Source: SAR202 cluster bacterium (GTDB lineage Bacteria > Chloroflexota > Dehalococcoidia > Lucifugimonadales > VXLM01). Taken from it: a stretch of 54,820 nt of DNA. The stretch covers positions 1 through 54,820 of the forward strand of contig JAKUTR010000016.1 of assembly GCA_022448725.1 (NCBI GenBank), written 5' to 3'. Shown here piece after piece: positions 1 to 54,820 of this stretch. How positions within the stretch are numbered: the stretch's first letter is position 1; every line of letters starts with the position of its first letter. The notes beneath the pieces were generated by a model. The model searched no databases. It saw only the letters and a list, made by a program, of their open reading frames with translations, and was not told the origin of the DNA. A program made the translations under genes and the position numbers.

Positions 1-109
1 GAGCCTCGCTGGGGGTAAAGATACCTATAGCGTCAGGCCCCTACCAGAGTATCGGGATAGGTAAAAATCTAAATCCCCTACTCAAATTCGGCTAATGAAA
101 TGATGGCGT

Positions 110-1429
110 CTACAACTTAACCACATTGTCAGTACTACCAGAGACATTTCTCGTCGCGTTACGGGTGTCGATTACTAGCCTACTGCTACCGACCACCATC
201 TCCCAGTCATAACTGCTGTGGTTTGTGACAACCACAACACAATCAGCAGCCTGCAAGATATCGGCTTCTAAAGTAAGGGAGGAGAGATGCTTCTTACCAA
301 ACTCTAATGTCGGTATGTATGGATCATTGTACTCGACAATAGCCCCCTCATTAGTCAAGAGTTCGATGAGGTCAATCGCAGGGGACTCCCTGATATCTCC
401 AACATCCGGTTTGTAGGCGACTCCTAATACCAGTAGACGCGCGCCTTCCAGGGTCTTACCCTGCTCACCTAACGCACCTACAATCAGGTCACGCACATAC
501 ACAGGCATACTAAAATTGATCTCTTGGGCTAGTTGAACAAACCGAGCAGTGTAGTTCAGGGTGTTTAACTTCCATGCTAAATACTCCGGATCGATGGGAA
601 TACAGTGACCTCCGGGCCCAGGGCCGGGGTAAAACGCCATATATCCAAAGGGTTTTGTCTGTGCAGCTTCTATAACTTCCCACACGTCGATATCAAGTTT
701 ATGGCACATGATTGCTATTTCGTTAACCAACGCGATATTCGTTGCTCGGAAGGTGTTTTCAAGAAGCTTCGCCATCTCTCCCACCTTAGGTGACGAAACC
801 GGGACAACCTCCTCCACCACCGATGCGTAAAGTGCAGTTGCAACCTCAAGACACTCCGGAGCTACTCCACCTACAACCTTAGGAGTATTGGCAACTGTCC
901 AAGTTCGTGAACCAGGGTCTATACGTTCTGGAGAGTAGGCAAGGAAAAAGTCCGTTCCAGGTATTAGTTGCTGTCCCTGTGAAGACTGGAGACGTGGGAG
1001 AATGATCTCTTCAGTTGTGCCCGGATAAGTTGTACTTTCTAAAACAACTAAGGTACCGGCTTGAATCCTAGCAGCAATCTCTTCTGTGGCCGATAAAATG
1101 TGAGACATATCTGGCTCGCGCGCCTCATCAAGGGGTGTCGGAACACACACAACCACGGCATCAACTGAGCTCACAGGTTCATAATCGCTAACTGCACGGA
1201 GCCTAGGCGAAGGTCCAGATACTAGTGAACGTAGTCGGCTCGAAGGTATCTCATCAATATAAGACTCTCCAGCATTCAGTTTGGAGACCTTTTCGGAGCT
1301 AAACTCAATACCAACGACAATAAATCCAGCCTCGGCAAAAAGCGTGGCCAGAGGCAAGCCAACATATCCCAGCCCTACAACCGCGATACGTGCCTCACGG
1401 TTGGCTATCTTCTCCAAAAGAGTAAGCAT
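110..1429 (-). CDS. UDP-sugar (nucleotide sugar) dehydrogenase
   Basis: This 439-residue protein matches the UDP-glucose/GDP-mannose dehydrogenase family, closest in pattern to the UDP-N-acetylhexosamine 6-dehydrogenases (WbpA/WecC/TviB type). Such enzymes oxidise the C6 hydroxyl of a UDP-sugar to a carboxylate with two NAD+, supplying uronic acids for surface glycans. The Rossmann motif VVGLGYVGLP lies at residues 17-26. The middle domain has LLENTFRATNIALVNE, and the catalytic cysteine is C276 in GGHCIPIDP. The C-terminal UDP-binding domain begins near LVLGVAYKPDVGDIRESP. Length is normal. It is the last gene of a minus-strand unit behind a DegT-type aminotransferase and an amidohydrolase, which fits sugar modification. 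No strong Shine-Dalgarno sequence precedes its ATG, so translation may depend on upstream genes. The exact sugar substrate cannot be read from the sequence. Confidence 0.93.
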   Translation of the reverse strand: MLTLLEKIANREARIAVVGLGYVGLPLATLFAEAGFIVVGIEFSSEKVSKLNAGESYIDEIPSSRLRSLVSGPSPRLRAVSDYEPVSSVDAVVVCVPTPLDEAREPDMSHILSATEEIAARIQAGTLVVLESTTYPGTTEEIILPRLQSSQGQQLIPGTDFFLAYSPERIDPGSRTWTVANTPKVVGGVAPECLEVATALYASVVEEVVPVSSPKVGEMAKLLENTFRATNIALVNEIAIMCHKLDIDVWEVIEAAQTKPFGYMAFYPGPGPGGHCIPIDPEYLAWKLNTLNYTARFVQLAQEINFSMPVYVRDLIVGALGEQGKTLEGARLLVLGVAYKPDVGDIRESPAIDLIELLTNEGAIVEYNDPYIPTLEFGKKHLSSLTLEADILQAADCVVVVTNHSSYDWEMVVGSSRLVIDTRNATRNVSGSTDNVVKL

Positions 1430-1480
1430 ATGAGCCAGACTAGCACGGCCTTTACTAGGTGGTCTAGCTCACCTACTCTC

Positions 1481-2347
1481 TTATATGGTCGGTAGTCTCA
1501 GAAGTCGAGCAGCATTGTTATGAGTGATGTCGTTGTAGTGTCCTAGGGATTCGCAAAACTTCTGGAGAAGAGGAAGCATAAAGTAAGATAAACACTCCCT
1601 AAAGGTACCATCCGGGAAGGTACCTCTCCCATCTAGACATGGGCAATCGGTACCCCACAGTAGTTTCTTGCGGTGCCGAGTTACAAAGTCTTCCCCAAAC
1701 GTCTCATCCCTCGATAAGGCGTAGTATCCAGACCGTGCTGAAAGATCACCATAGACGTTTGGATATTCTGTTAAAAGCTGATCGGTCAACCCTCCTGGTA
1801 AAACGGGGCCGAATGGGTAGTCTGAGAATTGAGGGGAGGCCGGGTCAGTTATCGCTGAAGAACTAATGTTGGTCCACCAAGCCATCGCATGTCCAATAAA
1901 GATCGTGTCTGGCAATGATTGCACCACTTTCTTCAAAGCAACAAAGTTTGAGCCGTACACACCCGTGTAATCCATATGGATTAGAACTGGCCATCCAAAT
2001 TGGCCGCATAATTCGTAGATCTCCATATTTCTTGGATGGTCAACTGGGAGAGAGACCTTGTGTTCACCGAATCCACGAACAATTCCAGTTTTCTGGATAG
2101 ATTTGAGCCGCTGTTTCGCATCTGGGTGAGTGGGATCTACGTGGCAAAATGCCACAATATCGTTGGGATAAGATTCCGCACTTGCGATGGCCTCCTCATT
2201 ACTCATAGCCTCATCCAGAGCAGATGAGGAGGGGCCCGGATCAATCGGGAGAACCACCGAGACACCACCGCCGTGTGTGTCTAAATGGCTGCGCACACTC
2301 TCTGCTGATCTTTTCCCCTTATTGATGTGAGTGTGAAAATCAATCAT
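1481..2347 (-). CDS. Amidohydrolase-2 family metal-dependent hydrolase
   Basis: The 288-residue protein is a TIM-barrel amidohydrolase (PF04909 type). It opens with the metal-binding HxH motif in DFHTHINKG. A later metal-site aspartate lies in LLWGTDCPCLDG near the C-terminus, and histidines in VLIHMDYTG and FIGHAMAWW are in the expected places. Members hydrolyse or decarboxylate cyclic and carboxylated substrates, and the substrate here is unknown. The stop codon of the upstream DegT gene directly abuts a GTG (2350) that precedes the ATG used here by one codon, so translation is probably coupled and either codon could serve. It sits between a DegT aminotransferase and a UDP-sugar dehydrogenase, an uncommon combination. 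Confidence 0.85.
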   Translation of the reverse strand: MIDFHTHINKGKRSAESVRSHLDTHGGGVSVVLPIDPGPSSSALDEAMSNEEAIASAESYPNDIVAFCHVDPTHPDAKQRLKSIQKTGIVRGFGEHKVSLPVDHPRNMEIYELCGQFGWPVLIHMDYTGVYGSNFVALKKVVQSLPDTIFIGHAMAWWTNISSSAITDPASPQFSDYPFGPVLPGGLTDQLLTEYPNVYGDLSARSGYYALSRDETFGEDFVTRHRKKLLWGTDCPCLDGRGTFPDGTFRECLSYFMLPLLQKFCESLGHYNDITHNNAARLLRLPTI

Positions 2348-2350
2348 CAC

Positions 2351-3673
2351 TCAAATGCCAGTTGAATCCCTAGTCAGTGAATTTGCGTTTAACGCTATTT
2401 TATCGAACGCGGTCGCATATTCGTTGATTAATTCACCCGCAGGGCGTGAAAAGGAAGGAAGTTGGATCATGTCGTATGGCAACTCAGGATCCTCCGTTAC
2501 TGGCAGCGCAACTGTTTTGTAGTCAAACCTTGGTGCCGAAAGCCCAAGTACTTCCCACAAGATTTCCTCAGTTCCATGATCATTACCAGCAAAGACTGGG
2601 TGCTTATGCAACATACGCTGCAGGCCTTGGGTATGTGGAATACGTGAATCTTTCCTCGCGGGAGATTGTACCTTCGCACCTTCGGCGTTCAGCGCCTCTA
2701 TCAGTCGCTCTCGAGTTATACCAGCTAACTGCTGTGGATGAAACTGAACGAACCCTCGCGAGTATCTTGACTCGACATAGTCAGGGACTGCCGGCACCGA
2801 AAAACCCTTAATTTCAGAAATTGTTTCACCCAGTTTGATCTCATTTTCTTTACGTATTTCCAGGCGTTGGTCCCATTTCTTCATCTGTACAACTGCGATC
2901 GCAGCTGTAACGGTTGCCATTCGATATTTCTCTCCAAAACTGAAACCAGACACACTACTCCATTTAGGATCCGGTAGATCCTTCAATCGCTCGTAGTGCC
3001 CCAGAGTTGCTGCTCGTTGGTAAACTTCTACATCATTGGTCATGAATACTCCGCCCTCACCAGCAGAAGTCAACTTACCATCCTGAAAACTGATCGCCGA
3101 GGAGTCTCCAATCGAGCCAAGCATCCGGCCTCGATGTAGTGTGCCCTGCGAAACAGCATTGTCCTCAACCACCTTTATGCTGTAGTGGCGGGCGATATCC
3201 ATAATCGAATCCAGATCAGCTGGCATGCCTCGCCAGTGGACAACCATTATCGCCTTAGTGCGATCAGTTATTTTCCTCTCAATATCTTGGGGATCCAGGG
3301 TGAGTGTATTAGGGTCGATATCAGCAAAAACTGGGACAGCGCCACATCCAATGATCGGGAGACAGTTGAATGGATGCACAGATGATTGGGTAATAACCTC
3401 GTCACCCGGTACGACACCTACACCAAACAGAGCCGTGCGGAGAGCTGAGGTCCCGCTAGAATGGGCGATTGCATACTTGACTCCCCAACGCACGCAGACC
3501 AAATCCTCAAGCTCTTGAATCGGACCATAACTACCAGAAGCGCTTGATAGACTATTGGTGCGGATCAGACTAGAGACTACCTCCACTTCCTCCTCAGTGT
3601 AAATCGGCCATTGGGTGTAGTAATCATGGTCTTCGGCAGTTACAGCCGAATCTCCGCCAAGAAGTGCAAGCAT
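2351..3673 (-). CDS. DegT/DnrJ/EryC1/StrS-family aminotransferase
   Basis: This 440-residue protein is a fold-type I, PLP-dependent enzyme of the DegT/DnrJ/EryC1/StrS (AHBA synthase) family, usually a sugar aminotransferase acting on nucleotide-bound ketosugars. Visible marks are YAIAHSSGTSALRTAL (phosphate-binding region), DEVITQSSVHPF, the PLP-ring aspartate in VVEDNAVSQGT, and the Schiff-base lysine K200 in ISFQDGKLTSAGEGG. Length is slightly above the usual 370-400 because of a C-terminal tail. It is first in a three-gene minus-strand unit and its stop touches the amidohydrolase start. An AAAGGACGG ribosome site precedes the ATG. A dehydratase or 3-amino-5-hydroxybenzoate role cannot be excluded. 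Confidence 0.9.
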   Translation of the reverse strand: MLALLGGDSAVTAEDHDYYTQWPIYTEEEVEVVSSLIRTNSLSSASGSYGPIQELEDLVCVRWGVKYAIAHSSGTSALRTALFGVGVVPGDEVITQSSVHPFNCLPIIGCGAVPVFADIDPNTLTLDPQDIERKITDRTKAIMVVHWRGMPADLDSIMDIARHYSIKVVEDNAVSQGTLHRGRMLGSIGDSSAISFQDGKLTSAGEGGVFMTNDVEVYQRAATLGHYERLKDLPDPKWSSVSGFSFGEKYRMATVTAAIAVVQMKKWDQRLEIRKENEIKLGETISEIKGFSVPAVPDYVESRYSRGFVQFHPQQLAGITRERLIEALNAEGAKVQSPARKDSRIPHTQGLQRMLHKHPVFAGNDHGTEEILWEVLGLSAPRFDYKTVALPVTEDPELPYDMIQLPSFSRPAGELINEYATAFDKIALNANSLTRDSTGI

Positions 3674-3923
3674 ATGTCACCGTCCTTTGAATCGACTCAG
3701 GTTAGGCCGTGGTCAATCGAACGTCAACGCAGCCTAATAATCTTCAGAAGATACTAATTTAACAATAAATCTGCAGCCTGATTGATTACCTGAAACTCCA
3801 ACCTACGGATGGGGAGTATCTACGGAGGACTATTCGAATAACCAAAGCTAATCGAAATTTCGTTGTATCATATAGCGTGAGGATTGCCGGACGATGCCGG
3901 CAACTTGGAAGGAAAATACCTTC
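3674..3923. other. Divergent intergenic region, DegT unit / secA
   Basis: This 250-base region separates the minus-strand DegT unit from secA. No coding sequence is supported. It holds a 13-base perfect palindrome at 3740-3752 (ATCTTC-A-GAAGAT), a 10-base palindrome at 3853-3862 and a hairpin at 3884-3903. I found no convincing -35/-10 pair, although promoters for both directions must lie here. Confidence 0.5.
3884..3903 (+). other. Leader hairpin just upstream of secA
   Basis: A 7-bp perfect stem (TTGCCGG / CCGGCAA) with a 6-base loop ends three bases before the GGAAGGA ribosome site of secA (3907-3913). It has no T-run, so it is not an intrinsic terminator. It could affect mRNA stability or ribosome access. 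Function is an inference. Confidence 0.4.
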
Positions 3924-6557
3924 ATGTTTAACAAGATTGCCAACCTCATCATTGGTGGCGAAGACCGGGCCATTAAAAGCCTTCAGCCTACCGTTAACAG
4001 AATCAACGAACTCGAAGCGGAGTTTCATCCCTTATCAGATGATGAACTTCGCGCCAAAACCGAGGACTTCCGAAAGTCTCTGAAAAACGGCTCTACTCTG
4101 GAGGATATCCTCCCAATGGCTTTCGCCTGTGTACGGGAAGCATCCGTTCGAACCGTAGCTATGCGCCACTTCGACGTACAACTATTGGGTGGTGTTGCTC
4201 TTCACGAAGGAAAGATTACGGAAATGCGCACGGGCGAGGGTAAAACTCTCGTGGCAACGCTACCTACATACCTGAACGCCTTGACTGGTAATGGCGTTCA
4301 CGTCGTAACTGTCAATGACTACCTCGCGAAGAGAGACTCCCAGTGGATGGGTGCAATATACCACTCCCTTGGATTGACCATTGGTACTCTCCAGCATGAG
4401 TCTGCTTACGTTTACGACCCAACTGTCAGTGACGCGAAACCTGGTTATCAAAACCTGCGACCAGTTAGCCGTAAAGAGGGTTACGAAACGGATATTACCT
4501 ACGGGACGAACAGTGAATTTGGGTTTGACTACCTACGGGACAACATGGTCACCGAAGCAGGTTTAAGAGTACAACGCCCCTTGAACTACGGGATCGTAGA
4601 CGAAGTCGATAATATCCTCGTAGACGAGGCCCGAACCCCCCTAATCATCAGTGGACCAGCAGAAGAATCCCCCAAAGACTACCAACAATTTGCTCGCATA
4701 GTACCCACTCTCAAAGAAGGTGTCGACTACACGATTGATGAAAAACATCGCGCCGTTTCATTAACTGCGGAAGGCATGACTAAACTCGAGAAGTTGCTAC
4801 ACGTTGAGAACTTATATGGTCCAGAAAATTTTCGGCTAGTCCATTTTGCTGAGAATGCTCTTAAAGCCCATGCGATCTACGAGGCCGACAAAGAATACGT
4901 TGTCAAGGATGGCGAGGTTGTTATCGTAGATGAGTTCACAGGTAGGCTCACCCCTGGCCGTCGCTTCTCCGATGGACTTCATCAAGCCATCGAAGCGAAA
5001 GAACGGGTACCCGTCCAACGTGAATCGGTTACCTATGCAAGTATCACATTGCAGAACTACTTCCGACTTTACGACAAACTTGCTGGTATGACAGGCACAG
5101 CAATTACCGAGTCTGAAGAGTTTTGGAAAATCTACAAACTTGATGTCCTGCCCATTCCAACGAATTTGCCTATGGTAAGAGAAGACCAACCTGATCTCAT
5201 ATACAAGGATGAGAAGGCGAAGTATCGTGCCATCGTTGACGAAATAGAACGAAAACATCAGTCAGGACAACCTGTGCTGGTTGGCACAACAGACATTTCA
5301 AAATCAGAAAGCCTCAGCAAGATGTTGTCGCGAAGGAAAATACCTCATGAAGTGCTCAACGCGAAGCAACACGAAAAGGAAGCAGGGATAGTAGGACTCG
5401 CAGGACGAGCAGGAGCAGTCACTGTAGCGACGAACATGGCCGGACGAGGGACCGACATCGTTCTCGGCGGAAATCCAGATATTGTAAATATTCCTGAAGA
5501 CGAATGGAAACGTGAACATCAACGAATTATTGAACTAGGTGGCTTGTTCATCCTTGGTACCGAAAAACATGAAGCTCGCCGAATTGACAATCAGTTACGG
5601 GGTCGATCGGGACGCCAAGGTGACCCAGGGGAATCACGCTTCTACGTAGCCTTGGACGATGCGCTCATGAAACGCTTTGGAGGCGCCCGGATTCAAACAG
5701 TTATGGGTTGGGCAGGACTAGAAGAAGACGCTCCTCTAGAGAATAAGATGGTGACCAAGGCCATTGAAGGTGCGCAGGTAAAGGTTGAAGCACACCACTT
5801 TGACATTCGTAAACATTTAGTCCAGTACGATGATGTTGTAAATACCCATCGTGGGGTTATATATGACCAGCGTAATAAGGTACTTGATGGCGCGGATGTG
5901 AAAGCAAACGTTAAAGCGATGCTAACCGATGAGCTAAATGTCGTACTAGACAGCTTAGTCAAAACGATTCGACCTGAAGAATGGGACATTGATGCGATAG
6001 TCGAGGAACTCCAATCGATAGTTCCGCTTGATGAGGAACTTGGTGATCCAGATAACGTGGCAGAAATGAGGGAGGATGAACTCAGAGAAAAAGTCGTGTC
6101 ACTTGTAGAGAAGCGATACGAGGAGATGGAACAGGTCCTAACCCCCGAGGGTGTACGACACATCGAACGAGAACTCATGTTGCGGGTTATCGACGCTCAC
6201 TGGGTTCAACATCTCACAAGTATGGAAAATTTACGCCAGGGAATCGGGCTTTACGCCTATGGTCAACGAGATCCACTGGTCATGTACAAAAAACAGGGTT
6301 TCGATCAATTCCTGGAGTTGCAAGAACGAATCCAGTCAGATATGGCAAGAATGATCTTCCACTTCCAAATCACCCCGGACCGCGCTAGAAACCAGTCCAT
6401 TATTGGTAAAAAAAGTAACACGGATCCGGCCTCTAAAGATCTCAACGCTAGTCATCGTCCACAGCCAAACGGTGCTACTAGCAACGCAGGTCCAAAGCTC
6501 TCGCGAGCCGAACGCCGAGCTATCGAACGTAAACAAAAGAAAATTCGGAAACGATAG
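3924..6557 (+). CDS. secA: Preprotein translocase ATPase SecA
   Basis: SecA is the motor ATPase that drives unfolded preproteins through SecYEG. The reading frame opens at 3894, but GGAAGGA at 3907-3913 lies about ten bases before the ATG at 3924, giving 877 residues that start MFNKIANLIIGG like other SecA proteins. Walker A MRTGEGKT spans residues 101-108, the DEVD box 226-229 and DEARTPLIISG follows. The preprotein cross-linking region, helicase domain 2 (TNMAGRGTDIVLGGNPD, LRGRSGRQGDPG) and helical wing/scaffold all follow in normal order. The C-terminus ends in a basic tail (SRAERRAIERKQKKIRKR) and lacks the cysteine-rich SEC-C zinc motif used for SecB binding in proteobacteria. It stands alone on the plus strand, followed by an unknown gene. 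Confidence 0.98.
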   Translation: MFNKIANLIIGGEDRAIKSLQPTVNRINELEAEFHPLSDDELRAKTEDFRKSLKNGSTLEDILPMAFACVREASVRTVAMRHFDVQLLGGVALHEGKITEMRTGEGKTLVATLPTYLNALTGNGVHVVTVNDYLAKRDSQWMGAIYHSLGLTIGTLQHESAYVYDPTVSDAKPGYQNLRPVSRKEGYETDITYGTNSEFGFDYLRDNMVTEAGLRVQRPLNYGIVDEVDNILVDEARTPLIISGPAEESPKDYQQFARIVPTLKEGVDYTIDEKHRAVSLTAEGMTKLEKLLHVENLYGPENFRLVHFAENALKAHAIYEADKEYVVKDGEVVIVDEFTGRLTPGRRFSDGLHQAIEAKERVPVQRESVTYASITLQNYFRLYDKLAGMTGTAITESEEFWKIYKLDVLPIPTNLPMVREDQPDLIYKDEKAKYRAIVDEIERKHQSGQPVLVGTTDISKSESLSKMLSRRKIPHEVLNAKQHEKEAGIVGLAGRAGAVTVATNMAGRGTDIVLGGNPDIVNIPEDEWKREHQRIIELGGLFILGTEKHEARRIDNQLRGRSGRQGDPGESRFYVALDDALMKRFGGARIQTVMGWAGLEEDAPLENKMVTKAIEGAQVKVEAHHFDIRKHLVQYDDVVNTHRGVIYDQRNKVLDGADVKANVKAMLTDELNVVLDSLVKTIRPEEWDIDAIVEELQSIVPLDEELGDPDNVAEMREDELREKVVSLVEKRYEEMEQVLTPEGVRHIERELMLRVIDAHWVQHLTSMENLRQGIGLYAYGQRDPLVMYKKQGFDQFLELQERIQSDMARMIFHFQITPDRARNQSIIGKKSNTDPASKDLNASHRPQPNGATSNAGPKLSRAERRAIERKQKKIRKR

Positions 6558-6635
6558 CTCTCCCCCGCCCGACTCAAGCATCAGCCCGGTGAGCAAGTCT
6601 ATTATCTGGCGTGAAAGTCCCTTGAATGGTGTATT

Positions 6636-7352
6636 TTGAAAGACCAACCAACAGAAAAGCTACCAAGTGACTCACGCCAAGTATCCATTGACCACCTCAG
6701 AAATGCATTGACGGCCGGTCGCCCTTGGCCATTCGCACTACTTGAAGCAATGCAAATATGGTCTGTCCCACAGGAAACCTTCAGGCGCCGTAAGTACAAT
6801 TATTTCATTGGAGGGGAAGCTTTCGACTGGGTATTGCTTGCTGAGCGAATGTTTGCCGAGGTAGGCAAACTGATCCCCGTGCCAGAACAGGAATTACTAA
6901 TTTTCCATAGTCGTCTCCCCAAACTGGTTACTGAATCTGATATTCAAACCACCCTAGGTGTCCCTAAGTACCGCGGGTATCTGAATTATCTATACGGGGT
7001 TACTGTTGAGGAGGCTCTTCAACTCGCTGTGGAATTAGAGATACAAAAGGAACACGCGAGTAGAGGTGCTGTTTTTAAGGAAAATTTTTCTGACGAGATA
7101 TTCTCCCATATCTACCACAAGTCACGTGCTGAACTACACGACCTTTTTCTGAACGAAACCGGCCACAGGAAGCTTAAGCGCCTCTCTATGACAGAACACA
7201 AAGAGTTCACATATTGGCTAGCCAAATACCGTTGGCAAAACTCTGATGGAGCAAGAGTAGCCAGTGATACGAACAAAGGGCTAAAGCAACTTCAGCTGAT
7301 GGAACGAGCGTGGCAACACACGCGCAAAAAAGTTCCACTTAACTCAAGTTAG
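6636..7352 (+). CDS. Uncharacterised protein downstream of secA
   Basis: I do not recognise this 238-residue protein. An in-frame stop at 6612-6614 and the absence of any ATG before residue 44 make the TTG at 6636 the first possible start. The protein is soluble, rich in aromatic and charged residues, with no signal peptide or membrane segment. The first 60 residues (LRNALTAGRPWPFALLEAMQIW, read in two pieces) suggest a helical domain. The middle part (YNYFIGGEAFDWVLLAERM, then VEEALQLAVELEIQKEH) looks mostly alpha-helical. It may be cotranscribed with secA, 78 bases upstream. Its stop overlaps by four bases the stop of the convergent dehydrogenase gene. Confidence 0.75.
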   Translation: MKDQPTEKLPSDSRQVSIDHLRNALTAGRPWPFALLEAMQIWSVPQETFRRRKYNYFIGGEAFDWVLLAERMFAEVGKLIPVPEQELLIFHSRLPKLVTESDIQTTLGVPKYRGYLNYLYGVTVEEALQLAVELEIQKEHASRGAVFKENFSDEIFSHIYHKSRAELHDLFLNETGHRKLKRLSMTEHKEFTYWLAKYRWQNSDGARVASDTNKGLKQLQLMERAWQHTRKKVPLNSS

Positions 7353-8245
7353 TGCCCCGAAATCGTCACACCCGCCATCTCTTCAATAAAATTGGAGATC
7401 GCAGAGTGATCAGAATCAGCCTTGCCATCGTTCATAAGGGAACCAATCATCTGCTGAACCAGTGCTGTGACTGGTAGGGGGACGCCCAAATCTGCCCCGG
7501 TTATAAGAGCATTGTTAAGGTCTTTCTGATGCAATCGTATCCGGAAACCAGGATCGAAGTTACCCTCGATCATCATCGTTCCTTTCGCATCCAGAACGGT
7601 GCTACCCGCAAGGCCACCCTTGATCGCCTCGTAGACTACTTTAGGATCGAGTCCCGCCTTAGCAACCAGTACCAGCGCCTCACTCACAGCCTCGATATTT
7701 ATTGCAACAATAATCTGGTTAGCTAACTTAGTCGTGTTACCAGCGCCGTATCCACCACATAAGACGACACTACCACCCATGATTTCCAGAATTGTTTGGT
7801 ATTTGTCAAACACCACCTGAGGCCCACCCACCATGATCGCCAACGTTCCATCTATTGCCTTAGGCTCACCACCACTGACAGGAGCGTCAAGGAACTCAAC
7901 ACCAGCCGCGTCACAAGCAGTACCGATTTTCTGAGACATGCCAGGGGCAATAGAACTCATGTCAATAACAGCACTGCCACTTGCAGCCCCCTCCAGAACC
8001 CCTCCTGGTCCAAGAATAGCTGCTTCTGAGTCAGCTGAGTCAGGTACCATTGTAATGGTTAAAGAGGAGGCTTCTGCGACATCAGCCGCCGATGCTGCCG
8101 CTACCGCCCCTTCATTAACAACCTCTTCAACAGCAGTTCCTACCATGTCGTAGACCGTAAGAGAGTACCCTGCTTTGATTAAGTTCTTCGCCATGGGGCG
8201 CCCCATAATCCCAAGACCAACAAATCCTATATTCTTTTCACTCAT
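7349..8245 (-). CDS. 3-hydroxyisobutyrate dehydrogenase-family NAD(P)-dependent oxidoreductase
   Basis: This 298-residue beta-hydroxyacid dehydrogenase belongs to the family of 3-hydroxyisobutyrate dehydrogenase, tartronate semialdehyde reductase (GarR) and related enzymes, which oxidise or reduce 3-hydroxy acids. It has the N-terminal Rossmann motif GFVGLGIMGRPMAKNL, the substrate-binding DAPVSGGEPKA segment, and the catalytic lysine K173 in GNTTKLANQ. A GTG at 8251 is in frame, but it lies inside the AAGGAG ribosome site at 8251-8256, so the ATG at 8245 is the better start. The gene is monocistronic and converges on the unknown gene after secA. Substrate choice among valine catabolism, glyoxylate metabolism and other C3-C4 hydroxy acids cannot be settled. 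Confidence 0.93.
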   Translation of the reverse strand: MSEKNIGFVGLGIMGRPMAKNLIKAGYSLTVYDMVGTAVEEVVNEGAVAAASAADVAEASSLTITMVPDSADSEAAILGPGGVLEGAASGSAVIDMSSIAPGMSQKIGTACDAAGVEFLDAPVSGGEPKAIDGTLAIMVGGPQVVFDKYQTILEIMGGSVVLCGGYGAGNTTKLANQIIVAINIEAVSEALVLVAKAGLDPKVVYEAIKGGLAGSTVLDAKGTMMIEGNFDPGFRIRLHQKDLNNALITGADLGVPLPVTALVQQMIGSLMNDGKADSDHSAISNFIEEMAGVTISGH

Positions 8246-8570
8246 AATCACTCCTTATTTTCGCGACCTTGCACCCCATCAATAACCCCTAAAAGGCTGC
8301 AACAAGGCCATCTGCATTATAGAGAACGCAAAAGGGCCGTCAAGCCGTCACACAGAGATTAACCTCATGTATGGTCACACCGTTATAAAAGCTATTCTTA
8401 ATAGAACAGAAGTTTATAGTCAGCTAAGTAACACTCACACCTATTTTGGGTGCAGAACAGGAGTCACAACAATAATTCAGGCTTATTTCCCTTGGAGTGT
8501 GGTGACCTGTAAACTGCTAGCTTTGTTATGTTCACGCCACAATAGCGCTCAAGCACCTTAGAGGAAACGG
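8246..8570. other. Divergent intergenic region with no gene seen
   Basis: About 325 bases separate two divergent genes. A 64-codon open frame at 8367-8561 has no ribosome site or recognisable motif and I do not call it. The region is AT-rich in its middle (around 8370-8410) and presumably carries both promoters. I saw no clear -35/-10 pair, riboswitch or terminator. Confidence 0.5.
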
Positions 8571-9005
8571 ATGATAAATACACCTGCAGCAAAAGTTGAA
8601 CTACATTGGGTTAAAGGCTACAACTTCACAGCAAAGGACAACTTCGGACATACCTTAACAGTTGATGCCCCTACCCAACCAAATGATCAATTCGACGGTT
8701 TTAAGCCTACTTACCTTCTCCTGACGGGATTAGGTGCGTGCACAGGTATTGACGTAGTCTCCATTCTCAAAAAGAAAAGACAAGAGGTCACAAGTTTCGA
8801 TGTCAGTGTCCATGGGGAGCAACAAGAGGACTGGCCGAAAGCATGGACACGATTCCATGTGGAATACACCGTTACAGGGCACAACATCAACGCCAAGGCT
8901 GTAGAGCGAGCGATTCAACTGTCAGAGGAAAAGTACTGTTCAGTCAGTGCCACACTAAGCGGATCTGTCGAAATAACCCGATCGTACAAGGTGATATCGT
9001 CCTAG
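8571..9005 (+). CDS. OsmC/Ohr-family peroxiredoxin-like protein
   Basis: This 144-residue cytosolic protein matches the OsmC family (YhfA-like subgroup). These are thiol-dependent proteins that reduce organic hydroperoxides or serve related redox roles. The two family cysteines are present: C57 in LGACTGIDVVSIL and C123 in EEKYCSVSATLSG. The N-terminal strands (VELHWVKGYNFTAKD) fit the fold. A GAGGAAACGG ribosome site precedes the ATG. The next gene, a tyrosine-phosphatase-like protein, follows after 43 bases and may be cotranscribed. YhfA-type members are less well studied than Ohr, so peroxide reduction is a family-level statement. Confidence 0.88.
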   Translation: MINTPAAKVELHWVKGYNFTAKDNFGHTLTVDAPTQPNDQFDGFKPTYLLLTGLGACTGIDVVSILKKKRQEVTSFDVSVHGEQQEDWPKAWTRFHVEYTVTGHNINAKAVERAIQLSEEKYCSVSATLSGSVEITRSYKVISS

Positions 9006-9048
9006 ACGCCAATGCTATGATCTGGGAATCTTAACTAGGTGATTAGGT

Positions 9049-9834
9049 ATGGAACAAAACTATTCGCGTCACATAGATTTTGAAGGTGCTTACAACACTC
9101 GTGATACCGGGGGATATGAGACTACAGACGGCCACAGAGTTCGTTGGCGAACCCTGTTCCGGTCGGACAGCTTACATGCGCTAACTCCAGAATCCCAGCA
9201 ATTACTACTATCGCAAGGTATCCGCACTATCATTGACCTGCGGACTGACAAGTCTGTAGCTGAGCAGCCCAACGTCTTTGAGGACTCTTCCGAGGTTGAT
9301 TACCAGCATATAAACGTTATGGGCGATGAATCGATCGTGGATGTAATCGATACCACCGCGGGGTCTTCAAGCGCGACGAAGCCACCTGACATATACTCCG
9401 CCATCCTCGACAAACGTATCGGGATGGTGGGCCAGGTAATCAAAACTCTTGCAAAACCTAATGCCCTACCTGCCTTATACCACTGCAACTCCGGAAGAGA
9501 TCGTGCAGGCCTGACAACGATGCTTGCCCTTGGTATTGCAGGTGTTAAGAGTGAAACCATCTCGGAGGACTACACGCTAACGGCACACTATCTCTGGCGA
9601 CGAACTATAGGGGTTTCTGTCGGCAGATGGATCATGCTGGAACCCGATGAATATCATGCTAATCCAGAGTATCAGCAAGCCTTTGATGACCAAGCTCGCA
9701 TCTGCCCCATGGAGGCGATGCAGGGCACCTTGTACCACCTTGAAAAGGTCTACGGAGGGATTCGGGCCTATCTTTTGAAAGCGGGTGTCACAGAATCTGA
9801 GTTGGGATCTTTACGTGAATCGCTAATAGAGTAG
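9049..9834 (+). CDS. Tyrosine-protein phosphatase family protein (Y_phosphatase3 type)
   Basis: The 261-residue protein carries the cysteine-phosphatase P-loop HCNSGRDRAG with C146 as nucleophile and R152 as phosphate-binding arginine. The N-terminus has NTRDTGGYETTDG and RTLFRSDSLHALT, typical of the PF13350 group that includes bacterial dual-specificity and lipid phosphatases. No signal peptide is visible, so it is cytosolic. It follows the osmC-like gene closely on the same strand. Natural substrates of this group range from phosphotyrosine to phosphoinositides, so the precise role is open. Confidence 0.88.
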   Translation: MEQNYSRHIDFEGAYNTRDTGGYETTDGHRVRWRTLFRSDSLHALTPESQQLLLSQGIRTIIDLRTDKSVAEQPNVFEDSSEVDYQHINVMGDESIVDVIDTTAGSSSATKPPDIYSAILDKRIGMVGQVIKTLAKPNALPALYHCNSGRDRAGLTTMLALGIAGVKSETISEDYTLTAHYLWRRTIGVSVGRWIMLEPDEYHANPEYQQAFDDQARICPMEAMQGTLYHLEKVYGGIRAYLLKAGVTESELGSLRESLIE

Positions 9835-9881
9835 GTAGACTACAAACGAGGCGTACCCAACTCTTGGATCCATAAAGTCTG

Positions 9882-10721
9882 CTAAGTACGCAAGCTCTCA
9901 ACCTCATCCTCACTCATGTTGCTTGTACCAGGAACGTGGTGGATTGGAGTAGGAGCAACAATTGACATTCCGCCGTCTACCGTAAAAGTTTGGCCGGTGA
10001 TGTAGTTCGCCGCATCTGAGCATAGGTAACCCACCATATTCGCGATATCATCCGGCACACCCGGACGGCGAAGCGGGACACGCTCAGCGGTATCGGGAGC
10101 GTATGCGCTGCCGGCACGAAGGTGCTCATCCTCGGCGCTCAATACTCGCGAGTCGATTAGCCCCGGAGCGACAACATTACAGGTTATGTCGTGCCCTGCA
10201 AGGTCTACTGCCATACTCATCGCCATCCTTACCAATCCTGCTTTTGCGACACCGTAAACAAGATTATATTCCTGGGCCCAAAATGCGTGAACACTAGATA
10301 TACTTATAATTCTCCCACCACGACGTTGGGCGACCATTTTTTTAGCCGCTCGCTGACTCAGCAAAAAAGGCCCCTTGAGAGCATTATCGATCTCCAGATC
10401 CCAGTCCATCTCTGTAATATCTAAAAAGCTATTCTTGACCGATGCAACGGCATTGTTTACTACGATATCAATACCACCATGTTCAGCTTCAAATTCGTCC
10501 ATCATACGATTGATATCATCGCTGTTCCCAACATTAGCCTGATGCCAACTAACTTTGCTCCCCAAACGCTCCACCTCGCGAACAGTGTGCTCAGCAGCAG
10601 AGTCACGAACAATGTCATTAATCCCTACATCTGCTCCTTCTTTGGCTAACTGCATTGCGATCGTCCTACCGATCCCTCGCCTTGATCCCGTTATAAGCGC
10701 TTTTTTGCCTTCAAGATTCAT
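9882..10721 (-). CDS. Short-chain dehydrogenase/reductase (SDR)
   Basis: A 279-residue classical SDR that oxidises or reduces a hydroxyl/carbonyl substrate with NAD(P). The cofactor loop is TGSRRGIGRTIA, followed by NNAV and the catalytic serine region ISISSVHAF. The YxxxK motif is Y156 and K160 in YGVAK. The C-terminus has the usual ITGQTFTVDGGM. The frame is open from 10745, but GAGGGAAAAT directly before the ATG at 10721 supports this start, which overlaps the 3' end of the molybdenum hydroxylase gene by 11 bases. It is the last gene of a five-gene minus-strand unit. A 3-oxoacyl-ACP reductase or sugar-alcohol dehydrogenase would look the same. Confidence 0.94.
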   Translation of the reverse strand: MNLEGKKALITGSRRGIGRTIAMQLAKEGADVGINDIVRDSAAEHTVREVERLGSKVSWHQANVGNSDDINRMMDEFEAEHGGIDIVVNNAVASVKNSFLDITEMDWDLEIDNALKGPFLLSQRAAKKMVAQRRGGRIISISSVHAFWAQEYNLVYGVAKAGLVRMAMSMAVDLAGHDITCNVVAPGLIDSRVLSAEDEHLRAGSAYAPDTAERVPLRRPGVPDDIANMVGYLCSDAANYITGQTFTVDGGMSIVAPTPIHHVPGTSNMSEDEVESLRT

Positions 10722-12999
10722 ATTTTCCCTCAACTGACTGATCATGTATTGCCTTCAGTACCGTCTCTGGATTCATGGGCAACTCTCGGATTCTAACCCC
10801 TATTGCAGAGTGTATGGCATTTGCCATAGCTCCAAGCGGAGCCGATATATTCGCCTCTCCAACACCTCGCACCCCAAAGGGATGTCCTGGGTTAAACACC
10901 TCAACCATCACAGGCTCAATCATAGGAAGGTCAAGGGTAGTCGGCATACGGTAATCTAGAAGACTCGTGTTCTGCAGTCCGCCATCCTCACCGATGAAGT
11001 ATTCCTCATTTAGCGCCCAACCCACACCTTGGGCGGTACCTCCCTGCATCTGACCTTCAACGTACGATGGGTGGATAGCATTCCCCACATCTTGGAAGGC
11101 CGTGCAGGCCAAGATCTCCACCTTACCCGTCTCAGGATCAACTTCCACATCGATGATATTTGCAGAGTATGAACCACTCTGCCCCGCAGGGTTCAAGTTA
11201 GCACGACCAACGACCGGCCCCCCGGTATCCGAGAGCATGGATGCCAATTTACTAAAACCTATGCTCAATTCTGTGTCAGATTTGTGTCGGACAGTACCAT
11301 CTAGGTATTCAATCTCAACTACCGGCACATCCCAGATTAGGGCACACCGATCAACCAATTGCCTGATAATGTCGTGAGCTGCCTCATACGCAGCCCATCC
11401 AGACTTAAACGCCACTCCACTGCCACCGGTGTTTGAAGTGTAACCGATAGTGTCTGTATTACCGATACTCGGTGTTACGTCCTCTACAGCAATACCAAGC
11501 ACTTCTGCTAACTGCTGTGCTACAACGGTCCTACTACCGCCAATGTCGACGGAACCTTCCACTAAACTGACTCTGCCGTCATCGTGAACATTTGCTATGA
11601 CGGATGCAGGTCCACTATTGTTCCGACAAAATCCCATGCCTACACCACGACCACGATTGGCGCCTCTCAGTGGTTTACTGTAGTGCGGATGAGAACGGAC
11701 AGCATCCATCACCTGCTCAGCTCCGATGGCAGCGTTAGTAACCCCATCGGCCCGTCGATCACCTGGCTTAGCAACGTTCAGGGTACGGAGCACCATCCGA
11801 TCCATACCTAGTTCATTTGCAATTTCGTCCATCGTGCTCTCAACCGCAAATCCAACAATTGGTGCTCCCGGTGCCCTGTATGCACGCGTGGTAGGCTTAT
11901 TGGTGACCACTTCGTATCCGTTAATTCGGACGTTTTCAATGGTGTATGGAGCAAATATTGCAGCGGCTGCACCAGGTAACGGCGCTCCCGTGTATGCTCC
12001 GCCATCAAAGTAATAGACAGCATCAGCGGCAGTGAGTTTACCCTCCTTGGTCACACCGATCCTCACTTGCACTGTAGCACTCGATGTAGGACCGGTCGCC
12101 TCGAGCACTTCCTCGCGCGACATTGTCATCTTCACAGGATTACTCGTTTTTTTTGAGAGGAGGGCAGCAAGTGGTTCCAAGTAAGGTGTGAGTTTCCCGC
12201 CAAAACCTCCACCGATCTCCATTGGAACAACTTTGACCCGCGAACTGGAGATGTCAAGAATAGCAGCAACGTTGTCTCGAATCCCGAAATGCCCCTGGCT
12301 ACTACACCAGATCGTTAGTTGTCCATCGGGTGACCAAAAAGCCAGTGCGTTCTGCGGTTCAATGTAACCCTGGTGCACAGTCTTGGTTCGAAATGTTCGG
12401 TCAAAGATCTCGTCGGCCTGTGCAAACCCCGCTTCTAGATTGCCTCCAGAGTGGTACTCGTGAGCGGCAACATTATGGTGACTAAATGATTCATCATCTG
12501 CAGCGAGCCCATCACCTACCCACGCCTCATGAAGTACTGGTGCGTCCGCGCTAAGAGCATCGTCCAAATTAGAAGCAAACGGTAGTGGTTCGTATTTAAC
12601 ATCAATCAACGAAAGTGCTTCCTCAGCTTCATGAACACTGTCAGCCGCTATCGCTGCAACCGGGTGCCCCTTATACAACACTTTAGTACTCCCGATGATG
12701 GGATCACGAATCGCCATTTCCCCGCCCCCACGGCTATAGGCCGCCTGAGGTGGGAGATCATCAGAAGTAATGACTGCTCGTACAGAGGGGTGAGCCTCTG
12801 CCTTGCTAGCATCAACTGAGAGAATACGAGCGTGTGGATAGGGACTTCGTAAGACCTTGGCATACAACATACCGCTTAGTTTAATGTCGGCTCCATACAG
12901 CGCTGTACCAACTAGCTTATCGATACCATCATGCCGAACAGGTCTCGTACCCACAGATCGGTAATCCCGCTTAGCGTAATTTTTAGTTCCGTTTGTCAT
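10711..12999 (-). CDS. Molybdenum hydroxylase large subunit (xanthine/aldehyde oxidase family)
   Basis: The 762-residue protein is the molybdopterin-binding subunit of the xanthine dehydrogenase/aldehyde oxidase/CoxL family. It starts at 12999, where TCAGGAGA lies seven bases upstream, rather than at the first in-frame ATG. The aldehyde oxidase a/b hammerhead is near the N-terminus (GTALYGADIKLSGMLYAKVL). GGGFGGK, AYRAPGAP and the catalytic glutamate E715 in GVRGVGEANISAP follow in family order. AYRAPGAP, rather than a cysteine-containing AYRCSFR loop, argues against a Mo-Cu CO dehydrogenase. No [2Fe-2S] small subunit or FAD medium subunit is encoded beside it, so partners must come from elsewhere. 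It lies between an exonuclease gene and an SDR gene in the same transcription unit. Confidence 0.93.
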   Translation of the reverse strand: MTNGTKNYAKRDYRSVGTRPVRHDGIDKLVGTALYGADIKLSGMLYAKVLRSPYPHARILSVDASKAEAHPSVRAVITSDDLPPQAAYSRGGGEMAIRDPIIGSTKVLYKGHPVAAIAADSVHEAEEALSLIDVKYEPLPFASNLDDALSADAPVLHEAWVGDGLAADDESFSHHNVAAHEYHSGGNLEAGFAQADEIFDRTFRTKTVHQGYIEPQNALAFWSPDGQLTIWCSSQGHFGIRDNVAAILDISSSRVKVVPMEIGGGFGGKLTPYLEPLAALLSKKTSNPVKMTMSREEVLEATGPTSSATVQVRIGVTKEGKLTAADAVYYFDGGAYTGAPLPGAAAAIFAPYTIENVRINGYEVVTNKPTTRAYRAPGAPIVGFAVESTMDEIANELGMDRMVLRTLNVAKPGDRRADGVTNAAIGAEQVMDAVRSHPHYSKPLRGANRGRGVGMGFCRNNSGPASVIANVHDDGRVSLVEGSVDIGGSRTVVAQQLAEVLGIAVEDVTPSIGNTDTIGYTSNTGGSGVAFKSGWAAYEAAHDIIRQLVDRCALIWDVPVVEIEYLDGTVRHKSDTELSIGFSKLASMLSDTGGPVVGRANLNPAGQSGSYSANIIDVEVDPETGKVEILACTAFQDVGNAIHPSYVEGQMQGGTAQGVGWALNEEYFIGEDGGLQNTSLLDYRMPTTLDLPMIEPVMVEVFNPGHPFGVRGVGEANISAPLGAMANAIHSAIGVRIRELPMNPETVLKAIHDQSVEGKYES

Positions 13000-13015
13000 A
13001 TTTCTCCTGATCATT

Positions 13016-13897
13016 TTAGTCATCCCTCCATTGAGAGGGAGCGGTTGCTAACGTCTGAAAACCTAATTCACTACAAAGTATGTTGTATTCAGAACTACGT
13101 GCCCCTTTCCATTTCAAATCTTCAAGGGACTCTGTAAGAGGTACATCTAGTCGAAGAGTCGCAAGTTCCTTGTACAAATCAACGACACTTCGGTGCTCTT
13201 TAAGCTCATTTGCCATGCTCTTTGCACCTCTGACACTCACATCCCACAACATTGGGTTTTCGGGTATTGCCTCAATTCGCTTATACCGTTTCAGCACTAA
13301 TGAGGCAGACTTCGCGCCCCAACGAGGTACCCCAGGGATACCATCACTAGTATCTCCTACAAGAGCGAGGTAGTCAGGGATTGAGCCTGGCTCAACACCA
13401 AATTTCTCTACAACACCTTTGTAATCGATAACTATCTGCCGGCGACGGTCTAGGCTGACTACATCCTGACCACGAATAAGTTGCATCATGTCTTTATCGG
13501 GGGAACATATCACTACCTGATCAACCCCTGGAGCTTCGGCCCACCTTGCCACAGCTGTAGCAATTGCATCATCCGCCTCAAATTCAACCATCGGCCACAC
13601 AACAAAACCCAATGCTCGCGCTACCCGTTCCGCTAGCTCAAACTGGTTAGCCAGATCTGTGGGGACACCGCCGCCAGTCTTGTATCCTCCGAAAAGCTCA
13701 TTCCGAAAGGACTCTACAATATGGTCAAAAGCTACTCCAACATGTGTAACGTCCGGCTGTCTAAGCAAAGATAACAACGTCTGCAAAAGACCACGCGTAG
13801 CACCCACTGGTCTTCCATCAGGGGCATTCGAAGGTGGCGCTCCATAATATGCCCGGAAAAGCTCGTACGTACCATCGACCAAGTGCAACTTCATCAT
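13016..13897 (-). CDS. 5'-3' exonuclease, DNA polymerase I N-terminal type
   Basis: This 293-residue protein is a stand-alone flap/5'-3' exonuclease like the N-terminal domain of DNA polymerase I. Acidic metal-binding residues are visible in LVDGTYELFRAYY, VGVAFDH, the helical clamp EFEADDAIATAV, VVICSPDKDMMQ and YLALVGDTSDGIPGVPRWGAKSA, where the last contains the helix-hairpin-helix DNA contact. It could remove RNA primers or flaps, but a full-length polA is not in the window. It begins two bases after the stop of the sugar-isomerase-like gene (GAG TAG GT ATG ATG) and is followed after 16 bases by the molybdenum hydroxylase gene. A DNA-repair nuclease in an apparent catabolic operon is unusual. 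Confidence 0.93.
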   Translation of the reverse strand: MMKLHLVDGTYELFRAYYGAPPSNAPDGRPVGATRGLLQTLLSLLRQPDVTHVGVAFDHIVESFRNELFGGYKTGGGVPTDLANQFELAERVARALGFVVWPMVEFEADDAIATAVARWAEAPGVDQVVICSPDKDMMQLIRGQDVVSLDRRRQIVIDYKGVVEKFGVEPGSIPDYLALVGDTSDGIPGVPRWGAKSASLVLKRYKRIEAIPENPMLWDVSVRGAKSMANELKEHRSVVDLYKELATLRLDVPLTESLEDLKWKGARSSEYNILCSELGFQTLATAPSQWRDD

Positions 13898-13899
13898 AC

Positions 13900-14733
13900 C
13901 TACTCAAATTCTCCAATTGACCGGAGGTATCGAGCACTATTCACTATAGCCTGCTCAGCACCACTGATCCCTCCGAAGGCCTGGTGAACTGTGACATAAC
14001 CGGAGTACCCAATGTCATTTAAGACATCAATTATTAATGGAAAATCAACTCCACCACTCTGCCACATCGGTATCTGGTTAAAAGCAACCCCCCCACGAGC
14101 CCACGTGTCTATTGTGTCTATGCCTGCTACATCTAAAACCTGGTTTTGTAAGTACACGTTCTTGATGTAAGGCTGTAAAGATTCAATAGTCCTACGTCCA
14201 TAATCCTGACCACACAACTCAAGATTCGCCGGTTCGTAAATTATTCCAAAGTTGGACCGCCCCACCAATTTAATCACTTGGATTGCATCATCAACTCGCT
14301 CGAAAAGACTCTTAGTATGACACTGATGAGCAATGCTAATGTGTCGCTCTTTCGCGGCATCGGCCGCTACCTGAGCCCACCGTATATCATCCTCGCTCTT
14401 CATACAGATGCGAAGAAGATCACAGCCTAATGTCTCTGCAAGATCAAGATATGGATCGATATTGCGCAGAGCCTCTGGGCCCTTCTGGTCATGGTTTTCG
14501 GGGATTGGGAAATCACCTGTCACCATGGACACTGCCAGTCCGAGGGTGCTGAGTATTTCTTTCTTTTCCCGAACCTCCTCAAGTTGGGTTTGAATACCTA
14601 GTTGAGAGGCACGCATGCAGACGGCGCTATAACCTGACCGTTTAGCAATCTTTGCAAACTCTTGAAGTTCCATCGCAGAACTACGTTTGTTCAAGAATGT
14701 CTCTGCAATACGGAGAGAAGCTGATAACTTCAC
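13900..14733 (-). CDS. Sugar phosphate isomerase/epimerase-like TIM-barrel protein
   Basis: The 277-residue protein matches the xylose isomerase-like TIM-barrel family (PF01261), which includes inosose dehydratase, hydroxypyruvate isomerase and ketose 3-epimerases. Metal-site residues of the family are likely in YEPANLELCG (glutamate), SIAHQCHTKS (histidine) and YVTVHQAFGG. It has no signal peptide. Three bases separate its start from the stop of the upstream Gfo/Idh/MocA gene, a pairing common in inositol and sugar-acid catabolism. The particular sugar is not evident. Confidence 0.87.
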   Translation of the reverse strand: MKLSASLRIAETFLNKRSSAMELQEFAKIAKRSGYSAVCMRASQLGIQTQLEEVREKKEILSTLGLAVSMVTGDFPIPENHDQKGPEALRNIDPYLDLAETLGCDLLRICMKSEDDIRWAQVAADAAKERHISIAHQCHTKSLFERVDDAIQVIKLVGRSNFGIIYEPANLELCGQDYGRRTIESLQPYIKNVYLQNQVLDVAGIDTIDTWARGGVAFNQIPMWQSGGVDFPLIIDVLNDIGYSGYVTVHQAFGGISGAEQAIVNSARYLRSIGEFE

Positions 14734-14736
14734 AGA

Positions 14737-15744
14737 CTACTCCAATGTTCCCTTATGCCCTGTCCGGATAGCTTCGCAGAGCCGCATTGTGATCACTGCG
14801 TCATCAAGGTTGGACCACGGTATTGCATCATTTAGGATGCAATCGACAAAGTGCGTAGTCTCATTGAAGTTAGCTCCACCGACGGTATCAAGGTCAATGG
14901 GGTCTTTGATTTCCGTACCAACGACAGAGCCATCGGCATCACGTCCTGCCTCGTACATCTCAATATTACGACCACTTGTCATATCCAGGTAAGCAGAAAA
15001 ATCTTCTGCATGAATCTCGGCACGTTGTATACGAAACCCAACACCGTAGTGACTCATCAGTGTACCCATAACACCAGTGTCGAACCTGACCACGGCGCTA
15101 CGGCGGTATGACCCACTTCGGCTGCCACTAGTCACCTCTGAATATACCTCAATAGGTTTAGCGCCAGTTTCATGGGAACTACCTGCAAGCCATCGAATAA
15201 GATCAACATGATGGATGGCATCACCAACGATGGCATCTGGAACAATACCCCTTGCTTGCGCGGCAAGATAAGTCGGCTGTAGCGTCTTGTTGTAAGTCGC
15301 AGAGACGTGAACTGCACCACCTCGATCCCGAACCATTTTCCGAACAGCAAGTATTTCAGGAAAATAACGACGATTGAAAGAAACCATGGCTCTTGCGGTA
15401 CTCTTTTTTTCGGCGTCAGCCATCTGTTGGGTATCTTCTGGAGTTAAGCCTGGAGACTTCTCAACAGAGATGTTAATACCCCGCTGAAGAGATTCAATTA
15501 CTATCGGCTTCAGGTGACCTGGCATCGTGATCGCGTACACGATGTCAATCCTCCGTTCATCAAACATCTTACGGTAGTCTGTGTAGACCGCCTTCGGCCT
15601 ATGTTTGGCAGCAGATTCATGGAGACGACTAGTGTCAAGTTCCGCAATGCACTCGAGTTGGACACGAGGCTCATTCGCAATCATCTCAAAATGGCCACGT
15701 GCATGCCGACCTGCGCCTATTACCGCAACTCTTAACGGCTCCAC
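14737..15744 (-). CDS. Gfo/Idh/MocA-family oxidoreductase
   Basis: This 335-residue protein is a Gfo/Idh/MocA oxidoreductase, which oxidises or reduces cyclic polyols and sugars with NAD(P). The Rossmann motif is VIGAGRHARGHFEM near the N-terminus. The usual EKP lysine motif appears as VEKSPGLTPED, with serine where proline is normal. HHVDLIRWLAG marks the catalytic histidine region. The GTG start at 15744 is preceded by AAGGAAGGAG, a strong ribosome site. It is the first gene of the five-gene minus-strand unit that runs to 9882, so its upstream region (15745-15836) should hold the promoter. Confidence 0.92.
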   Translation of the reverse strand: MEPLRVAVIGAGRHARGHFEMIANEPRVQLECIAELDTSRLHESAAKHRPKAVYTDYRKMFDERRIDIVYAITMPGHLKPIVIESLQRGINISVEKSPGLTPEDTQQMADAEKKSTARAMVSFNRRYFPEILAVRKMVRDRGGAVHVSATYNKTLQPTYLAAQARGIVPDAIVGDAIHHVDLIRWLAGSSHETGAKPIEVYSEVTSGSRSGSYRRSAVVRFDTGVMGTLMSHYGVGFRIQRAEIHAEDFSAYLDMTSGRNIEMYEAGRDADGSVVGTEIKDPIDLDTVGGANFNETTHFVDCILNDAIPWSNLDDAVITMRLCEAIRTGHKGTLE

Positions 15745-15836
15745 TGTACTCCTTCCTTCGTAAGTGTGGACTCTAACTGGTCAGATAGGGCGCATTATGC
15801 CACACCCGCTTGAGCCTACGGACGATGGAGACTATT

Positions 15837-17243
15837 ATGGACCCAATCATGGATAGACTTGACTGGGTAGATATCGACAAGTGGATTATGGGTGAAGCGA
15901 TAATCGGGTCGCAACTCGATAGGCACCTGTATGAGATTTGTGAACGTATTGGCTCGCGCTGGGCAGGGACTTCAGGCGATCTCCACGCAGCCGAATACAT
16001 CAGAGAACAGTTTGAGAGCTTTGGCTTGGTAAATCCACACCTTGAAGGATTCGACCTAGATACATGGGATTACAGTCACAGTAGTTCACGAATTGTGGAA
16101 GATGGCCTTGAGTTGACAGTGCAACCAATGCTTAACTGCCCTTCAATTGATCTAACAGCTCCCCTAATTGACGTTGGCTTTGGAATGCCAGATCTGATTG
16201 AACAACTGCGAGGCCGGCTCCCTGGCTCAATCGCTTTGGTGAGTGAACCTTTTGAACCTTTCAGCACTCAAAAGCCGCTGCCAGACCGCCTGACGGAACT
16301 GGCTAATGCAGGTTGTGCAGCTGCAATCGCCGTGGATGGTCGTGACGGCGGTCGTATCGAATATCTCAAAGCGACCGACAAGCGTCGTCACGAACGTGCA
16401 GGACAAGTAATGCCACATCCTCTCCCCTGCGTTCAGACCCATAAAGAAGATGGGATTAGACTTCGTCGTGCTGCGTCAGAAGGTAAGAGCATCAACATCA
16501 AAATCGTAAGCCGATCGTTCGTCACACCTGCTTTCAACGCAGTTGCCGAAATCCCTGGTAGCACAATGCCTTCTGAACACGCAGTGCTTAGTGCACACAT
16601 CGATACCTACCCTGATTCCCCTGGCGCAAACGACGATGGTTCAGGCTTGGTTACCACACTTGAAGTTGCTCGGCTTTTTGCGCTGATGGCAAAGGAGCTT
16701 GGAGTTAACCCTGGTATCGGGGTCCGTTTCTGCGCTTACAGTGGGGAGGAACAGAACCACCAAGGATCGGCGTCTTATGTTCAGAAACACTATGGTCCAG
16801 AAACCCCACCTCGGTTTTGTTTGAACTTAGACGAACTATCCGCAGGCTCAATGAAGGGGATGGTTGTCCAAATGCCTCATACGCAGCAAGTCGTTCAAAA
16901 CGCGCTTGATGACTTGAATGAAGGACTACAGTGCTACACGATGCCCCTACTGGAACATATGAACGATGGATTCTCTTTTACTCGTTCCGCTATCCCAGTT
17001 ATTCTCCTATGGCGCTGGAGGTTTGTTGGCAGGAATTCAGCCTCGGACTTCCGGGCAGAGGCATGGGACACACCCGATAAGCTCCCTATGGGCGAACTCA
17101 AGGAGTACGTGGCATTCATCGCTCGCACACTCCTACGGCTCTCGCACGTCCCTCCGTCCAGCTGGCCAGCCAATCCTGAGACAGCCCCTGCAATCGAGGA
17201 TAGACTTGAAAGTGAATTAGGAACCGTTGCTAGAACAATGTAG
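15837..17243 (+). CDS. M28-family metallopeptidase-like protein
   Basis: This 468-residue protein resembles M28 zinc aminopeptidases with an inserted PA-like domain (around residues 105-205). The frame opens at 15810 with a TTG, but GGAG at 15827-15830 is placed correctly for the ATG at 15837. Metal-site motifs are H254 and D256 in SAHIDTYPD, GANDDGSG, the catalytic glutamate pair in AYSGEEQNHQGS, and LNLDELSAG. The C-terminal HTxxD motif that supplies the last zinc histidine appears here as AWDTPDKL, with W410 in the histidine position. No signal peptide is seen, so it is probably cytosolic. It precedes tatA by 51 bases on the same strand. It is likely a peptidase or carboxypeptidase-like hydrolase of unknown substrate. 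Confidence 0.87.
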   Translation: MDPIMDRLDWVDIDKWIMGEAIIGSQLDRHLYEICERIGSRWAGTSGDLHAAEYIREQFESFGLVNPHLEGFDLDTWDYSHSSSRIVEDGLELTVQPMLNCPSIDLTAPLIDVGFGMPDLIEQLRGRLPGSIALVSEPFEPFSTQKPLPDRLTELANAGCAAAIAVDGRDGGRIEYLKATDKRRHERAGQVMPHPLPCVQTHKEDGIRLRRAASEGKSINIKIVSRSFVTPAFNAVAEIPGSTMPSEHAVLSAHIDTYPDSPGANDDGSGLVTTLEVARLFALMAKELGVNPGIGVRFCAYSGEEQNHQGSASYVQKHYGPETPPRFCLNLDELSAGSMKGMVVQMPHTQQVVQNALDDLNEGLQCYTMPLLEHMNDGFSFTRSAIPVILLWRWRFVGRNSASDFRAEAWDTPDKLPMGELKEYVAFIARTLLRLSHVPPSSWPANPETAPAIEDRLESELGTVARTM

Positions 17244-17294
17244 CTGCCCATAAGTCGATGGTATTATGGACTTACTCTATGGAGGTGCCCCACC

Positions 17295-17561
17295 ATGAGC
17301 ATACTGGGCATGGGCCCATTCGAAATCCTAGTTGTACTGCTCCTAGCATTTATAGTGCTCGGACCCCAGCGAATGATCGACGCAACGCGTCAGCTAGGAA
17401 AAACGACCCGTGACCTAAGACACTTCTTAGATGAACTGCCATCAATCTCCCTTGATGAAGAACCTAGCAGTCCAACGAAACAACGAAGCGATACTGAGGC
17501 AACCTCAGCAAACATAGACTCATTCGAAGACAAACACGGGAACGGTAAATCCCCTCAATGA
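17295..17561 (+). CDS. tatA: Twin-arginine translocase subunit TatA/TatB
   Basis: An 88-residue protein with one N-terminal membrane helix (FEILVVLLLAFIVLGPQRM), the conserved GP hinge, then an amphipathic helix (IDATRQLGKTTRDLRHFL) and a polar tail. This is the TatA/TatB pattern. The protein forms the size-variable pore or the substrate-receptor part of the Tat pathway, which exports folded, cofactor-bearing proteins. GGAGGTG precedes the ATG. Its stop overlaps the tatC start as ATGA. Only one TatA/B-like gene is present, so it may do both jobs, as in minimal TatAC systems. Confidence 0.92.
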   Translation: MSILGMGPFEILVVLLLAFIVLGPQRMIDATRQLGKTTRDLRHFLDELPSISLDEEPSSPTKQRSDTEATSANIDSFEDKHGNGKSPQ

Positions 17562-18328
17562 CGGGTAAGGATAAGAGTAACAAGCTTTCTGTAAAACGCC
17601 ACCTTGATGAGTTGAGAGGTAGGCTTGTTAGGTCAGTTGTTGTCATCGTGATCTGCACTGCACTTGCATTCGTTTTTCACCAACAAATTCTTGGGCTCCT
17701 TATGCAACCAGCTGCGGGTTTCCCAATCAGCCCAACTGAGCGACCTATCTACACAGAACTCACCGAGTTCATCAGCATCGCCTTCAAGGTTTCCTTACTG
17801 GCAGGACTCGTCATCGCTCTACCATACGTGCTTTACCAAATCATCATGTTTGTGGCCCCCGGCCTCACTACACCCGAGCGGCGATACTTGTACATACTGT
17901 TGCCAGTATCAGCTCTGGCTTTCTTTGCCGGTGCGGTCTTCGGACACCAAATACTGTTCCCTCCGGCGGTTCACTTCCTACTCACCTTTGGGACAGACGT
18001 CGCAACTCCCCTGATCCGAATCGGAAACTACACTAACCTAATGCTGACGCTCCTGCTGTGGATGGGCATCGTATTCGAGACTCCCATCATTGCATTCTTC
18101 CTAGCACGCATAGGCGTAGTGACCGGTAGTTGGCTAGCAAGACAACGCCGATACGCCCTAGTAATAGCTTTCGTCCTCGGGGCGATCATAACCCCTACTT
18201 TTGATCCGATAAACCAGTCACTTGTGGCTGGTCCGATAATTGTTATGTACGAACTTGGGATATGGCTTGCAAAGCTAGGTGGCCGTGGCCGAAACAAGCA
18301 ATCAGTAATCTCAGCCGATGAGGGCTAG
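17558..18328 (+). CDS. tatC: Twin-arginine translocase subunit TatC
   Basis: This 256-residue integral membrane protein is the Tat signal-peptide receptor. It begins with the conserved cytoplasmic HLDELRGRLVRS segment, then six predicted membrane helices. The family motif FVAPGLTTPERRY and the conserved FETPIIAFFLARIGVV segment are present. The gene overlaps tatA by four bases (ATGA), so translation is coupled. It converges on the sodX gene 18 bases away. Confidence 0.96.
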   Translation: MTGKDKSNKLSVKRHLDELRGRLVRSVVVIVICTALAFVFHQQILGLLMQPAAGFPISPTERPIYTELTEFISIAFKVSLLAGLVIALPYVLYQIIMFVAPGLTTPERRYLYILLPVSALAFFAGAVFGHQILFPPAVHFLLTFGTDVATPLIRIGNYTNLMLTLLLWMGIVFETPIIAFFLARIGVVTGSWLARQRRYALVIAFVLGAIITPTFDPINQSLVAGPIIVMYELGIWLAKLGGRGRNKQSVISADEG

Positions 18329-18346
18329 ATCAAACGCGGTCTATCC

Positions 18347-18805
18347 CTATTCTCGAATCCTGCCCCAGCGCATTATCGGCCAATAACGGAAGACTACTAC
18401 CCCGACGACATTATCGATATTTAGTGGGCCAAACTCCCGACTATCAGTGCTATGGGCACGGTTATCTCCCATTACGAATAGTTCGTCACATCCCAAGTTC
18501 CAAGACGCTCCGGCAAGACCAATCACCGCTGGGAAACTGTTGAGGTGCTGCTCAAGGAGGTGTTGATCATTAATCCAAATAGACCCTTCCTTGAACTCCA
18601 CAGATTCGCCCGGCACTCCTACAACTCGCTTGAGTAATTTCCGATCAGGTTTGCCTGGCTCTCGTACTACAACAACAGTGTTCCTGACTATAGAAGACAA
18701 CCGTGGATACACTACCAAGCGCTCACCTTCCACGAAGCTGGGCTCCATACTCATACCACGAACTATGAATGACTCCGGTGCACTCAGCCTTCGGGGGGAA
18801 AACAT
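18347..18805 (-). CDS. sodX: S26 signal peptidase, probable nickel SOD maturation protease
   Basis: This 152-residue S26-family serine peptidase has the nucleophile S19 in RGMSMEPSF, the general-base lysine K59 in LLKRVVGVPGE and the box FVMGDNRAHSTDSREFG. It lacks the usual N-terminal membrane anchor of type I signal peptidases, since its first 16 residues are polar and basic. It is divergent from, and 95 bases away from, a nickel superoxide dismutase gene. NiSOD must have its leader cut off to expose the metal-binding N-terminal histidine, and the known maturation protease SodX is a small S26 enzyme encoded beside sodN. The neighbourhood makes this role more likely than general secretion. 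Confidence 0.88.
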   Translation of the reverse strand: MFSPRRLSAPESFIVRGMSMEPSFVEGERLVVYPRLSSIVRNTVVVVREPGKPDRKLLKRVVGVPGESVEFKEGSIWINDQHLLEQHLNSFPAVIGLAGASWNLGCDELFVMGDNRAHSTDSREFGPLNIDNVVGVVVFRYWPIMRWGRIRE

Positions 18806-18900
18806 TAATCCATTGTAGTCGGGATCCGGGATCTATTGCAGCACTCGTTCTCTCTTGGTACCCTTCAGACCGTACCTAATGACATGGAGGAAATATAGTT

Positions 18901-19359
18901 ATGTTCAAAATCATTAACCGGTTCTTAAACTCTGAAGAAGTGTTTGCTCATTGTGACATCCCGTGCGGTATCTACGATCCAGTCTCTGCAAAGATTGCGG
19001 CCCAGACGGTGCTGAAGATGACAATACGTATCGAAGCTCAAGCAGGAAGCTCAGATGCAGCATCAGCTAACTCCTTTTCACGCTACGTGACTGTGAAAGA
19101 GGAACATGCCACGTTATGTAAGAACGAGATCGACATACTATGGCACGATTACTTCAAGCCTGAACACGTGGAGCAGTACCCTGACCTCCATGAAAAAGTC
19201 TGGAACGCGACAAAGCTTGCTTCCTCATGCAAGCAAAATGTCGACTCTGGAGCAGCGCAAAGTCTCGTAGATGCTGTAGATGAGATAGCTTCAATCTTCT
19301 GGGCCACCAAGGGTGTTGAATACAGTGACCCGAACGCCGCTGTGCGTTTTGGGACCTAA
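18901..19359 (+). CDS. sodN: Nickel-containing superoxide dismutase
   Basis: NiSOD converts superoxide to hydrogen peroxide and oxygen. The 152-residue precursor has a 16-residue leader ending VFA, followed by the nickel hook HCDIPCGIYDP. Cleavage after A16 would free H17 as the N-terminal ligand, with C18 and C22 as the thiolate ligands (residues 1, 2 and 6 of the mature enzyme). The remaining sequence (VTVKEEHATLCKNEIDILW, DYFKPEHVEQYPDLHE, VDEIASIFWATKG) matches the four-helix NiSOD body. TGGAGGAAAT precedes the ATG. The divergent gene encodes the likely maturation protease, and a strong hairpin follows the stop codon. Using nickel spares iron and manganese, which is common in marine bacteria. 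Confidence 0.96.
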   Translation: MFKIINRFLNSEEVFAHCDIPCGIYDPVSAKIAAQTVLKMTIRIEAQAGSSDAASANSFSRYVTVKEEHATLCKNEIDILWHDYFKPEHVEQYPDLHEKVWNATKLASSCKQNVDSGAAQSLVDAVDEIASIFWATKGVEYSDPNAAVRFGT

Positions 19360-19375
19360 TAAATAAGACACATTG

Positions 19376-19418
19376 ACGAAGAAGGGGCATGTGGGCAAAT
19401 CACATGCCCCTTCTTCGT
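19376..19418 (+). terminator. Strong hairpin after sodN, probable terminator
   Basis: An 18-bp perfect inverted repeat (19376-19393 and 19401-19418) with a seven-base loop starts 16 bases after the sodN stop. The stem is G/C-rich at its centre. There is no clean T-run after it, only TTCTTCGTTA within and beyond the 3' arm, so it may terminate weakly or act as an mRNA-stabilising end. Confidence 0.65.
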
Positions 19419-19498
19419 TATGGTAAAGCACACACCGTTAGGAGATAGTCTGACTTTTGTGCAAACCAGAAGACAGCGAGAGTAATCTTGGTAACAGT

Positions 19499-20695
19499 AT
19501 GTGTGCACGTCCGCCACTTGAAGGAATCCGAATACTCGCTTTTGAGCAATACGGTGCAGGCCCATGGGGCACGGTCCATCTCGGAGATCTTGGGGCGGAA
19601 ATAGTTAAGGTAGAAGACCCTGAATCCGGTGGTGATATCGCTAGATATGTTCCCCCCTACACCTCCAAACAAGATAGCGTGTATTTCCAGAGCTTCAACA
19701 GGAATAAAAAGAGCATCACGCTGAATCTTCGTCATCCCGACTCAAACAATGTTCTTCGTAGAGTGGTAGCTGGAAGTGACGCTGTGTTCAATAATCTTCG
19801 GGGTGACCTGCCATCAAAGCTGGGGCTTGATTACCAATCGCTTGGACAGGTAAACCCATCAATTGTGTGTTGCTCTCTGTCGGCATTTGGTCGACACGGA
19901 GATCGAGCTACAGAGCCAGGATATGACTATGTTATTCAAGGTTACGCGGGCTGGATGAGCCTTACAGGAGAACCAGAATCGGCTCCACAGCGGACCGGTC
20001 TTTCCTTAGTCGACTACACAGGTGGAGCGATGGCTGTCCTTGGCATGGTTAGCGCCATCTTACGGGCGCGTGAAACCGGAAAGGGCTGCGATGTCGATGT
20101 ATCACTGTTTGACAGCGCACTCGCACACCTGGGATACGTAGGTGCTTGGCACCTCTCACGGGACTTCGAACCTCGCCGGTGGGCGGATTCTTCACATCCA
20201 TCACAGGTACCATCTCAAATCTTGCCTACGAAAGACGGCCTTATAGTTGTAATGTGCGCCAAGGAAAAATTTTATGTGAACCTAGTCACTATCATGGGAT
20301 CACCTAATCTTGCATCGGATCCTCGATTTGCAACGTTCGTCCAGCGTATGGAAAACCGCGAAGAGTTAGCCACGCTACTAAAAGAACTTTCCAGTAAGAA
20401 AACCACGGCTGAGTGGCTGGACCTTTTACGAGGACAGGTTCCTTGTGGACCGGTAAATTCTGTGCCTCAAGCTCTATCTGACCCACAGGTTGCGGAAGAC
20501 GAAATGGTTATCGAGATGGACCATCCTGACCTTGGGACAGTCCGACAACTATCCAGTCCGATCAAAATTAGTGATAGCCGGCCATCGCATCGACTTGCGC
20601 CACAACTTGGTGCTCACACAAACGAGATTCTCCGGGAATATGCTCGCGCCACCGATGCTGAGATCACAACATGGCGGCGTGACGGCATCATATAA
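19499..20695 (+). CDS. Class III CoA-transferase (CaiB/BaiF family)
   Basis: This 398-residue protein is a family III CoA-transferase, which moves CoA between carboxylic acids through an aspartyl-CoA thioester. The family start region GIRILAFEQYGAGPWGTVHLGDLGAEIVKVE (read in parts), the catalytic aspartate D143 in PGYDYVIQGYAG and the C-terminal GAHTNEIL are present. The frame is open from a TTG at 19457, but homology begins at the ATG at 19499. The gamma-glutamyltransferase-like gene follows after 13 bases with a strong ribosome site, so the two are probably cotranscribed. The acid substrate is unknown. A second enzyme of this family is encoded at 30734-31930. Confidence 0.93.
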   Translation: MCARPPLEGIRILAFEQYGAGPWGTVHLGDLGAEIVKVEDPESGGDIARYVPPYTSKQDSVYFQSFNRNKKSITLNLRHPDSNNVLRRVVAGSDAVFNNLRGDLPSKLGLDYQSLGQVNPSIVCCSLSAFGRHGDRATEPGYDYVIQGYAGWMSLTGEPESAPQRTGLSLVDYTGGAMAVLGMVSAILRARETGKGCDVDVSLFDSALAHLGYVGAWHLSRDFEPRRWADSSHPSQVPSQILPTKDGLIVVMCAKEKFYVNLVTIMGSPNLASDPRFATFVQRMENREELATLLKELSSKKTTAEWLDLLRGQVPCGPVNSVPQALSDPQVAEDEMVIEMDHPDLGTVRQLSSPIKISDSRPSHRLAPQLGAHTNEILREYARATDAEITTWRRDGII

Positions 20696-20708
20696 GGAGG
20701 CATAACTA

Positions 20709-22490
20709 ATGAGTGTTCGAGGAGTATGGCGACCAGACAAAGACGAGGTAGTCGCGCATAACGGTGTTGTAACTGCAATGCATCCCTTAGCTGCACAAGC
20801 AGGACTAGAAATGCTGAAGCAAGGAGGCAATGCGGTTGACGCTGCCGTAGCAACCGGTTTTGCAATCTCCGTGGTTGAGCCGCATAACACGAGCATAGCA
20901 GGCGTTGGTTTAATGCTTATACACTTGGAAACTGGCGTGGGAGAATTCCCCCCAGGGACTGATCTTTCTATCGAGTTTGGCCCACGGGCTCCAAGTGTTG
21001 CACACCCAGAAATGTACGATATAACTGGCCCTGGTACGGGAATCTCAACCTACGAGGTCGAAGGAAACGAGAATGTAGAAGGATACCGTTCGATCGCAGT
21101 GCCAGGAACAGCCGCCGGACTATGCGTTGCCCACGAACTTCTAGGAACGCTCCCTTTGGAACAGGTTCTTGAACCAGCTATCCACCTCGCTCAAGAAGGG
21201 TTCGATGTCTACTGGCTACTATCTCTAATGATCGGTAGTTCGATGGTAGGCTTGCAACGATATCAGGGTAGCCGGGAAATATTTGTCCCAAACGGAGTAC
21301 CACCTGATTACACCCCTGACCCTAGTTCACCAAACACAGACTCTCATCGACTCGTCCAAAGTGACCTGGCAGACGTTCTCAAGAGGATTGCCAAGTTGGG
21401 GCGAGCGGGGATGTATAAAGGTGAAGTAGCGAACGCAGTCGCTGAAGATATGCAACGACACGGCGGACTTATTACTACTGCTGACCTGGAGAAGTACGAG
21501 CCGGCAGTTAAGGTTCCTTTGAAAACTGGGTACAGGGATTTTCAGGTGCTCTCACCGACTGCCCCATGTGGCTCATGGACGGCGCTTCAAACACTTAACA
21601 TCCTCGAAAATACTAACCTCCACTCTATGAAGCATGGGTCCGTCGAGCATATGCACACATTCATTGAGGGGGCCCGACATGCTTTCGCAGACCGCTTCCG
21701 GTACATGGGTGATCCCGATTTTGAACAGGTCCCTCTCAAAGGTTTACTATCAAAGGGTTATGCCAAGCTAATCGCTGAACAAATAGACGCGGAAGAAGCT
21801 CAAATAGAAAAATTGTCCTCTGAGCCTCCTTGGACATATTTTTCTAGCAATACTATCCACGATCCGTGGCCTTTCGACGGGCGATCAAATCCAATGTCCC
21901 CCACTATAGAATCAACTTCTAACCTTAGCGACTGCACCACCCATCTTGGTACTGCTGATAAGAACGGTAATATAGTTTCTTGCACGCAAACAGCTGTCAG
22001 CATTTTTGGGTCACGGGTTGTAACACCTGGCTTGGGATTCGTTTGGAACAACGGTATGGTTTGGTTTAACGCAAAACCAGGAGCCGCTAACTCGATCTCT
22101 CCATGGAAACGCCCATTGGTAAACATGGCGCCCCTGCTAGTCACCAGGGAAGGCAAGCCCTACCTTAGTGTGGGATCTCCAGGCGGAAGGCAGGTAATAA
22201 ACGCCAACATCAACGTCACGTTGAACGTCCTCGAGTTTGGGATGGGCCCACAAGAAGCCATAACTTCACCTCGGGTCGATGCCGCTGGGACCCATTCTCT
22301 CGTGGATTCACGTATAGAAGCCAGTACGGTCACTGCGCTCCGAAATATGGGACACCGTGTTGAGATAGTCGACGATATAGAGGCATGGTATAGGTTTGCA
22401 CGACCATCAGCTATTTTAGTGGATGATGTAGCGGGCACCCTACGTGCGGGGACTCACATTTTACAAACTGCTGAAGCTGTCGGTTTTTGA
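20709..22490 (+). CDS. Gamma-glutamyltransferase family protein
   Basis: This 593-residue Ntn-hydrolase resembles gamma-glutamyltranspeptidase, which self-cleaves and transfers or hydrolyses gamma-glutamyl groups. The N-terminal GGNAVDAAVATGFAISVVEP and the small-subunit nucleophile region DCTTHLGTADKNGN are clear, with T410 as the expected new N-terminus after self-cleavage. GSPGGRQVINANIN provides the oxyanion-loop glycines. There is no signal peptide, unlike classical periplasmic GGT, so it may be a cytosolic acylase or amidohydrolase of the same fold. TAAGGAGG gives a strong ribosome site eight bases before the ATG. It is probably translated from the same mRNA as the preceding CoA-transferase. 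Confidence 0.92.
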   Translation: MSVRGVWRPDKDEVVAHNGVVTAMHPLAAQAGLEMLKQGGNAVDAAVATGFAISVVEPHNTSIAGVGLMLIHLETGVGEFPPGTDLSIEFGPRAPSVAHPEMYDITGPGTGISTYEVEGNENVEGYRSIAVPGTAAGLCVAHELLGTLPLEQVLEPAIHLAQEGFDVYWLLSLMIGSSMVGLQRYQGSREIFVPNGVPPDYTPDPSSPNTDSHRLVQSDLADVLKRIAKLGRAGMYKGEVANAVAEDMQRHGGLITTADLEKYEPAVKVPLKTGYRDFQVLSPTAPCGSWTALQTLNILENTNLHSMKHGSVEHMHTFIEGARHAFADRFRYMGDPDFEQVPLKGLLSKGYAKLIAEQIDAEEAQIEKLSSEPPWTYFSSNTIHDPWPFDGRSNPMSPTIESTSNLSDCTTHLGTADKNGNIVSCTQTAVSIFGSRVVTPGLGFVWNNGMVWFNAKPGAANSISPWKRPLVNMAPLLVTREGKPYLSVGSPGGRQVINANINVTLNVLEFGMGPQEAITSPRVDAAGTHSLVDSRIEASTVTALRNMGHRVEIVDDIEAWYRFARPSAILVDDVAGTLRAGTHILQTAEAVGF

Positions 22491-22566
22491 TCAACAACCA
22501 GAGTATTACATCCCCGTTTATTTAGAGGGACAGCCCTTCGATCTTAAGCTTCGCCAAGACCCCGTA

Positions 22567-24534
22567 CTAATTAAATGGGATCGGGATGCCGTCATCGTGC
22601 CAGGGGAAAGCATAACTAGGGCTATTTACATACCGGTTGAGGCCGGCATCTATGTGTATAGAACTTGATGGCGGTAGAGTAACCTCGAAATACTTTGAAT
22701 TAACAGGTTGCGTTTCACTCTCTGTTTTTACTGTTGTGAATTCGTGCTCCCCGAATGCTCCCGCCTGAACTATCAGATTCCTAGTCTGATTACGGTTGAG
22801 ATTTACTAACTGTATCCCGACGCCATCCGATGTCAACTTATCTACAAGTGCTCCTACGTCCTGCGGTACCCCTGGCCTACAAAGATCTTTATCGTAGTAA
22901 CGAACAGTCGCTCTCAGAAGACCTCCATGATAAACGGAGTGCGGCGCACCTAACATTGTCTGGGTTAACACTTTCGTGTAGACCGGGTTCGGGGGCTCTT
23001 CGTTATCTTTAATTAATTGAGCAACGCTCCGGTCATCAGAAGCAAGCCTTTCGTAAGCGGCGACTGCCTGCCCGTACTGAGCAGCGAGCGCTTTATACGG
23101 CCAATCAGGATTCTTACCATCATAATATTGGAACCGGCTGTACTCCGTCTCCCAATCCGCTCGGCGATCACCGTGGAATGTTACTTCATTCCAGTCCCTC
23201 TCTTTATCTCCCTCCCGCAACCTTACAATAATATCGTAGTCTTCTTTCGACATTGACATGTGGTACACGTGGACAGGTTCATATACACGTAACGGCCGTG
23301 GTCCAAGCATTACAGGATCGTCCATATCTCCAGCCCAGCCATCTGGCGTGTAGCGAACTGGAACGAGTAAATGCCCGTCTTCTCTAGTGAACGAGTTCTC
23401 CAACAGGGCCTTGATTTGAGACCGCATTAGCTCTGTATAACCAAGATCACCACTAAGCAGAACGGCACACTCTGTAGCAACCATCACAGAGTGGAATAGG
23501 CGCGTGTATCCATAGCTACTATTCCATCCATACAGACCGCCGTACCATACACCGTTCCGATTTTCACCAACCTTACCTGTTGGCCCAACGTTGTCGGGAA
23601 TAATCCCACCGTTTTGACGTGAACGATCCATCCAGGCATCGACGTAGTCCAACACCCATTTTTTATACTTTTCATCTCCCGTGTAGAGATAGGCATTGGT
23701 TACAAGACCAGTGGCTGATAGATTAGCTGCTAAGTCAGCGTTCAATACAATGTCATTGAAAAGTCCAACAACCTCCGCAGCCTTCTCTGAATCATCCCAC
23801 CAACCAAACTGTAGGTCTTCAACTATTGGATAGAGACTAGATCTTGAACCCATACGCCTGGGCTTCCAATCGGGGTTATTTAGTGATACACCACCATGAA
23901 GATAATCCATCGCTTCGTTAAGAGTGGCACGATGATAAGGCCCCTGACTGCTATTAATGGGCGACCGGATTATCTTGTGTACAGGATCCCAATTCGGAGC
24001 CTCGGAATCTTCACCTATGTACATACCGGCAAACCGCTGTGCACGCCGGGCATTCTCATAGATTGTAGGGTCAGCAACACCAAAGTCGTAGAACGCCATA
24101 TTACCTTCACCCATGTGATGCCATTCGGCATCACCAGGGTGGGCAAGACTGAAATATTCATTGTGTATACTATGCCGGAGAGTCTTCGCTGTAGTCCCAT
24201 GGAAGTATTCAAGGCTGTTCGCACGGTTCCCATCGCGATCATCAAAGAGCCGTGTTGTAGCGTTCCAGTGCTTCAGGGCAAGGTCAACCAAACTGGGATC
24301 CCCACCCAGTGCATACAGCAGGCACCAGTTGTATGACCTCTCATAATAATCGTCCATGTCATCAGACCAGTACCACGCGCCAGCGCGGTCCGCATACTTC
24401 CGACTCATGACCGGAGCGGCCTTTTCCATCAATGCGATAAGTTTCCGTTGCAAAAGAGCCCACGCAGGAGGAGCTGACACCTCAGTTCCTTCGATACGAA
24501 CCATTCCAGGAATCGTTCTTTTCTTTGCTCCCAT
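22567..24534 (-). CDS. Large uncharacterised protein, paralogue of the product of 52257-54185
   Basis: I do not recognise this 655-residue protein. It has no signal peptide. Residues roughly 20-470 appear largely alpha-helical, with repeated aromatic and acidic helix-turn motifs (DDMDDYYERSYNW, DNVGPTGKVGE, GWNSSYGYTRLFHSV), reminiscent of (alpha/alpha) toroid glycosidases and lyases. The last 130 residues look beta-rich (LVNLNRNQTRNLIVQAGAFG, VTLPPSSSIHIDAGL), like a small sandwich domain. A homologue of similar length and the same domain order lies at 52257-54185. AAGGAGT six bases before the ATG supports the start. Histidine, glutamate and tryptophan clusters such as EWHHMGEGNMAFY may form an active site. 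A carbohydrate- or polymer-degrading role is only a guess. Confidence 0.82.
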   Translation of the reverse strand: MGAKKRTIPGMVRIEGTEVSAPPAWALLQRKLIALMEKAAPVMSRKYADRAGAWYWSDDMDDYYERSYNWCLLYALGGDPSLVDLALKHWNATTRLFDDRDGNRANSLEYFHGTTAKTLRHSIHNEYFSLAHPGDAEWHHMGEGNMAFYDFGVADPTIYENARRAQRFAGMYIGEDSEAPNWDPVHKIIRSPINSSQGPYHRATLNEAMDYLHGGVSLNNPDWKPRRMGSRSSLYPIVEDLQFGWWDDSEKAAEVVGLFNDIVLNADLAANLSATGLVTNAYLYTGDEKYKKWVLDYVDAWMDRSRQNGGIIPDNVGPTGKVGENRNGVWYGGLYGWNSSYGYTRLFHSVMVATECAVLLSGDLGYTELMRSQIKALLENSFTREDGHLLVPVRYTPDGWAGDMDDPVMLGPRPLRVYEPVHVYHMSMSKEDYDIIVRLREGDKERDWNEVTFHGDRRADWETEYSRFQYYDGKNPDWPYKALAAQYGQAVAAYERLASDDRSVAQLIKDNEEPPNPVYTKVLTQTMLGAPHSVYHGGLLRATVRYYDKDLCRPGVPQDVGALVDKLTSDGVGIQLVNLNRNQTRNLIVQAGAFGEHEFTTVKTESETQPVNSKYFEVTLPPSSSIHIDAGLNRYVNSPSYAFPWHDDGIPIPFN

Positions 24535-24766
24535 CAGTGAACTCCTTCCATCTATTGATGATGTCGTTTACTACTCCAACAATGGTCAATTCTATTGCAA
24601 CCATGCCGCATTTGGGTAATTGTAGCTACCTTAAGTGACCGCCAATGGTCAGGGTGTAGCAATTCGAGTGCAATATTTATGACTGATCGATCTCTGTTGG
24701 GTAGTCACACATATTGCAAGAACCTGCTCAGGTGCAGGGCCAGGCAAAAAAAAGCAAGAGAAACAG

Positions 24767-24842
24767 TGGTCGGGGTGACTGGACTTGAACCAGCGACCTC
24801 GTCGTCCCGAACGACGCGCGCTACCAACTGCGCCACACCCCG
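24767..24842 (-). tRNA. tRNA-Pro (anticodon CGG)
   Basis: Read on the minus strand from 24842, the sequence folds into a full cloverleaf: acceptor stem CGGGGTG/CACCCCG, D arm with GCGCAGTTGGTAGCGC, anticodon stem CGTCG/CGACG with loop TTCGGGA (anticodon CGG), and T arm GCTGG-TTCAAGT-CCAGT. The 3' CCA is encoded (24769-24767). It decodes proline CCG. A run of eight Ts follows on the minus strand at 24753-24746. Confidence 0.96.
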
Positions 24843-24851
24843 ACGTGCCCA

Positions 24852-24881
24852 ATTGTAGCCGCCTACGATACTCGGTTACAA
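24852..24881 (-). promoter_or_regulatory. Probable sigma-70 promoter for tRNA-Pro
   Basis: On the minus strand TTGTAA (24881-24876) and TACAAT (24857-24852) are spaced by 18 bases. The -10 box ends nine bases before the mature tRNA 5' end, which would give a very short leader. Confidence 0.55.
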
Positions 24882-24903
24882 GGGCTCCTCACTCCAGCCA
24901 ACA

Positions 24904-25515
24904 CTACGGCGTAACTTCGTGAATTTTGAAGTAACTGCCTTCGTTTCCGCCCTCAACATCCCCGCTTGAGTGACCTTTGAGAAGATCTTCGATCCAGGTT
25001 GTCAACTGTGGCCCATCAATCGATCCAACCCAACGCCTCGCAACGATGCCTTCCGGATCAACAAAGAAGGTAACTGGCATACCTACTACACCATAATCAA
25101 TTGTTATGTGACCATTCCTATCGGGCCCATTTGGATACGTTATGCTAAATTTATCGATGAATTCACGGGCACCCTCATCATAATCTTGAATGTTAGCGCC
25201 GACGAACAAAACTCCTTGTTCCTTGTACTGACGCCAAGCCTGCTCAAAAATAGGAGCCTCCTCCCGACACGGGGGACACGTTGAGGACCAAAAGTTTAGG
25301 ACAATGACATTGCCGCGCCTCTCCGACAACTTGAGACTCCCACCATCAAACAGCGGCAGATCAAAGTCTGGAGCTACCTTCCCCACACGAGTGGCACCAC
25401 TCTCGCCCGTGATCGAAGACTTGTTTAACAGACCCCAAGCCAGTAGGGAAATCACACTAAGTATGATAGCTGCAAATATACTAACTACTACAAATCGTGA
25501 AACAGAACGCTCCAT
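24904..25515 (-). CDS. Membrane-anchored TlpA/ResA-like thioredoxin
   Basis: This 203-residue protein has an N-terminal membrane helix (about residues 8-30) and a thioredoxin fold with the active-site motif C80-P-P-C83 in FWSSTCPPCREEAP. The AhpC/TSA-like start VGKVAPDFDLPLFDGG and the cis-proline region GMPVTFFVDPEG complete the family pattern. TlpA/ResA proteins reduce disulfides outside the membrane, for example apocytochrome c cysteines. The sortase gene lies 30 bases upstream on the same strand, so both may be expressed together. Partner proteins such as CcdA are not in the window. Confidence 0.92.
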   Translation of the reverse strand: MERSVSRFVVVSIFAAIILSVISLLAWGLLNKSSITGESGATRVGKVAPDFDLPLFDGGSLKLSERRGNVIVLNFWSSTCPPCREEAPIFEQAWRQYKEQGVLFVGANIQDYDEGAREFIDKFSITYPNGPDRNGHITIDYGVVGMPVTFFVDPEGIVARRWVGSIDGPQLTTWIEDLLKGHSSGDVEGGNEGSYFKIHEVTP

Positions 25516-25545
25516 TGTTTAACACAACTGACCTGAATCTAGTAT

Positions 25546-26814
25546 TTACCCTTGAGGACCCTGAGTAGTGGAAATCTGATCGACGCGAACGAGTGCCGCG
25601 GTTACTAACAACCTCTCGTTGTAGACGAGTTCTGGCCAACAGGAAACCAGTGTAATGTCGTTCTGACTGGAATCTGTAATCATGAGATCGTCCTTTCGAA
25701 CAACTTCCGTGCGATACACTTGATAAACGAACCGAGATCCTTCCGCATCAAGTAATATCTGAAAGTTCTCCCCTTTTTTAAATCTTTCTGCAAGTTCTGG
25801 TAGACGACGGAAAACGCTACCTTCACCTCCGATAGGGCTCTGGAGGTGCCCAAAGTACCAACCTCGGCTACCTGAACCTGGTACAGCCGTAGTCGGTATA
25901 TGCCCGACCACGTGCTTCGGGGTTTCCCAAGAACGACTGTCCTTTGTTTCCTCAACCGCTAAATCATTAACCTGGGAGTTGACATGGATGCGTGGAATAA
26001 GCATTCTAGTAGCAGGAGCAGTACCCGTTGATATCCAATCACCTAGATTCACTGAGGGGTGAGAGGCATCTTTAACCAGGTGGTCACTGACCTGATATCC
26101 AAATCCTTTTGCCTCGAATGGCTGTTGCGCACCTTGATCAAAATCACTCTCTTCCATCTCCCTATAAGGACTAATACCAATCTCACTTGCTCTTAGAGCT
26201 AAGCCAGCATCGATATTTAGGGTGGCAGGAGGTCGTATTTGAGACGCATCCAACTCCGGTTCAACGTCGCTTTGTGGCAGCGCGTTTGAGAAACCAAGGC
26301 TAACTTCTTTAATCTCCGTTGATACTAGGTTCTTACCTGTTATCGAATTGCTAATCTGAGGCGGCTCTACGCTTGGAGTACTTAGGCTCGGGCCCTGAGG
26401 TACCACGCTCAATTGATTAACATCACCATCCTTTATTTCCGCATCACTATTAGACGATCCATTTGGAAGTAAAGTCTCGGAGGTAATTCGAACGCCGTCA
26501 TCAGCATCTTTACTAGACTTATTCGAAGTGGCCAAAGTGCCTTGGCTGCTTAATACGCTACCATTCGACTTGAACTCCGTGGCCACCGGATGTCCAACAG
26601 CAGTACTCGGAATTGGGATCCTATCCATTTCAGCAACCTGAGCTGATGGCCGTGCAACCTCATGAATTAGTTGATCTCGGCCATTCACTTGAAGTTTGCC
26701 ATAGACGTAGTAGGCGCAAACAACAATAAGCAATAAAACGCCAATAGCGAACATGCCGGATCCAACCCGTCGCGGGAAGCTAACTAATCTTGGTCCAGGC
26801 AATATCTCTAGCAT
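25546..26814 (-). CDS. Sortase with long extracytoplasmic linker
   Basis: This 422-residue protein has a single membrane helix (about residues 20-38), then some 230 residues of polar, low-complexity sequence, and a C-terminal sortase domain. The catalytic triad is visible: H323 in WYFGHLQSP, C392 in TLVSCWP and R401 in NERLLV. Sortases cleave a sorting motif near the C-terminus of a surface protein and join it to the cell envelope or to another subunit. The domain pattern suits the class D/E/F group in Gram-positive-like and Chloroflexota cells. No LPxTG-type substrate is encoded in this window. It lies next to a TlpA-like thioredoxin gene. Confidence 0.9.
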   Translation of the reverse strand: MLEILPGPRLVSFPRRVGSGMFAIGVLLLIVVCAYYVYGKLQVNGRDQLIHEVARPSAQVAEMDRIPIPSTAVGHPVATEFKSNGSVLSSQGTLATSNKSSKDADDGVRITSETLLPNGSSNSDAEIKDGDVNQLSVVPQGPSLSTPSVEPPQISNSITGKNLVSTEIKEVSLGFSNALPQSDVEPELDASQIRPPATLNIDAGLALRASEIGISPYREMEESDFDQGAQQPFEAKGFGYQVSDHLVKDASHPSVNLGDWISTGTAPATRMLIPRIHVNSQVNDLAVEETKDSRSWETPKHVVGHIPTTAVPGSGSRGWYFGHLQSPIGGEGSVFRRLPELAERFKKGENFQILLDAEGSRFVYQVYRTEVVRKDDLMITDSSQNDITLVSCWPELVYNERLLVTAALVRVDQISTTQGPQG

Positions 26815-26871
26815 ATCGAGGCCAGAACTTTAGATTTGATCTTCATATTATCCCTGCGATCACTCGGGTAC

Positions 26872-26877
26872 ATTATA
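26872..26877 (-). promoter_or_regulatory. Possible -10 box for the sortase unit
   Basis: A perfect TATAAT on the minus strand lies about 58 bases before the sortase ATG. No good -35 box was found at 16-18 bases, so this is a weak call. Confidence 0.35.
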
Positions 26878-26959
26878 CGTTCCTAAAATAACCATGTTCG
26901 AAAACCTGTCACCCTTACGATAAACTCTCGATTAGTCTCACAGGGAAAACACTAAACTC

Positions 26960-28489
26960 ATGACCGCAGCTAAGCGTATTATTTTAAACGATGATGGATG
27001 GATTTTAAGCGCTATCACGACACCGCTGGATGCAAAGACTATAAAAGAGCGGATGATCGACACATATACGGACTCAAACCTCCATACTTTGTCATGGTGT
27101 GTTGGAGACTCCTCACAAAGTAGCTATGAGTCCGATGAAGTACTAGCCGAGATCAAGGAAATTTCCCCGCGTTGGCTTAACCAAAATCGCAAGATGGTGA
27201 ATATAAAGCGACTTGTTGATGAGGGTGACGGTCCTCTTACAACTATTACTCGGCTAGGACATCAAGCTGGCCTTAGAGTGCTCCCGTCCTTAAGAATGAA
27301 CTCTCATTACGATCCGTCGCTTAATTCACGTGGTGTCGCCCCCATTCGCCGTGACCACCCTGAGTACCTGATTGGTTACCCAGAGACGGAGTTCATCACA
27401 AACACCTTGCACTGGGGTGTCCGCACCGGACTAAACTACGCTCGACCCGAGGTCAGAAAACATGTGGCGTCCCTAATTATCGATCTATTCGAAAGCTTCG
27501 ATACGGACGGAGTAGAACTGGACTTCATGCGTCATCCCACGTTCTTCAAAATTGAAGAGGCCTATTCCAGCCGTCATCTAATGACGGATATGATGCGATA
27601 TGTTCGACAGCGCATGAACGAGGTGAAAGCTGCGAGCAATAGAGACCTTGAGTTACTAGTTCGTGTACCGCCAGCCTTTGCAGACTCGGAACGCATTGGT
27701 CTCGACGTAGAAACCTGGATCAGAGAATCAATCGTAGATACAGTAGCAGTTGGTGGAGGCTTCATTCCACTCCATTCGTCTATCAGAGAGTTCGTTGAAA
27801 CCGCGAAAGGGACCGACGTTCAGATTCTAGGTAGTCTGGAGTCCCTGCGTCTAGCAGTAGACGACGAATCAAACTATGCAAACGCAGCACGAGCTTACGC
27901 TGAAGGTGCTAGTGGGCTTTACATGTTCAATTACTGGCATAAGTCAGCTGATTGGAAACGCCGGGTACTGAACACGCTTGCCGATTCCAAATCACTGGCC
28001 TCTACCAAAAAACGCTATCAACTTGAGTTTAACGAGCGTTTGGCTCCCAACGACTTGCATTCGTACTCCTTCCGACATGCAATACCTTGGGTCCAATTAC
28101 CAGTTTTACTCGGCGACTCACTCACTAATAAGGGTGCTGTAATCAAACTTGCTTTAGCTGACGAGGGAGAAGAAGAGACCCGATTCACCCTAAAGTTAAG
28201 TTTTGAAAACTTAACCCCAGAGGACGAGATCGAGGTCGTGATCAATGCGATACCACTTCCGTCAGTGGACCAACAAAGGACATTCGGTAAGTGGCAACGC
28301 GACGAATGGACGGAATTCCCCAAACGCGTCGCAACGTCTGAGTATGAGGGCGGTGTCATTCAATACAGCTTAAATCAACCGCCACTAAAGCAAGGCACAA
28401 ATCTCATTGAACTAATAACCATTGCCCGTACCGTCATGCAAAACAAATCTCTAATCTTGCGGGACGTCGAGTTGGCCGTCGAACACTAA
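26960..28489 (+). CDS. TIM-barrel glycoside-hydrolase-like protein of unknown specificity
   Basis: This 509-residue cytosolic protein resembles the glycosyl-hydrolase-like GHL/GH10-related barrels found in planctomycetes and Chloroflexota. The most telling segment is DTDGVELDFMRHPTFF, with E186 and D188 as candidate catalytic acids on a barrel strand. VLPSLRMNSHYDP and YAEGASGLYMFNYWH fit the preceding and last barrel strands. The last 130 residues (RFTLKLSFENLTPEDEIEVVINAI, read in parts) look like a beta-sandwich. Its stop overlaps that of the convergent Gfo/Idh/MocA gene by four bases. Family assignment is moderate and the substrate unknown. Confidence 0.75.
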   Translation: MTAAKRIILNDDGWILSAITTPLDAKTIKERMIDTYTDSNLHTLSWCVGDSSQSSYESDEVLAEIKEISPRWLNQNRKMVNIKRLVDEGDGPLTTITRLGHQAGLRVLPSLRMNSHYDPSLNSRGVAPIRRDHPEYLIGYPETEFITNTLHWGVRTGLNYARPEVRKHVASLIIDLFESFDTDGVELDFMRHPTFFKIEEAYSSRHLMTDMMRYVRQRMNEVKAASNRDLELLVRVPPAFADSERIGLDVETWIRESIVDTVAVGGGFIPLHSSIREFVETAKGTDVQILGSLESLRLAVDDESNYANAARAYAEGASGLYMFNYWHKSADWKRRVLNTLADSKSLASTKKRYQLEFNERLAPNDLHSYSFRHAIPWVQLPVLLGDSLTNKGAVIKLALADEGEEETRFTLKLSFENLTPEDEIEVVINAIPLPSVDQQRTFGKWQRDEWTEFPKRVATSEYEGGVIQYSLNQPPLKQGTNLIELITIARTVMQNKSLILRDVELAVEH

Positions 28490-29547
28490 TCGATTGAGAC
28501 AGTCTTGCCAATCCTTGCCGATTTGAGCGCCGCTTCAATAATCTCCATGACGTGAACCATAGCTTCAATAGGGGCAATAGCGGGTTTACCTGTTCGTGAT
28601 GCTTCTAAAAATTGTCTCATGAACTCTTCGCCCACGACTCCACCATATGCAGGTGATTCAGGTAACTCAAACGTCTCGTGGCGCAGACCAGCAGATCTCC
28701 AACCGGGCGCAACGCTCATCAGAGAGTACCCCTCTGTCTCTGATAGGGGCATGCGGACGTATCCTTCCGTCCCTCGTAGTGCTAGAAAGGAGTCATAAGC
28801 CGCACCAGCATACCCTTTCTCACTTCCAACAAGATGATATCCTGCATGCAGACTCGCAATAACACCGCTGCTAAACCTCATAGCAACGACTGCAGTGTCC
28901 TCCACCGTAATCGTCTCTGGATTCTGCTGCCCCACCATCGCTGTTACATCCACCACTCTATCATCGAGAAGGTAGCATAATGCATCAAGTTGATGGCAGC
29001 CCAGCCAAGAGAGAATTCCGCTACCAGCTGTCTCCTGGTTGAATAGCCAATGGTTAGGATCCCGATACCGAACTTGCGAGGTAACCACACGGGCCTCAGC
29101 TGTCATTACCCGTCCCAAAGCACCTGCTTTTTTTGCTCTTACAATCTCCTCAACCATTGGTTGCCCTCTCCACTGCAAAAATGTCCCAACAGTCAGTCTT
29201 TTAGTGTCGGCATTCTTGGAGATCCCTCGTAATATCTCCGCTGACAAGGCTCCAGGTTTCTCGAACAGTACGGGGAGACCAACATCCATCGCCGCCGCCA
29301 TTACACCGGAACATTGATCGTTACGAGTTGCAACAATGAGCGCATCAAGCTCATCACGCAGTAGCAGTTTAGACAAATCGGTTGTAATAGTTTCCACCTT
29401 ACTTGAGGACCCAACCAATGGGCCCGAGTCCTCACCATCAAGGACACACAGATGAACCCTCTCGATCTCTGGCAACTGCTCAATGGTCCGAAGGTGCATC
29501 GCAGAGTGAGGATTATATGAGGAGACAAAACCAAGGGTGTATTTCAT
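28486..29547 (-). CDS. Gfo/Idh/MocA-family oxidoreductase (second copy)
   Basis: A 353-residue NAD(P)-dependent oxidoreductase of the Gfo/Idh/MocA family. The reading frame is open from 29634, but family homology begins at MKYTLGFVSSYNPH, and GAAGGTGAAGGGC precedes the ATG at 29547. The motif LFEKPGALSAE matches the EKP lysine motif and GCHQLDALCYLLDD the catalytic region. It differs from the copy at 14737-15744 in sequence and context, so the two probably act on different sugars or polyols. It is divergent from the zinc alcohol dehydrogenase gene. Confidence 0.9.
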   Translation of the reverse strand: MKYTLGFVSSYNPHSAMHLRTIEQLPEIERVHLCVLDGEDSGPLVGSSSKVETITTDLSKLLLRDELDALIVATRNDQCSGVMAAAMDVGLPVLFEKPGALSAEILRGISKNADTKRLTVGTFLQWRGQPMVEEIVRAKKAGALGRVMTAEARVVTSQVRYRDPNHWLFNQETAGSGILSWLGCHQLDALCYLLDDRVVDVTAMVGQQNPETITVEDTAVVAMRFSSGVIASLHAGYHLVGSEKGYAGAAYDSFLALRGTEGYVRMPLSETEGYSLMSVAPGWRSAGLRHETFELPESPAYGGVVGEEFMRQFLEASRTGKPAIAPIEAMVHVMEIIEAALKSARIGKTVSID

Positions 29548-29645
29548 GCCCTTCACCTTCATTTTTTGTGACAAGTAGAGTAGCACTTTACCGGGAGTGG
29601 GTGGAGTAGTTAGAATCAGCCCTATCAACTCCAAGGAGAACCGTC

Positions 29646-30728
29646 ATGAAGGCAGCCGTCCTGTATAAAGCCCAAACTCCTCTGGTGATGGAAGAATTGG
29701 ACATTCCAGAACCTGGACCGAGTCAGGTAATGGTTAAGATGATGGCTAGCGGTGTATGTCACTCCGACTGGCACGTTGTCAAAGGAGAGTGGACCCACTT
29801 ACCGCTTCCGATCATCCTTGGACACGAGGGAGCCGCAATCGTAGAAGCTGTCGGACCAGGCGTTACAAACGTAGTCCCCGGGGACCATGTGATCCTTTCG
29901 TGGCGTTCACAATGTGGATACTGCGAAATGTGCCAGGTCGGCTGGCCAGCTTTATGCACTAATATTCAGTATCCGAAAGAGCGTCCAACGCTCCGTGGTT
30001 CAGGCACTCAGATTAACCAAATGGTAGGAATAGGCAGCTTTGGTAGCTACCAGATCGCCCATGAATCTGCTGCTGTTCCTATCGATAAAGATATCCCTTT
30101 CCCACAGGCTGCTTTAGTCGGATGTGGCGTTACAACGGGGGTTGGAGCAGCAATCAATACAGCTAAGGTGCAACCAGGAACCACAGCTGCAATCTTTGGA
30201 GCTGGCGGTGTTGGCCTAAACGTCATCCAGGGCTGCGCCATTGCTGGGGCGACTACCATCATTGCAGTTGATCTTCTCGACTTCAAACTAGACCTTGCGA
30301 AGGAGTTTGGAGCTACCCACACTGTAAATGCATCGCAAGATGACCCGGTTGCAAAAATTAAGGAACTAACCGGTGGACATGGAACACATTACGCCTTTGA
30401 AGCGATAGGCCTAGTCGAACAACCTTTCATCCAAAGTATCCAGTGCACACGACCCCGGGGCATTAGCGTCTGGGTTGGGCACGCACCACATGGGACTCCA
30501 GTTACCATCGACGCTCGTGACCTCATGCTTGAGAAAACTGTCATCGGATCGATGTATGGCAGCAGCCAACCAATGGTAACCTTCCCACGTCTCCTAGACC
30601 TTTACAAATCAGGCAAGCTTAAACTAGACGAACTCATCTCTAGAACTTATCCAGTGGAACAGATAAACGAGGCATTCGACGCTCTAGGCAATGGCGAGGT
30701 GGCTCGTAGCACACTCTCATTTGAATAA
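29646..30728 (+). CDS. Zinc-dependent alcohol dehydrogenase, class III-like
   Basis: This 360-residue medium-chain dehydrogenase oxidises alcohols with NAD(P)+. Catalytic zinc ligands are C38 (GVCHSD) and H60-E61 (LGHEGAA). The structural zinc is held by C90, C93, C96 and C104 (CGYCEMCQVGWPALC). The cofactor motif is FGAGGVGLNVIQG. The overall pattern resembles aryl-alcohol and S-(hydroxymethyl)-thiol dehydrogenases. CAAGGAG precedes the ATG. It converges, with five bases between, on the class III CoA-transferase gene. The natural alcohol is not known. Confidence 0.94.
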   Translation: MKAAVLYKAQTPLVMEELDIPEPGPSQVMVKMMASGVCHSDWHVVKGEWTHLPLPIILGHEGAAIVEAVGPGVTNVVPGDHVILSWRSQCGYCEMCQVGWPALCTNIQYPKERPTLRGSGTQINQMVGIGSFGSYQIAHESAAVPIDKDIPFPQAALVGCGVTTGVGAAINTAKVQPGTTAAIFGAGGVGLNVIQGCAIAGATTIIAVDLLDFKLDLAKEFGATHTVNASQDDPVAKIKELTGGHGTHYAFEAIGLVEQPFIQSIQCTRPRGISVWVGHAPHGTPVTIDARDLMLEKTVIGSMYGSSQPMVTFPRLLDLYKSGKLKLDELISRTYPVEQINEAFDALGNGEVARSTLSFE

Positions 30729-30733
30729 GGCTG

Positions 30734-31930
30734 TTATTGGATCACCTTTCGTTCACGTAAAGCGCTGATGTCATTCGCAGAGTACCCGTAATCAGCCAAT
30801 ACCTCGTCTGTATGTTGACCTAACAAGGGCGGAGGACGCTTTAAAGTTGTCGGAGTTTCAGTAAATTTCAATGGGGACCCCACATTCTTAATCGTTCCTA
30901 GTGTTGGGTGCTCCAGTTCGACTAGCATATCGCGTGCAAGCACTTGTGGATCAGCATAAACTTGGGCCATGTCATTGATTGGCCCACATGGCACACCTGC
31001 ATCTTGTAGAGTCTGGAGCCAGTGTGCAGAAGTTTGCGTCTCAAAGGTAGCCTCCAGAATCTGTACTAAGTCTGTCCTATGGGACATACGTCCTTGATTG
31101 TTTAAGAAGCGTTGGTCCTCTAATAAATCAGTCCGCTCTATAGCGCGGCAAATACGTTCCCAATTAGCCTGATTAGCACCTCCAATCGTGATATGCCCAT
31201 CACCGGTTCGTACGGCCTGATAAGGCGCAGACACTTGGTGCGCTGAGCCATTAGGCCCCGGTGATACACCCGATCCAAAAAGTATTGCTGATTCCCACAA
31301 CGTTAGAGCAACTCCCGCTTCCATCAATGATGTGTCGACGTGTTGGCCTTCTCCTGTCTTCAGACGGTGCGTGTACGCTCCAAGAATTCCAAAAGCAGCA
31401 AACATACCAGCAGTTACATCGGTGATCGGAATACTACTTTTCACTGGAGGCTGGTCAGGATGACCCGTCACACTCATTATGCCAGCAGCACCCTGGGCCA
31501 TGAGGTCAAATCCGGGTCTATCTTTATCTGGTCCGGTGCGGCCATACCCACTGATCGTAGCGTAAATAAGTTGTGGATTAACGGTATGGAGATCATCATA
31601 ACCGAGCCCGATTGCGTCGAGTCGTCCGGGACGTAGGTTCTGAACGAGGACATCAGAATCACGGGCCATCTGACGAACAATCTCAACGCCTTCATCCATC
31701 TTGAGATCAATCACGACACTGCGTTTGTTACGACTAATATTCAAGAACGTAGCCGATTCATCTGCAATAAAAGGTGGCCCTGCTCGCCGAATATCATCTC
31801 CCCCATCTGGTTTCTCAATTTTGATCACATCTGCGCCCATATCACCTAGCATCATGGTGCAGTACGGGCCAGCCATAATCTGAGTGATGTCAATAACCTT
31901 GAACCCTTTCAACGGCGGGTGTTGAGACAT
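30734..31930 (-). CDS. Class III CoA-transferase (CaiB/BaiF family), second copy
   Basis: This 398-residue family III CoA-transferase has GFKVIDITQIMAGPYCTMML at its start, SGYGRTGPDKDRPGFD with the catalytic aspartate at its end, and C-terminal GQHTDEVLADYGY. It follows the crotonase-family gene after three bases, so the two form an operon. Together they suggest activation of a carboxylic acid to its CoA thioester by transfer, then hydration, isomerisation or hydrolysis at the acyl chain. The donor and acceptor acids are not evident. Confidence 0.94.
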   Translation of the reverse strand: MSQHPPLKGFKVIDITQIMAGPYCTMMLGDMGADVIKIEKPDGGDDIRRAGPPFIADESATFLNISRNKRSVVIDLKMDEGVEIVRQMARDSDVLVQNLRPGRLDAIGLGYDDLHTVNPQLIYATISGYGRTGPDKDRPGFDLMAQGAAGIMSVTGHPDQPPVKSSIPITDVTAGMFAAFGILGAYTHRLKTGEGQHVDTSLMEAGVALTLWESAILFGSGVSPGPNGSAHQVSAPYQAVRTGDGHITIGGANQANWERICRAIERTDLLEDQRFLNNQGRMSHRTDLVQILEATFETQTSAHWLQTLQDAGVPCGPINDMAQVYADPQVLARDMLVELEHPTLGTIKNVGSPLKFTETPTTLKRPPPLLGQHTDEVLADYGYSANDISALRERKVIQ

Positions 31931-31933
31931 CGT

Positions 31934-32719
31934 TTACCAGCCTCTAAAAAGAGGATCCCTGTGTTGTCCGAAGGCTTGACGACCTTCTTGGAAGTCCTGA
32001 CTGTCAAAGTTCATAAAGGGCAGCTGATATTCTTCATCTGTTAAGTGAGAAAGGCCGGGGTTTCCGAGAACAGTCTGGAGTATCTGTTTATGGCGACTCT
32101 GGGATAATGGGGCTAGCGGTACCATCCCCGTTGATAGTTTTTCAACGTGAGAGTCAATCTCCTCCATTGATTTAACTTCGTTGACTAGTCCGATCCTTAG
32201 CGCAAACTCTGCACTCAATTGTCGCCCCGTCATAAGAATATAGTTTGCATACCCGGGCCCTACTAATTGCACAAGCCTACGCATCTCTTTATACCCAACG
32301 AGGATGCCAAGTTTAGCAACGGGTATCGCAAACCGGGCATTGTCTGCTGCAATGCGGATGTCAGTCGCCATCGAGAGTTCACATCCCCCACCAATACAAT
32401 ATCCCTTGATCTTGGATATCGTTGGCTTAGGAATTGCTTCAATTGCGTCTAAAGCTCCTTCGAATACCTGAGCGTATCGCTCAGCACTCTCAGAATCGTA
32501 GCGGTTCTCACTAAAGTCCTTGATGTCTGCCCCAGCAGAGAACACGTCGACAGAACCAGTGAAAATAATTACCTTCACCTCATCCTTGCCTGATAGTTCC
32601 TCTGCTATGTGGCTAAGATTTAACCAACCGTTATGGTCAATGGCATTCCGTTTTGAAGGACGGTTAAAGGTGACAGTTGCAACACCGCTTTTAGTCTCGA
32701 CCAATATGTCTTTGGTCAC
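31934..32719 (-). CDS. Enoyl-CoA hydratase/isomerase (crotonase) family protein
   Basis: A 261-residue crotonase-family protein. The frame is open from 32761, but AAGGAGGAG at 32723-32731 points to the GTG at 32719. Oxyanion-hole and CoA-binding motifs are FSAGADIKDFS and CIGGGCELSMATD, the latter with the first catalytic glutamate. In canonical hydratases the second glutamate lies in F-x-x-P-E. Here the segment reads FAIPVAKLG with V134 in its place, so simple hydration is doubtful. A TATAAT on the minus strand at 32769-32764 is a possible -10 box, without a clear -35. The CoA-transferase gene follows after three bases. Confidence 0.9.
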   Translation of the reverse strand: MTKDILVETKSGVATVTFNRPSKRNAIDHNGWLNLSHIAEELSGKDEVKVIIFTGSVDVFSAGADIKDFSENRYDSESAERYAQVFEGALDAIEAIPKPTISKIKGYCIGGGCELSMATDIRIAADNARFAIPVAKLGILVGYKEMRRLVQLVGPGYANYILMTGRQLSAEFALRIGLVNEVKSMEEIDSHVEKLSTGMVPLAPLSQSRHKQILQTVLGNPGLSHLTDEEYQLPFMNFDSQDFQEGRQAFGQHRDPLFRGW

Positions 32720-32887
32720 AGACTCCTCCTTAATACATGGGCAAATATGATAGCACTCCAATAATTATAGTGGAGATAAGACTGGACTCAGAGATCGTTG
32801 CGCGTTATCTTTGAAAGTCGCCGTCTTAAAATTCATCACGATAACTTCTAATCAAAAAATACAAAGCTTAATATTTCGGGGACACGA

Positions 32888-33532
32888 ATGAACCAGAAAC
32901 CAATAAGACTAAAAGATGAAATCTCTACTAGGAGAGTTGACCCGCTTGGTTGGCTAAAGTGGCTCCGGCGCAGGGGTTTTCAGTTTTGGGTGTACCTCGG
33001 TCTGGGTGCCATTTCATTTATAGCCGTGTTAGGGATGTTTATTCCAGTAGCTCGCAAACAAGGCCAACTAGACTTTCGGGGACCACCAGATATTGAAGTC
33101 AGTCTCTCAACTTCTGAGAAAACGGTGACTCCAAACTCACAATTCGACTATGTGATCGTTTATACCAACGTGGGCGGAAGCGAGGCAGGATCCGTAACTG
33201 TTGACGTTATCTTGCCGGACGAAGTCACATTCGTTAATGCGGTCCCTGGAAATCCTGCCTGCGCCCTTGGGAATAACCCGAAAGAGCGATACGCCATCCA
33301 GAAGATGAGTCCCGAAGAGTACCCACCAGGTGGGCTGATAAGGTGCCTGTTGGGCACAAGGCTTGCCGGACTAGACGGTCAGATAGTAGTAACTGTAAGA
33401 CTAGGGGACTCCCCCAAAGGAACCCCTGTAACCGCAAATGTTTTGGGTTCTGTTTCTACTACTCGTGACTACAAGAAGTTAGAAGAAATGTTTGACAATA
33501 ACAACGCAGAATGGACTGTATCTGTCCAATAG
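32888..33532 (+). CDS. Membrane-anchored DUF11-like domain protein
   Basis: This 214-residue protein has a basic cytoplasmic start, one membrane helix (about residues 35-55, VYLGLGAISFIAVLGMFIPV) and an extracytoplasmic domain. That domain, with PDIEVSLSTSEKTVTPNSQF, YVIVYTNVGGSEAG and VTVDVILPDEVTFV, matches the DUF11 conserved repeat of cell-surface proteins, an immunoglobulin-like beta sandwich. Length fits one repeat. There is no sortase motif. A surface or envelope role is likely. It is monocistronic, with a small hairpin (33549-33566) after its stop. Confidence 0.8.
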   Translation: MNQKPIRLKDEISTRRVDPLGWLKWLRRRGFQFWVYLGLGAISFIAVLGMFIPVARKQGQLDFRGPPDIEVSLSTSEKTVTPNSQFDYVIVYTNVGGSEAGSVTVDVILPDEVTFVNAVPGNPACALGNNPKERYAIQKMSPEEYPPGGLIRCLLGTRLAGLDGQIVVTVRLGDSPKGTPVTANVLGSVSTTRDYKKLEEMFDNNNAEWTVSVQ

Positions 33533-33848
33533 CTTTTAGTAGCCCCGCTTGTGTGTGTTCGCACAACAAATCAAGAGGACCTGCGTAATTCAGTCTTCAT
33601 AGAGTAGTAACCAGTTCAAGTAGGTTGCGCATTCGTTTATTCAGCAACTGGTGTATAACTACAACTGACGCAATTCCGACAACAATAAAATCACCGCTAA
33701 AATCAGCCAATGATCAAGCTACTTTGCTCCCACGATTTGTATTATCCCTATAAGCCGTTTGCTGCCTAACGTTTGACACTCTCAAACTATCGACAATAGA
33801 ATTCATGCGACTTTAGAAGGACACGGATCGCATGGTAAAGCGATAAAC
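33533..33848. other. Intergenic region upstream of trkH
   Basis: About 316 bases without a convincing gene. It holds a 7-bp hairpin at 33549-33566 (one G-T pair, no T-run), a separated 7-base inverted repeat (33610-33616 and 33646-33652), the trkH promoter at 33773-33802, and a four-codon ATG frame at 33832-33846 ending three bases before the trkH GTG. Confidence 0.5.
33773..33802 (+). promoter_or_regulatory. Sigma-70 promoter for the trkH operon
   Basis: TTGACA (33773-33778) and TAGAAT (33797-33802) are spaced by 18 bases. Both boxes are close to consensus. The predicted transcript would start near 33809, leaving a leader of about 40 bases. Confidence 0.65.
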
Positions 33849-35273
33849 GTGAAACAATTCATCCCTCCATTTAGAGCCCAACGCCGCTTTGGTATTCCCC
33901 ACGTGAAATGGGCACGAGCTCTATCTACAAAGATCCATCGGCCCCTCCCATCAGTTACCTCACCATATTTCCCAGTGGCCTTATTAGGGATTGTGATTTT
34001 AGTGTCAACACTATTACTACTAATGCCCTTCTCCAACACAAGTGGTGGATTTACCCCTCCATTGAGCGCCATCTTCGCAGCCACATCTGCCGCCACTTTG
34101 ACTGGCCTCGATACCCAAGAAGCCATAGGCTTCTGGACTAAGCCAGGGGAGTTAATCTTAATTGCGGTTATGGGTATTGCTGGTATCGGTTCCATGACGT
34201 TTGCGTGCTTTTTTATCTCGCGCATGGGGCACGTTAGCAACCTAACTACCCTAACGGCTGGAAGCGCGCTACCCGCTAATCAAACTCAACTATTTAGGCA
34301 AATCTTTCTTAGAATCGTGACTTTCGCTTTAGTAGTCCAAGTTATTGGGTTCGTCGCATTGCTAGTCCGGCTATCCTTCGAATTCGAACCCCTCGACGCT
34401 AGCTGGTATGCACTCTACACCACTGTTTCTGGTTTCAACAATGGGGGATTTATATCTCTTACAAACAGCAACGAACTGGTACCACTGCTCTCGGATCTGC
34501 CACTTCTAGGTCTGATTACAGCACTGATACTCACAGGGGCATTGGGATGGTGGACGTTGTCAGATGTTTGGCACAGTCGTCGTTGGCGCAAGTTACAACT
34601 TAACTCTAAGCTCGTTTTAATCGCAACAGCGGCACTCGTCGTAATAGGATCTGCGGGGTATCTCTTAACAGAGTTCACCAATGGGGATACCATCGCCTAT
34701 CTTCCTATAGAACAAAAAATCATGGTCTCAATCTTTGAAGCAACCAGCAGTCGAACGGCCGGGCTAACATCTGTTGGTTTTGAAGATGCAAGGCAAGGAA
34801 CCCAGATTTTGTTCACTGCCCTGATGTTCATAGGTGGGGCCGCTGGATCAGTCGCTGGAGGGATTAAAGTCGGTACTCTAGCGATAATAATCATGGCTAT
34901 TTTCACGACCATTCGCAGGAAGACCAAGCTGTCCCCTCTTGAACGTGAAATCCCAGATACTCTTGTCACGAAAGCCCTATCGATTGTGCTTACCGCTATA
35001 GCCTTCACAATCTGCACAACAATCCTTCTCTCAATAACGGAGGCATCGTCAGAATTAGAGTTCAGTGACATCATTTTTGAGAATGTCTCCGCAATCAGTA
35101 CAGCTGGCTTGAGCACAGGCAACACAGCAGATTTTTCAAACCTAGGCCAAATAATCTTGATGGTTTCAATGGTCATCGGCAGGTTAGGTCTACTGATACT
35201 TGTAATGCGTCTGACCACCTATCGCCGGCCATACCTGTACCGCTCAGTAACGGAGCGGGTTACAATAGGTTAA
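33849..35273 (+). CDS. trkH: TrkH-type potassium uptake channel/transporter
   Basis: This 474-residue membrane protein is the K+-translocating subunit of a Trk/Ktr system. Its four pore-loop repeats each carry the filter glycine region: SAATLTGLDTQ, TTVSGFNNGGF, ATSSRTAGLTSVGF and AISTAGLSTGNT. Eight or more membrane helices surround them, and the arrangement is that of KtrB/TrkH. A GTG start at 33849 is used, with only a weak ribosome site. It may be coupled to a four-codon frame that ends just upstream. TrkA-type regulators and a UspA protein follow on the same strand. Confidence 0.93.
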   Translation: MKQFIPPFRAQRRFGIPHVKWARALSTKIHRPLPSVTSPYFPVALLGIVILVSTLLLLMPFSNTSGGFTPPLSAIFAATSAATLTGLDTQEAIGFWTKPGELILIAVMGIAGIGSMTFACFFISRMGHVSNLTTLTAGSALPANQTQLFRQIFLRIVTFALVVQVIGFVALLVRLSFEFEPLDASWYALYTTVSGFNNGGFISLTNSNELVPLLSDLPLLGLITALILTGALGWWTLSDVWHSRRWRKLQLNSKLVLIATAALVVIGSAGYLLTEFTNGDTIAYLPIEQKIMVSIFEATSSRTAGLTSVGFEDARQGTQILFTALMFIGGAAGSVAGGIKVGTLAIIIMAIFTTIRRKTKLSPLEREIPDTLVTKALSIVLTAIAFTICTTILLSITEASSELEFSDIIFENVSAISTAGLSTGNTADFSNLGQIILMVSMVIGRLGLLILVMRLTTYRRPYLYRSVTERVTIG

Positions 35274-35327
35274 TGGGGTAGGTATAGGCCATTGAGTCTA
35301 ACAAGCTATTTCTGAGGTAGAACCACC

Positions 35328-35984
35328 ATGAATCAACAGGTAGTCGTAATCGGGCTGGGACGATTTGGATCAAGCGTTGCGAAAGCCTTGTACAACCTAG
35401 GTCACGAGGTGCTTGCCATCGATAAGAATGAAGATCGGGTTCAGAGCATGATGGGACAGGTCAGCTTCCCTGTCACTGGTGACGCATCGAATGAGGCCGT
35501 ACTTCGTGAGCTTGGCGTTGATAAATACGATGCTGCTGTCGTCGCCGTCGGTACAGATATCGTAGCGAGCGTTCTATCGACCGTAGTTCTGAAAAATATG
35601 GACGTCCCTTATGTCGTAGCTAGAGCGGAAGACGACCTCCATGGCAACACTCTTGAGCGGATTGGAGCCGACAAAGTGGTCCACGCTGAGTCTGAAATGG
35701 GAGTAAGACTCGCCCACGGCTTGTTCAATCCAAACGTACAGGAGTACCTCGGACTAGCTCCTGAATATGGCCTTAGCCGAATACGCGCGCCTCAATCGTT
35801 CGACGGTAAAACTTTACGGGATCTCGGATTCTCTAGCCCGCGCGATAAATACGGCCTTGCTGCTATGGCAATACTTCACGGGCGTGAGGTCACTCTAAAC
35901 CCCGATATTGATGAGTCCATCAAAGCTGGAGATGTATTAATTCTCGCCGGTAAGGACGAGCTACTTGACAAGCTCCCCTCTTAG
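35328..35984 (+). CDS. trkA: TrkA/KtrA-type potassium uptake regulator (RCK protein)
   Basis: A 218-residue RCK protein that binds NAD(H) or ATP/ADP on the cytoplasmic side of TrkH and gates it. The N-terminal nucleotide motif is VIGLGRFGSSVA, the RCK-N domain continues through FPVTGDASNEAVLRELG, and the RCK-C domain occupies about residues 135-218 (LSRIRAPQSFDGKTLRDLGF, GDVLILAGKDELL). Length equals KtrA. It is 54 bases after trkH, preceded by GAGGTAG. It is the most complete RCK protein of the operon and the best candidate for the main gating subunit. Confidence 0.94.
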   Translation: MNQQVVVIGLGRFGSSVAKALYNLGHEVLAIDKNEDRVQSMMGQVSFPVTGDASNEAVLRELGVDKYDAAVVAVGTDIVASVLSTVVLKNMDVPYVVARAEDDLHGNTLERIGADKVVHAESEMGVRLAHGLFNPNVQEYLGLAPEYGLSRIRAPQSFDGKTLRDLGFSSPRDKYGLAAMAILHGREVTLNPDIDESIKAGDVLILAGKDELLDKLPS

Positions 35985-36002
35985 ATACTCATTGGACTAC
36001 AA

Positions 36003-36473
36003 GTGAGAAGATCGAAGTCGTCCAAATCTAACCGCTTTGGGCTAGGGTCCGTGTTGGCACCAGTGGTGGGTAACGCAACTGATGTGGACACTGTGAACAT
36101 GGCCTGCAAACTTGCAAATGATGCGAATGGCATCGTGCACATTATCTACGTTATAGAGGTCCCGCGTGAGCATCCCGTTGATACTGAACAACATGAATCG
36201 ACTGCTCGAGGGGAGGAAATCCTCGATGAAATGGAAGCTCTTGCTAAGCTCTCTAAATGCACGGCCGAAGCTGAACTACTACAGGCCCGAAAGGCAGGCC
36301 TAGCAATCGTACATGAAGCTGTCGACAAACAAGTTGATGCAATAGTCTTAGGAACAACGTATAAACATTCTTATGGTGCCTTTACACTGGGCGAGACCAT
36401 TCCTTACGTCCTACAACACGCTCCCTGCCGAGTCATAATCATGCGATTGGGTACGAACGGTAGAGAACAATGA
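36003..36473 (+). CDS. UspA-family universal stress protein
   Basis: This 156-residue single-domain protein has the Usp fold. It starts with VLAPVVGNATDVDTVNMACKL, and ends with DAIVLGTTYKHSYGAFTLGET and VLQHAPCRVIIMR. The usual ATP-binding GxxGxxxxxxG(S/T) loop is partly kept (LGTTYKHSYGAFTLGET), so nucleotide binding is possible but not certain. A GTG at 36003 starts it 18 bases after trkA, and its stop overlaps the next gene by four bases (ATGA). Usp domains commonly modulate transporters, so control of TrkH activity is a reasonable inference. Confidence 0.88.
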   Translation: MRRSKSSKSNRFGLGSVLAPVVGNATDVDTVNMACKLANDANGIVHIIYVIEVPREHPVDTEQHESTARGEEILDEMEALAKLSKCTAEAELLQARKAGLAIVHEAVDKQVDAIVLGTTYKHSYGAFTLGETIPYVLQHAPCRVIIMRLGTNGREQ

Positions 36474-36919
36474 GTATGTCGCAGATCACTCGGCCGTTGA
36501 TGGGACCAAAGAATGCCATCATCATAGGCTGCAACATACTCAGTTCATCACTAGCATCATCCCTAGTAGAGCAAGGAGACAAAGTGTATGTGCTCGATCC
36601 AGACGACCATACGTTTGACTGGCTTGAGGAAGCAAAAGTGGAATCACAGCGTATCGTGCCTATCGTTGGAGACGGTAGCTCACGTAAGGATTTAGAACGT
36701 GCTAACGCCTCTGACACAGACCTTCTACTAGCGCTTTCCGAAGATGACATACATAACGCTTTAGTTGCCCAAATAGCTAAGCACACTTACCAAACACGTA
36801 TCGTGGTTTGCCGGATTGATGACCGAAAGCTACATGAGATGTACACCGCAATCGGGGTACACGCAATAAACACGGCGGATATATCTAGCGAGTTGTTTTT
36901 GGGCACAGCAGGTAACTAG
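36470..36919 (+). CDS. RCK-N (TrkA N-terminal) domain protein with degenerate glycine motif
   Basis: This 149-residue protein contains only a TrkA-N/RCK-N domain, without the RCK-C half. The nucleotide loop reads IIIGCNILSSSLASSL, so two of the three glycines of GxGxxG are replaced. VYVLDPDDHTFDWL and VPIVGDGSSRKDLERANASD match the domain otherwise. It overlaps the uspA gene by four bases (ATGA) and ends one base before the next trkA gene. Loss of the glycines suggests a structural or regulatory subunit that may not bind nucleotide. Confidence 0.87.
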   Translation: MSMSQITRPLMGPKNAIIIGCNILSSSLASSLVEQGDKVYVLDPDDHTFDWLEEAKVESQRIVPIVGDGSSRKDLERANASDTDLLLALSEDDIHNALVAQIAKHTYQTRIVVCRIDDRKLHEMYTAIGVHAINTADISSELFLGTAGN

Positions 36920-36920
36920 T

Positions 36921-37601
36921 ATGCATACCATTGTCGTAGGAGGTGAGAAAATCGGGGTATCAATTGGCGAGTGGTTGGTGTCTGAGGGGCACGAAATTGC
37001 CGTCATAGACTTTGATAAAGATGCCTGCGTAAACATAGATGAAGCGTTAGGTTCTGTCTCTGTCTTCGGAGTACGTATGAACGTAAACGCCTTACAGAAG
37101 GCTGGTGCCGAACGGGCTGATGTGGTAATTGCAACTACCACTCGCGACGACGTTAACTTAGCAGCATGTCAAATTGCGAAGCAGATGTACCAAGTTCCTC
37201 GAACAATTTCGATTGTCAATGACCAAGACAACGCCGACTTGTTTGACTCTCTAGGAATCGACCTTATCGTTAATTTAACAAACTTGCTTACTAGCCAAAT
37301 ACAAGAAGGGATCACATCTAACCTGGTTACCCAACTGATGCCAATATCTGGGACAGGAAACGAAAAATCTTTACTAACACTACGGGTTCCGCGTGAATAC
37401 AGTAACTCGGCGTTGCCTTTGAAATCACTACCTATATCTGAAGGGGCTGCCGTCACACTAGTTATCAGGCGAGATGGAACCGTTTCATTCCCTGATGAAA
37501 CGATCATGCTTCAAGCTGGAGATGAGGTACTCTTGATAGGATCGGATGTTGTTGAGAGGGAGCTGAGGGACTTCGTCGCCCGCGGCCCTACTATAATCTA
37601 A
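36921..37601 (+). CDS. TrkA-family potassium uptake protein (second full RCK protein)
   Basis: A 226-residue protein with RCK-N and RCK-C domains. Its start TIVVGGEKIGVSIGEWL keeps the spacing of the nucleotide loop (GGEKIG). VFGVRMNVNALQKAGAERAD follows, and the C-terminal part (residues about 140-226, ending DEVLLIGSDVVERELRDFV) is an RCK-C fold. It begins one base after the previous gene, so it is translated with it. It probably forms a hetero-oligomeric ring with the other RCK proteins of the operon. Confidence 0.92.
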   Translation: MHTIVVGGEKIGVSIGEWLVSEGHEIAVIDFDKDACVNIDEALGSVSVFGVRMNVNALQKAGAERADVVIATTTRDDVNLAACQIAKQMYQVPRTISIVNDQDNADLFDSLGIDLIVNLTNLLTSQIQEGITSNLVTQLMPISGTGNEKSLLTLRVPREYSNSALPLKSLPISEGAAVTLVIRRDGTVSFPDETIMLQAGDEVLLIGSDVVERELRDFVARGPTII

Positions 37602-37672
37602 CGTTGTTCCAGTTATTCTCAGTGCCGGGATCTCTACCGATCATAAACACTCTCAAGCGAACCGCCGACCGA

Positions 37673-37996
37673 CTAGACTGTGTCCGAAGCCTTTTCGGAA
37701 ACGTCGCCGCCTCTCACATAGGTGATTCGGTCCTCTGAGGGCTCTATACGTTCAAGAAGCGCATCCATGGCAGTATTTACCTGATCGCGCACACTCTCCA
37801 TGGTTGGAGCGATATTTGCATTGATCTGTGCTGCGATTTCCTCTGCCCGGCTACGCAGCAATTCACTCTGTCCAACAAGGTCCGCACGAGTCTCTTCCCC
37901 AGGCTTCGGGGCAAGAAGCATACCTACGACACCACCCACAAGACCACCTAGCAGGAAACCAGACACGAACGAGAGACCACTATCATTCTCTGCCAT
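37673..37996 (-). CDS. YtxH-domain membrane protein
   Basis: This 107-residue protein has a glycine-rich membrane helix (GFLLGGLVGGVVGMLLAPKPG) followed by an amphipathic, charged helix, the pattern of YtxH/gas-vesicle-like small stress proteins. The frame is open from an ATG at 38002, but GGAGG (38003-38007) touches that codon, so the ATG at 37996, six bases farther on, is preferred. Its function is not established in general. It follows another small membrane protein gene on the same strand. Confidence 0.85.
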   Translation of the reverse strand: MAENDSGLSFVSGFLLGGLVGGVVGMLLAPKPGEETRADLVGQSELLRSRAEEIAAQINANIAPTMESVRDQVNTAMDALLERIEPSEDRITYVRGGDVSEKASDTV

Positions 37997-38026
37997 TGTC
38001 ATCCTCCATAGGTCAACATAACCGGT

Positions 38027-38314
38027 CTAGGGGGCACGCGAACCTCTTACAAGGGATGCGAGCATTTTCCCCACTGCGTAGACAAAGCCTGTTCCTGAAT
38101 CCTTAGGCTCACTAAACCTATCAGAGATAGCACTCGCAACTTCCTGGGTACTAATAAGGGTGTTATCGATGGAGCGGAAGATACTCGACAATTTCCGGTA
38201 TACGAAAAATCCTGCAACTAAAACAAAGAGAGCCGTCCCGATGACGACAAGGTCGCGAATCAATGCGACTATATCACGAGCACCAGAGGAGATATCGACG
38301 AAAAAATCCAGCAC
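38027..38314 (-). CDS. Small membrane protein of unknown function
   Basis: I do not recognise this 95-residue protein. It has a short N-terminal segment, one membrane helix (DLVVIGTALFVLVAGFFVY) and a polar helical tail. The frame is open from a TTG at 38386, but AGGGGGA at 38324-38330 lies nine bases before the GTG at 38314, and a probable promoter covers the region between, so GTG 38314 is my start. It is followed by the YtxH gene after 30 bases. The two small membrane proteins probably form a unit and may work together at the membrane. Confidence 0.7.
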   Translation of the reverse strand: MLDFFVDISSGARDIVALIRDLVVIGTALFVLVAGFFVYRKLSSIFRSIDNTLISTQEVASAISDRFSEPKDSGTGFVYAVGKMLASLVRGSRAP

Positions 38315-38345
38315 TTCGTCCGGTCCCCCTAAACGATCTAGAATA

Positions 38346-38375
38346 ATCGTAGCATGGGCGTCGCGACGCCTGCAA
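38346..38375 (-). promoter_or_regulatory. Possible promoter with palindrome in its spacer
   Basis: On the minus strand TTGCAG (38375-38370) and TACGAT (38351-38346) are spaced by 18 bases. A perfect 14-base palindrome, GGCGTCGCGACGCC (38357-38370), fills most of the spacer, where an activator or repressor could bind. It would drive the two small membrane protein genes. Confidence 0.4.
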
Positions 38376-38391
38376 TCGATTGTCAAGAAGA

Positions 38392-39393
38392 CTATGGCTG
38401 TATAAGAATCCTCACTGCCCCATCTGAATCCTTCCGCTGAGTCACGATGCTGTGGTCACCATCCTCTGCCCAAACAACGACATCGTATGTGCTGAGAACG
38501 TCAGGCATGATAACTTCTACAAATGACTCTGGATCTCCGAAGACCTGGTCGGTTAGTTCGGAAAGAATGCTAGCGCAAGTTTTCCCAGTTCCGTCTATCA
38601 CAACCCATCCACCTACATGGTCTCCACTGTTCTTGTTCGTGCCGTTCGGAGTATTGGGGTGTGTACCGTCGTGCACATTAATCTCTCCAGACTGACGCAT
38701 CTCCAACTGCTGCTTAAACTGCTCCACTGCCTCCCAATGCACCCCATCACTGCGGTCACCCTTTGAACAAACTGCGCCCCTAACACCCACTATATCGGGG
38801 TTTATTCGAGCGAGTTCGTCTAGGTTGTCAAGCTTGAGATGACCAGACAGTGCAGTACTCATCCCCATCTTCTTGCTTTCGAAAACCATTCCCTTTAATT
38901 CGGGCTCAGGGATAAAGTCAAAGAGGTTACGCCCGTCTTTGGTAAGAGTATCGATTAACCAGCCATCGCACTCAGTCTCCTGAGCCAGTTTCACCATTAG
39001 TCTTGGTTCAAGACCTTCGTAGAGTATGTTGTCAGCAAATAATGAACCTATAAGTTTGGTATCCGTACCTGCCAGCGCTTCTTTAGAGGCATGAAGGATT
39101 TCCTTGGCTAATTCGTATTCATGATTCATAAAACCAACTTTGACAGATGTTGCTCCTATTTGTCCTGCAGCGTAAACCGCCATCGCTACCGTACCCACTT
39201 GGTTAGGGACAACCCCAAGTGTAACGCTGGCGTGATGCGGTTCCGGAATTGCCTCTCTTACTTGCCTGACAACCCACGGGCTTGCGGAGCCTACCAGTGC
39301 CTCTTGCAAATTCTTCACATCAACAATGTCCGCTCCCCCTTTCAGAGCCTGCAATGCTTCATCGAGGTTTTGGACACTAACCATTAAAATCAT
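38392..39393 (-). CDS. MfnB-like (DUF556) synthase fused to a TusA-like domain
   Basis: Residues 1-235 of this 333-residue protein match (5-formylfuran-3-yl)methyl phosphate synthase, MfnB, of methanofuran synthesis, which makes a furan from two triose phosphates. The start MVSVQNLDEALQALKGGAD leads to K27 in DIVDVKN, and K85 in TSVKVGF. Both are at the positions of lysines I remember as catalytic in the archaeal enzyme. A polar linker (about 236-260) leads to a C-terminal segment of some 70 residues. There DGTGKTCASILSEL with C273 and the later DVVVWAEDGDHSIV resemble TusA sulfur-carrier domains, although the usual CPxP is CASI. The downstream small membrane genes are unlikely partners. It follows a DapA-family gene by 15 bases. 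Confidence 0.82.
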   Translation of the reverse strand: MILMVSVQNLDEALQALKGGADIVDVKNLQEALVGSASPWVVRQVREAIPEPHHASVTLGVVPNQVGTVAMAVYAAGQIGATSVKVGFMNHEYELAKEILHASKEALAGTDTKLIGSLFADNILYEGLEPRLMVKLAQETECDGWLIDTLTKDGRNLFDFIPEPELKGMVFESKKMGMSTALSGHLKLDNLDELARINPDIVGVRGAVCSKGDRSDGVHWEAVEQFKQQLEMRQSGEINVHDGTHPNTPNGTNKNSGDHVGGWVVIDGTGKTCASILSELTDQVFGDPESFVEVIMPDVLSTYDVVVWAEDGDHSIVTQRKDSDGAVRILIQP

Positions 39394-39408
39394 AGTCTGG
39401 TAACCTGC

Positions 39409-40386
39409 TCACTCAGCGGCTTCGCCCTGTACATACGCTAACTCCATCTTTAGTCGCTGTTTGTCTTCCACTGATAAGTCTTCAAGGGGAGACCGTACAT
39501 GCCCGTGGGTCAACCCCATCAATTCTCCCCAATACTTACACATAGGTACTGGGAGTACGCCTCCGGCTCTCTTCACACTATACTGCCACCATTTGTCTGA
39601 TAACATCTTTATTGGGCGTATATGCTCATCATAGTAAGCATCATCGATGTGACCGGCTGTCGCACGATCAATGAACTGAACATAGTGATTCGCCCCTGGT
39701 CTGTCAAAGCGCCAATCAGACGTATTCGCAAACATTACTTGTTGCTGGAAGCCTAACTCACGTCCTTTGAACAGAACCCACTCATCGGGTGCACTAACGA
39801 TGACACGCTCACCGATCTCGCGGTGAGCATTTATAGTCAATTCCTGATCGAAACTCGCCTCCTTAACCCCCACGACGTTCGGAATCTCACACAGGTCGCG
39901 AAGACCTTCACTACTCATCACCAGACCAAATTGCGGAGAGTTGTAAAACATAATCGCCAAATTGGTGTGGTCAGCAAGCAAGCGAACAAACTCGATAACC
40001 TGACTCTCTTTCTTAGTAGCGAAATAAGGTGGCCCTACGACTAAAAGATCAAAACCCGTAGACTCTGCATGGGTGGCAAGGTGCAGGGTCTCTTTGGTAG
40101 AAGTATGGGTGACATGAGCTGCGGTTAACCAATTTCCTGATGCCTCATCTGAAACTACGTCGTAGATTTTAAGCCGCTCTTCTCGTGTGAGTGACCAAAA
40201 CTCCCCCATACCCCAAGTGCAACCTGCTCCGGTAGTTCCAAGACTACGTATATGACGGATATTACTTCGAAGTCCCTCTTCGTCGACTTGGTCATCAATA
40301 GTAAATGGAGTCATTATCGTACTCCACTCCCCTCGTAGATGAGCCCAAGCCCACTCTTGTGCCTCAGGTTTTTTGTACGTCGCCAT
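39409..40386 (-). CDS. Dihydrodipicolinate synthase/N-acetylneuraminate lyase family protein
   Basis: A 325-residue DapA-family aldolase/synthase. The Schiff-base lysine is K175 in VVGVKEASFD, with the catalytic tyrosine in MFYNSPQFG. The family GGTTGE loop is replaced by GAGCTWGMGEFWSLT, so lysine synthesis is unlikely and another pyruvate- or oxo-acid-dependent aldolase, lyase or dehydratase is more probable. A strong promoter lies at 40420-40448, about 34 bases before the ATG. The MfnB-TusA-like gene follows after 15 bases and is probably cotranscribed. Confidence 0.9.
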   Translation of the reverse strand: MATYKKPEAQEWAWAHLRGEWSTIMTPFTIDDQVDEEGLRSNIRHIRSLGTTGAGCTWGMGEFWSLTREERLKIYDVVSDEASGNWLTAAHVTHTSTKETLHLATHAESTGFDLLVVGPPYFATKKESQVIEFVRLLADHTNLAIMFYNSPQFGLVMSSEGLRDLCEIPNVVGVKEASFDQELTINAHREIGERVIVSAPDEWVLFKGRELGFQQQVMFANTSDWRFDRPGANHYVQFIDRATAGHIDDAYYDEHIRPIKMLSDKWWQYSVKRAGGVLPVPMCKYWGELMGLTHGHVRSPLEDLSVEDKQRLKMELAYVQGEAAE

Positions 40387-40419
40387 CCGAGCTCACGGAA
40401 AACGTCATATTCTAGTTTA

Positions 40420-40448
40420 ATTTTATATAGGGCTGAAAACAGTGTCAA
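40420..40448 (-). promoter_or_regulatory. Sigma-70 promoter for the DapA-family unit
   Basis: On the minus strand TTGACA (40448-40443) and TAAAAT (40425-40420) are spaced by exactly 17 bases. The predicted leader is about 27 bases. The opposite gene starts at 40655 and its promoter was not found in the remaining 200 bases. Confidence 0.68.
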
Positions 40449-40654
40449 ACAACTTTCACTTTCATATAAGTTACGTATTTACCGCATCATTGACTGACCT
40501 AGAGGGTACATGTAGGATACAGAGGAAAGACCTTTTAACTGGGTGTTCTACCTTTCAACAACCGTCCAACCCCTCCCCTTATCTAGGGGCACTATGAACT
40601 ACCGTTAAGCCCTGTACCTATGAACTTGAAACTTGCTCCAAGTGACAGACTATC

Positions 40655-41716
40655 TTGACTGATCAGTTAACACTTAGCGTTGTAGATCAGTCGCCAATGC
40701 GGCAAGGTAGCAGCGCAGCAGAATCGCTAACTGAGACAGTAGCATTAGCGCAAGCTACAGAGAGCTTCGGATACAAACGATATTGGGTTGCTGAGCATCA
40801 CAACTCGACATCGTTCACAGGTACCGCTCCAGAAATACTAATCGGCCAGATCGCTGCCAATACTAGTACGATTCGAGTGGGGAGTGGAGGTGTGATGCTT
40901 TCTCATTATTCTGCCTTGAAAGTAGCAGAACAATTTAGCATCCTAAACGCTTTTTACCCAGGCCGTATCGATTTGGGTGTGGGCCGTGCCCCAGGTAGTG
41001 ATCAAAAGACCGCGTTCGCTCTTACGTACCCAAGACCGCCCGCTGACGTGAACCGCTTTCCTCAAATGATCTCAGACTTACTCGCGTTCCTTGAAGATGA
41101 TCTCGAAGATGGACACCCTTTCAACGGCATCAAGGCACTTGCCGGACCGGTGCAGCCTGAGAGACCAGAAGTTTGGCTCCTTGGCTCAAGCGACTTCAGT
41201 GCACGGCTAGCGGCCCTTATGGGCCTACCGTTCGCGTTCGCTGACTTCTTCGGCACGACGGGAGAACATGGTCCCGCAGTGGCTCACCTATATCGCGAGC
41301 ATTTCAAACCATCGAAGTACTTGGAGGAACCAAAGGTCAATGTGACCTTGCAGGTGTTATGTGCCCCCACATCTGAGGAAGCGGAATTTATCACCTCAAG
41401 CCGGAACCTAAGTAAAGCAGGTCAGCACCTCAATCTTGGGAATGGTCTACTATCGCCAGAAAAAGCTTCTGTTTACCCAGTCCCCGACACCGCACAACAA
41501 TACATTGATAGTTTAAAACCAAACTATACAGACGGTAATCCCGATCAAGTGAAGCAGGGGATCATCGAGACAGCAGAACGCTATGGCACCAACGACGTCG
41601 GCATTGTAACCAACTGTTACTACTTCGAACATCGTGTCCGTTCCTACGAATTGTTAGCAGAGGCGTTTGGCATCATGCCAGAAAAGGTAGTGGGCACAGT
41701 AACGGCTAGTAAATAG
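40655..41716 (+). CDS. Luciferase-like (LLM class) flavin-dependent oxidoreductase
   Basis: This 353-residue protein matches the MsnO8/YhbW-type subgroup of luciferase-like monooxygenases, which use reduced FMN (or F420) to oxygenate or reduce substrates. SVVDQSPM at the start, RYWVAEHHNSTSFTGTAPEILIG (read in parts) and IDLGVGRAPGSDQ are characteristic. The TTG at 40655 is the chosen start; its ribosome site is weak. The aldo/keto reductase gene follows 45 bases downstream. FMN monooxygenase paralogues are numerous in SAR202 genomes. Substrate not known. Confidence 0.92.
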   Translation: MTDQLTLSVVDQSPMRQGSSAAESLTETVALAQATESFGYKRYWVAEHHNSTSFTGTAPEILIGQIAANTSTIRVGSGGVMLSHYSALKVAEQFSILNAFYPGRIDLGVGRAPGSDQKTAFALTYPRPPADVNRFPQMISDLLAFLEDDLEDGHPFNGIKALAGPVQPERPEVWLLGSSDFSARLAALMGLPFAFADFFGTTGEHGPAVAHLYREHFKPSKYLEEPKVNVTLQVLCAPTSEEAEFITSSRNLSKAGQHLNLGNGLLSPEKASVYPVPDTAQQYIDSLKPNYTDGNPDQVKQGIIETAERYGTNDVGIVTNCYYFEHRVRSYELLAEAFGIMPEKVVGTVTASK

Positions 41717-41761
41717 AGCGACGACACCGTACCCTAAATCTAACTTTCCTAAGGGACACTC

Positions 41762-42751
41762 ATGGACAAAAAAACGCTTGGAAGAACTGGGAAGCAAATA
41801 AGCTCAATAGCACTGGGCACGGGAACATTTGGCCGAGAAATCAACGAGGAAGACTCTTACCGCATAATGGACCACTGCCTCGACAAAGGGATCACCTTTT
41901 TCGATACGGCCGAAGCATATGGAGGCGGACAAGCACGGGAAAACAGGAAAAAGTCTCTTGGGGTTGATGACATCCGTGAAACAACAGGGGAAATGAGTTC
42001 ATCAGAGCGGATGATTGGGAGTTGGATGAACGCAAGAGGCGTTCGAGATCAAATCACACTATGTACAAAAATTAGTGGTGGCCGCGGTAAACCAGAAGAA
42101 ATTCAACGGGCGCTAGCTGCTAGTCTTGATCGCCTTCAAACAGATCATGTAGAAATCTACAAGATGCACTCTCCTGACCCTAATACTCCCATTGCCGAGA
42201 CACTCGATGCGATGACTACGGAAAAAAGAAGTGGCCGGATCTCAGTGTGCATAGGCGGCGCCAACTATGACACTGCGCAGGTCCAAGAGGTTCTAGATGT
42301 TGCGAATGCAAAAGGGTACGACCGATTCGAAATTACCCAGCCAAACTACAATCTAGCCGTATCAGGGGCTCAGGATTCTCTATTCCCTCTCTGTCAAAAA
42401 GAGCAGATAGCAGTTACACCCTATAGTCCGCTGGGAGCTGGCTTTTTGACAGGAAAGTACACCACTGATAAAACGAATATACCACCTCGAACTCGCATGG
42501 ATGTCGCCCCCTCCCACATAGACATCTATTTCAATGATCGTAGCTTCCGAATCATGGAAAAGCTTAAGGAAAAAGCTAGTGAACTTGACGTGCCAGTTGT
42601 ACAACTGGCTATGGCATGGCCGATGACACACCCTACAGTTACGGCAGTTTTAGTAGGAGCACGGGAGATAAGACATATAGACAATGCGATCGCCGCCTAC
42701 CAAATGGCTCTAGATCCTGACTTGCGTGCAGAAATGTCAGCTTGGAATTAA
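41762..42751 (+). CDS. Aldo/keto reductase
   Basis: A 329-residue NADPH-dependent aldo/keto reductase, cytosolic, reducing aldehydes or ketones. The catalytic tetrad is visible: aspartate and tyrosine in FFDTAEAYGGG, lysine in TLCTKISGG and histidine in YKMHSPDP. The C-terminal cofactor segment is TAVLVGAREIRHIDNAI. AAGGGA precedes the ATG. It has an insertion after the tyrosine (RENRKKSLGVDDIRETTGE), somewhat longer than typical. It follows a luciferase-like flavoprotein gene and is followed by a cupredoxin lipoprotein. Confidence 0.93.
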   Translation: MDKKTLGRTGKQISSIALGTGTFGREINEEDSYRIMDHCLDKGITFFDTAEAYGGGQARENRKKSLGVDDIRETTGEMSSSERMIGSWMNARGVRDQITLCTKISGGRGKPEEIQRALAASLDRLQTDHVEIYKMHSPDPNTPIAETLDAMTTEKRSGRISVCIGGANYDTAQVQEVLDVANAKGYDRFEITQPNYNLAVSGAQDSLFPLCQKEQIAVTPYSPLGAGFLTGKYTTDKTNIPPRTRMDVAPSHIDIYFNDRSFRIMEKLKEKASELDVPVVQLAMAWPMTHPTVTAVLVGAREIRHIDNAIAAYQMALDPDLRAEMSAWN

Positions 42752-42770
42752 TAGGACCTACTCTAATATC

Positions 42771-43844
42771 ATGAGAGCCATTTTAACCTTGCTCTTAATA
42801 AGCTCATCCATCGCTCTTGTTAGCTGCGCAAGCAATAACGACGATGGATCTCCCACAGAGTTCGCCCCACGGACTCTATCGGTGCTCGTGGGAGGAGGAA
42901 TGGGTACAAGTTCCCTAAACGAATACTTCCCCCGTGCTATCGAGATTCGCGCCGGCGACACGGTGCGTTGGCAGTTCAACGGGAACGCTGACGATCCACA
43001 TACCGTGACATTCTCACCAAACCTAGACGCCGTAGTTGATATCGTGCCGAAGCCCAATGGTGGTCGCGATGAGTTCATTTTCGCAACGAGTCTTGCAGAC
43101 CCTTCCAGGGGCAGAGGAGCACCAATCGAGTCATATAGACCTAGCGGATATTTCAATTCTGGGATCATGTTCGGATACCAACTCTCGGATGAGATACCAC
43201 TAATCGAGGAATTCTCTCTGAGATTTCCAGAGCCCGGATCCTTCAATTACATCTGTGGGATTCACGAGTTCCATCGAGGCACCGTTATCGTCAAAGAGGC
43301 ATCGGACCCAAATCTACCCAACCAAGTTGAGATAAGCCAAGCAGCTACTGAGCAAATGAAGTTTGGTTTGGGAATCACGAACGCCCTCCAAGAGTTCGTA
43401 CGACTGAACCAGGTGCTCGACCGAGAACCAAAAACCGACGGTTCAGAACGTATATTCGTAGCAGCAGGTATGGGTTCTCCAGAAGCAGAGGTGCTTGAGT
43501 TCTTCCCAAAGAAACTTGAAATTAAAGTTGGAGACACTGTCACGTGGTTCGCTTCAAGGTTCCATGCCGTAGTGCTCAACACTGAGGGCTCTCCACCGGA
43601 ATTTTATCTCACCGAACCCCGGGCTGGGCCAACCCCATTCATCGTTGCCAATCCAAAGGTTTTATTCCCGACAGAACCAACGCCCGAGTTTGACGGGACC
43701 GGCGGACTATGGAGTTCTGGACTACTGGGGTACGGTCAGCGACCAGGCGGACTAAGCTACACGCTCACTTTCACTACACCGGGCACCTACGGCTACGTAT
43801 GCCCGATTCACAGAGGCATGGTTGGAACCGTCTCTGTTAACTAG
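42771..43844 (+). CDS. Two-domain cupredoxin (plastocyanin-like) lipoprotein
   Basis: The 357-residue protein has a lipoprotein signal ending in LVSC with C19 as the lipidated residue, so the ATG at 42771 is preferred to the upstream frame from 42726. Two homologous cupredoxin domains follow, each starting with a VGGGMG/AAGMG segment and a GDTVRW/GDTVTW strand. Domain 2 has the full type 1 copper set: histidine in SRFHAVVLN, then C, H and M in CPIHRGMVG. Domain 1 has a histidine in DDPHTVTF and C/H in CGIHEFHRG, but a histidine in the axial methionine position. It is likely an outer-face electron carrier or copper-binding protein. Confidence 0.88.
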   Translation: MRAILTLLLISSSIALVSCASNNDDGSPTEFAPRTLSVLVGGGMGTSSLNEYFPRAIEIRAGDTVRWQFNGNADDPHTVTFSPNLDAVVDIVPKPNGGRDEFIFATSLADPSRGRGAPIESYRPSGYFNSGIMFGYQLSDEIPLIEEFSLRFPEPGSFNYICGIHEFHRGTVIVKEASDPNLPNQVEISQAATEQMKFGLGITNALQEFVRLNQVLDREPKTDGSERIFVAAGMGSPEAEVLEFFPKKLEIKVGDTVTWFASRFHAVVLNTEGSPPEFYLTEPRAGPTPFIVANPKVLFPTEPTPEFDGTGGLWSSGLLGYGQRPGGLSYTLTFTTPGTYGYVCPIHRGMVGTVSVN

Positions 43845-43853
43845 TCAGACTCT

Positions 43854-44756
43854 TTAACTCTCGACATGCTTCAGAACTCTTAGCAGCTCGGAATCGAGTT
43901 CGGCACGAGTTACAAAACCCTCGAATTTGGCAGAGGTCGCGCCATCACTATCCATTACGAATGTCCAAGGCTCCGAAGGGAGAGCCCACTCAATAACTGA
44001 ATTGGCAAGCACTGCGTTGGAAAGATCTCCTTCTAGTTGACTAGGATTTTCATAAAGTTCTACATGAACGAAATTGACGCGCTTTGCATATTCCGTTTTA
44101 AGTATTTTGATTATTTCCAGTTGAGGACCACACGTAGCAGTCCGACAATACGAAGGGGTTGAAAAAATCACCACTAATGGGATCCCCGCTTCGAGGCCCT
44201 GCCGCACAGTTATAGCGTAGAGTTCAGGATCAGCCTGAAGGTCGGATGTAATCTCTTTCAAATCATCATAATCTGCCGCCAGTTTTGTAGTACTCATCGG
44301 GGGAACAGAACCTATCATGGGAGTGAAGCTCTGTTCCTTAACATCAAGAGAAGCTGTAGCACTCTGCACTCCATTAGATGTTTCAATTCGAGTGAGAATA
44401 CCCCACCGTCCAACGCGATCGAATGATAGGTTCGTCGTGTAAATGCCGGTGTCCCCAAGAGGCCACTGACGCCAAACTGCGGTGGTAGTTTCAATGGGCC
44501 CTTCGTTGACATCTCCGTTGAGAAAGAAACTGGAAAGTTGCACTTCTGCATCTCGGACAGGCCCTTCTGCAACATCCATTAAGCCGAAGGCGACCCTGTT
44601 CAAACCAAGGCTTAGATCGGTCGACGCGAGGGCTATGCGTACTGACGGTGTGTGTGAAACCGGAGTTGGAGGGTCAGAGTCTACCTCACCTGTACATGCT
44701 GATAGAACAAGGATCCCTACAGATAGAGCGATTAACGTACCGGCATTTGTACTCAT
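43854..44756 (-). CDS. Lipoprotein with C-terminal thioredoxin-like domain
   Basis: A 300-residue protein starting at 44756 with a lipoprotein signal (VLSAC, C21 lipidated). The N-terminal half, with VRIALASTDLSLGLNRVAF and beta-strands, resembles an immunoglobulin-like sandwich. The C-terminal half has a thioredoxin-like fold with FSTPSYCRTATCGPQ (CxxxxC) and WTFVMDSDGATSAKF. The CxxxxC spacing differs from the usual CxxC and resembles redox or metal-chaperone proteins of the periplasm. The gene is the last in a five-gene minus-strand unit and converges on the cupredoxin lipoprotein gene with nine bases between, so a role in copper or redox handling is possible. Confidence 0.82.
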   Translation of the reverse strand: MSTNAGTLIALSVGILVLSACTGEVDSDPPTPVSHTPSVRIALASTDLSLGLNRVAFGLMDVAEGPVRDAEVQLSSFFLNGDVNEGPIETTTAVWRQWPLGDTGIYTTNLSFDRVGRWGILTRIETSNGVQSATASLDVKEQSFTPMIGSVPPMSTTKLAADYDDLKEITSDLQADPELYAITVRQGLEAGIPLVVIFSTPSYCRTATCGPQLEIIKILKTEYAKRVNFVHVELYENPSQLEGDLSNAVLANSVIEWALPSEPWTFVMDSDGATSAKFEGFVTRAELDSELLRVLKHVES

Positions 44757-44819
44757 CACAAGCCTGGATATCGGACCATAAACCGCTGTGATTGAGTGCA
44801 CGATAGAAGACTCATCGCC

Positions 44820-45221
44820 TCAATTGTCAACAGCGCCATTAATGAACTCGATGATGTCTCGGGTCGATGTACCCGGGCCAAACACAGAATGTACGCCCAT
44901 ATCAACCAACCCCTGCACATCATCCTCTGGAATAATGCCTCCCACTAGGACAACAATGTTTTCAAGGCCTCTCTCATGGAACCCTTCGAGAATAAGGGGC
45001 ATAAGTTCCATATGCGCTCCAGAAAGAATACTCAGACCAACAACGTCAGCATTCTGCTCAATCGCGGCGTCAACGATCATGGCTGGTGTTTGACGAATAC
45101 CGGTATAGGCGACCTGCATGCCCGACTCCTCGAGAGCACGGGCGATAACCTTCGCACCCCTATCGTGACCGTCCAGTCCGGGTTTAGCTATAAGAACCCG
45201 TATCGATTGCTCGGGTGCCAT
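44820..45221 (-). CDS. Methylmalonyl-CoA mutase B12-binding subunit
   Basis: This 133-residue protein is a stand-alone cobalamin-binding domain of the methylmalonyl-CoA mutase type. The DGHDRG motif (DxHxxG) supplies the lower-axial histidine, followed by GLSILSGAH and VLVGGIIPEDD, which shape the B12 pocket. The mutase converts (R)-methylmalonyl-CoA to succinyl-CoA. In split enzymes the small B12 subunit works with a separate catalytic subunit, which is not in this window. GGGAG precedes the ATG. The epimerase gene ends two bases upstream on the same strand. Confidence 0.93.
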   Translation of the reverse strand: MAPEQSIRVLIAKPGLDGHDRGAKVIARALEESGMQVAYTGIRQTPAMIVDAAIEQNADVVGLSILSGAHMELMPLILEGFHERGLENIVVLVGGIIPEDDVQGLVDMGVHSVFGPGTSTRDIIEFINGAVDN

Positions 45222-45223
45222 TT

Positions 45224-45658
45224 CTATCTCCCAGTTGTATCTTGGTCAACCAATTCGATCAAGACACCACGGGACGACTTTGGGTGAATAAATGCAATCT
45301 CACCTGATAGACCTTCTCGTGGGGATTCATCGATAAGCTGTACGCCATTCTCATTTAGTCTATCCAACGTCCCCCGAAGATCCTCTACTTCAAAACAAAT
45401 ATGGTGAACACCTTCTCCTTTATTTTCTAGAAATCGAGCGACCCCGTTTTGAGGGTCTGTGGATTCAATGAACTCTATCTGTGAGCCTCCCACTTCTACC
45501 AGCGCGGCCCGAACACCTTGATCCTTAATATCTACAATCTCAGTGGCTGCAATACCGAAGGTTTCCTTATAGAACTCCAACGCTTCCTCAATGTTGGAAA
45601 CTGCGAGGCAGACGTGATTGATATGGCGCGCATTACAGACAGCATTTCCTATTGGCAT
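45224..45658 (-). CDS. mce: Methylmalonyl-CoA epimerase
   Basis: A 144-residue vicinal-oxygen-chelate protein matching methylmalonyl-CoA epimerase, which interconverts the S and R forms of methylmalonyl-CoA. HVCLAVSNIEEALEFY, GSQIEFIEST, GVHHICFEVEDL and GVLIELV provide the metal-binding histidines and glutamates. A GTG at 45664 is in frame two codons before the ATG chosen here. Its partner B12 subunit follows two bases downstream. It lies after an amidohydrolase gene in a minus-strand operon starting with RidA. Together these link an unknown catabolic branch to propionyl-CoA metabolism. Confidence 0.93.
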   Translation of the reverse strand: MPIGNAVCNARHINHVCLAVSNIEEALEFYKETFGIAATEIVDIKDQGVRAALVEVGGSQIEFIESTDPQNGVARFLENKGEGVHHICFEVEDLRGTLDRLNENGVQLIDESPREGLSGEIAFIHPKSSRGVLIELVDQDTTGR

Positions 45659-45690
45659 AACCACGTAAAGATACCAGAGATGAGAATTAT

Positions 45691-46791
45691 CTACCCTAAC
45701 CCCATAATTCGTTTCATATTGCCACCGAGTATGAGCTCCATCTCACTAGATGGAAGGAATTCAGCATAGCTGGCAATGTATTCCAAATTCTGTCGGTAAG
45801 TCCACCAGAGAAGAGAAACGGGTATATCAGTACCCCATATTAATTTTGAGGGGCCCATTCGCTGCCACATCTGTTCTAAAGTTGGCAATACTTCAGACAA
45901 AGGGTAACTCCAACAACGTTGCAGGAAAACAGCAAATAATAATTGTATGTGATAGTTGGGATGGTCAGTGGGCGCTGCATCATAGACCTCGTCGGGAACT
46001 TCTAAACTAGTCCCATCAGAAAATAACCTCCAGTTGAAACCGTGCGTCTGAACAACTACCACGTCAGGATAACGTTCCATCCACCTACGCAACCTCTTCA
46101 TCTCGTCAAGGTAGCTTTCATAGGTATCAGCTCCGAGTGTAAAAAACACGGGGATCCCAAGTGATTCCACCGCATCCCAAAACGGAGAGAACCTGGGGCC
46201 GTCCCAAGGATCATTAACACCATAGAGATCCAGGTGGTGTCGCATGAACTGATAACCATGTAATCCTAGAACGTTTATCGCATGATCTAATTGGGCAATC
46301 GAGGCGTCGGGCTTTGTAGGGATAAGCCAATCATCAACATAAGCGAGACCTTGAAGACGCTCAGGGAATGCTTGAACGCATTCGGCTATGTATTTGTTCG
46401 ACTTACTCATATACGGCGTCCGGTGGAGTAGCGCCATATCCACACCGGCGTAGTCCATCTCGGCGACCAGCATTTCAGGGGAATACGTCAAGTTTTGTAA
46501 GTGAGTGGGTAAAGCCTGTTTAACGTATGTTTCACCATCAACATCCCATTCAACCTTCCCGTGATCAACATCAGCAAAGCGAGCATTTCGCAAGCCTTCA
46601 AATTCCCACGAGTGAAGGGGATCCACAAGCCCGCTCGAATCACTTGGGCTTCTATCGTTTTTACGCCAGACCGGCTGCTGACGAGCCGTGGCCATCATTA
46701 GTTGTAGAAACTGATTGAATTCCTCAGGATCTTCAAATCCACCTTTGGCAACAGGAGCCTGAGCGCAATAAGCGTGTCCATCGTAGATCAG
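45691..46791 (-). CDS. Amidohydrolase family protein, probable non-ATG start
   Basis: This amidohydrolase-2 (PF04909) protein is 335 residues from the ATG at 46698, but the open frame continues 31 codons upstream, to CTG at 46791, through IYDGHAYCAQAPV, which looks like the N-terminal metal motif (DGHxY). No ATG, GTG or TTG lies in this extension before an in-frame stop. The CTG overlaps the RidA stop as CTGA, like a normal ATGA overlap. I therefore list the longer 366-residue form, with CTG (or ATT at 46797) as start. MVQTHGFNW-like and IWGTDIPVSLLWW segments provide further metal ligands. The substrate is unknown, though the mce and B12 subunit genes downstream suggest a route to CoA thioesters. 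Confidence 0.75.
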   Translation of the reverse strand: MIYDGHAYCAQAPVAKGGFEDPEEFNQFLQLMMATARQQPVWRKNDRSPSDSSGLVDPLHSWEFEGLRNARFADVDHGKVEWDVDGETYVKQALPTHLQNLTYSPEMLVAEMDYAGVDMALLHRTPYMSKSNKYIAECVQAFPERLQGLAYVDDWLIPTKPDASIAQLDHAINVLGLHGYQFMRHHLDLYGVNDPWDGPRFSPFWDAVESLGIPVFFTLGADTYESYLDEMKRLRRWMERYPDVVVVQTHGFNWRLFSDGTSLEVPDEVYDAAPTDHPNYHIQLLFAVFLQRCWSYPLSEVLPTLEQMWQRMGPSKLIWGTDIPVSLLWWTYRQNLEYIASYAEFLPSSEMELILGGNMKRIMGLG

Positions 46792-47204
46792 GGTAATACC
46801 GCCAGTGCAGAGATCTCTACTAAAAACGCTTCGTTGGCAAGTCCATCTACGACAACCAAAGTGGCAGGTGGATGTGCACCGTCGGGAAATAACCGTTCAA
46901 AGATCGCAGTACGTGCCTCTATAAAGGTTACGACATTCCCACGGCCAACTATGTAGTAGGTCAGTTCTACGACATCAGCAAAAGATCCTCCAGCGCTCTC
47001 TAGGACCTTTGTAATGTTCTCAAAGACGATTGGAGTCTGCGACGCAATATCACCCACACCCACAATGTGACCATTGACGTCAATGGGAACTTGGCCCGCA
47101 ATCACTAGCAACTCTCCCCCACGGACCCTGACAGCGTGAGAGTACTTGCCAGTCGGAGGATGAACTCCTTCTGGTTCTATAGTGTAGCGTTGACGATCTG
47201 TCAT
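46788..47204 (-). CDS. RidA-family (YjgF) protein
   Basis: A 138-residue RidA/YjgF protein, which deaminates reactive imine/enamine intermediates or acts in related small-molecule hydrolysis. It begins at 47204, preceded by CGGAGAT, not at the first in-frame ATG (47306), whose extension would cross the divergent promoter region. YSHAVRVRGGELLVIAGQVP, the substrate arginine region (IVGRGNVVTFIEART) and HPPATLVVVDGLA fit the family. It is the first gene of the minus-strand operon with amidohydrolase, mce, B12 subunit and a lipoprotein. Its promoter is at 47238-47266. Confidence 0.92.
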   Translation of the reverse strand: MTDRQRYTIEPEGVHPPTGKYSHAVRVRGGELLVIAGQVPIDVNGHIVGVGDIASQTPIVFENITKVLESAGGSFADVVELTYYIVGRGNVVTFIEARTAIFERLFPDGAHPPATLVVVDGLANEAFLVEISALAVLP

Positions 47205-47237
47205 TTGACTATCTCCGGTGGTAGCTGAGAAGGTCTT

Positions 47238-47266
47238 GTTGTACTCTGAGTAACTGTCAGTGTCAA
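47238..47266 (-). promoter_or_regulatory. Probable sigma-70 promoter for the RidA operon
   Basis: On the minus strand TTGACA (47266-47261) and TACAAC (47243-47238) are spaced by 17 bases. Transcription would start near 47231, giving a leader of about 27 bases to the RidA ATG. It lies in the 91-base gap shared with the divergent aminopeptidase P gene. Confidence 0.55.
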
Positions 47267-47295
47267 GAATAGCCTGTACTCGGTTGGAGGCGTCT

Positions 47296-48594
47296 ATGAC
47301 GATCAATTACCCTCAATTATCCCCTGATCAGTTCGCCGCTAGGCGCAAACGCCTTATGGAATCCATGCCAAACGGCGCCACGATCCTGACCGCTGGGCAC
47401 AGTGTCGTCCGCAACCACGACGTCGACTACGAGTTTCGTCAGAAATCAACCTTCTGGTATATAACCGGGTTCGAGGAACCTGATGCGGTAGCTATCCTTA
47501 GACCAGGTGCTAGCGAACCGTACGTACTGTTCGTGAACCCATTTGACCCTGCATACGAGGTATGGGTTGGCACCCGTGCTGGTGTTGACGGCGTTACAGA
47601 AATAGGGGTGGACAAAGCTTTCTCTTTAGAGGAGTTGGACGAAAAATTGCCGGAACTACTAGAGGGCATCGAGACGCTCCATTATTCGCTTGGTAGCGAT
47701 ACTAAAATGGATGAACTCATTATGAAACTAACTACAAATCGCCGGTTAACCGGCCAGCGGGATGGCAAGTACATCAAGGAGATCATTGACCCTGAACCAC
47801 CCATCGGGCAAATGCGTCTTATAAAAACGTCTCAGGAAATTAAAGCTATCGAGAGTGCTATTGAGGTAACTGCCAAGGGTTTCGAGGCAGCAGTTCAAAC
47901 TGCAGCGCCAGGTGTCTACGAATACGAGGTTCAATCTGCTTTGGAGAACGAGTTCCGTAGACTAGGCTCGATCCGCAACGGGTACCCCTCAATAGTCGCG
48001 TCAGGGGAGAAGGCATGTATCCTCCACTATGTCACCAATAGACGTCAAATGCTTGATGGGGATTTGATCCTGATTGATGCTGGTGCCGAGGTGCACTCCT
48101 ACACAGCGGACATAACTCGTACCTGGCCGGTTAATGGTCGTTTCACACCGGAGCAGCAGGCCGTATATTCCATTGTCCTAGAAGCACAGGAGCATGCGAT
48201 CGCCGAGGTCGCTCCGGGTGTAACCATTCGCGATATACACAATAAGGCGCTTAGGGTTATTGCGAATGGACTGGTTGAATTGGGGGGACTTCATGAATCT
48301 GTCGATAGCATTATTGAAGAGGGTAAGTACATGCCATTCTATATGCACGGAACGTCTCATTGGCTTGGCCTAGACGTACACGACACTGGTGCTTATAAGC
48401 AAGATGATGAGCCATCGCCTCTCCAAGAGGGTATGGTCTTGACCGTCGAGCCGGGCATCTATTTTGGACACCAGGCCACAGATACACCGGCTCACTTCAG
48501 GGGTATAGGAATTCGTATCGAGGATAATGTTCTTGTTACGTCTAGCGGGGCCTTAAACCTTTCTGATTCAATCCCCAAGTACTCCGCTTCATAA
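47296..48594 (+). CDS. pepP: Xaa-Pro aminopeptidase (aminopeptidase P)
   Basis: This 432-residue M24 metallopeptidase removes N-terminal residues before proline. GGAGG (47286-47290) places the start at 47296. An N-terminal creatinase/AMP_N domain (residues 1-160, with FWYITGFEEPDAVAIL) precedes the pita-bread catalytic domain. Metal ligands are aspartates in LIDAGAE and ADITRTWP, histidine in GTSHWLGLDVHD, and glutamates in LTVEPGIYFG and IRIEDNVLV. It is divergent from the RidA operon and is followed, after a leader, by a P1-family peptidase, so the two may share a peptide-degrading role. Confidence 0.96.
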   Translation: MTINYPQLSPDQFAARRKRLMESMPNGATILTAGHSVVRNHDVDYEFRQKSTFWYITGFEEPDAVAILRPGASEPYVLFVNPFDPAYEVWVGTRAGVDGVTEIGVDKAFSLEELDEKLPELLEGIETLHYSLGSDTKMDELIMKLTTNRRLTGQRDGKYIKEIIDPEPPIGQMRLIKTSQEIKAIESAIEVTAKGFEAAVQTAAPGVYEYEVQSALENEFRRLGSIRNGYPSIVASGEKACILHYVTNRRQMLDGDLILIDAGAEVHSYTADITRTWPVNGRFTPEQQAVYSIVLEAQEHAIAEVAPGVTIRDIHNKALRVIANGLVELGGLHESVDSIIEEGKYMPFYMHGTSHWLGLDVHDTGAYKQDDEPSPLQEGMVLTVEPGIYFGHQATDTPAHFRGIGIRIEDNVLVTSSGALNLSDSIPKYSAS

Positions 48595-48648
48595 CGTTCC
48601 CAACACACACCTGTTAAAATATTAGGTGCAGCCAATCCTAAGGGAACG

Positions 48649-48696
48649 GTGAGCGCCAGTCGAACACGCGTACTTGTGTACGATGATTCATTCTGA
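48649..48696 (+). CDS. Possible leader peptide of 15 codons
   Basis: A GTG-started frame with AAGGGA four to eight bases upstream encodes MSASRTRVLVYDDSF and ends 11 bases before the hairpin of the following gene. No amino acid is strongly repeated, so a simple attenuation sensor is not obvious. It could be a translated leader whose ribosome position controls the downstream hairpin. Reality unproven. Confidence 0.4.
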   Translation: MSASRTRVLVYDDSF

Positions 48697-48707
48697 TTGC
48701 ATCGCTC

Positions 48708-48734
48708 GCCTCCCACGATTGGGAGGCTTTTTTT
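48708..48734 (+). terminator. Intrinsic terminator that overlaps the P1 peptidase ribosome site
   Basis: GCCTCCCA and TGGGAGGC form a perfect 8-bp stem with loop CGAT (48708-48727), followed by seven Ts (48728-48734) directly before the ATG at 48735. The 3' arm contains GGGAGG, eight bases before the ATG, the only good ribosome site. The hairpin would both end transcription and hide the ribosome site. Confidence 0.8.
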
Positions 48735-49679
48735 ATGACCGGCGGGATCACCGATATAACTGGCATCACGGTTGGGCACTGCACCGACACGGAAAACTTA
48801 ACGGGATGCACCGTAATTCTCTGCCCGGAAGGGGCAGTGGGTGGTGTGGACGTGCGGGGCTCAGCACCAGGCACACGTGAAACGGATTTGCTACGTCCTC
48901 AATCACACGTCCCTACAGTGAATGCGTTCATGCTCAGCGGCGGAAGCGCCTACGGACTAGCTTCAGCAACCGGCGTAATGAACTATCTGCAAGAGAGAGG
49001 CATAGGGTACAACGCGGGATCCATCCAAGTACCAATCGTACCGGCAGCAATTATATTTGACCAGGGAGTTGCACGTAGCAATGCATATCCCGGGGAGAAA
49101 GAAGGATATCAAGCCTGTCTGAACGCATCTGACGGTCCCATTGAAGAAGGCAACGTAGGAGCAGCCACCGGTGCGACTGTAGCAAAACTTCTGGGACCGC
49201 AAAATACCCAGCCAGGTGGCGTTGGCAGTGCGAGTGTTGATCTTGGAGATGGCCTCGTGGTTGGCGCCATCGTGGTAGTAAACGCCGTCGGCGGTATCTA
49301 CAACCCTGACGATGGGCGAATTATATCTGGCCCACGACTCGCTAACGGCGAAATGGGGGACTCAATTAAAGAATTATTGGCCATCGACTATGTCTCTCCA
49401 CAACCTTTTGGAACCAACACCACTATAGGTGTCGTAGCTACCAACGCTACCCTCAGTAAAGTTCAAACAAACCAACTCGCAGCGGTCGCTCACAACGGCG
49501 TCGCTCTAGCGGTTAGGCCTGCACATACTCCATATGATGGTGACACGATCTTTGGACTTGCCACTGGCAATATCAAGGGCGAACCTGACATGACTCGAAT
49601 CGGAGCAGCAGTAGTAAAGTGCGTGGGGGACGCAATAATCAGCGGAGTGGCCAAAGCTGCTGGATACCATAATCGGTGA
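48735..49679 (+). CDS. P1-family (DmpA-like) peptidase
   Basis: This 314-residue protein is a P1/S58-family N-terminal nucleophile hydrolase, like D-aminopeptidase DmpA and beta-peptidyl aminopeptidases. It begins GGITDITGITVGHCTD, typical of the family. VPTVNAFMLSGGSAYGLASA lies in the middle, and GGVGSASVDLGDG precedes VVGAIVVVNAVGG. S165 in VGSAS is the likely self-cleavage nucleophile. The start abuts the terminator's T-run, so expression probably depends on read-through or on a change of the leader structure. Its likely role is release of N-terminal D- or beta-amino acids or related amides. Confidence 0.93.
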   Translation: MTGGITDITGITVGHCTDTENLTGCTVILCPEGAVGGVDVRGSAPGTRETDLLRPQSHVPTVNAFMLSGGSAYGLASATGVMNYLQERGIGYNAGSIQVPIVPAAIIFDQGVARSNAYPGEKEGYQACLNASDGPIEEGNVGAATGATVAKLLGPQNTQPGGVGSASVDLGDGLVVGAIVVVNAVGGIYNPDDGRIISGPRLANGEMGDSIKELLAIDYVSPQPFGTNTTIGVVATNATLSKVQTNQLAAVAHNGVALAVRPAHTPYDGDTIFGLATGNIKGEPDMTRIGAAVVKCVGDAIISGVAKAAGYHNR

Positions 49680-49721
49680 CCTAATATTAATTCCCTATGA
49701 CCACATATCAGGATTTACTTC

Positions 49722-50615
49722 ATGATTAACTATCAAACACCTATCGGGATAATTGGAGCTGGCTCAGTTGGGAAAACCCTAGCTTTGGCCATGCTCAACA
49801 AAGGCTACATCACTAATTCGACCGCGAGCAGGACTTTCGAATCAGCGAAAAGCCTGGCGAGGCTTGTACCTGGGTGTGTCGCGTATCCCGAATTACAGTC
49901 TGCCGCAGATAATGCAGAAATTATCTTCGTTACGACCTCAGATGACGCCATCGGGCAGATCGCATCTAAGATTAGATGGAGGAAGGGTCAGACAGTCATC
50001 CACTGCTCAGGAGCTGCCTCTCTTGATGTGCTCGAGCCCGTAAGACAGTACGGGGCAGTACCTGGAGCTTTCCATCCATGCCAAACCTTCTCATCCGTTT
50101 CAGAAGCAGTCGAATCACTACCAGGTTCAACATTTGCTATAGAAGGGGACGGCGACACAAGGGCAACTCTCGAACACCTAGCTACAGCGCTTGGAGGCAA
50201 TCCGATTTTCTTACGTCCAGAGCACAAACCTCTTTACCATGGCACGGTCGTGATGGCGGGAGGAATACTTAACACTCTACTTGGAGCCATTGCAGATTCC
50301 TGGGAACGTGAATTTAAGATCCCACGTAACGATGCCCTCAAAGCCCTAACCCCCATTACTAAAGGGACTGCTATCTCTCTAAGTAGCAAGGGGTTACCTA
50401 CTGCAGCTGCAGGTCCACATGTCAGAGGTGACGTTGGCACAATCAAAAAACATATCCAGTCGATTAGTCTTCAAGCTCCAGAACTACTACCAGCCTACTG
50501 CAGCATGCTACTGGCTGGTCTCGGCATAGCAGCCGAGAAAGAAGTAGCACCAGAGGAAAAGATAACAGAAATCCGAGAGATGCTAATCGAAGCAAGCGAC
50601 GGGAGGCTACCATGA
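49722..50615 (+). CDS. Rossmann-like and DUF2520 domain oxidoreductase
   Basis: A 297-residue protein with an N-terminal NADP-binding Rossmann domain (IGIIGAGSVGKTLALAML) and a C-terminal all-alpha DUF2520 domain (from about residue 130, GAFHPCQTFSSVSEA). It ends with a four-base overlap with panB (ATGA), and panC follows, so the three are an operon. This fold is related to ketopantoate reductase, the enzyme missing between PanB and PanC. A role as the ketopantoate reductase of this strain is plausible, although it is not a PanE homologue by obvious motif. AGGA eight bases before the ATG supports the start. Confidence 0.9.
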   Translation: MINYQTPIGIIGAGSVGKTLALAMLNKGYITNSTASRTFESAKSLARLVPGCVAYPELQSAADNAEIIFVTTSDDAIGQIASKIRWRKGQTVIHCSGAASLDVLEPVRQYGAVPGAFHPCQTFSSVSEAVESLPGSTFAIEGDGDTRATLEHLATALGGNPIFLRPEHKPLYHGTVVMAGGILNTLLGAIADSWEREFKIPRNDALKALTPITKGTAISLSSKGLPTAAAGPHVRGDVGTIKKHIQSISLQAPELLPAYCSMLLAGLGIAAEKEVAPEEKITEIREMLIEASDGRLP

Positions 50616-51412
50616 GACTAACGATTCGTGACTTACAAGCCTACAAGAAACGAGGCGAGAAACTGCCAATGCTAACCGCCTACGACTACCCCTTCGCAAA
50701 CCTGATTGAGCGCGCGGGTATTCCTATAATCCTAGTTGGCGATAGCGTAGGCGACAACGTCCTAGGCTATGACAACACTGTCCCAGTAACTGTGGAGGAC
50801 ATCACCCATCATCTCCGAGCCGTAGTACGAGGCACAGAAACGGCACATATCGTAGCGGACATGCCCTTCATGAGTTATCAAACTAATATCGCAGATGCCC
50901 TTCGTAATGCCGGAACGTTACTTAAGTCAGGCGCTCAATCAGTCAAACTTGAGGGTGGACGACGACTTGTTGATACTGTCAAAGAGTTGGTAGCAGCCGG
51001 TATCCCAGTTATGGGCCATATCGGTTTGACGCCTCAGTCTGTAAACCAGTTTGGTGGATACCGTGTCCAGGGTCGTACACAGGAAACCGCACAAAAACTC
51101 ATCGAGGACGCCGTCGCTCTTGAAGCTGCTGGCGTGTACGCACTGGTTCTCGAAACGGTTCCTGAAGACCTTGCGAGAACCGTTACCGGTAAAATTCAAG
51201 TTCCTACCATAGGCATCGGTGCTGGCATACATTGCGATGGTCAAGTATTGGTCATTCACGACGTGCTAGGTATCCAATCTGGTCGAGAAATGAAGCATGC
51301 CCGCAAATATGCTGACCTCGCACAGGTCATCACTGAAGCAACGAACCAATACATATCCGATGTTCAATCGGGTGGATTCCCCAGCCACGAAGAGAGTTTT
51401 AGGGCTAAGTAG
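50612..51412 (+). CDS. panB: 3-methyl-2-oxobutanoate hydroxymethyltransferase PanB
   Basis: PanB converts 2-oxoisovalerate and methylene-tetrahydrofolate to ketopantoate, the first step of pantothenate and so of CoA synthesis. The 266-residue protein has LTAYDYPFANLIERAGI, GDSVGDNVLGYDNTVPVTVE (Mg2+-site aspartate), SVKLEGG, GHIGLTPQSVNQFGGYRVQG and GIGAGIHCDGQVLVIHD. It starts at an ATG that overlaps the DUF2520 gene's stop and ends five bases before panC. Confidence 0.98.
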   Translation: MRLTIRDLQAYKKRGEKLPMLTAYDYPFANLIERAGIPIILVGDSVGDNVLGYDNTVPVTVEDITHHLRAVVRGTETAHIVADMPFMSYQTNIADALRNAGTLLKSGAQSVKLEGGRRLVDTVKELVAAGIPVMGHIGLTPQSVNQFGGYRVQGRTQETAQKLIEDAVALEAAGVYALVLETVPEDLARTVTGKIQVPTIGIGAGIHCDGQVLVIHDVLGIQSGREMKHARKYADLAQVITEATNQYISDVQSGGFPSHEESFRAK

Positions 51413-51417
51413 TACCG

Positions 51418-52239
51418 ATGGAAGTCATTACCACAGTAGCCGATTTTCGAGGTGCGACACGCTCAGTCGAGCGTCCTATGTCGCTAACTCCTACCATGGG
51501 TGCACTCCATGAAGGGCACATATCCCTAATCCAACGGGCTCAAGAAGAAAACCAAACGTCAGTTGTCAGCATTTTTGTGAATCCCGCTCAGTTTGGCCCA
51601 TCCGAGGACTTTGGAAGATACCCACGTGAAATGGAACATGATTTGAATCTACTGCATGGTACTGGAGTTGATTTCATATTTGCTCCCTCCACCGTCGAAA
51701 TGTATCCGGAGGGATTCAAGACTCACATTGAAGTGGAGCAAATCAGCGAAAAAATGGAAGGATCGTATAGACCGAATCACTTCCGAGGTGTAGCTACTAT
51801 TGTGTGTAAGCTGCTATCTATCATCCGGCCTGACAGACTATATTTGGGCCAGAAAGATGCCCAACAAAACCTCGTAATCAAACGGTTGAATAACGATTTG
51901 AACCTTGGTGTCGAGATTGTAGTTTGTCCAACTGTCCGTGAACCCGATGGGCTAGCCCTCAGCAGTCGTAACCAATACTTGAACCCAGAGGAGCGGAAAG
52001 CTGCCACAGTTTTACACCGAGCTCTTCTGTTAGCAGAGGAGTCCGGTAGAACAAACCCATCTGACATAAAGCGCGATATGATAGCGTTGATTGAATCGGA
52101 ACCCTTAGCCCGGATTGACTACGTAAGCATCGTAGATGCAGACAGTCTCGATAAACTAGGTGAATTCGATGGTCATGCTCTTGTAGCGCTAGCTGTATAT
52201 ATTGGTGACACTCGGCTGATAGATAACGTTTTGATCTGA
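51418..52239 (+). CDS. panC: Pantothenate synthetase PanC
   Basis: PanC joins pantoate and beta-alanine with ATP to give pantothenate. The 273-residue protein has the HxGH motif in PTMGALHEGHISL, then SIFVNPAQFGPSEDF, YLGQKDAQQNLVIKR, and the KMSKS-like SSRNQYLN motif (LALSSRNQYLNPEE). It follows panB after five bases in the same operon. No panD is in the window, so beta-alanine must come from elsewhere. Confidence 0.98.
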   Translation: MEVITTVADFRGATRSVERPMSLTPTMGALHEGHISLIQRAQEENQTSVVSIFVNPAQFGPSEDFGRYPREMEHDLNLLHGTGVDFIFAPSTVEMYPEGFKTHIEVEQISEKMEGSYRPNHFRGVATIVCKLLSIIRPDRLYLGQKDAQQNLVIKRLNNDLNLGVEIVVCPTVREPDGLALSSRNQYLNPEERKAATVLHRALLLAEESGRTNPSDIKRDMIALIESEPLARIDYVSIVDADSLDKLGEFDGHALVALAVYIGDTRLIDNVLI

Positions 52240-52256
52240 ATACTGGAGGACTGACC

Positions 52257-54185
52257 ATGAACCTCGCAACTATCAGAGCGACTGACGTTACCGCTCCTCC
52301 AGCGTGGGCAGTTTTAGAACGCCAACTGATAGACCTAATGGAGCGAGCTGCCCCTGTTGTCATGGATCACTTCTATGAAGCAAGCAGTACCCCCTATTAC
52401 ACCGACGACGTTGACGACCTATACGAGCGCGCTTACAACTGGGGACTGTTTTATACGATTGGCGGCAATGACAATATCCTGAATCTAGCACTCAACCAAT
52501 GGAACGGCATCACGCGCTTTTGGGATGACAGTTATCAGAGTCGAGTTCACAACGAGTTCACTCCGCAGATACATAATGAATACTACAGCCTCGGTATATC
52601 CCACGGAGCAGAGTGGCACCACAAAGGCGAAGGAAACCAGGCCTTTTACCATCTATGCTTGGCAGACCCAACGATATCGGAAAATGTAAGGAGAGCTCGA
52701 CAATTCGCAGCTTTATACATAGGTGAGGATCCAGAAGCACCTAACTGGGACCCTAAACACAAAATACTTCGCTCTCCGATACAGAGTAGCCAGGGTCCAC
52801 AGCTAAAGTGTGACTTGGACGAAGTGAAATTTTGGCTCCACGGTGGTCACCCCAAAAAACATCCTGATCGCTGGTCCCGTAAGTCCATGGGAACGAGAGC
52901 AAGCCTCTACCCCGTGGTCAAGGATCTTGACTACGCATGGTACGACGATCCGCAGAAAGCCGAGGAGATTGTTAACCTTTTCAACCACGTTGTATTGAAC
53001 GGGGATATCGCCAACAACCTTTGTGCAACTGCACTAGTTACGAATGCATACCTAACCACCGGTGACGAAAAATACAAGAACTGGGTACTCGACTACGTGG
53101 ATGTATGGTCAGAGCGTGCTGATGCGAATGGAGGATTAATCCCTGACAATGTGGGGCCGACTGGCAAGACAGGGGAACTGCGTGAGGGCCAGTTCTGGGG
53201 TGGGCTTTATGGTTGGAACCACTACCGGGGCTATGGCAATTTATTCCACGCTGTTAATACGGCCACTGAGTGTGCACACTTACTATCTCGTGATATGGAT
53301 TATCTCGCTCTGATGCGCAACCAGATTAAGGCCCTACTTGATGCATCGTTCAGACGCGAGGACGGTCAACTTATGGTCCCTACTTCTTACGGCCCAGAAG
53401 GCTGGCAATACCAAGGTGACTCGCACAACGCTAGACCTACACCGGCACCCATGAGAATGGAAGAAATCGCGCACTTATATCACGGGTCGATGTCGAAGGA
53501 GGACTACGAAATTATCGCCATGGTTCGTGAAGGAGACGTTGAGAACGATTGGAATGATTCACCCGTTACCGGAGAGAAAGGCAATGGTGAGTTTGAACGT
53601 GCTCGGTTCCAGTACTACGATGGTAAGAATCCTGACTGGCCCTTTAAAGCCCTAAGTGCAGACTATCAAAATGTCGTGCAGGCTTTCGACAAGGTAATGA
53701 ATGATGATCGGACTCCAGAGATGCTAATCCGAGACAATCCTAATATCGATAACCCAATCTTTACAAAGGCACTCACTCAAGTGACGCTGGGCGCCCCACA
53801 GACCATCTACAATGGAGGCCTCCTGCGCGCAACTGTGCGTTATTTTGACAACGTCCGCCAGAGGCCTGGCCTCCCTCGCGATGTTGCTGCCTTAGTGGAC
53901 AGCCTTGGGCCTGAACACGTAGGCATACACCTCGTGAACCTAAATACAGATCAACCACGTAATTTAATAGTTCAAGCTGGAGCTTTTTGTGAACACGAGT
54001 TCACCAGCATCTCATACGCCGATAGCGACTCAGAGAAAAGAGTAGTAGAAGATTCACAGTACGTGACCGTAGAATTACCTCCATCAACGTCAATTCGCAT
54101 GACCCTAGGTATGCGCAGGTTCGTGAACAATCCTAGTTATATTTTCCCGTGGCATAAAGACAAAATTCCAACGCCATTCCAGTAA
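52257..54185 (+). CDS. Large uncharacterised protein, paralogue of the product of 22567-24534
   Basis: The 642-residue protein is homologous end to end with the 655-residue protein at 22567-24534. Shared blocks include TGDEKYKNWVLDYVD, PDNVGPTGKTGE, GLYGWN, GGLLRATVRYFDN, RNLIVQAGAF and the C-terminal NNPSYIFPWHKD. It has no signal peptide. The first 450 residues are helix-rich and the last 130 beta-rich. GGAGGACTGACC precedes the ATG, and it follows panC by 17 bases and precedes fumC by 17 bases, so it may be cotranscribed with a core operon. As for its paralogue, I suspect a toroid-fold glycosidase or lyase but cannot support a function. Confidence 0.82.
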   Translation: MNLATIRATDVTAPPAWAVLERQLIDLMERAAPVVMDHFYEASSTPYYTDDVDDLYERAYNWGLFYTIGGNDNILNLALNQWNGITRFWDDSYQSRVHNEFTPQIHNEYYSLGISHGAEWHHKGEGNQAFYHLCLADPTISENVRRARQFAALYIGEDPEAPNWDPKHKILRSPIQSSQGPQLKCDLDEVKFWLHGGHPKKHPDRWSRKSMGTRASLYPVVKDLDYAWYDDPQKAEEIVNLFNHVVLNGDIANNLCATALVTNAYLTTGDEKYKNWVLDYVDVWSERADANGGLIPDNVGPTGKTGELREGQFWGGLYGWNHYRGYGNLFHAVNTATECAHLLSRDMDYLALMRNQIKALLDASFRREDGQLMVPTSYGPEGWQYQGDSHNARPTPAPMRMEEIAHLYHGSMSKEDYEIIAMVREGDVENDWNDSPVTGEKGNGEFERARFQYYDGKNPDWPFKALSADYQNVVQAFDKVMNDDRTPEMLIRDNPNIDNPIFTKALTQVTLGAPQTIYNGGLLRATVRYFDNVRQRPGLPRDVAALVDSLGPEHVGIHLVNLNTDQPRNLIVQAGAFCEHEFTSISYADSDSEKRVVEDSQYVTVELPPSTSIRMTLGMRRFVNNPSYIFPWHKDKIPTPFQ

Positions 54186-54202
54186 TTTTTCGAGGAGTAA
54201 GT

Positions 54203-54820
54203 ATGTCGCAAAAGAATTACAGAATTGAACGAGACTCTATGGGAGAGTTTCAGGTACCAACGGACGCCTACTATGGCGCACAGACGATGCGAGCTGTAGT
54301 CAACTTCCCTATCAGTAACCTCCGATTCTCTCGATCTTTCATCCGTGCTATCGGCCAAGTAAAACAATCAGCGGCCCAAGTTAACAGTGACCTCAATCTC
54401 CTCGACAGCACTCTAGCTAACGCAATCGCACAGGCGGCCCAGGAGGTAATTGACGGTAGGTTCGACAATCAGTTCGTAGTGGACATCTTTCAAACAGGTT
54501 CCGGTACCTCAACAAACATGAATGCGAACGAGGTGATATCGAACCGAGCCATAGAAATTCTTGGTGGTGAACTAGGCTCTCGCGACCCTGTACACCCAAA
54601 TGACCACGTCAATATTGGACAATCTTCCAACGACGTGATCCCCACGTCCATTCACTTAGCTGCTCTCGATGGCATTTATAACAGACTTATACCTGCTCTC
54701 CAACACATGCACGGCCAAATCTCTTTGAAAGCCACTGAATTCCTGCCTGTGGTAAAAACTGGGCGAACTCACCTTCAGGACGCTACACCTGTACGCCTAG
54801 GGCAAGAATTCGAGGGCTAT
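54203..54820 (+). CDS. fumC: Fumarate hydratase class II, 5' part
   Basis: The frame is open from the ATG at 54203, preceded by GAGGAG, to the window edge, giving 206 residues. It matches class II fumarase (FumC), which interconverts fumarate and malate without iron-sulfur. MGEFQVPTDAYYGAQTMRA, GSGTSTNMNANEVI, HPNDHVNIGQSSNDVIPT and VVKTGRTHLQDATPVRLGQEF are all family segments in order. The C-terminal half, including the GSSxMPxKxNP signature loop, lies beyond the window. Aspartase or argininosuccinate lyase is less likely, since TGRTHLQDATP is typical of fumarase. Confidence 0.94.
   Translation, partial: MSQKNYRIERDSMGEFQVPTDAYYGAQTMRAVVNFPISNLRFSRSFIRAIGQVKQSAAQVNSDLNLLDSTLANAIAQAAQEVIDGRFDNQFVVDIFQTGSGTSTNMNANEVISNRAIEILGGELGSRDPVHPNDHVNIGQSSNDVIPTSIHLAALDGIYNRLIPALQHMHGQISLKATEFLPVVKTGRTHLQDATPVRLGQEFEGY

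Follow-up and report, generated by a model that had tools for sequence, protein, structure and literature searches.

The window, by which we mean the whole 54,820-nucleotide stretch of SAR202 cluster bacterium DNA analysed here (contig JAKUTR010000016.1), carries four successive genes on its forward strand. The first (48735-49679) encodes an S58/P1 peptidase of the DmpA/NylC/ThnT-like kind (Pfam PF03576), whose most similar solved structures are NylC-type amide hydrolases and ThnT. The bond on which ThnT acts is the amide bond of pantetheine, and the window gene may encode a pantetheine or beta-alanyl amide hydrolase that supplies pantothenate salvage. We did consider it as a simple stand-in for PanD, and dropped the idea because several relatives carry both. 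In a separate count that is uncorrected for phylogeny, panD (aspartate decarboxylase) was seen in 0 of 28 screened genomes with a single-hairpin leader like that of the window versus 18 of 33 with a tandem pan leader (see below). The P1 protein, used as a query against the contig collection, retrieved no related loci. Next comes a DUF2520/Rossmann protein (49722-50615; PF10728, PF10727), probably a PanG-type ketopantoate reductase; a passage in PMC4572677, citing Miller 2013, describes the DUF2520 protein as a likely enzyme of this type, with a Francisella homologue. It is followed by panB (50612-51412; above the TIGR00222 cut-off) and panC (51418-52239; above the TIGR00018 cut-off), and this gene order identifies a pantothenate (vitamin B5) operon.

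Between the end of pepP at 48594 and the start of the peptidase gene lies a compact leader, all of it on the forward strand. An extended -10 element, TGTTAAAAT (48612-48620, with TG at 48612-48613 and TAAAAT at 48615-48620; the window has only a weak -35), places the probable transcription start at about 48625-48628. Comparison across relatives delimits a sensor hairpin at 48625-48657, at the 5' end of the transcript, with a 27-nt invariant core, GCAGCCAATCC-TAAG-GGAACGGTGAGC (48628-48654), whose loop is NNNN in the relatives; its stems are GC/GC, GCC/GGU and UCC/GGA, and its internal loops A/GA and AA/AC. A variable linker (48658-48702), unalignable between families, leads to an intrinsic terminator, GCCTCCCA-CGAT-TGGGAGGC (48708-48727; eight pairs and a 4-nt loop), and a run of seven T (48728-48734), together the GC-rich hairpin and U-run by which such terminators are recognised. 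The ATG at 48735 follows directly, and the ribosome site GGGAGG (48721-48726) lies inside the terminator's 3' arm, a placement that two congeners (L016 and L017, with GGGGAGG) share by eye. A GTG-opened frame of 15 codons (48649-48696; GTG 48649-48651, TGA 48694-48696) overlaps the hairpin, and we judge it not to be a functional leader peptide. A preliminary description made from the letters alone had already pointed out the frame, the terminator with its seven T, the buried ribosome site and the adjoining ATG, all of which are there. The limits that it gave the leader, 48641-48737, are too narrow, since half of the core falls outside them and transcription probably starts near 48625.

The same description proposed two mutually exclusive structures, and here it was right. 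GGTGAGCG (48648-48655) and CGCTCGCC (48703-48710) can form a helix that includes one G-U, and this helix in fact extends further, GGGA (48642-48645) pairing with TCCC (48711-48714). The 5' side of this antiterminator (48642-48655) is thus the 3' strand of the sensor hairpin itself, and its 3' side, CGCTCGCCTCCC (48703-48714), overlaps the 5' arm of the terminator, so that a conserved hairpin domain is joined by a shared strand to an expression platform, as in riboswitches. For the leader from 48600 to 48734 the folding energy is -47 kcal/mol (z -4.0 relative to dinucleotide shuffles) and the terminator segment has a z of -3.7; for each, at most 1 in 200 shuffles is as good. When folding is followed along the growing chain, the core hairpin persists to about 48705 and the antiterminator takes over from 48710 on, and in the completed leader the hairpin plus terminator (-40.4 kcal/mol) and the antiterminator (-40.6 kcal/mol) are nearly equal. 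Of these two folds the terminator one is the stabler in most relatives, and read-through should therefore rest either on folding kinetics, with the antiterminator arising before the terminator, or on a factor. The window's minimum-energy fold also gave us the idea of an extra helix joining the 5' strand of the hairpin (AGCCAAUCC) to the terminator loop and 3' arm, which we rejected, as 14% of shuffled strands did as well across 18 leaders.

The pairing between sensor strand and terminator arm coevolves. Among 24 representatives, several of whose terminator arms were set by hand beforehand, the duplex of the core's 3' half with its own terminator 5' arm averages -8.2 kcal/mol versus -6.3 for non-cognate arms (z -5.5, with none of 20,000 permutations as good), and the window's own subtype taken alone gives z -4.8, again with none of 20,000 permutations as good. 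Examples are AATCGGAAcGG/CCtTTCCGATT in L003, TCAGGGAAcGG/CCTTCCCTGA in L008 and ACAGGAAcGG/CCTTCCTGT in L119. At one further locus (L129; G037, 463-560), which has no obvious terminator, the hairpin's 3' strand ATGTGATGG matches CCATCACAT before the start codon over 9 bp, and CCATCA has a second possible partner in TGATGG at the start codon; this single case, read by eye, suggests that the same strand logic may act on translation, in a possible translational version of the switch.

What relatives conserve is not the terminator. When the leader was compared with 98 related genomes, the conserved stretch proved to be 48610-48656, and in many relatives 100-300 nt separate it from the P1 gene downstream. 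In 24 leaders 18 of the 27 core columns are invariant, paired positions included, while the linker to the terminator cannot be aligned. Within the core only the outermost pair varies on both sides, so that invariance is the main support for the stem of the window's subtype. All 30 non-redundant leaders have a -10-like hexamer (at least 4 of 6 positions), which as a rule ends 6-8 nt ahead of the core and in most cases has TG before it; this places the hairpin at the very 5' end of the transcript. Conservation of the hairpin core did not extend to the short frame: its counterparts in relatives run from 3 to 52 codons with unrelated residues, and only the first two, V-S, are common, because the conserved RNA motif GTGAGC happens to encode both.

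A scan of the contig collection with the core gave 21 loci, 20 of them labelled Chloroflexota, Dehalococcoidia or SAR202, and those with a readable next gene lead into P1-DUF2520-panB or into DUF2520. The remaining match, labelled Phycisphaerales (L077), has no adjoining pantothenate gene and was set aside as chance. At an E of up to 0.01 a covariance model of the core matched 46 of 250 genomes of the order, and reading of the neighbouring DNA showed that pantothenate genes follow the hairpin in 40 of the 250, all SAR202-type Chloroflexota; six weak matches (G098, G029, G151, G160, G204 and G243) and a second one in G033 adjoin no pantothenate gene and were for that reason counted as chance. 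Among 393 genomes drawn from the class, the sole match outside the order (L139) was weak, lacked a neighbouring pantothenate gene and was likewise rejected. The leader heads pantothenate operons both with and without a P1 gene, and the gene upstream varies while leader and operon stay together. The suggestion of a regulated leader on a P1 peptidase thus holds for the regulated leader but not for the peptidase.

An RNA motif of such operons, pan, was reported in 2010 by Weinberg et al. (PMC2864571), who took it for an element ahead of panB, panC and panD operons that probably binds a dimeric protein by a mechanism then unknown; the papers mentioning it that turned up in a non-exhaustive search of the literature, PMC5670726 and PMC4342826, only list it. 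Rfam scans of the window leader, at gathering and relaxed thresholds, returned no family, and the pan model (RF01749) gave no match in 48500-48850 at E up to 5, its gathering score of 36.2 not being reached. However, all 40 verified single-hairpin genomes carry the hairpin upstream of an operon of the panB/panC/panD type, as pan RNAs are, and RF01749 occupies the same operon position in relatives without the single hairpin, many more of which show both pan hairpins by eye and by descriptor. Tandem pan leaders are in fact common at this operon in the order (L039, L045, L047, L048, L052, L054, L058, L059, L061 and others). Rfam gathering scans of five tandem pan loci found none, and an RF01749 search above cut-off recovered 1 of 96 genomes versus 60 of 250 with our local model of the second hairpin.

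In these relatives the first pan hairpin (19 sequences) covaries strongly, with none of 500 shuffles reaching the observed score, and has invariant bulged A residues in the layout NGC-5 bp-A-CC..GG-5 bp-A-GCN. One single-hairpin leader, L060, fits that layout exactly (TGC-AGCCA-A-TC..GA-TGGTG-A-GCC), a pan descriptor fits L056 and L060 as well as the relatives' first pan hairpin, and L123, L126, L128 and L129 are further exact fits by eye; together with L131 they form graded intermediates that keep the pan layout. With a model of the first pan hairpin we obtained 30 matches in 28 single-hairpin loci; nine of these fall on the cores, versus 0.15 expected, and two of the nine belong to other single hairpins, L151 and L153. 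The window core scores only 6 bits with this model. Its subtype reads GGA-A-CGGUG where others have GGA-UGGUG, and the extra A faces the bulged A: the 3' bulged A of the pan layout is kept and the 5' A lies opposite the extra one, in the AA/AC internal loop. The window's subtype is tied to pan through the intermediates.

The second pan hairpin, which its model finds in 60 of 250 genomes of the order, is found in 0 of the 40 single-hairpin genomes; tandem and single forms never occur in one genome or family, a lack of overlap with a chance of 5.5e-6 when phylogeny is left uncorrected. No second hairpin was found in the single leaders, and so the tandem arrangement of 'most' pan RNAs is not what they have. 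Pairing of the terminator arm in tandem pan leaders gave a mixed outcome, several of their terminators not being found, and we do not propose it for them. We read the window element as a single-hairpin relative of pan, and not as a member of RF01749 as modelled, because of the shared operon position, the intermediates, the core matches, the lack of co-occurrence and the missing second hairpin. Two observations stand beside this. In L151 and L153 (G021, G055) the -10 box is followed immediately by another kind of single pan-like hairpin, GCATCTGACC..GGCAGATAGC, ahead of P1; no companion hairpin turned up, and this may be an independent single form. In addition, G050, G051 and G110 each hold two separate matches to the second-hairpin model, possibly marking a second pan-controlled gene.

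We think it probable that this leader is a cis-acting transcription-termination switch of the pantothenate operon whose sensor is a single hairpin related to one pan hairpin. Located at the 5' end of the transcript, the sensor hairpin would be the first element to fold. Unless something held it, its 3' strand (GGGA..GGUGAGCG) would open and capture the emerging 5' arm of the terminator, and RNA polymerase would read into S58/P1-panG-panB-panC. A signal from the pathway, whether a pantothenate or coenzyme A metabolite or a protein carrying that information, would stabilise the hairpin, and with its strand still occupied the terminator would form, transcription would stop and the ribosome site would be lost. 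The conserved hairpin, its operon context, the two exclusive folds and the coevolution of sensor strand and terminator arm are computational observations, and the structural switch that they suggest is well supported by comparison; we infer a signal that binds the hairpin and thereby switches the operon off. Since the leader heads pantothenate operons and is not specific to P1, the signal most likely belongs to the pantothenate/coenzyme A pathway, and we see the leader's most likely role in feedback on pantothenate synthesis, where a held hairpin would stop transcription.

Either a metabolite or a protein could do the holding. The wiring is equally compatible with a protein-binding attenuator, in which a regulatory protein of the PyrR or TRAP kind binds the hairpin and favours termination, the RNA itself sensing no metabolite. 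A hairpin so small, simple and strongly conserved in sequence, even at paired positions, would suit a protein, as would the dimeric protein suggested for the tandem pan motif (Weinberg 2010, PMC2864571), but with one hairpin in place of two the dimeric argument loses force, and we regard this as a serious possibility that stops short of being probable. That the 27-33 nt hairpin is a minimal metabolite-sensing domain, and the leader a riboswitch for a compound of the pantothenate or coenzyme A pathway, we put forward as a rather doubtful proposal; if true, it would show the orphan pan motif working with one hairpin and not two.

It is also conceivable that the leader is a new and unrelated RNA motif that resembles the pan hairpin, and sits where pan sits, by convergence. 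The poor scores of the window's subtype with pan models, the missing second hairpin and the separation of single and tandem types by family would all fit this. We nevertheless think it unlikely, given graded intermediates with the exact pan layout, a 3' half, GGTGAGC, identical to that of the relatives' first pan hairpin, and the same position after a -10 box at the same operon. Far less plausible is a plain pepP terminator with the P1 gene started independently: the hairpin and U-run are typical enough and pepP ends 114 nt before them, but pepP and the hairpin are separated by a conserved -10 box and the upstream gene differs among relatives that keep leader and operon together, so that this is not merely the terminator of pepP, and in addition its arm coevolves with the leader hairpin and the ATG comes directly after the U-run. 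Finally, the preliminary idea that ribosome occupancy of the 15-codon frame selects the fold, which a GGGA-like site a few bases upstream of the GTG and the two exclusive folds would favour, is barely credible and leader-peptide attenuation is rejected, since the frame is not conserved, contains no run of regulatory codons and opens with a GTG that lies inside the hairpin stem and belongs to the RNA core.

Why does this matter? Since 2010 the pan motif has remained an orphan, and a natural single-hairpin form provides a compact wiring diagram, which names the switching strand and predicts that a held hairpin turns the operon off, in a hairpin small enough for a direct test with ligand or protein. 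It also adds pantothenate control to SAR202-type Chloroflexota, where Rfam's model missed it. As for known systems, in PyrR- and TRAP-type attenuators a held hairpin favours the terminator of a biosynthetic operon, and the window leader is alike in this logic, with no sequence match to the Rfam PyrR element. With transcriptional OFF riboswitches it has in common a 5' aptamer-like domain, a strand-sharing antiterminator and an intrinsic terminator just before a biosynthetic operon, the ligand in the window being only a candidate; in 2022 natural coenzyme A riboswitches were still not known (PMC9971707). From the pan motif (RF01749) the single leaders differ in having one hairpin, whose 3' strand is the antiterminator, and the window's subtype also in its extra A; Rfam's tandem model does not match the window leader. 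Like pan, however, the window leader stands upstream of a panB/panC operon, and the divergent single leaders share with it the base stem, the 3'-side bulged A, the middle stem, the 5'-side A and the UC/GA top, together with the GGTGAGC 3' half of the first pan hairpin in relatives of the order.
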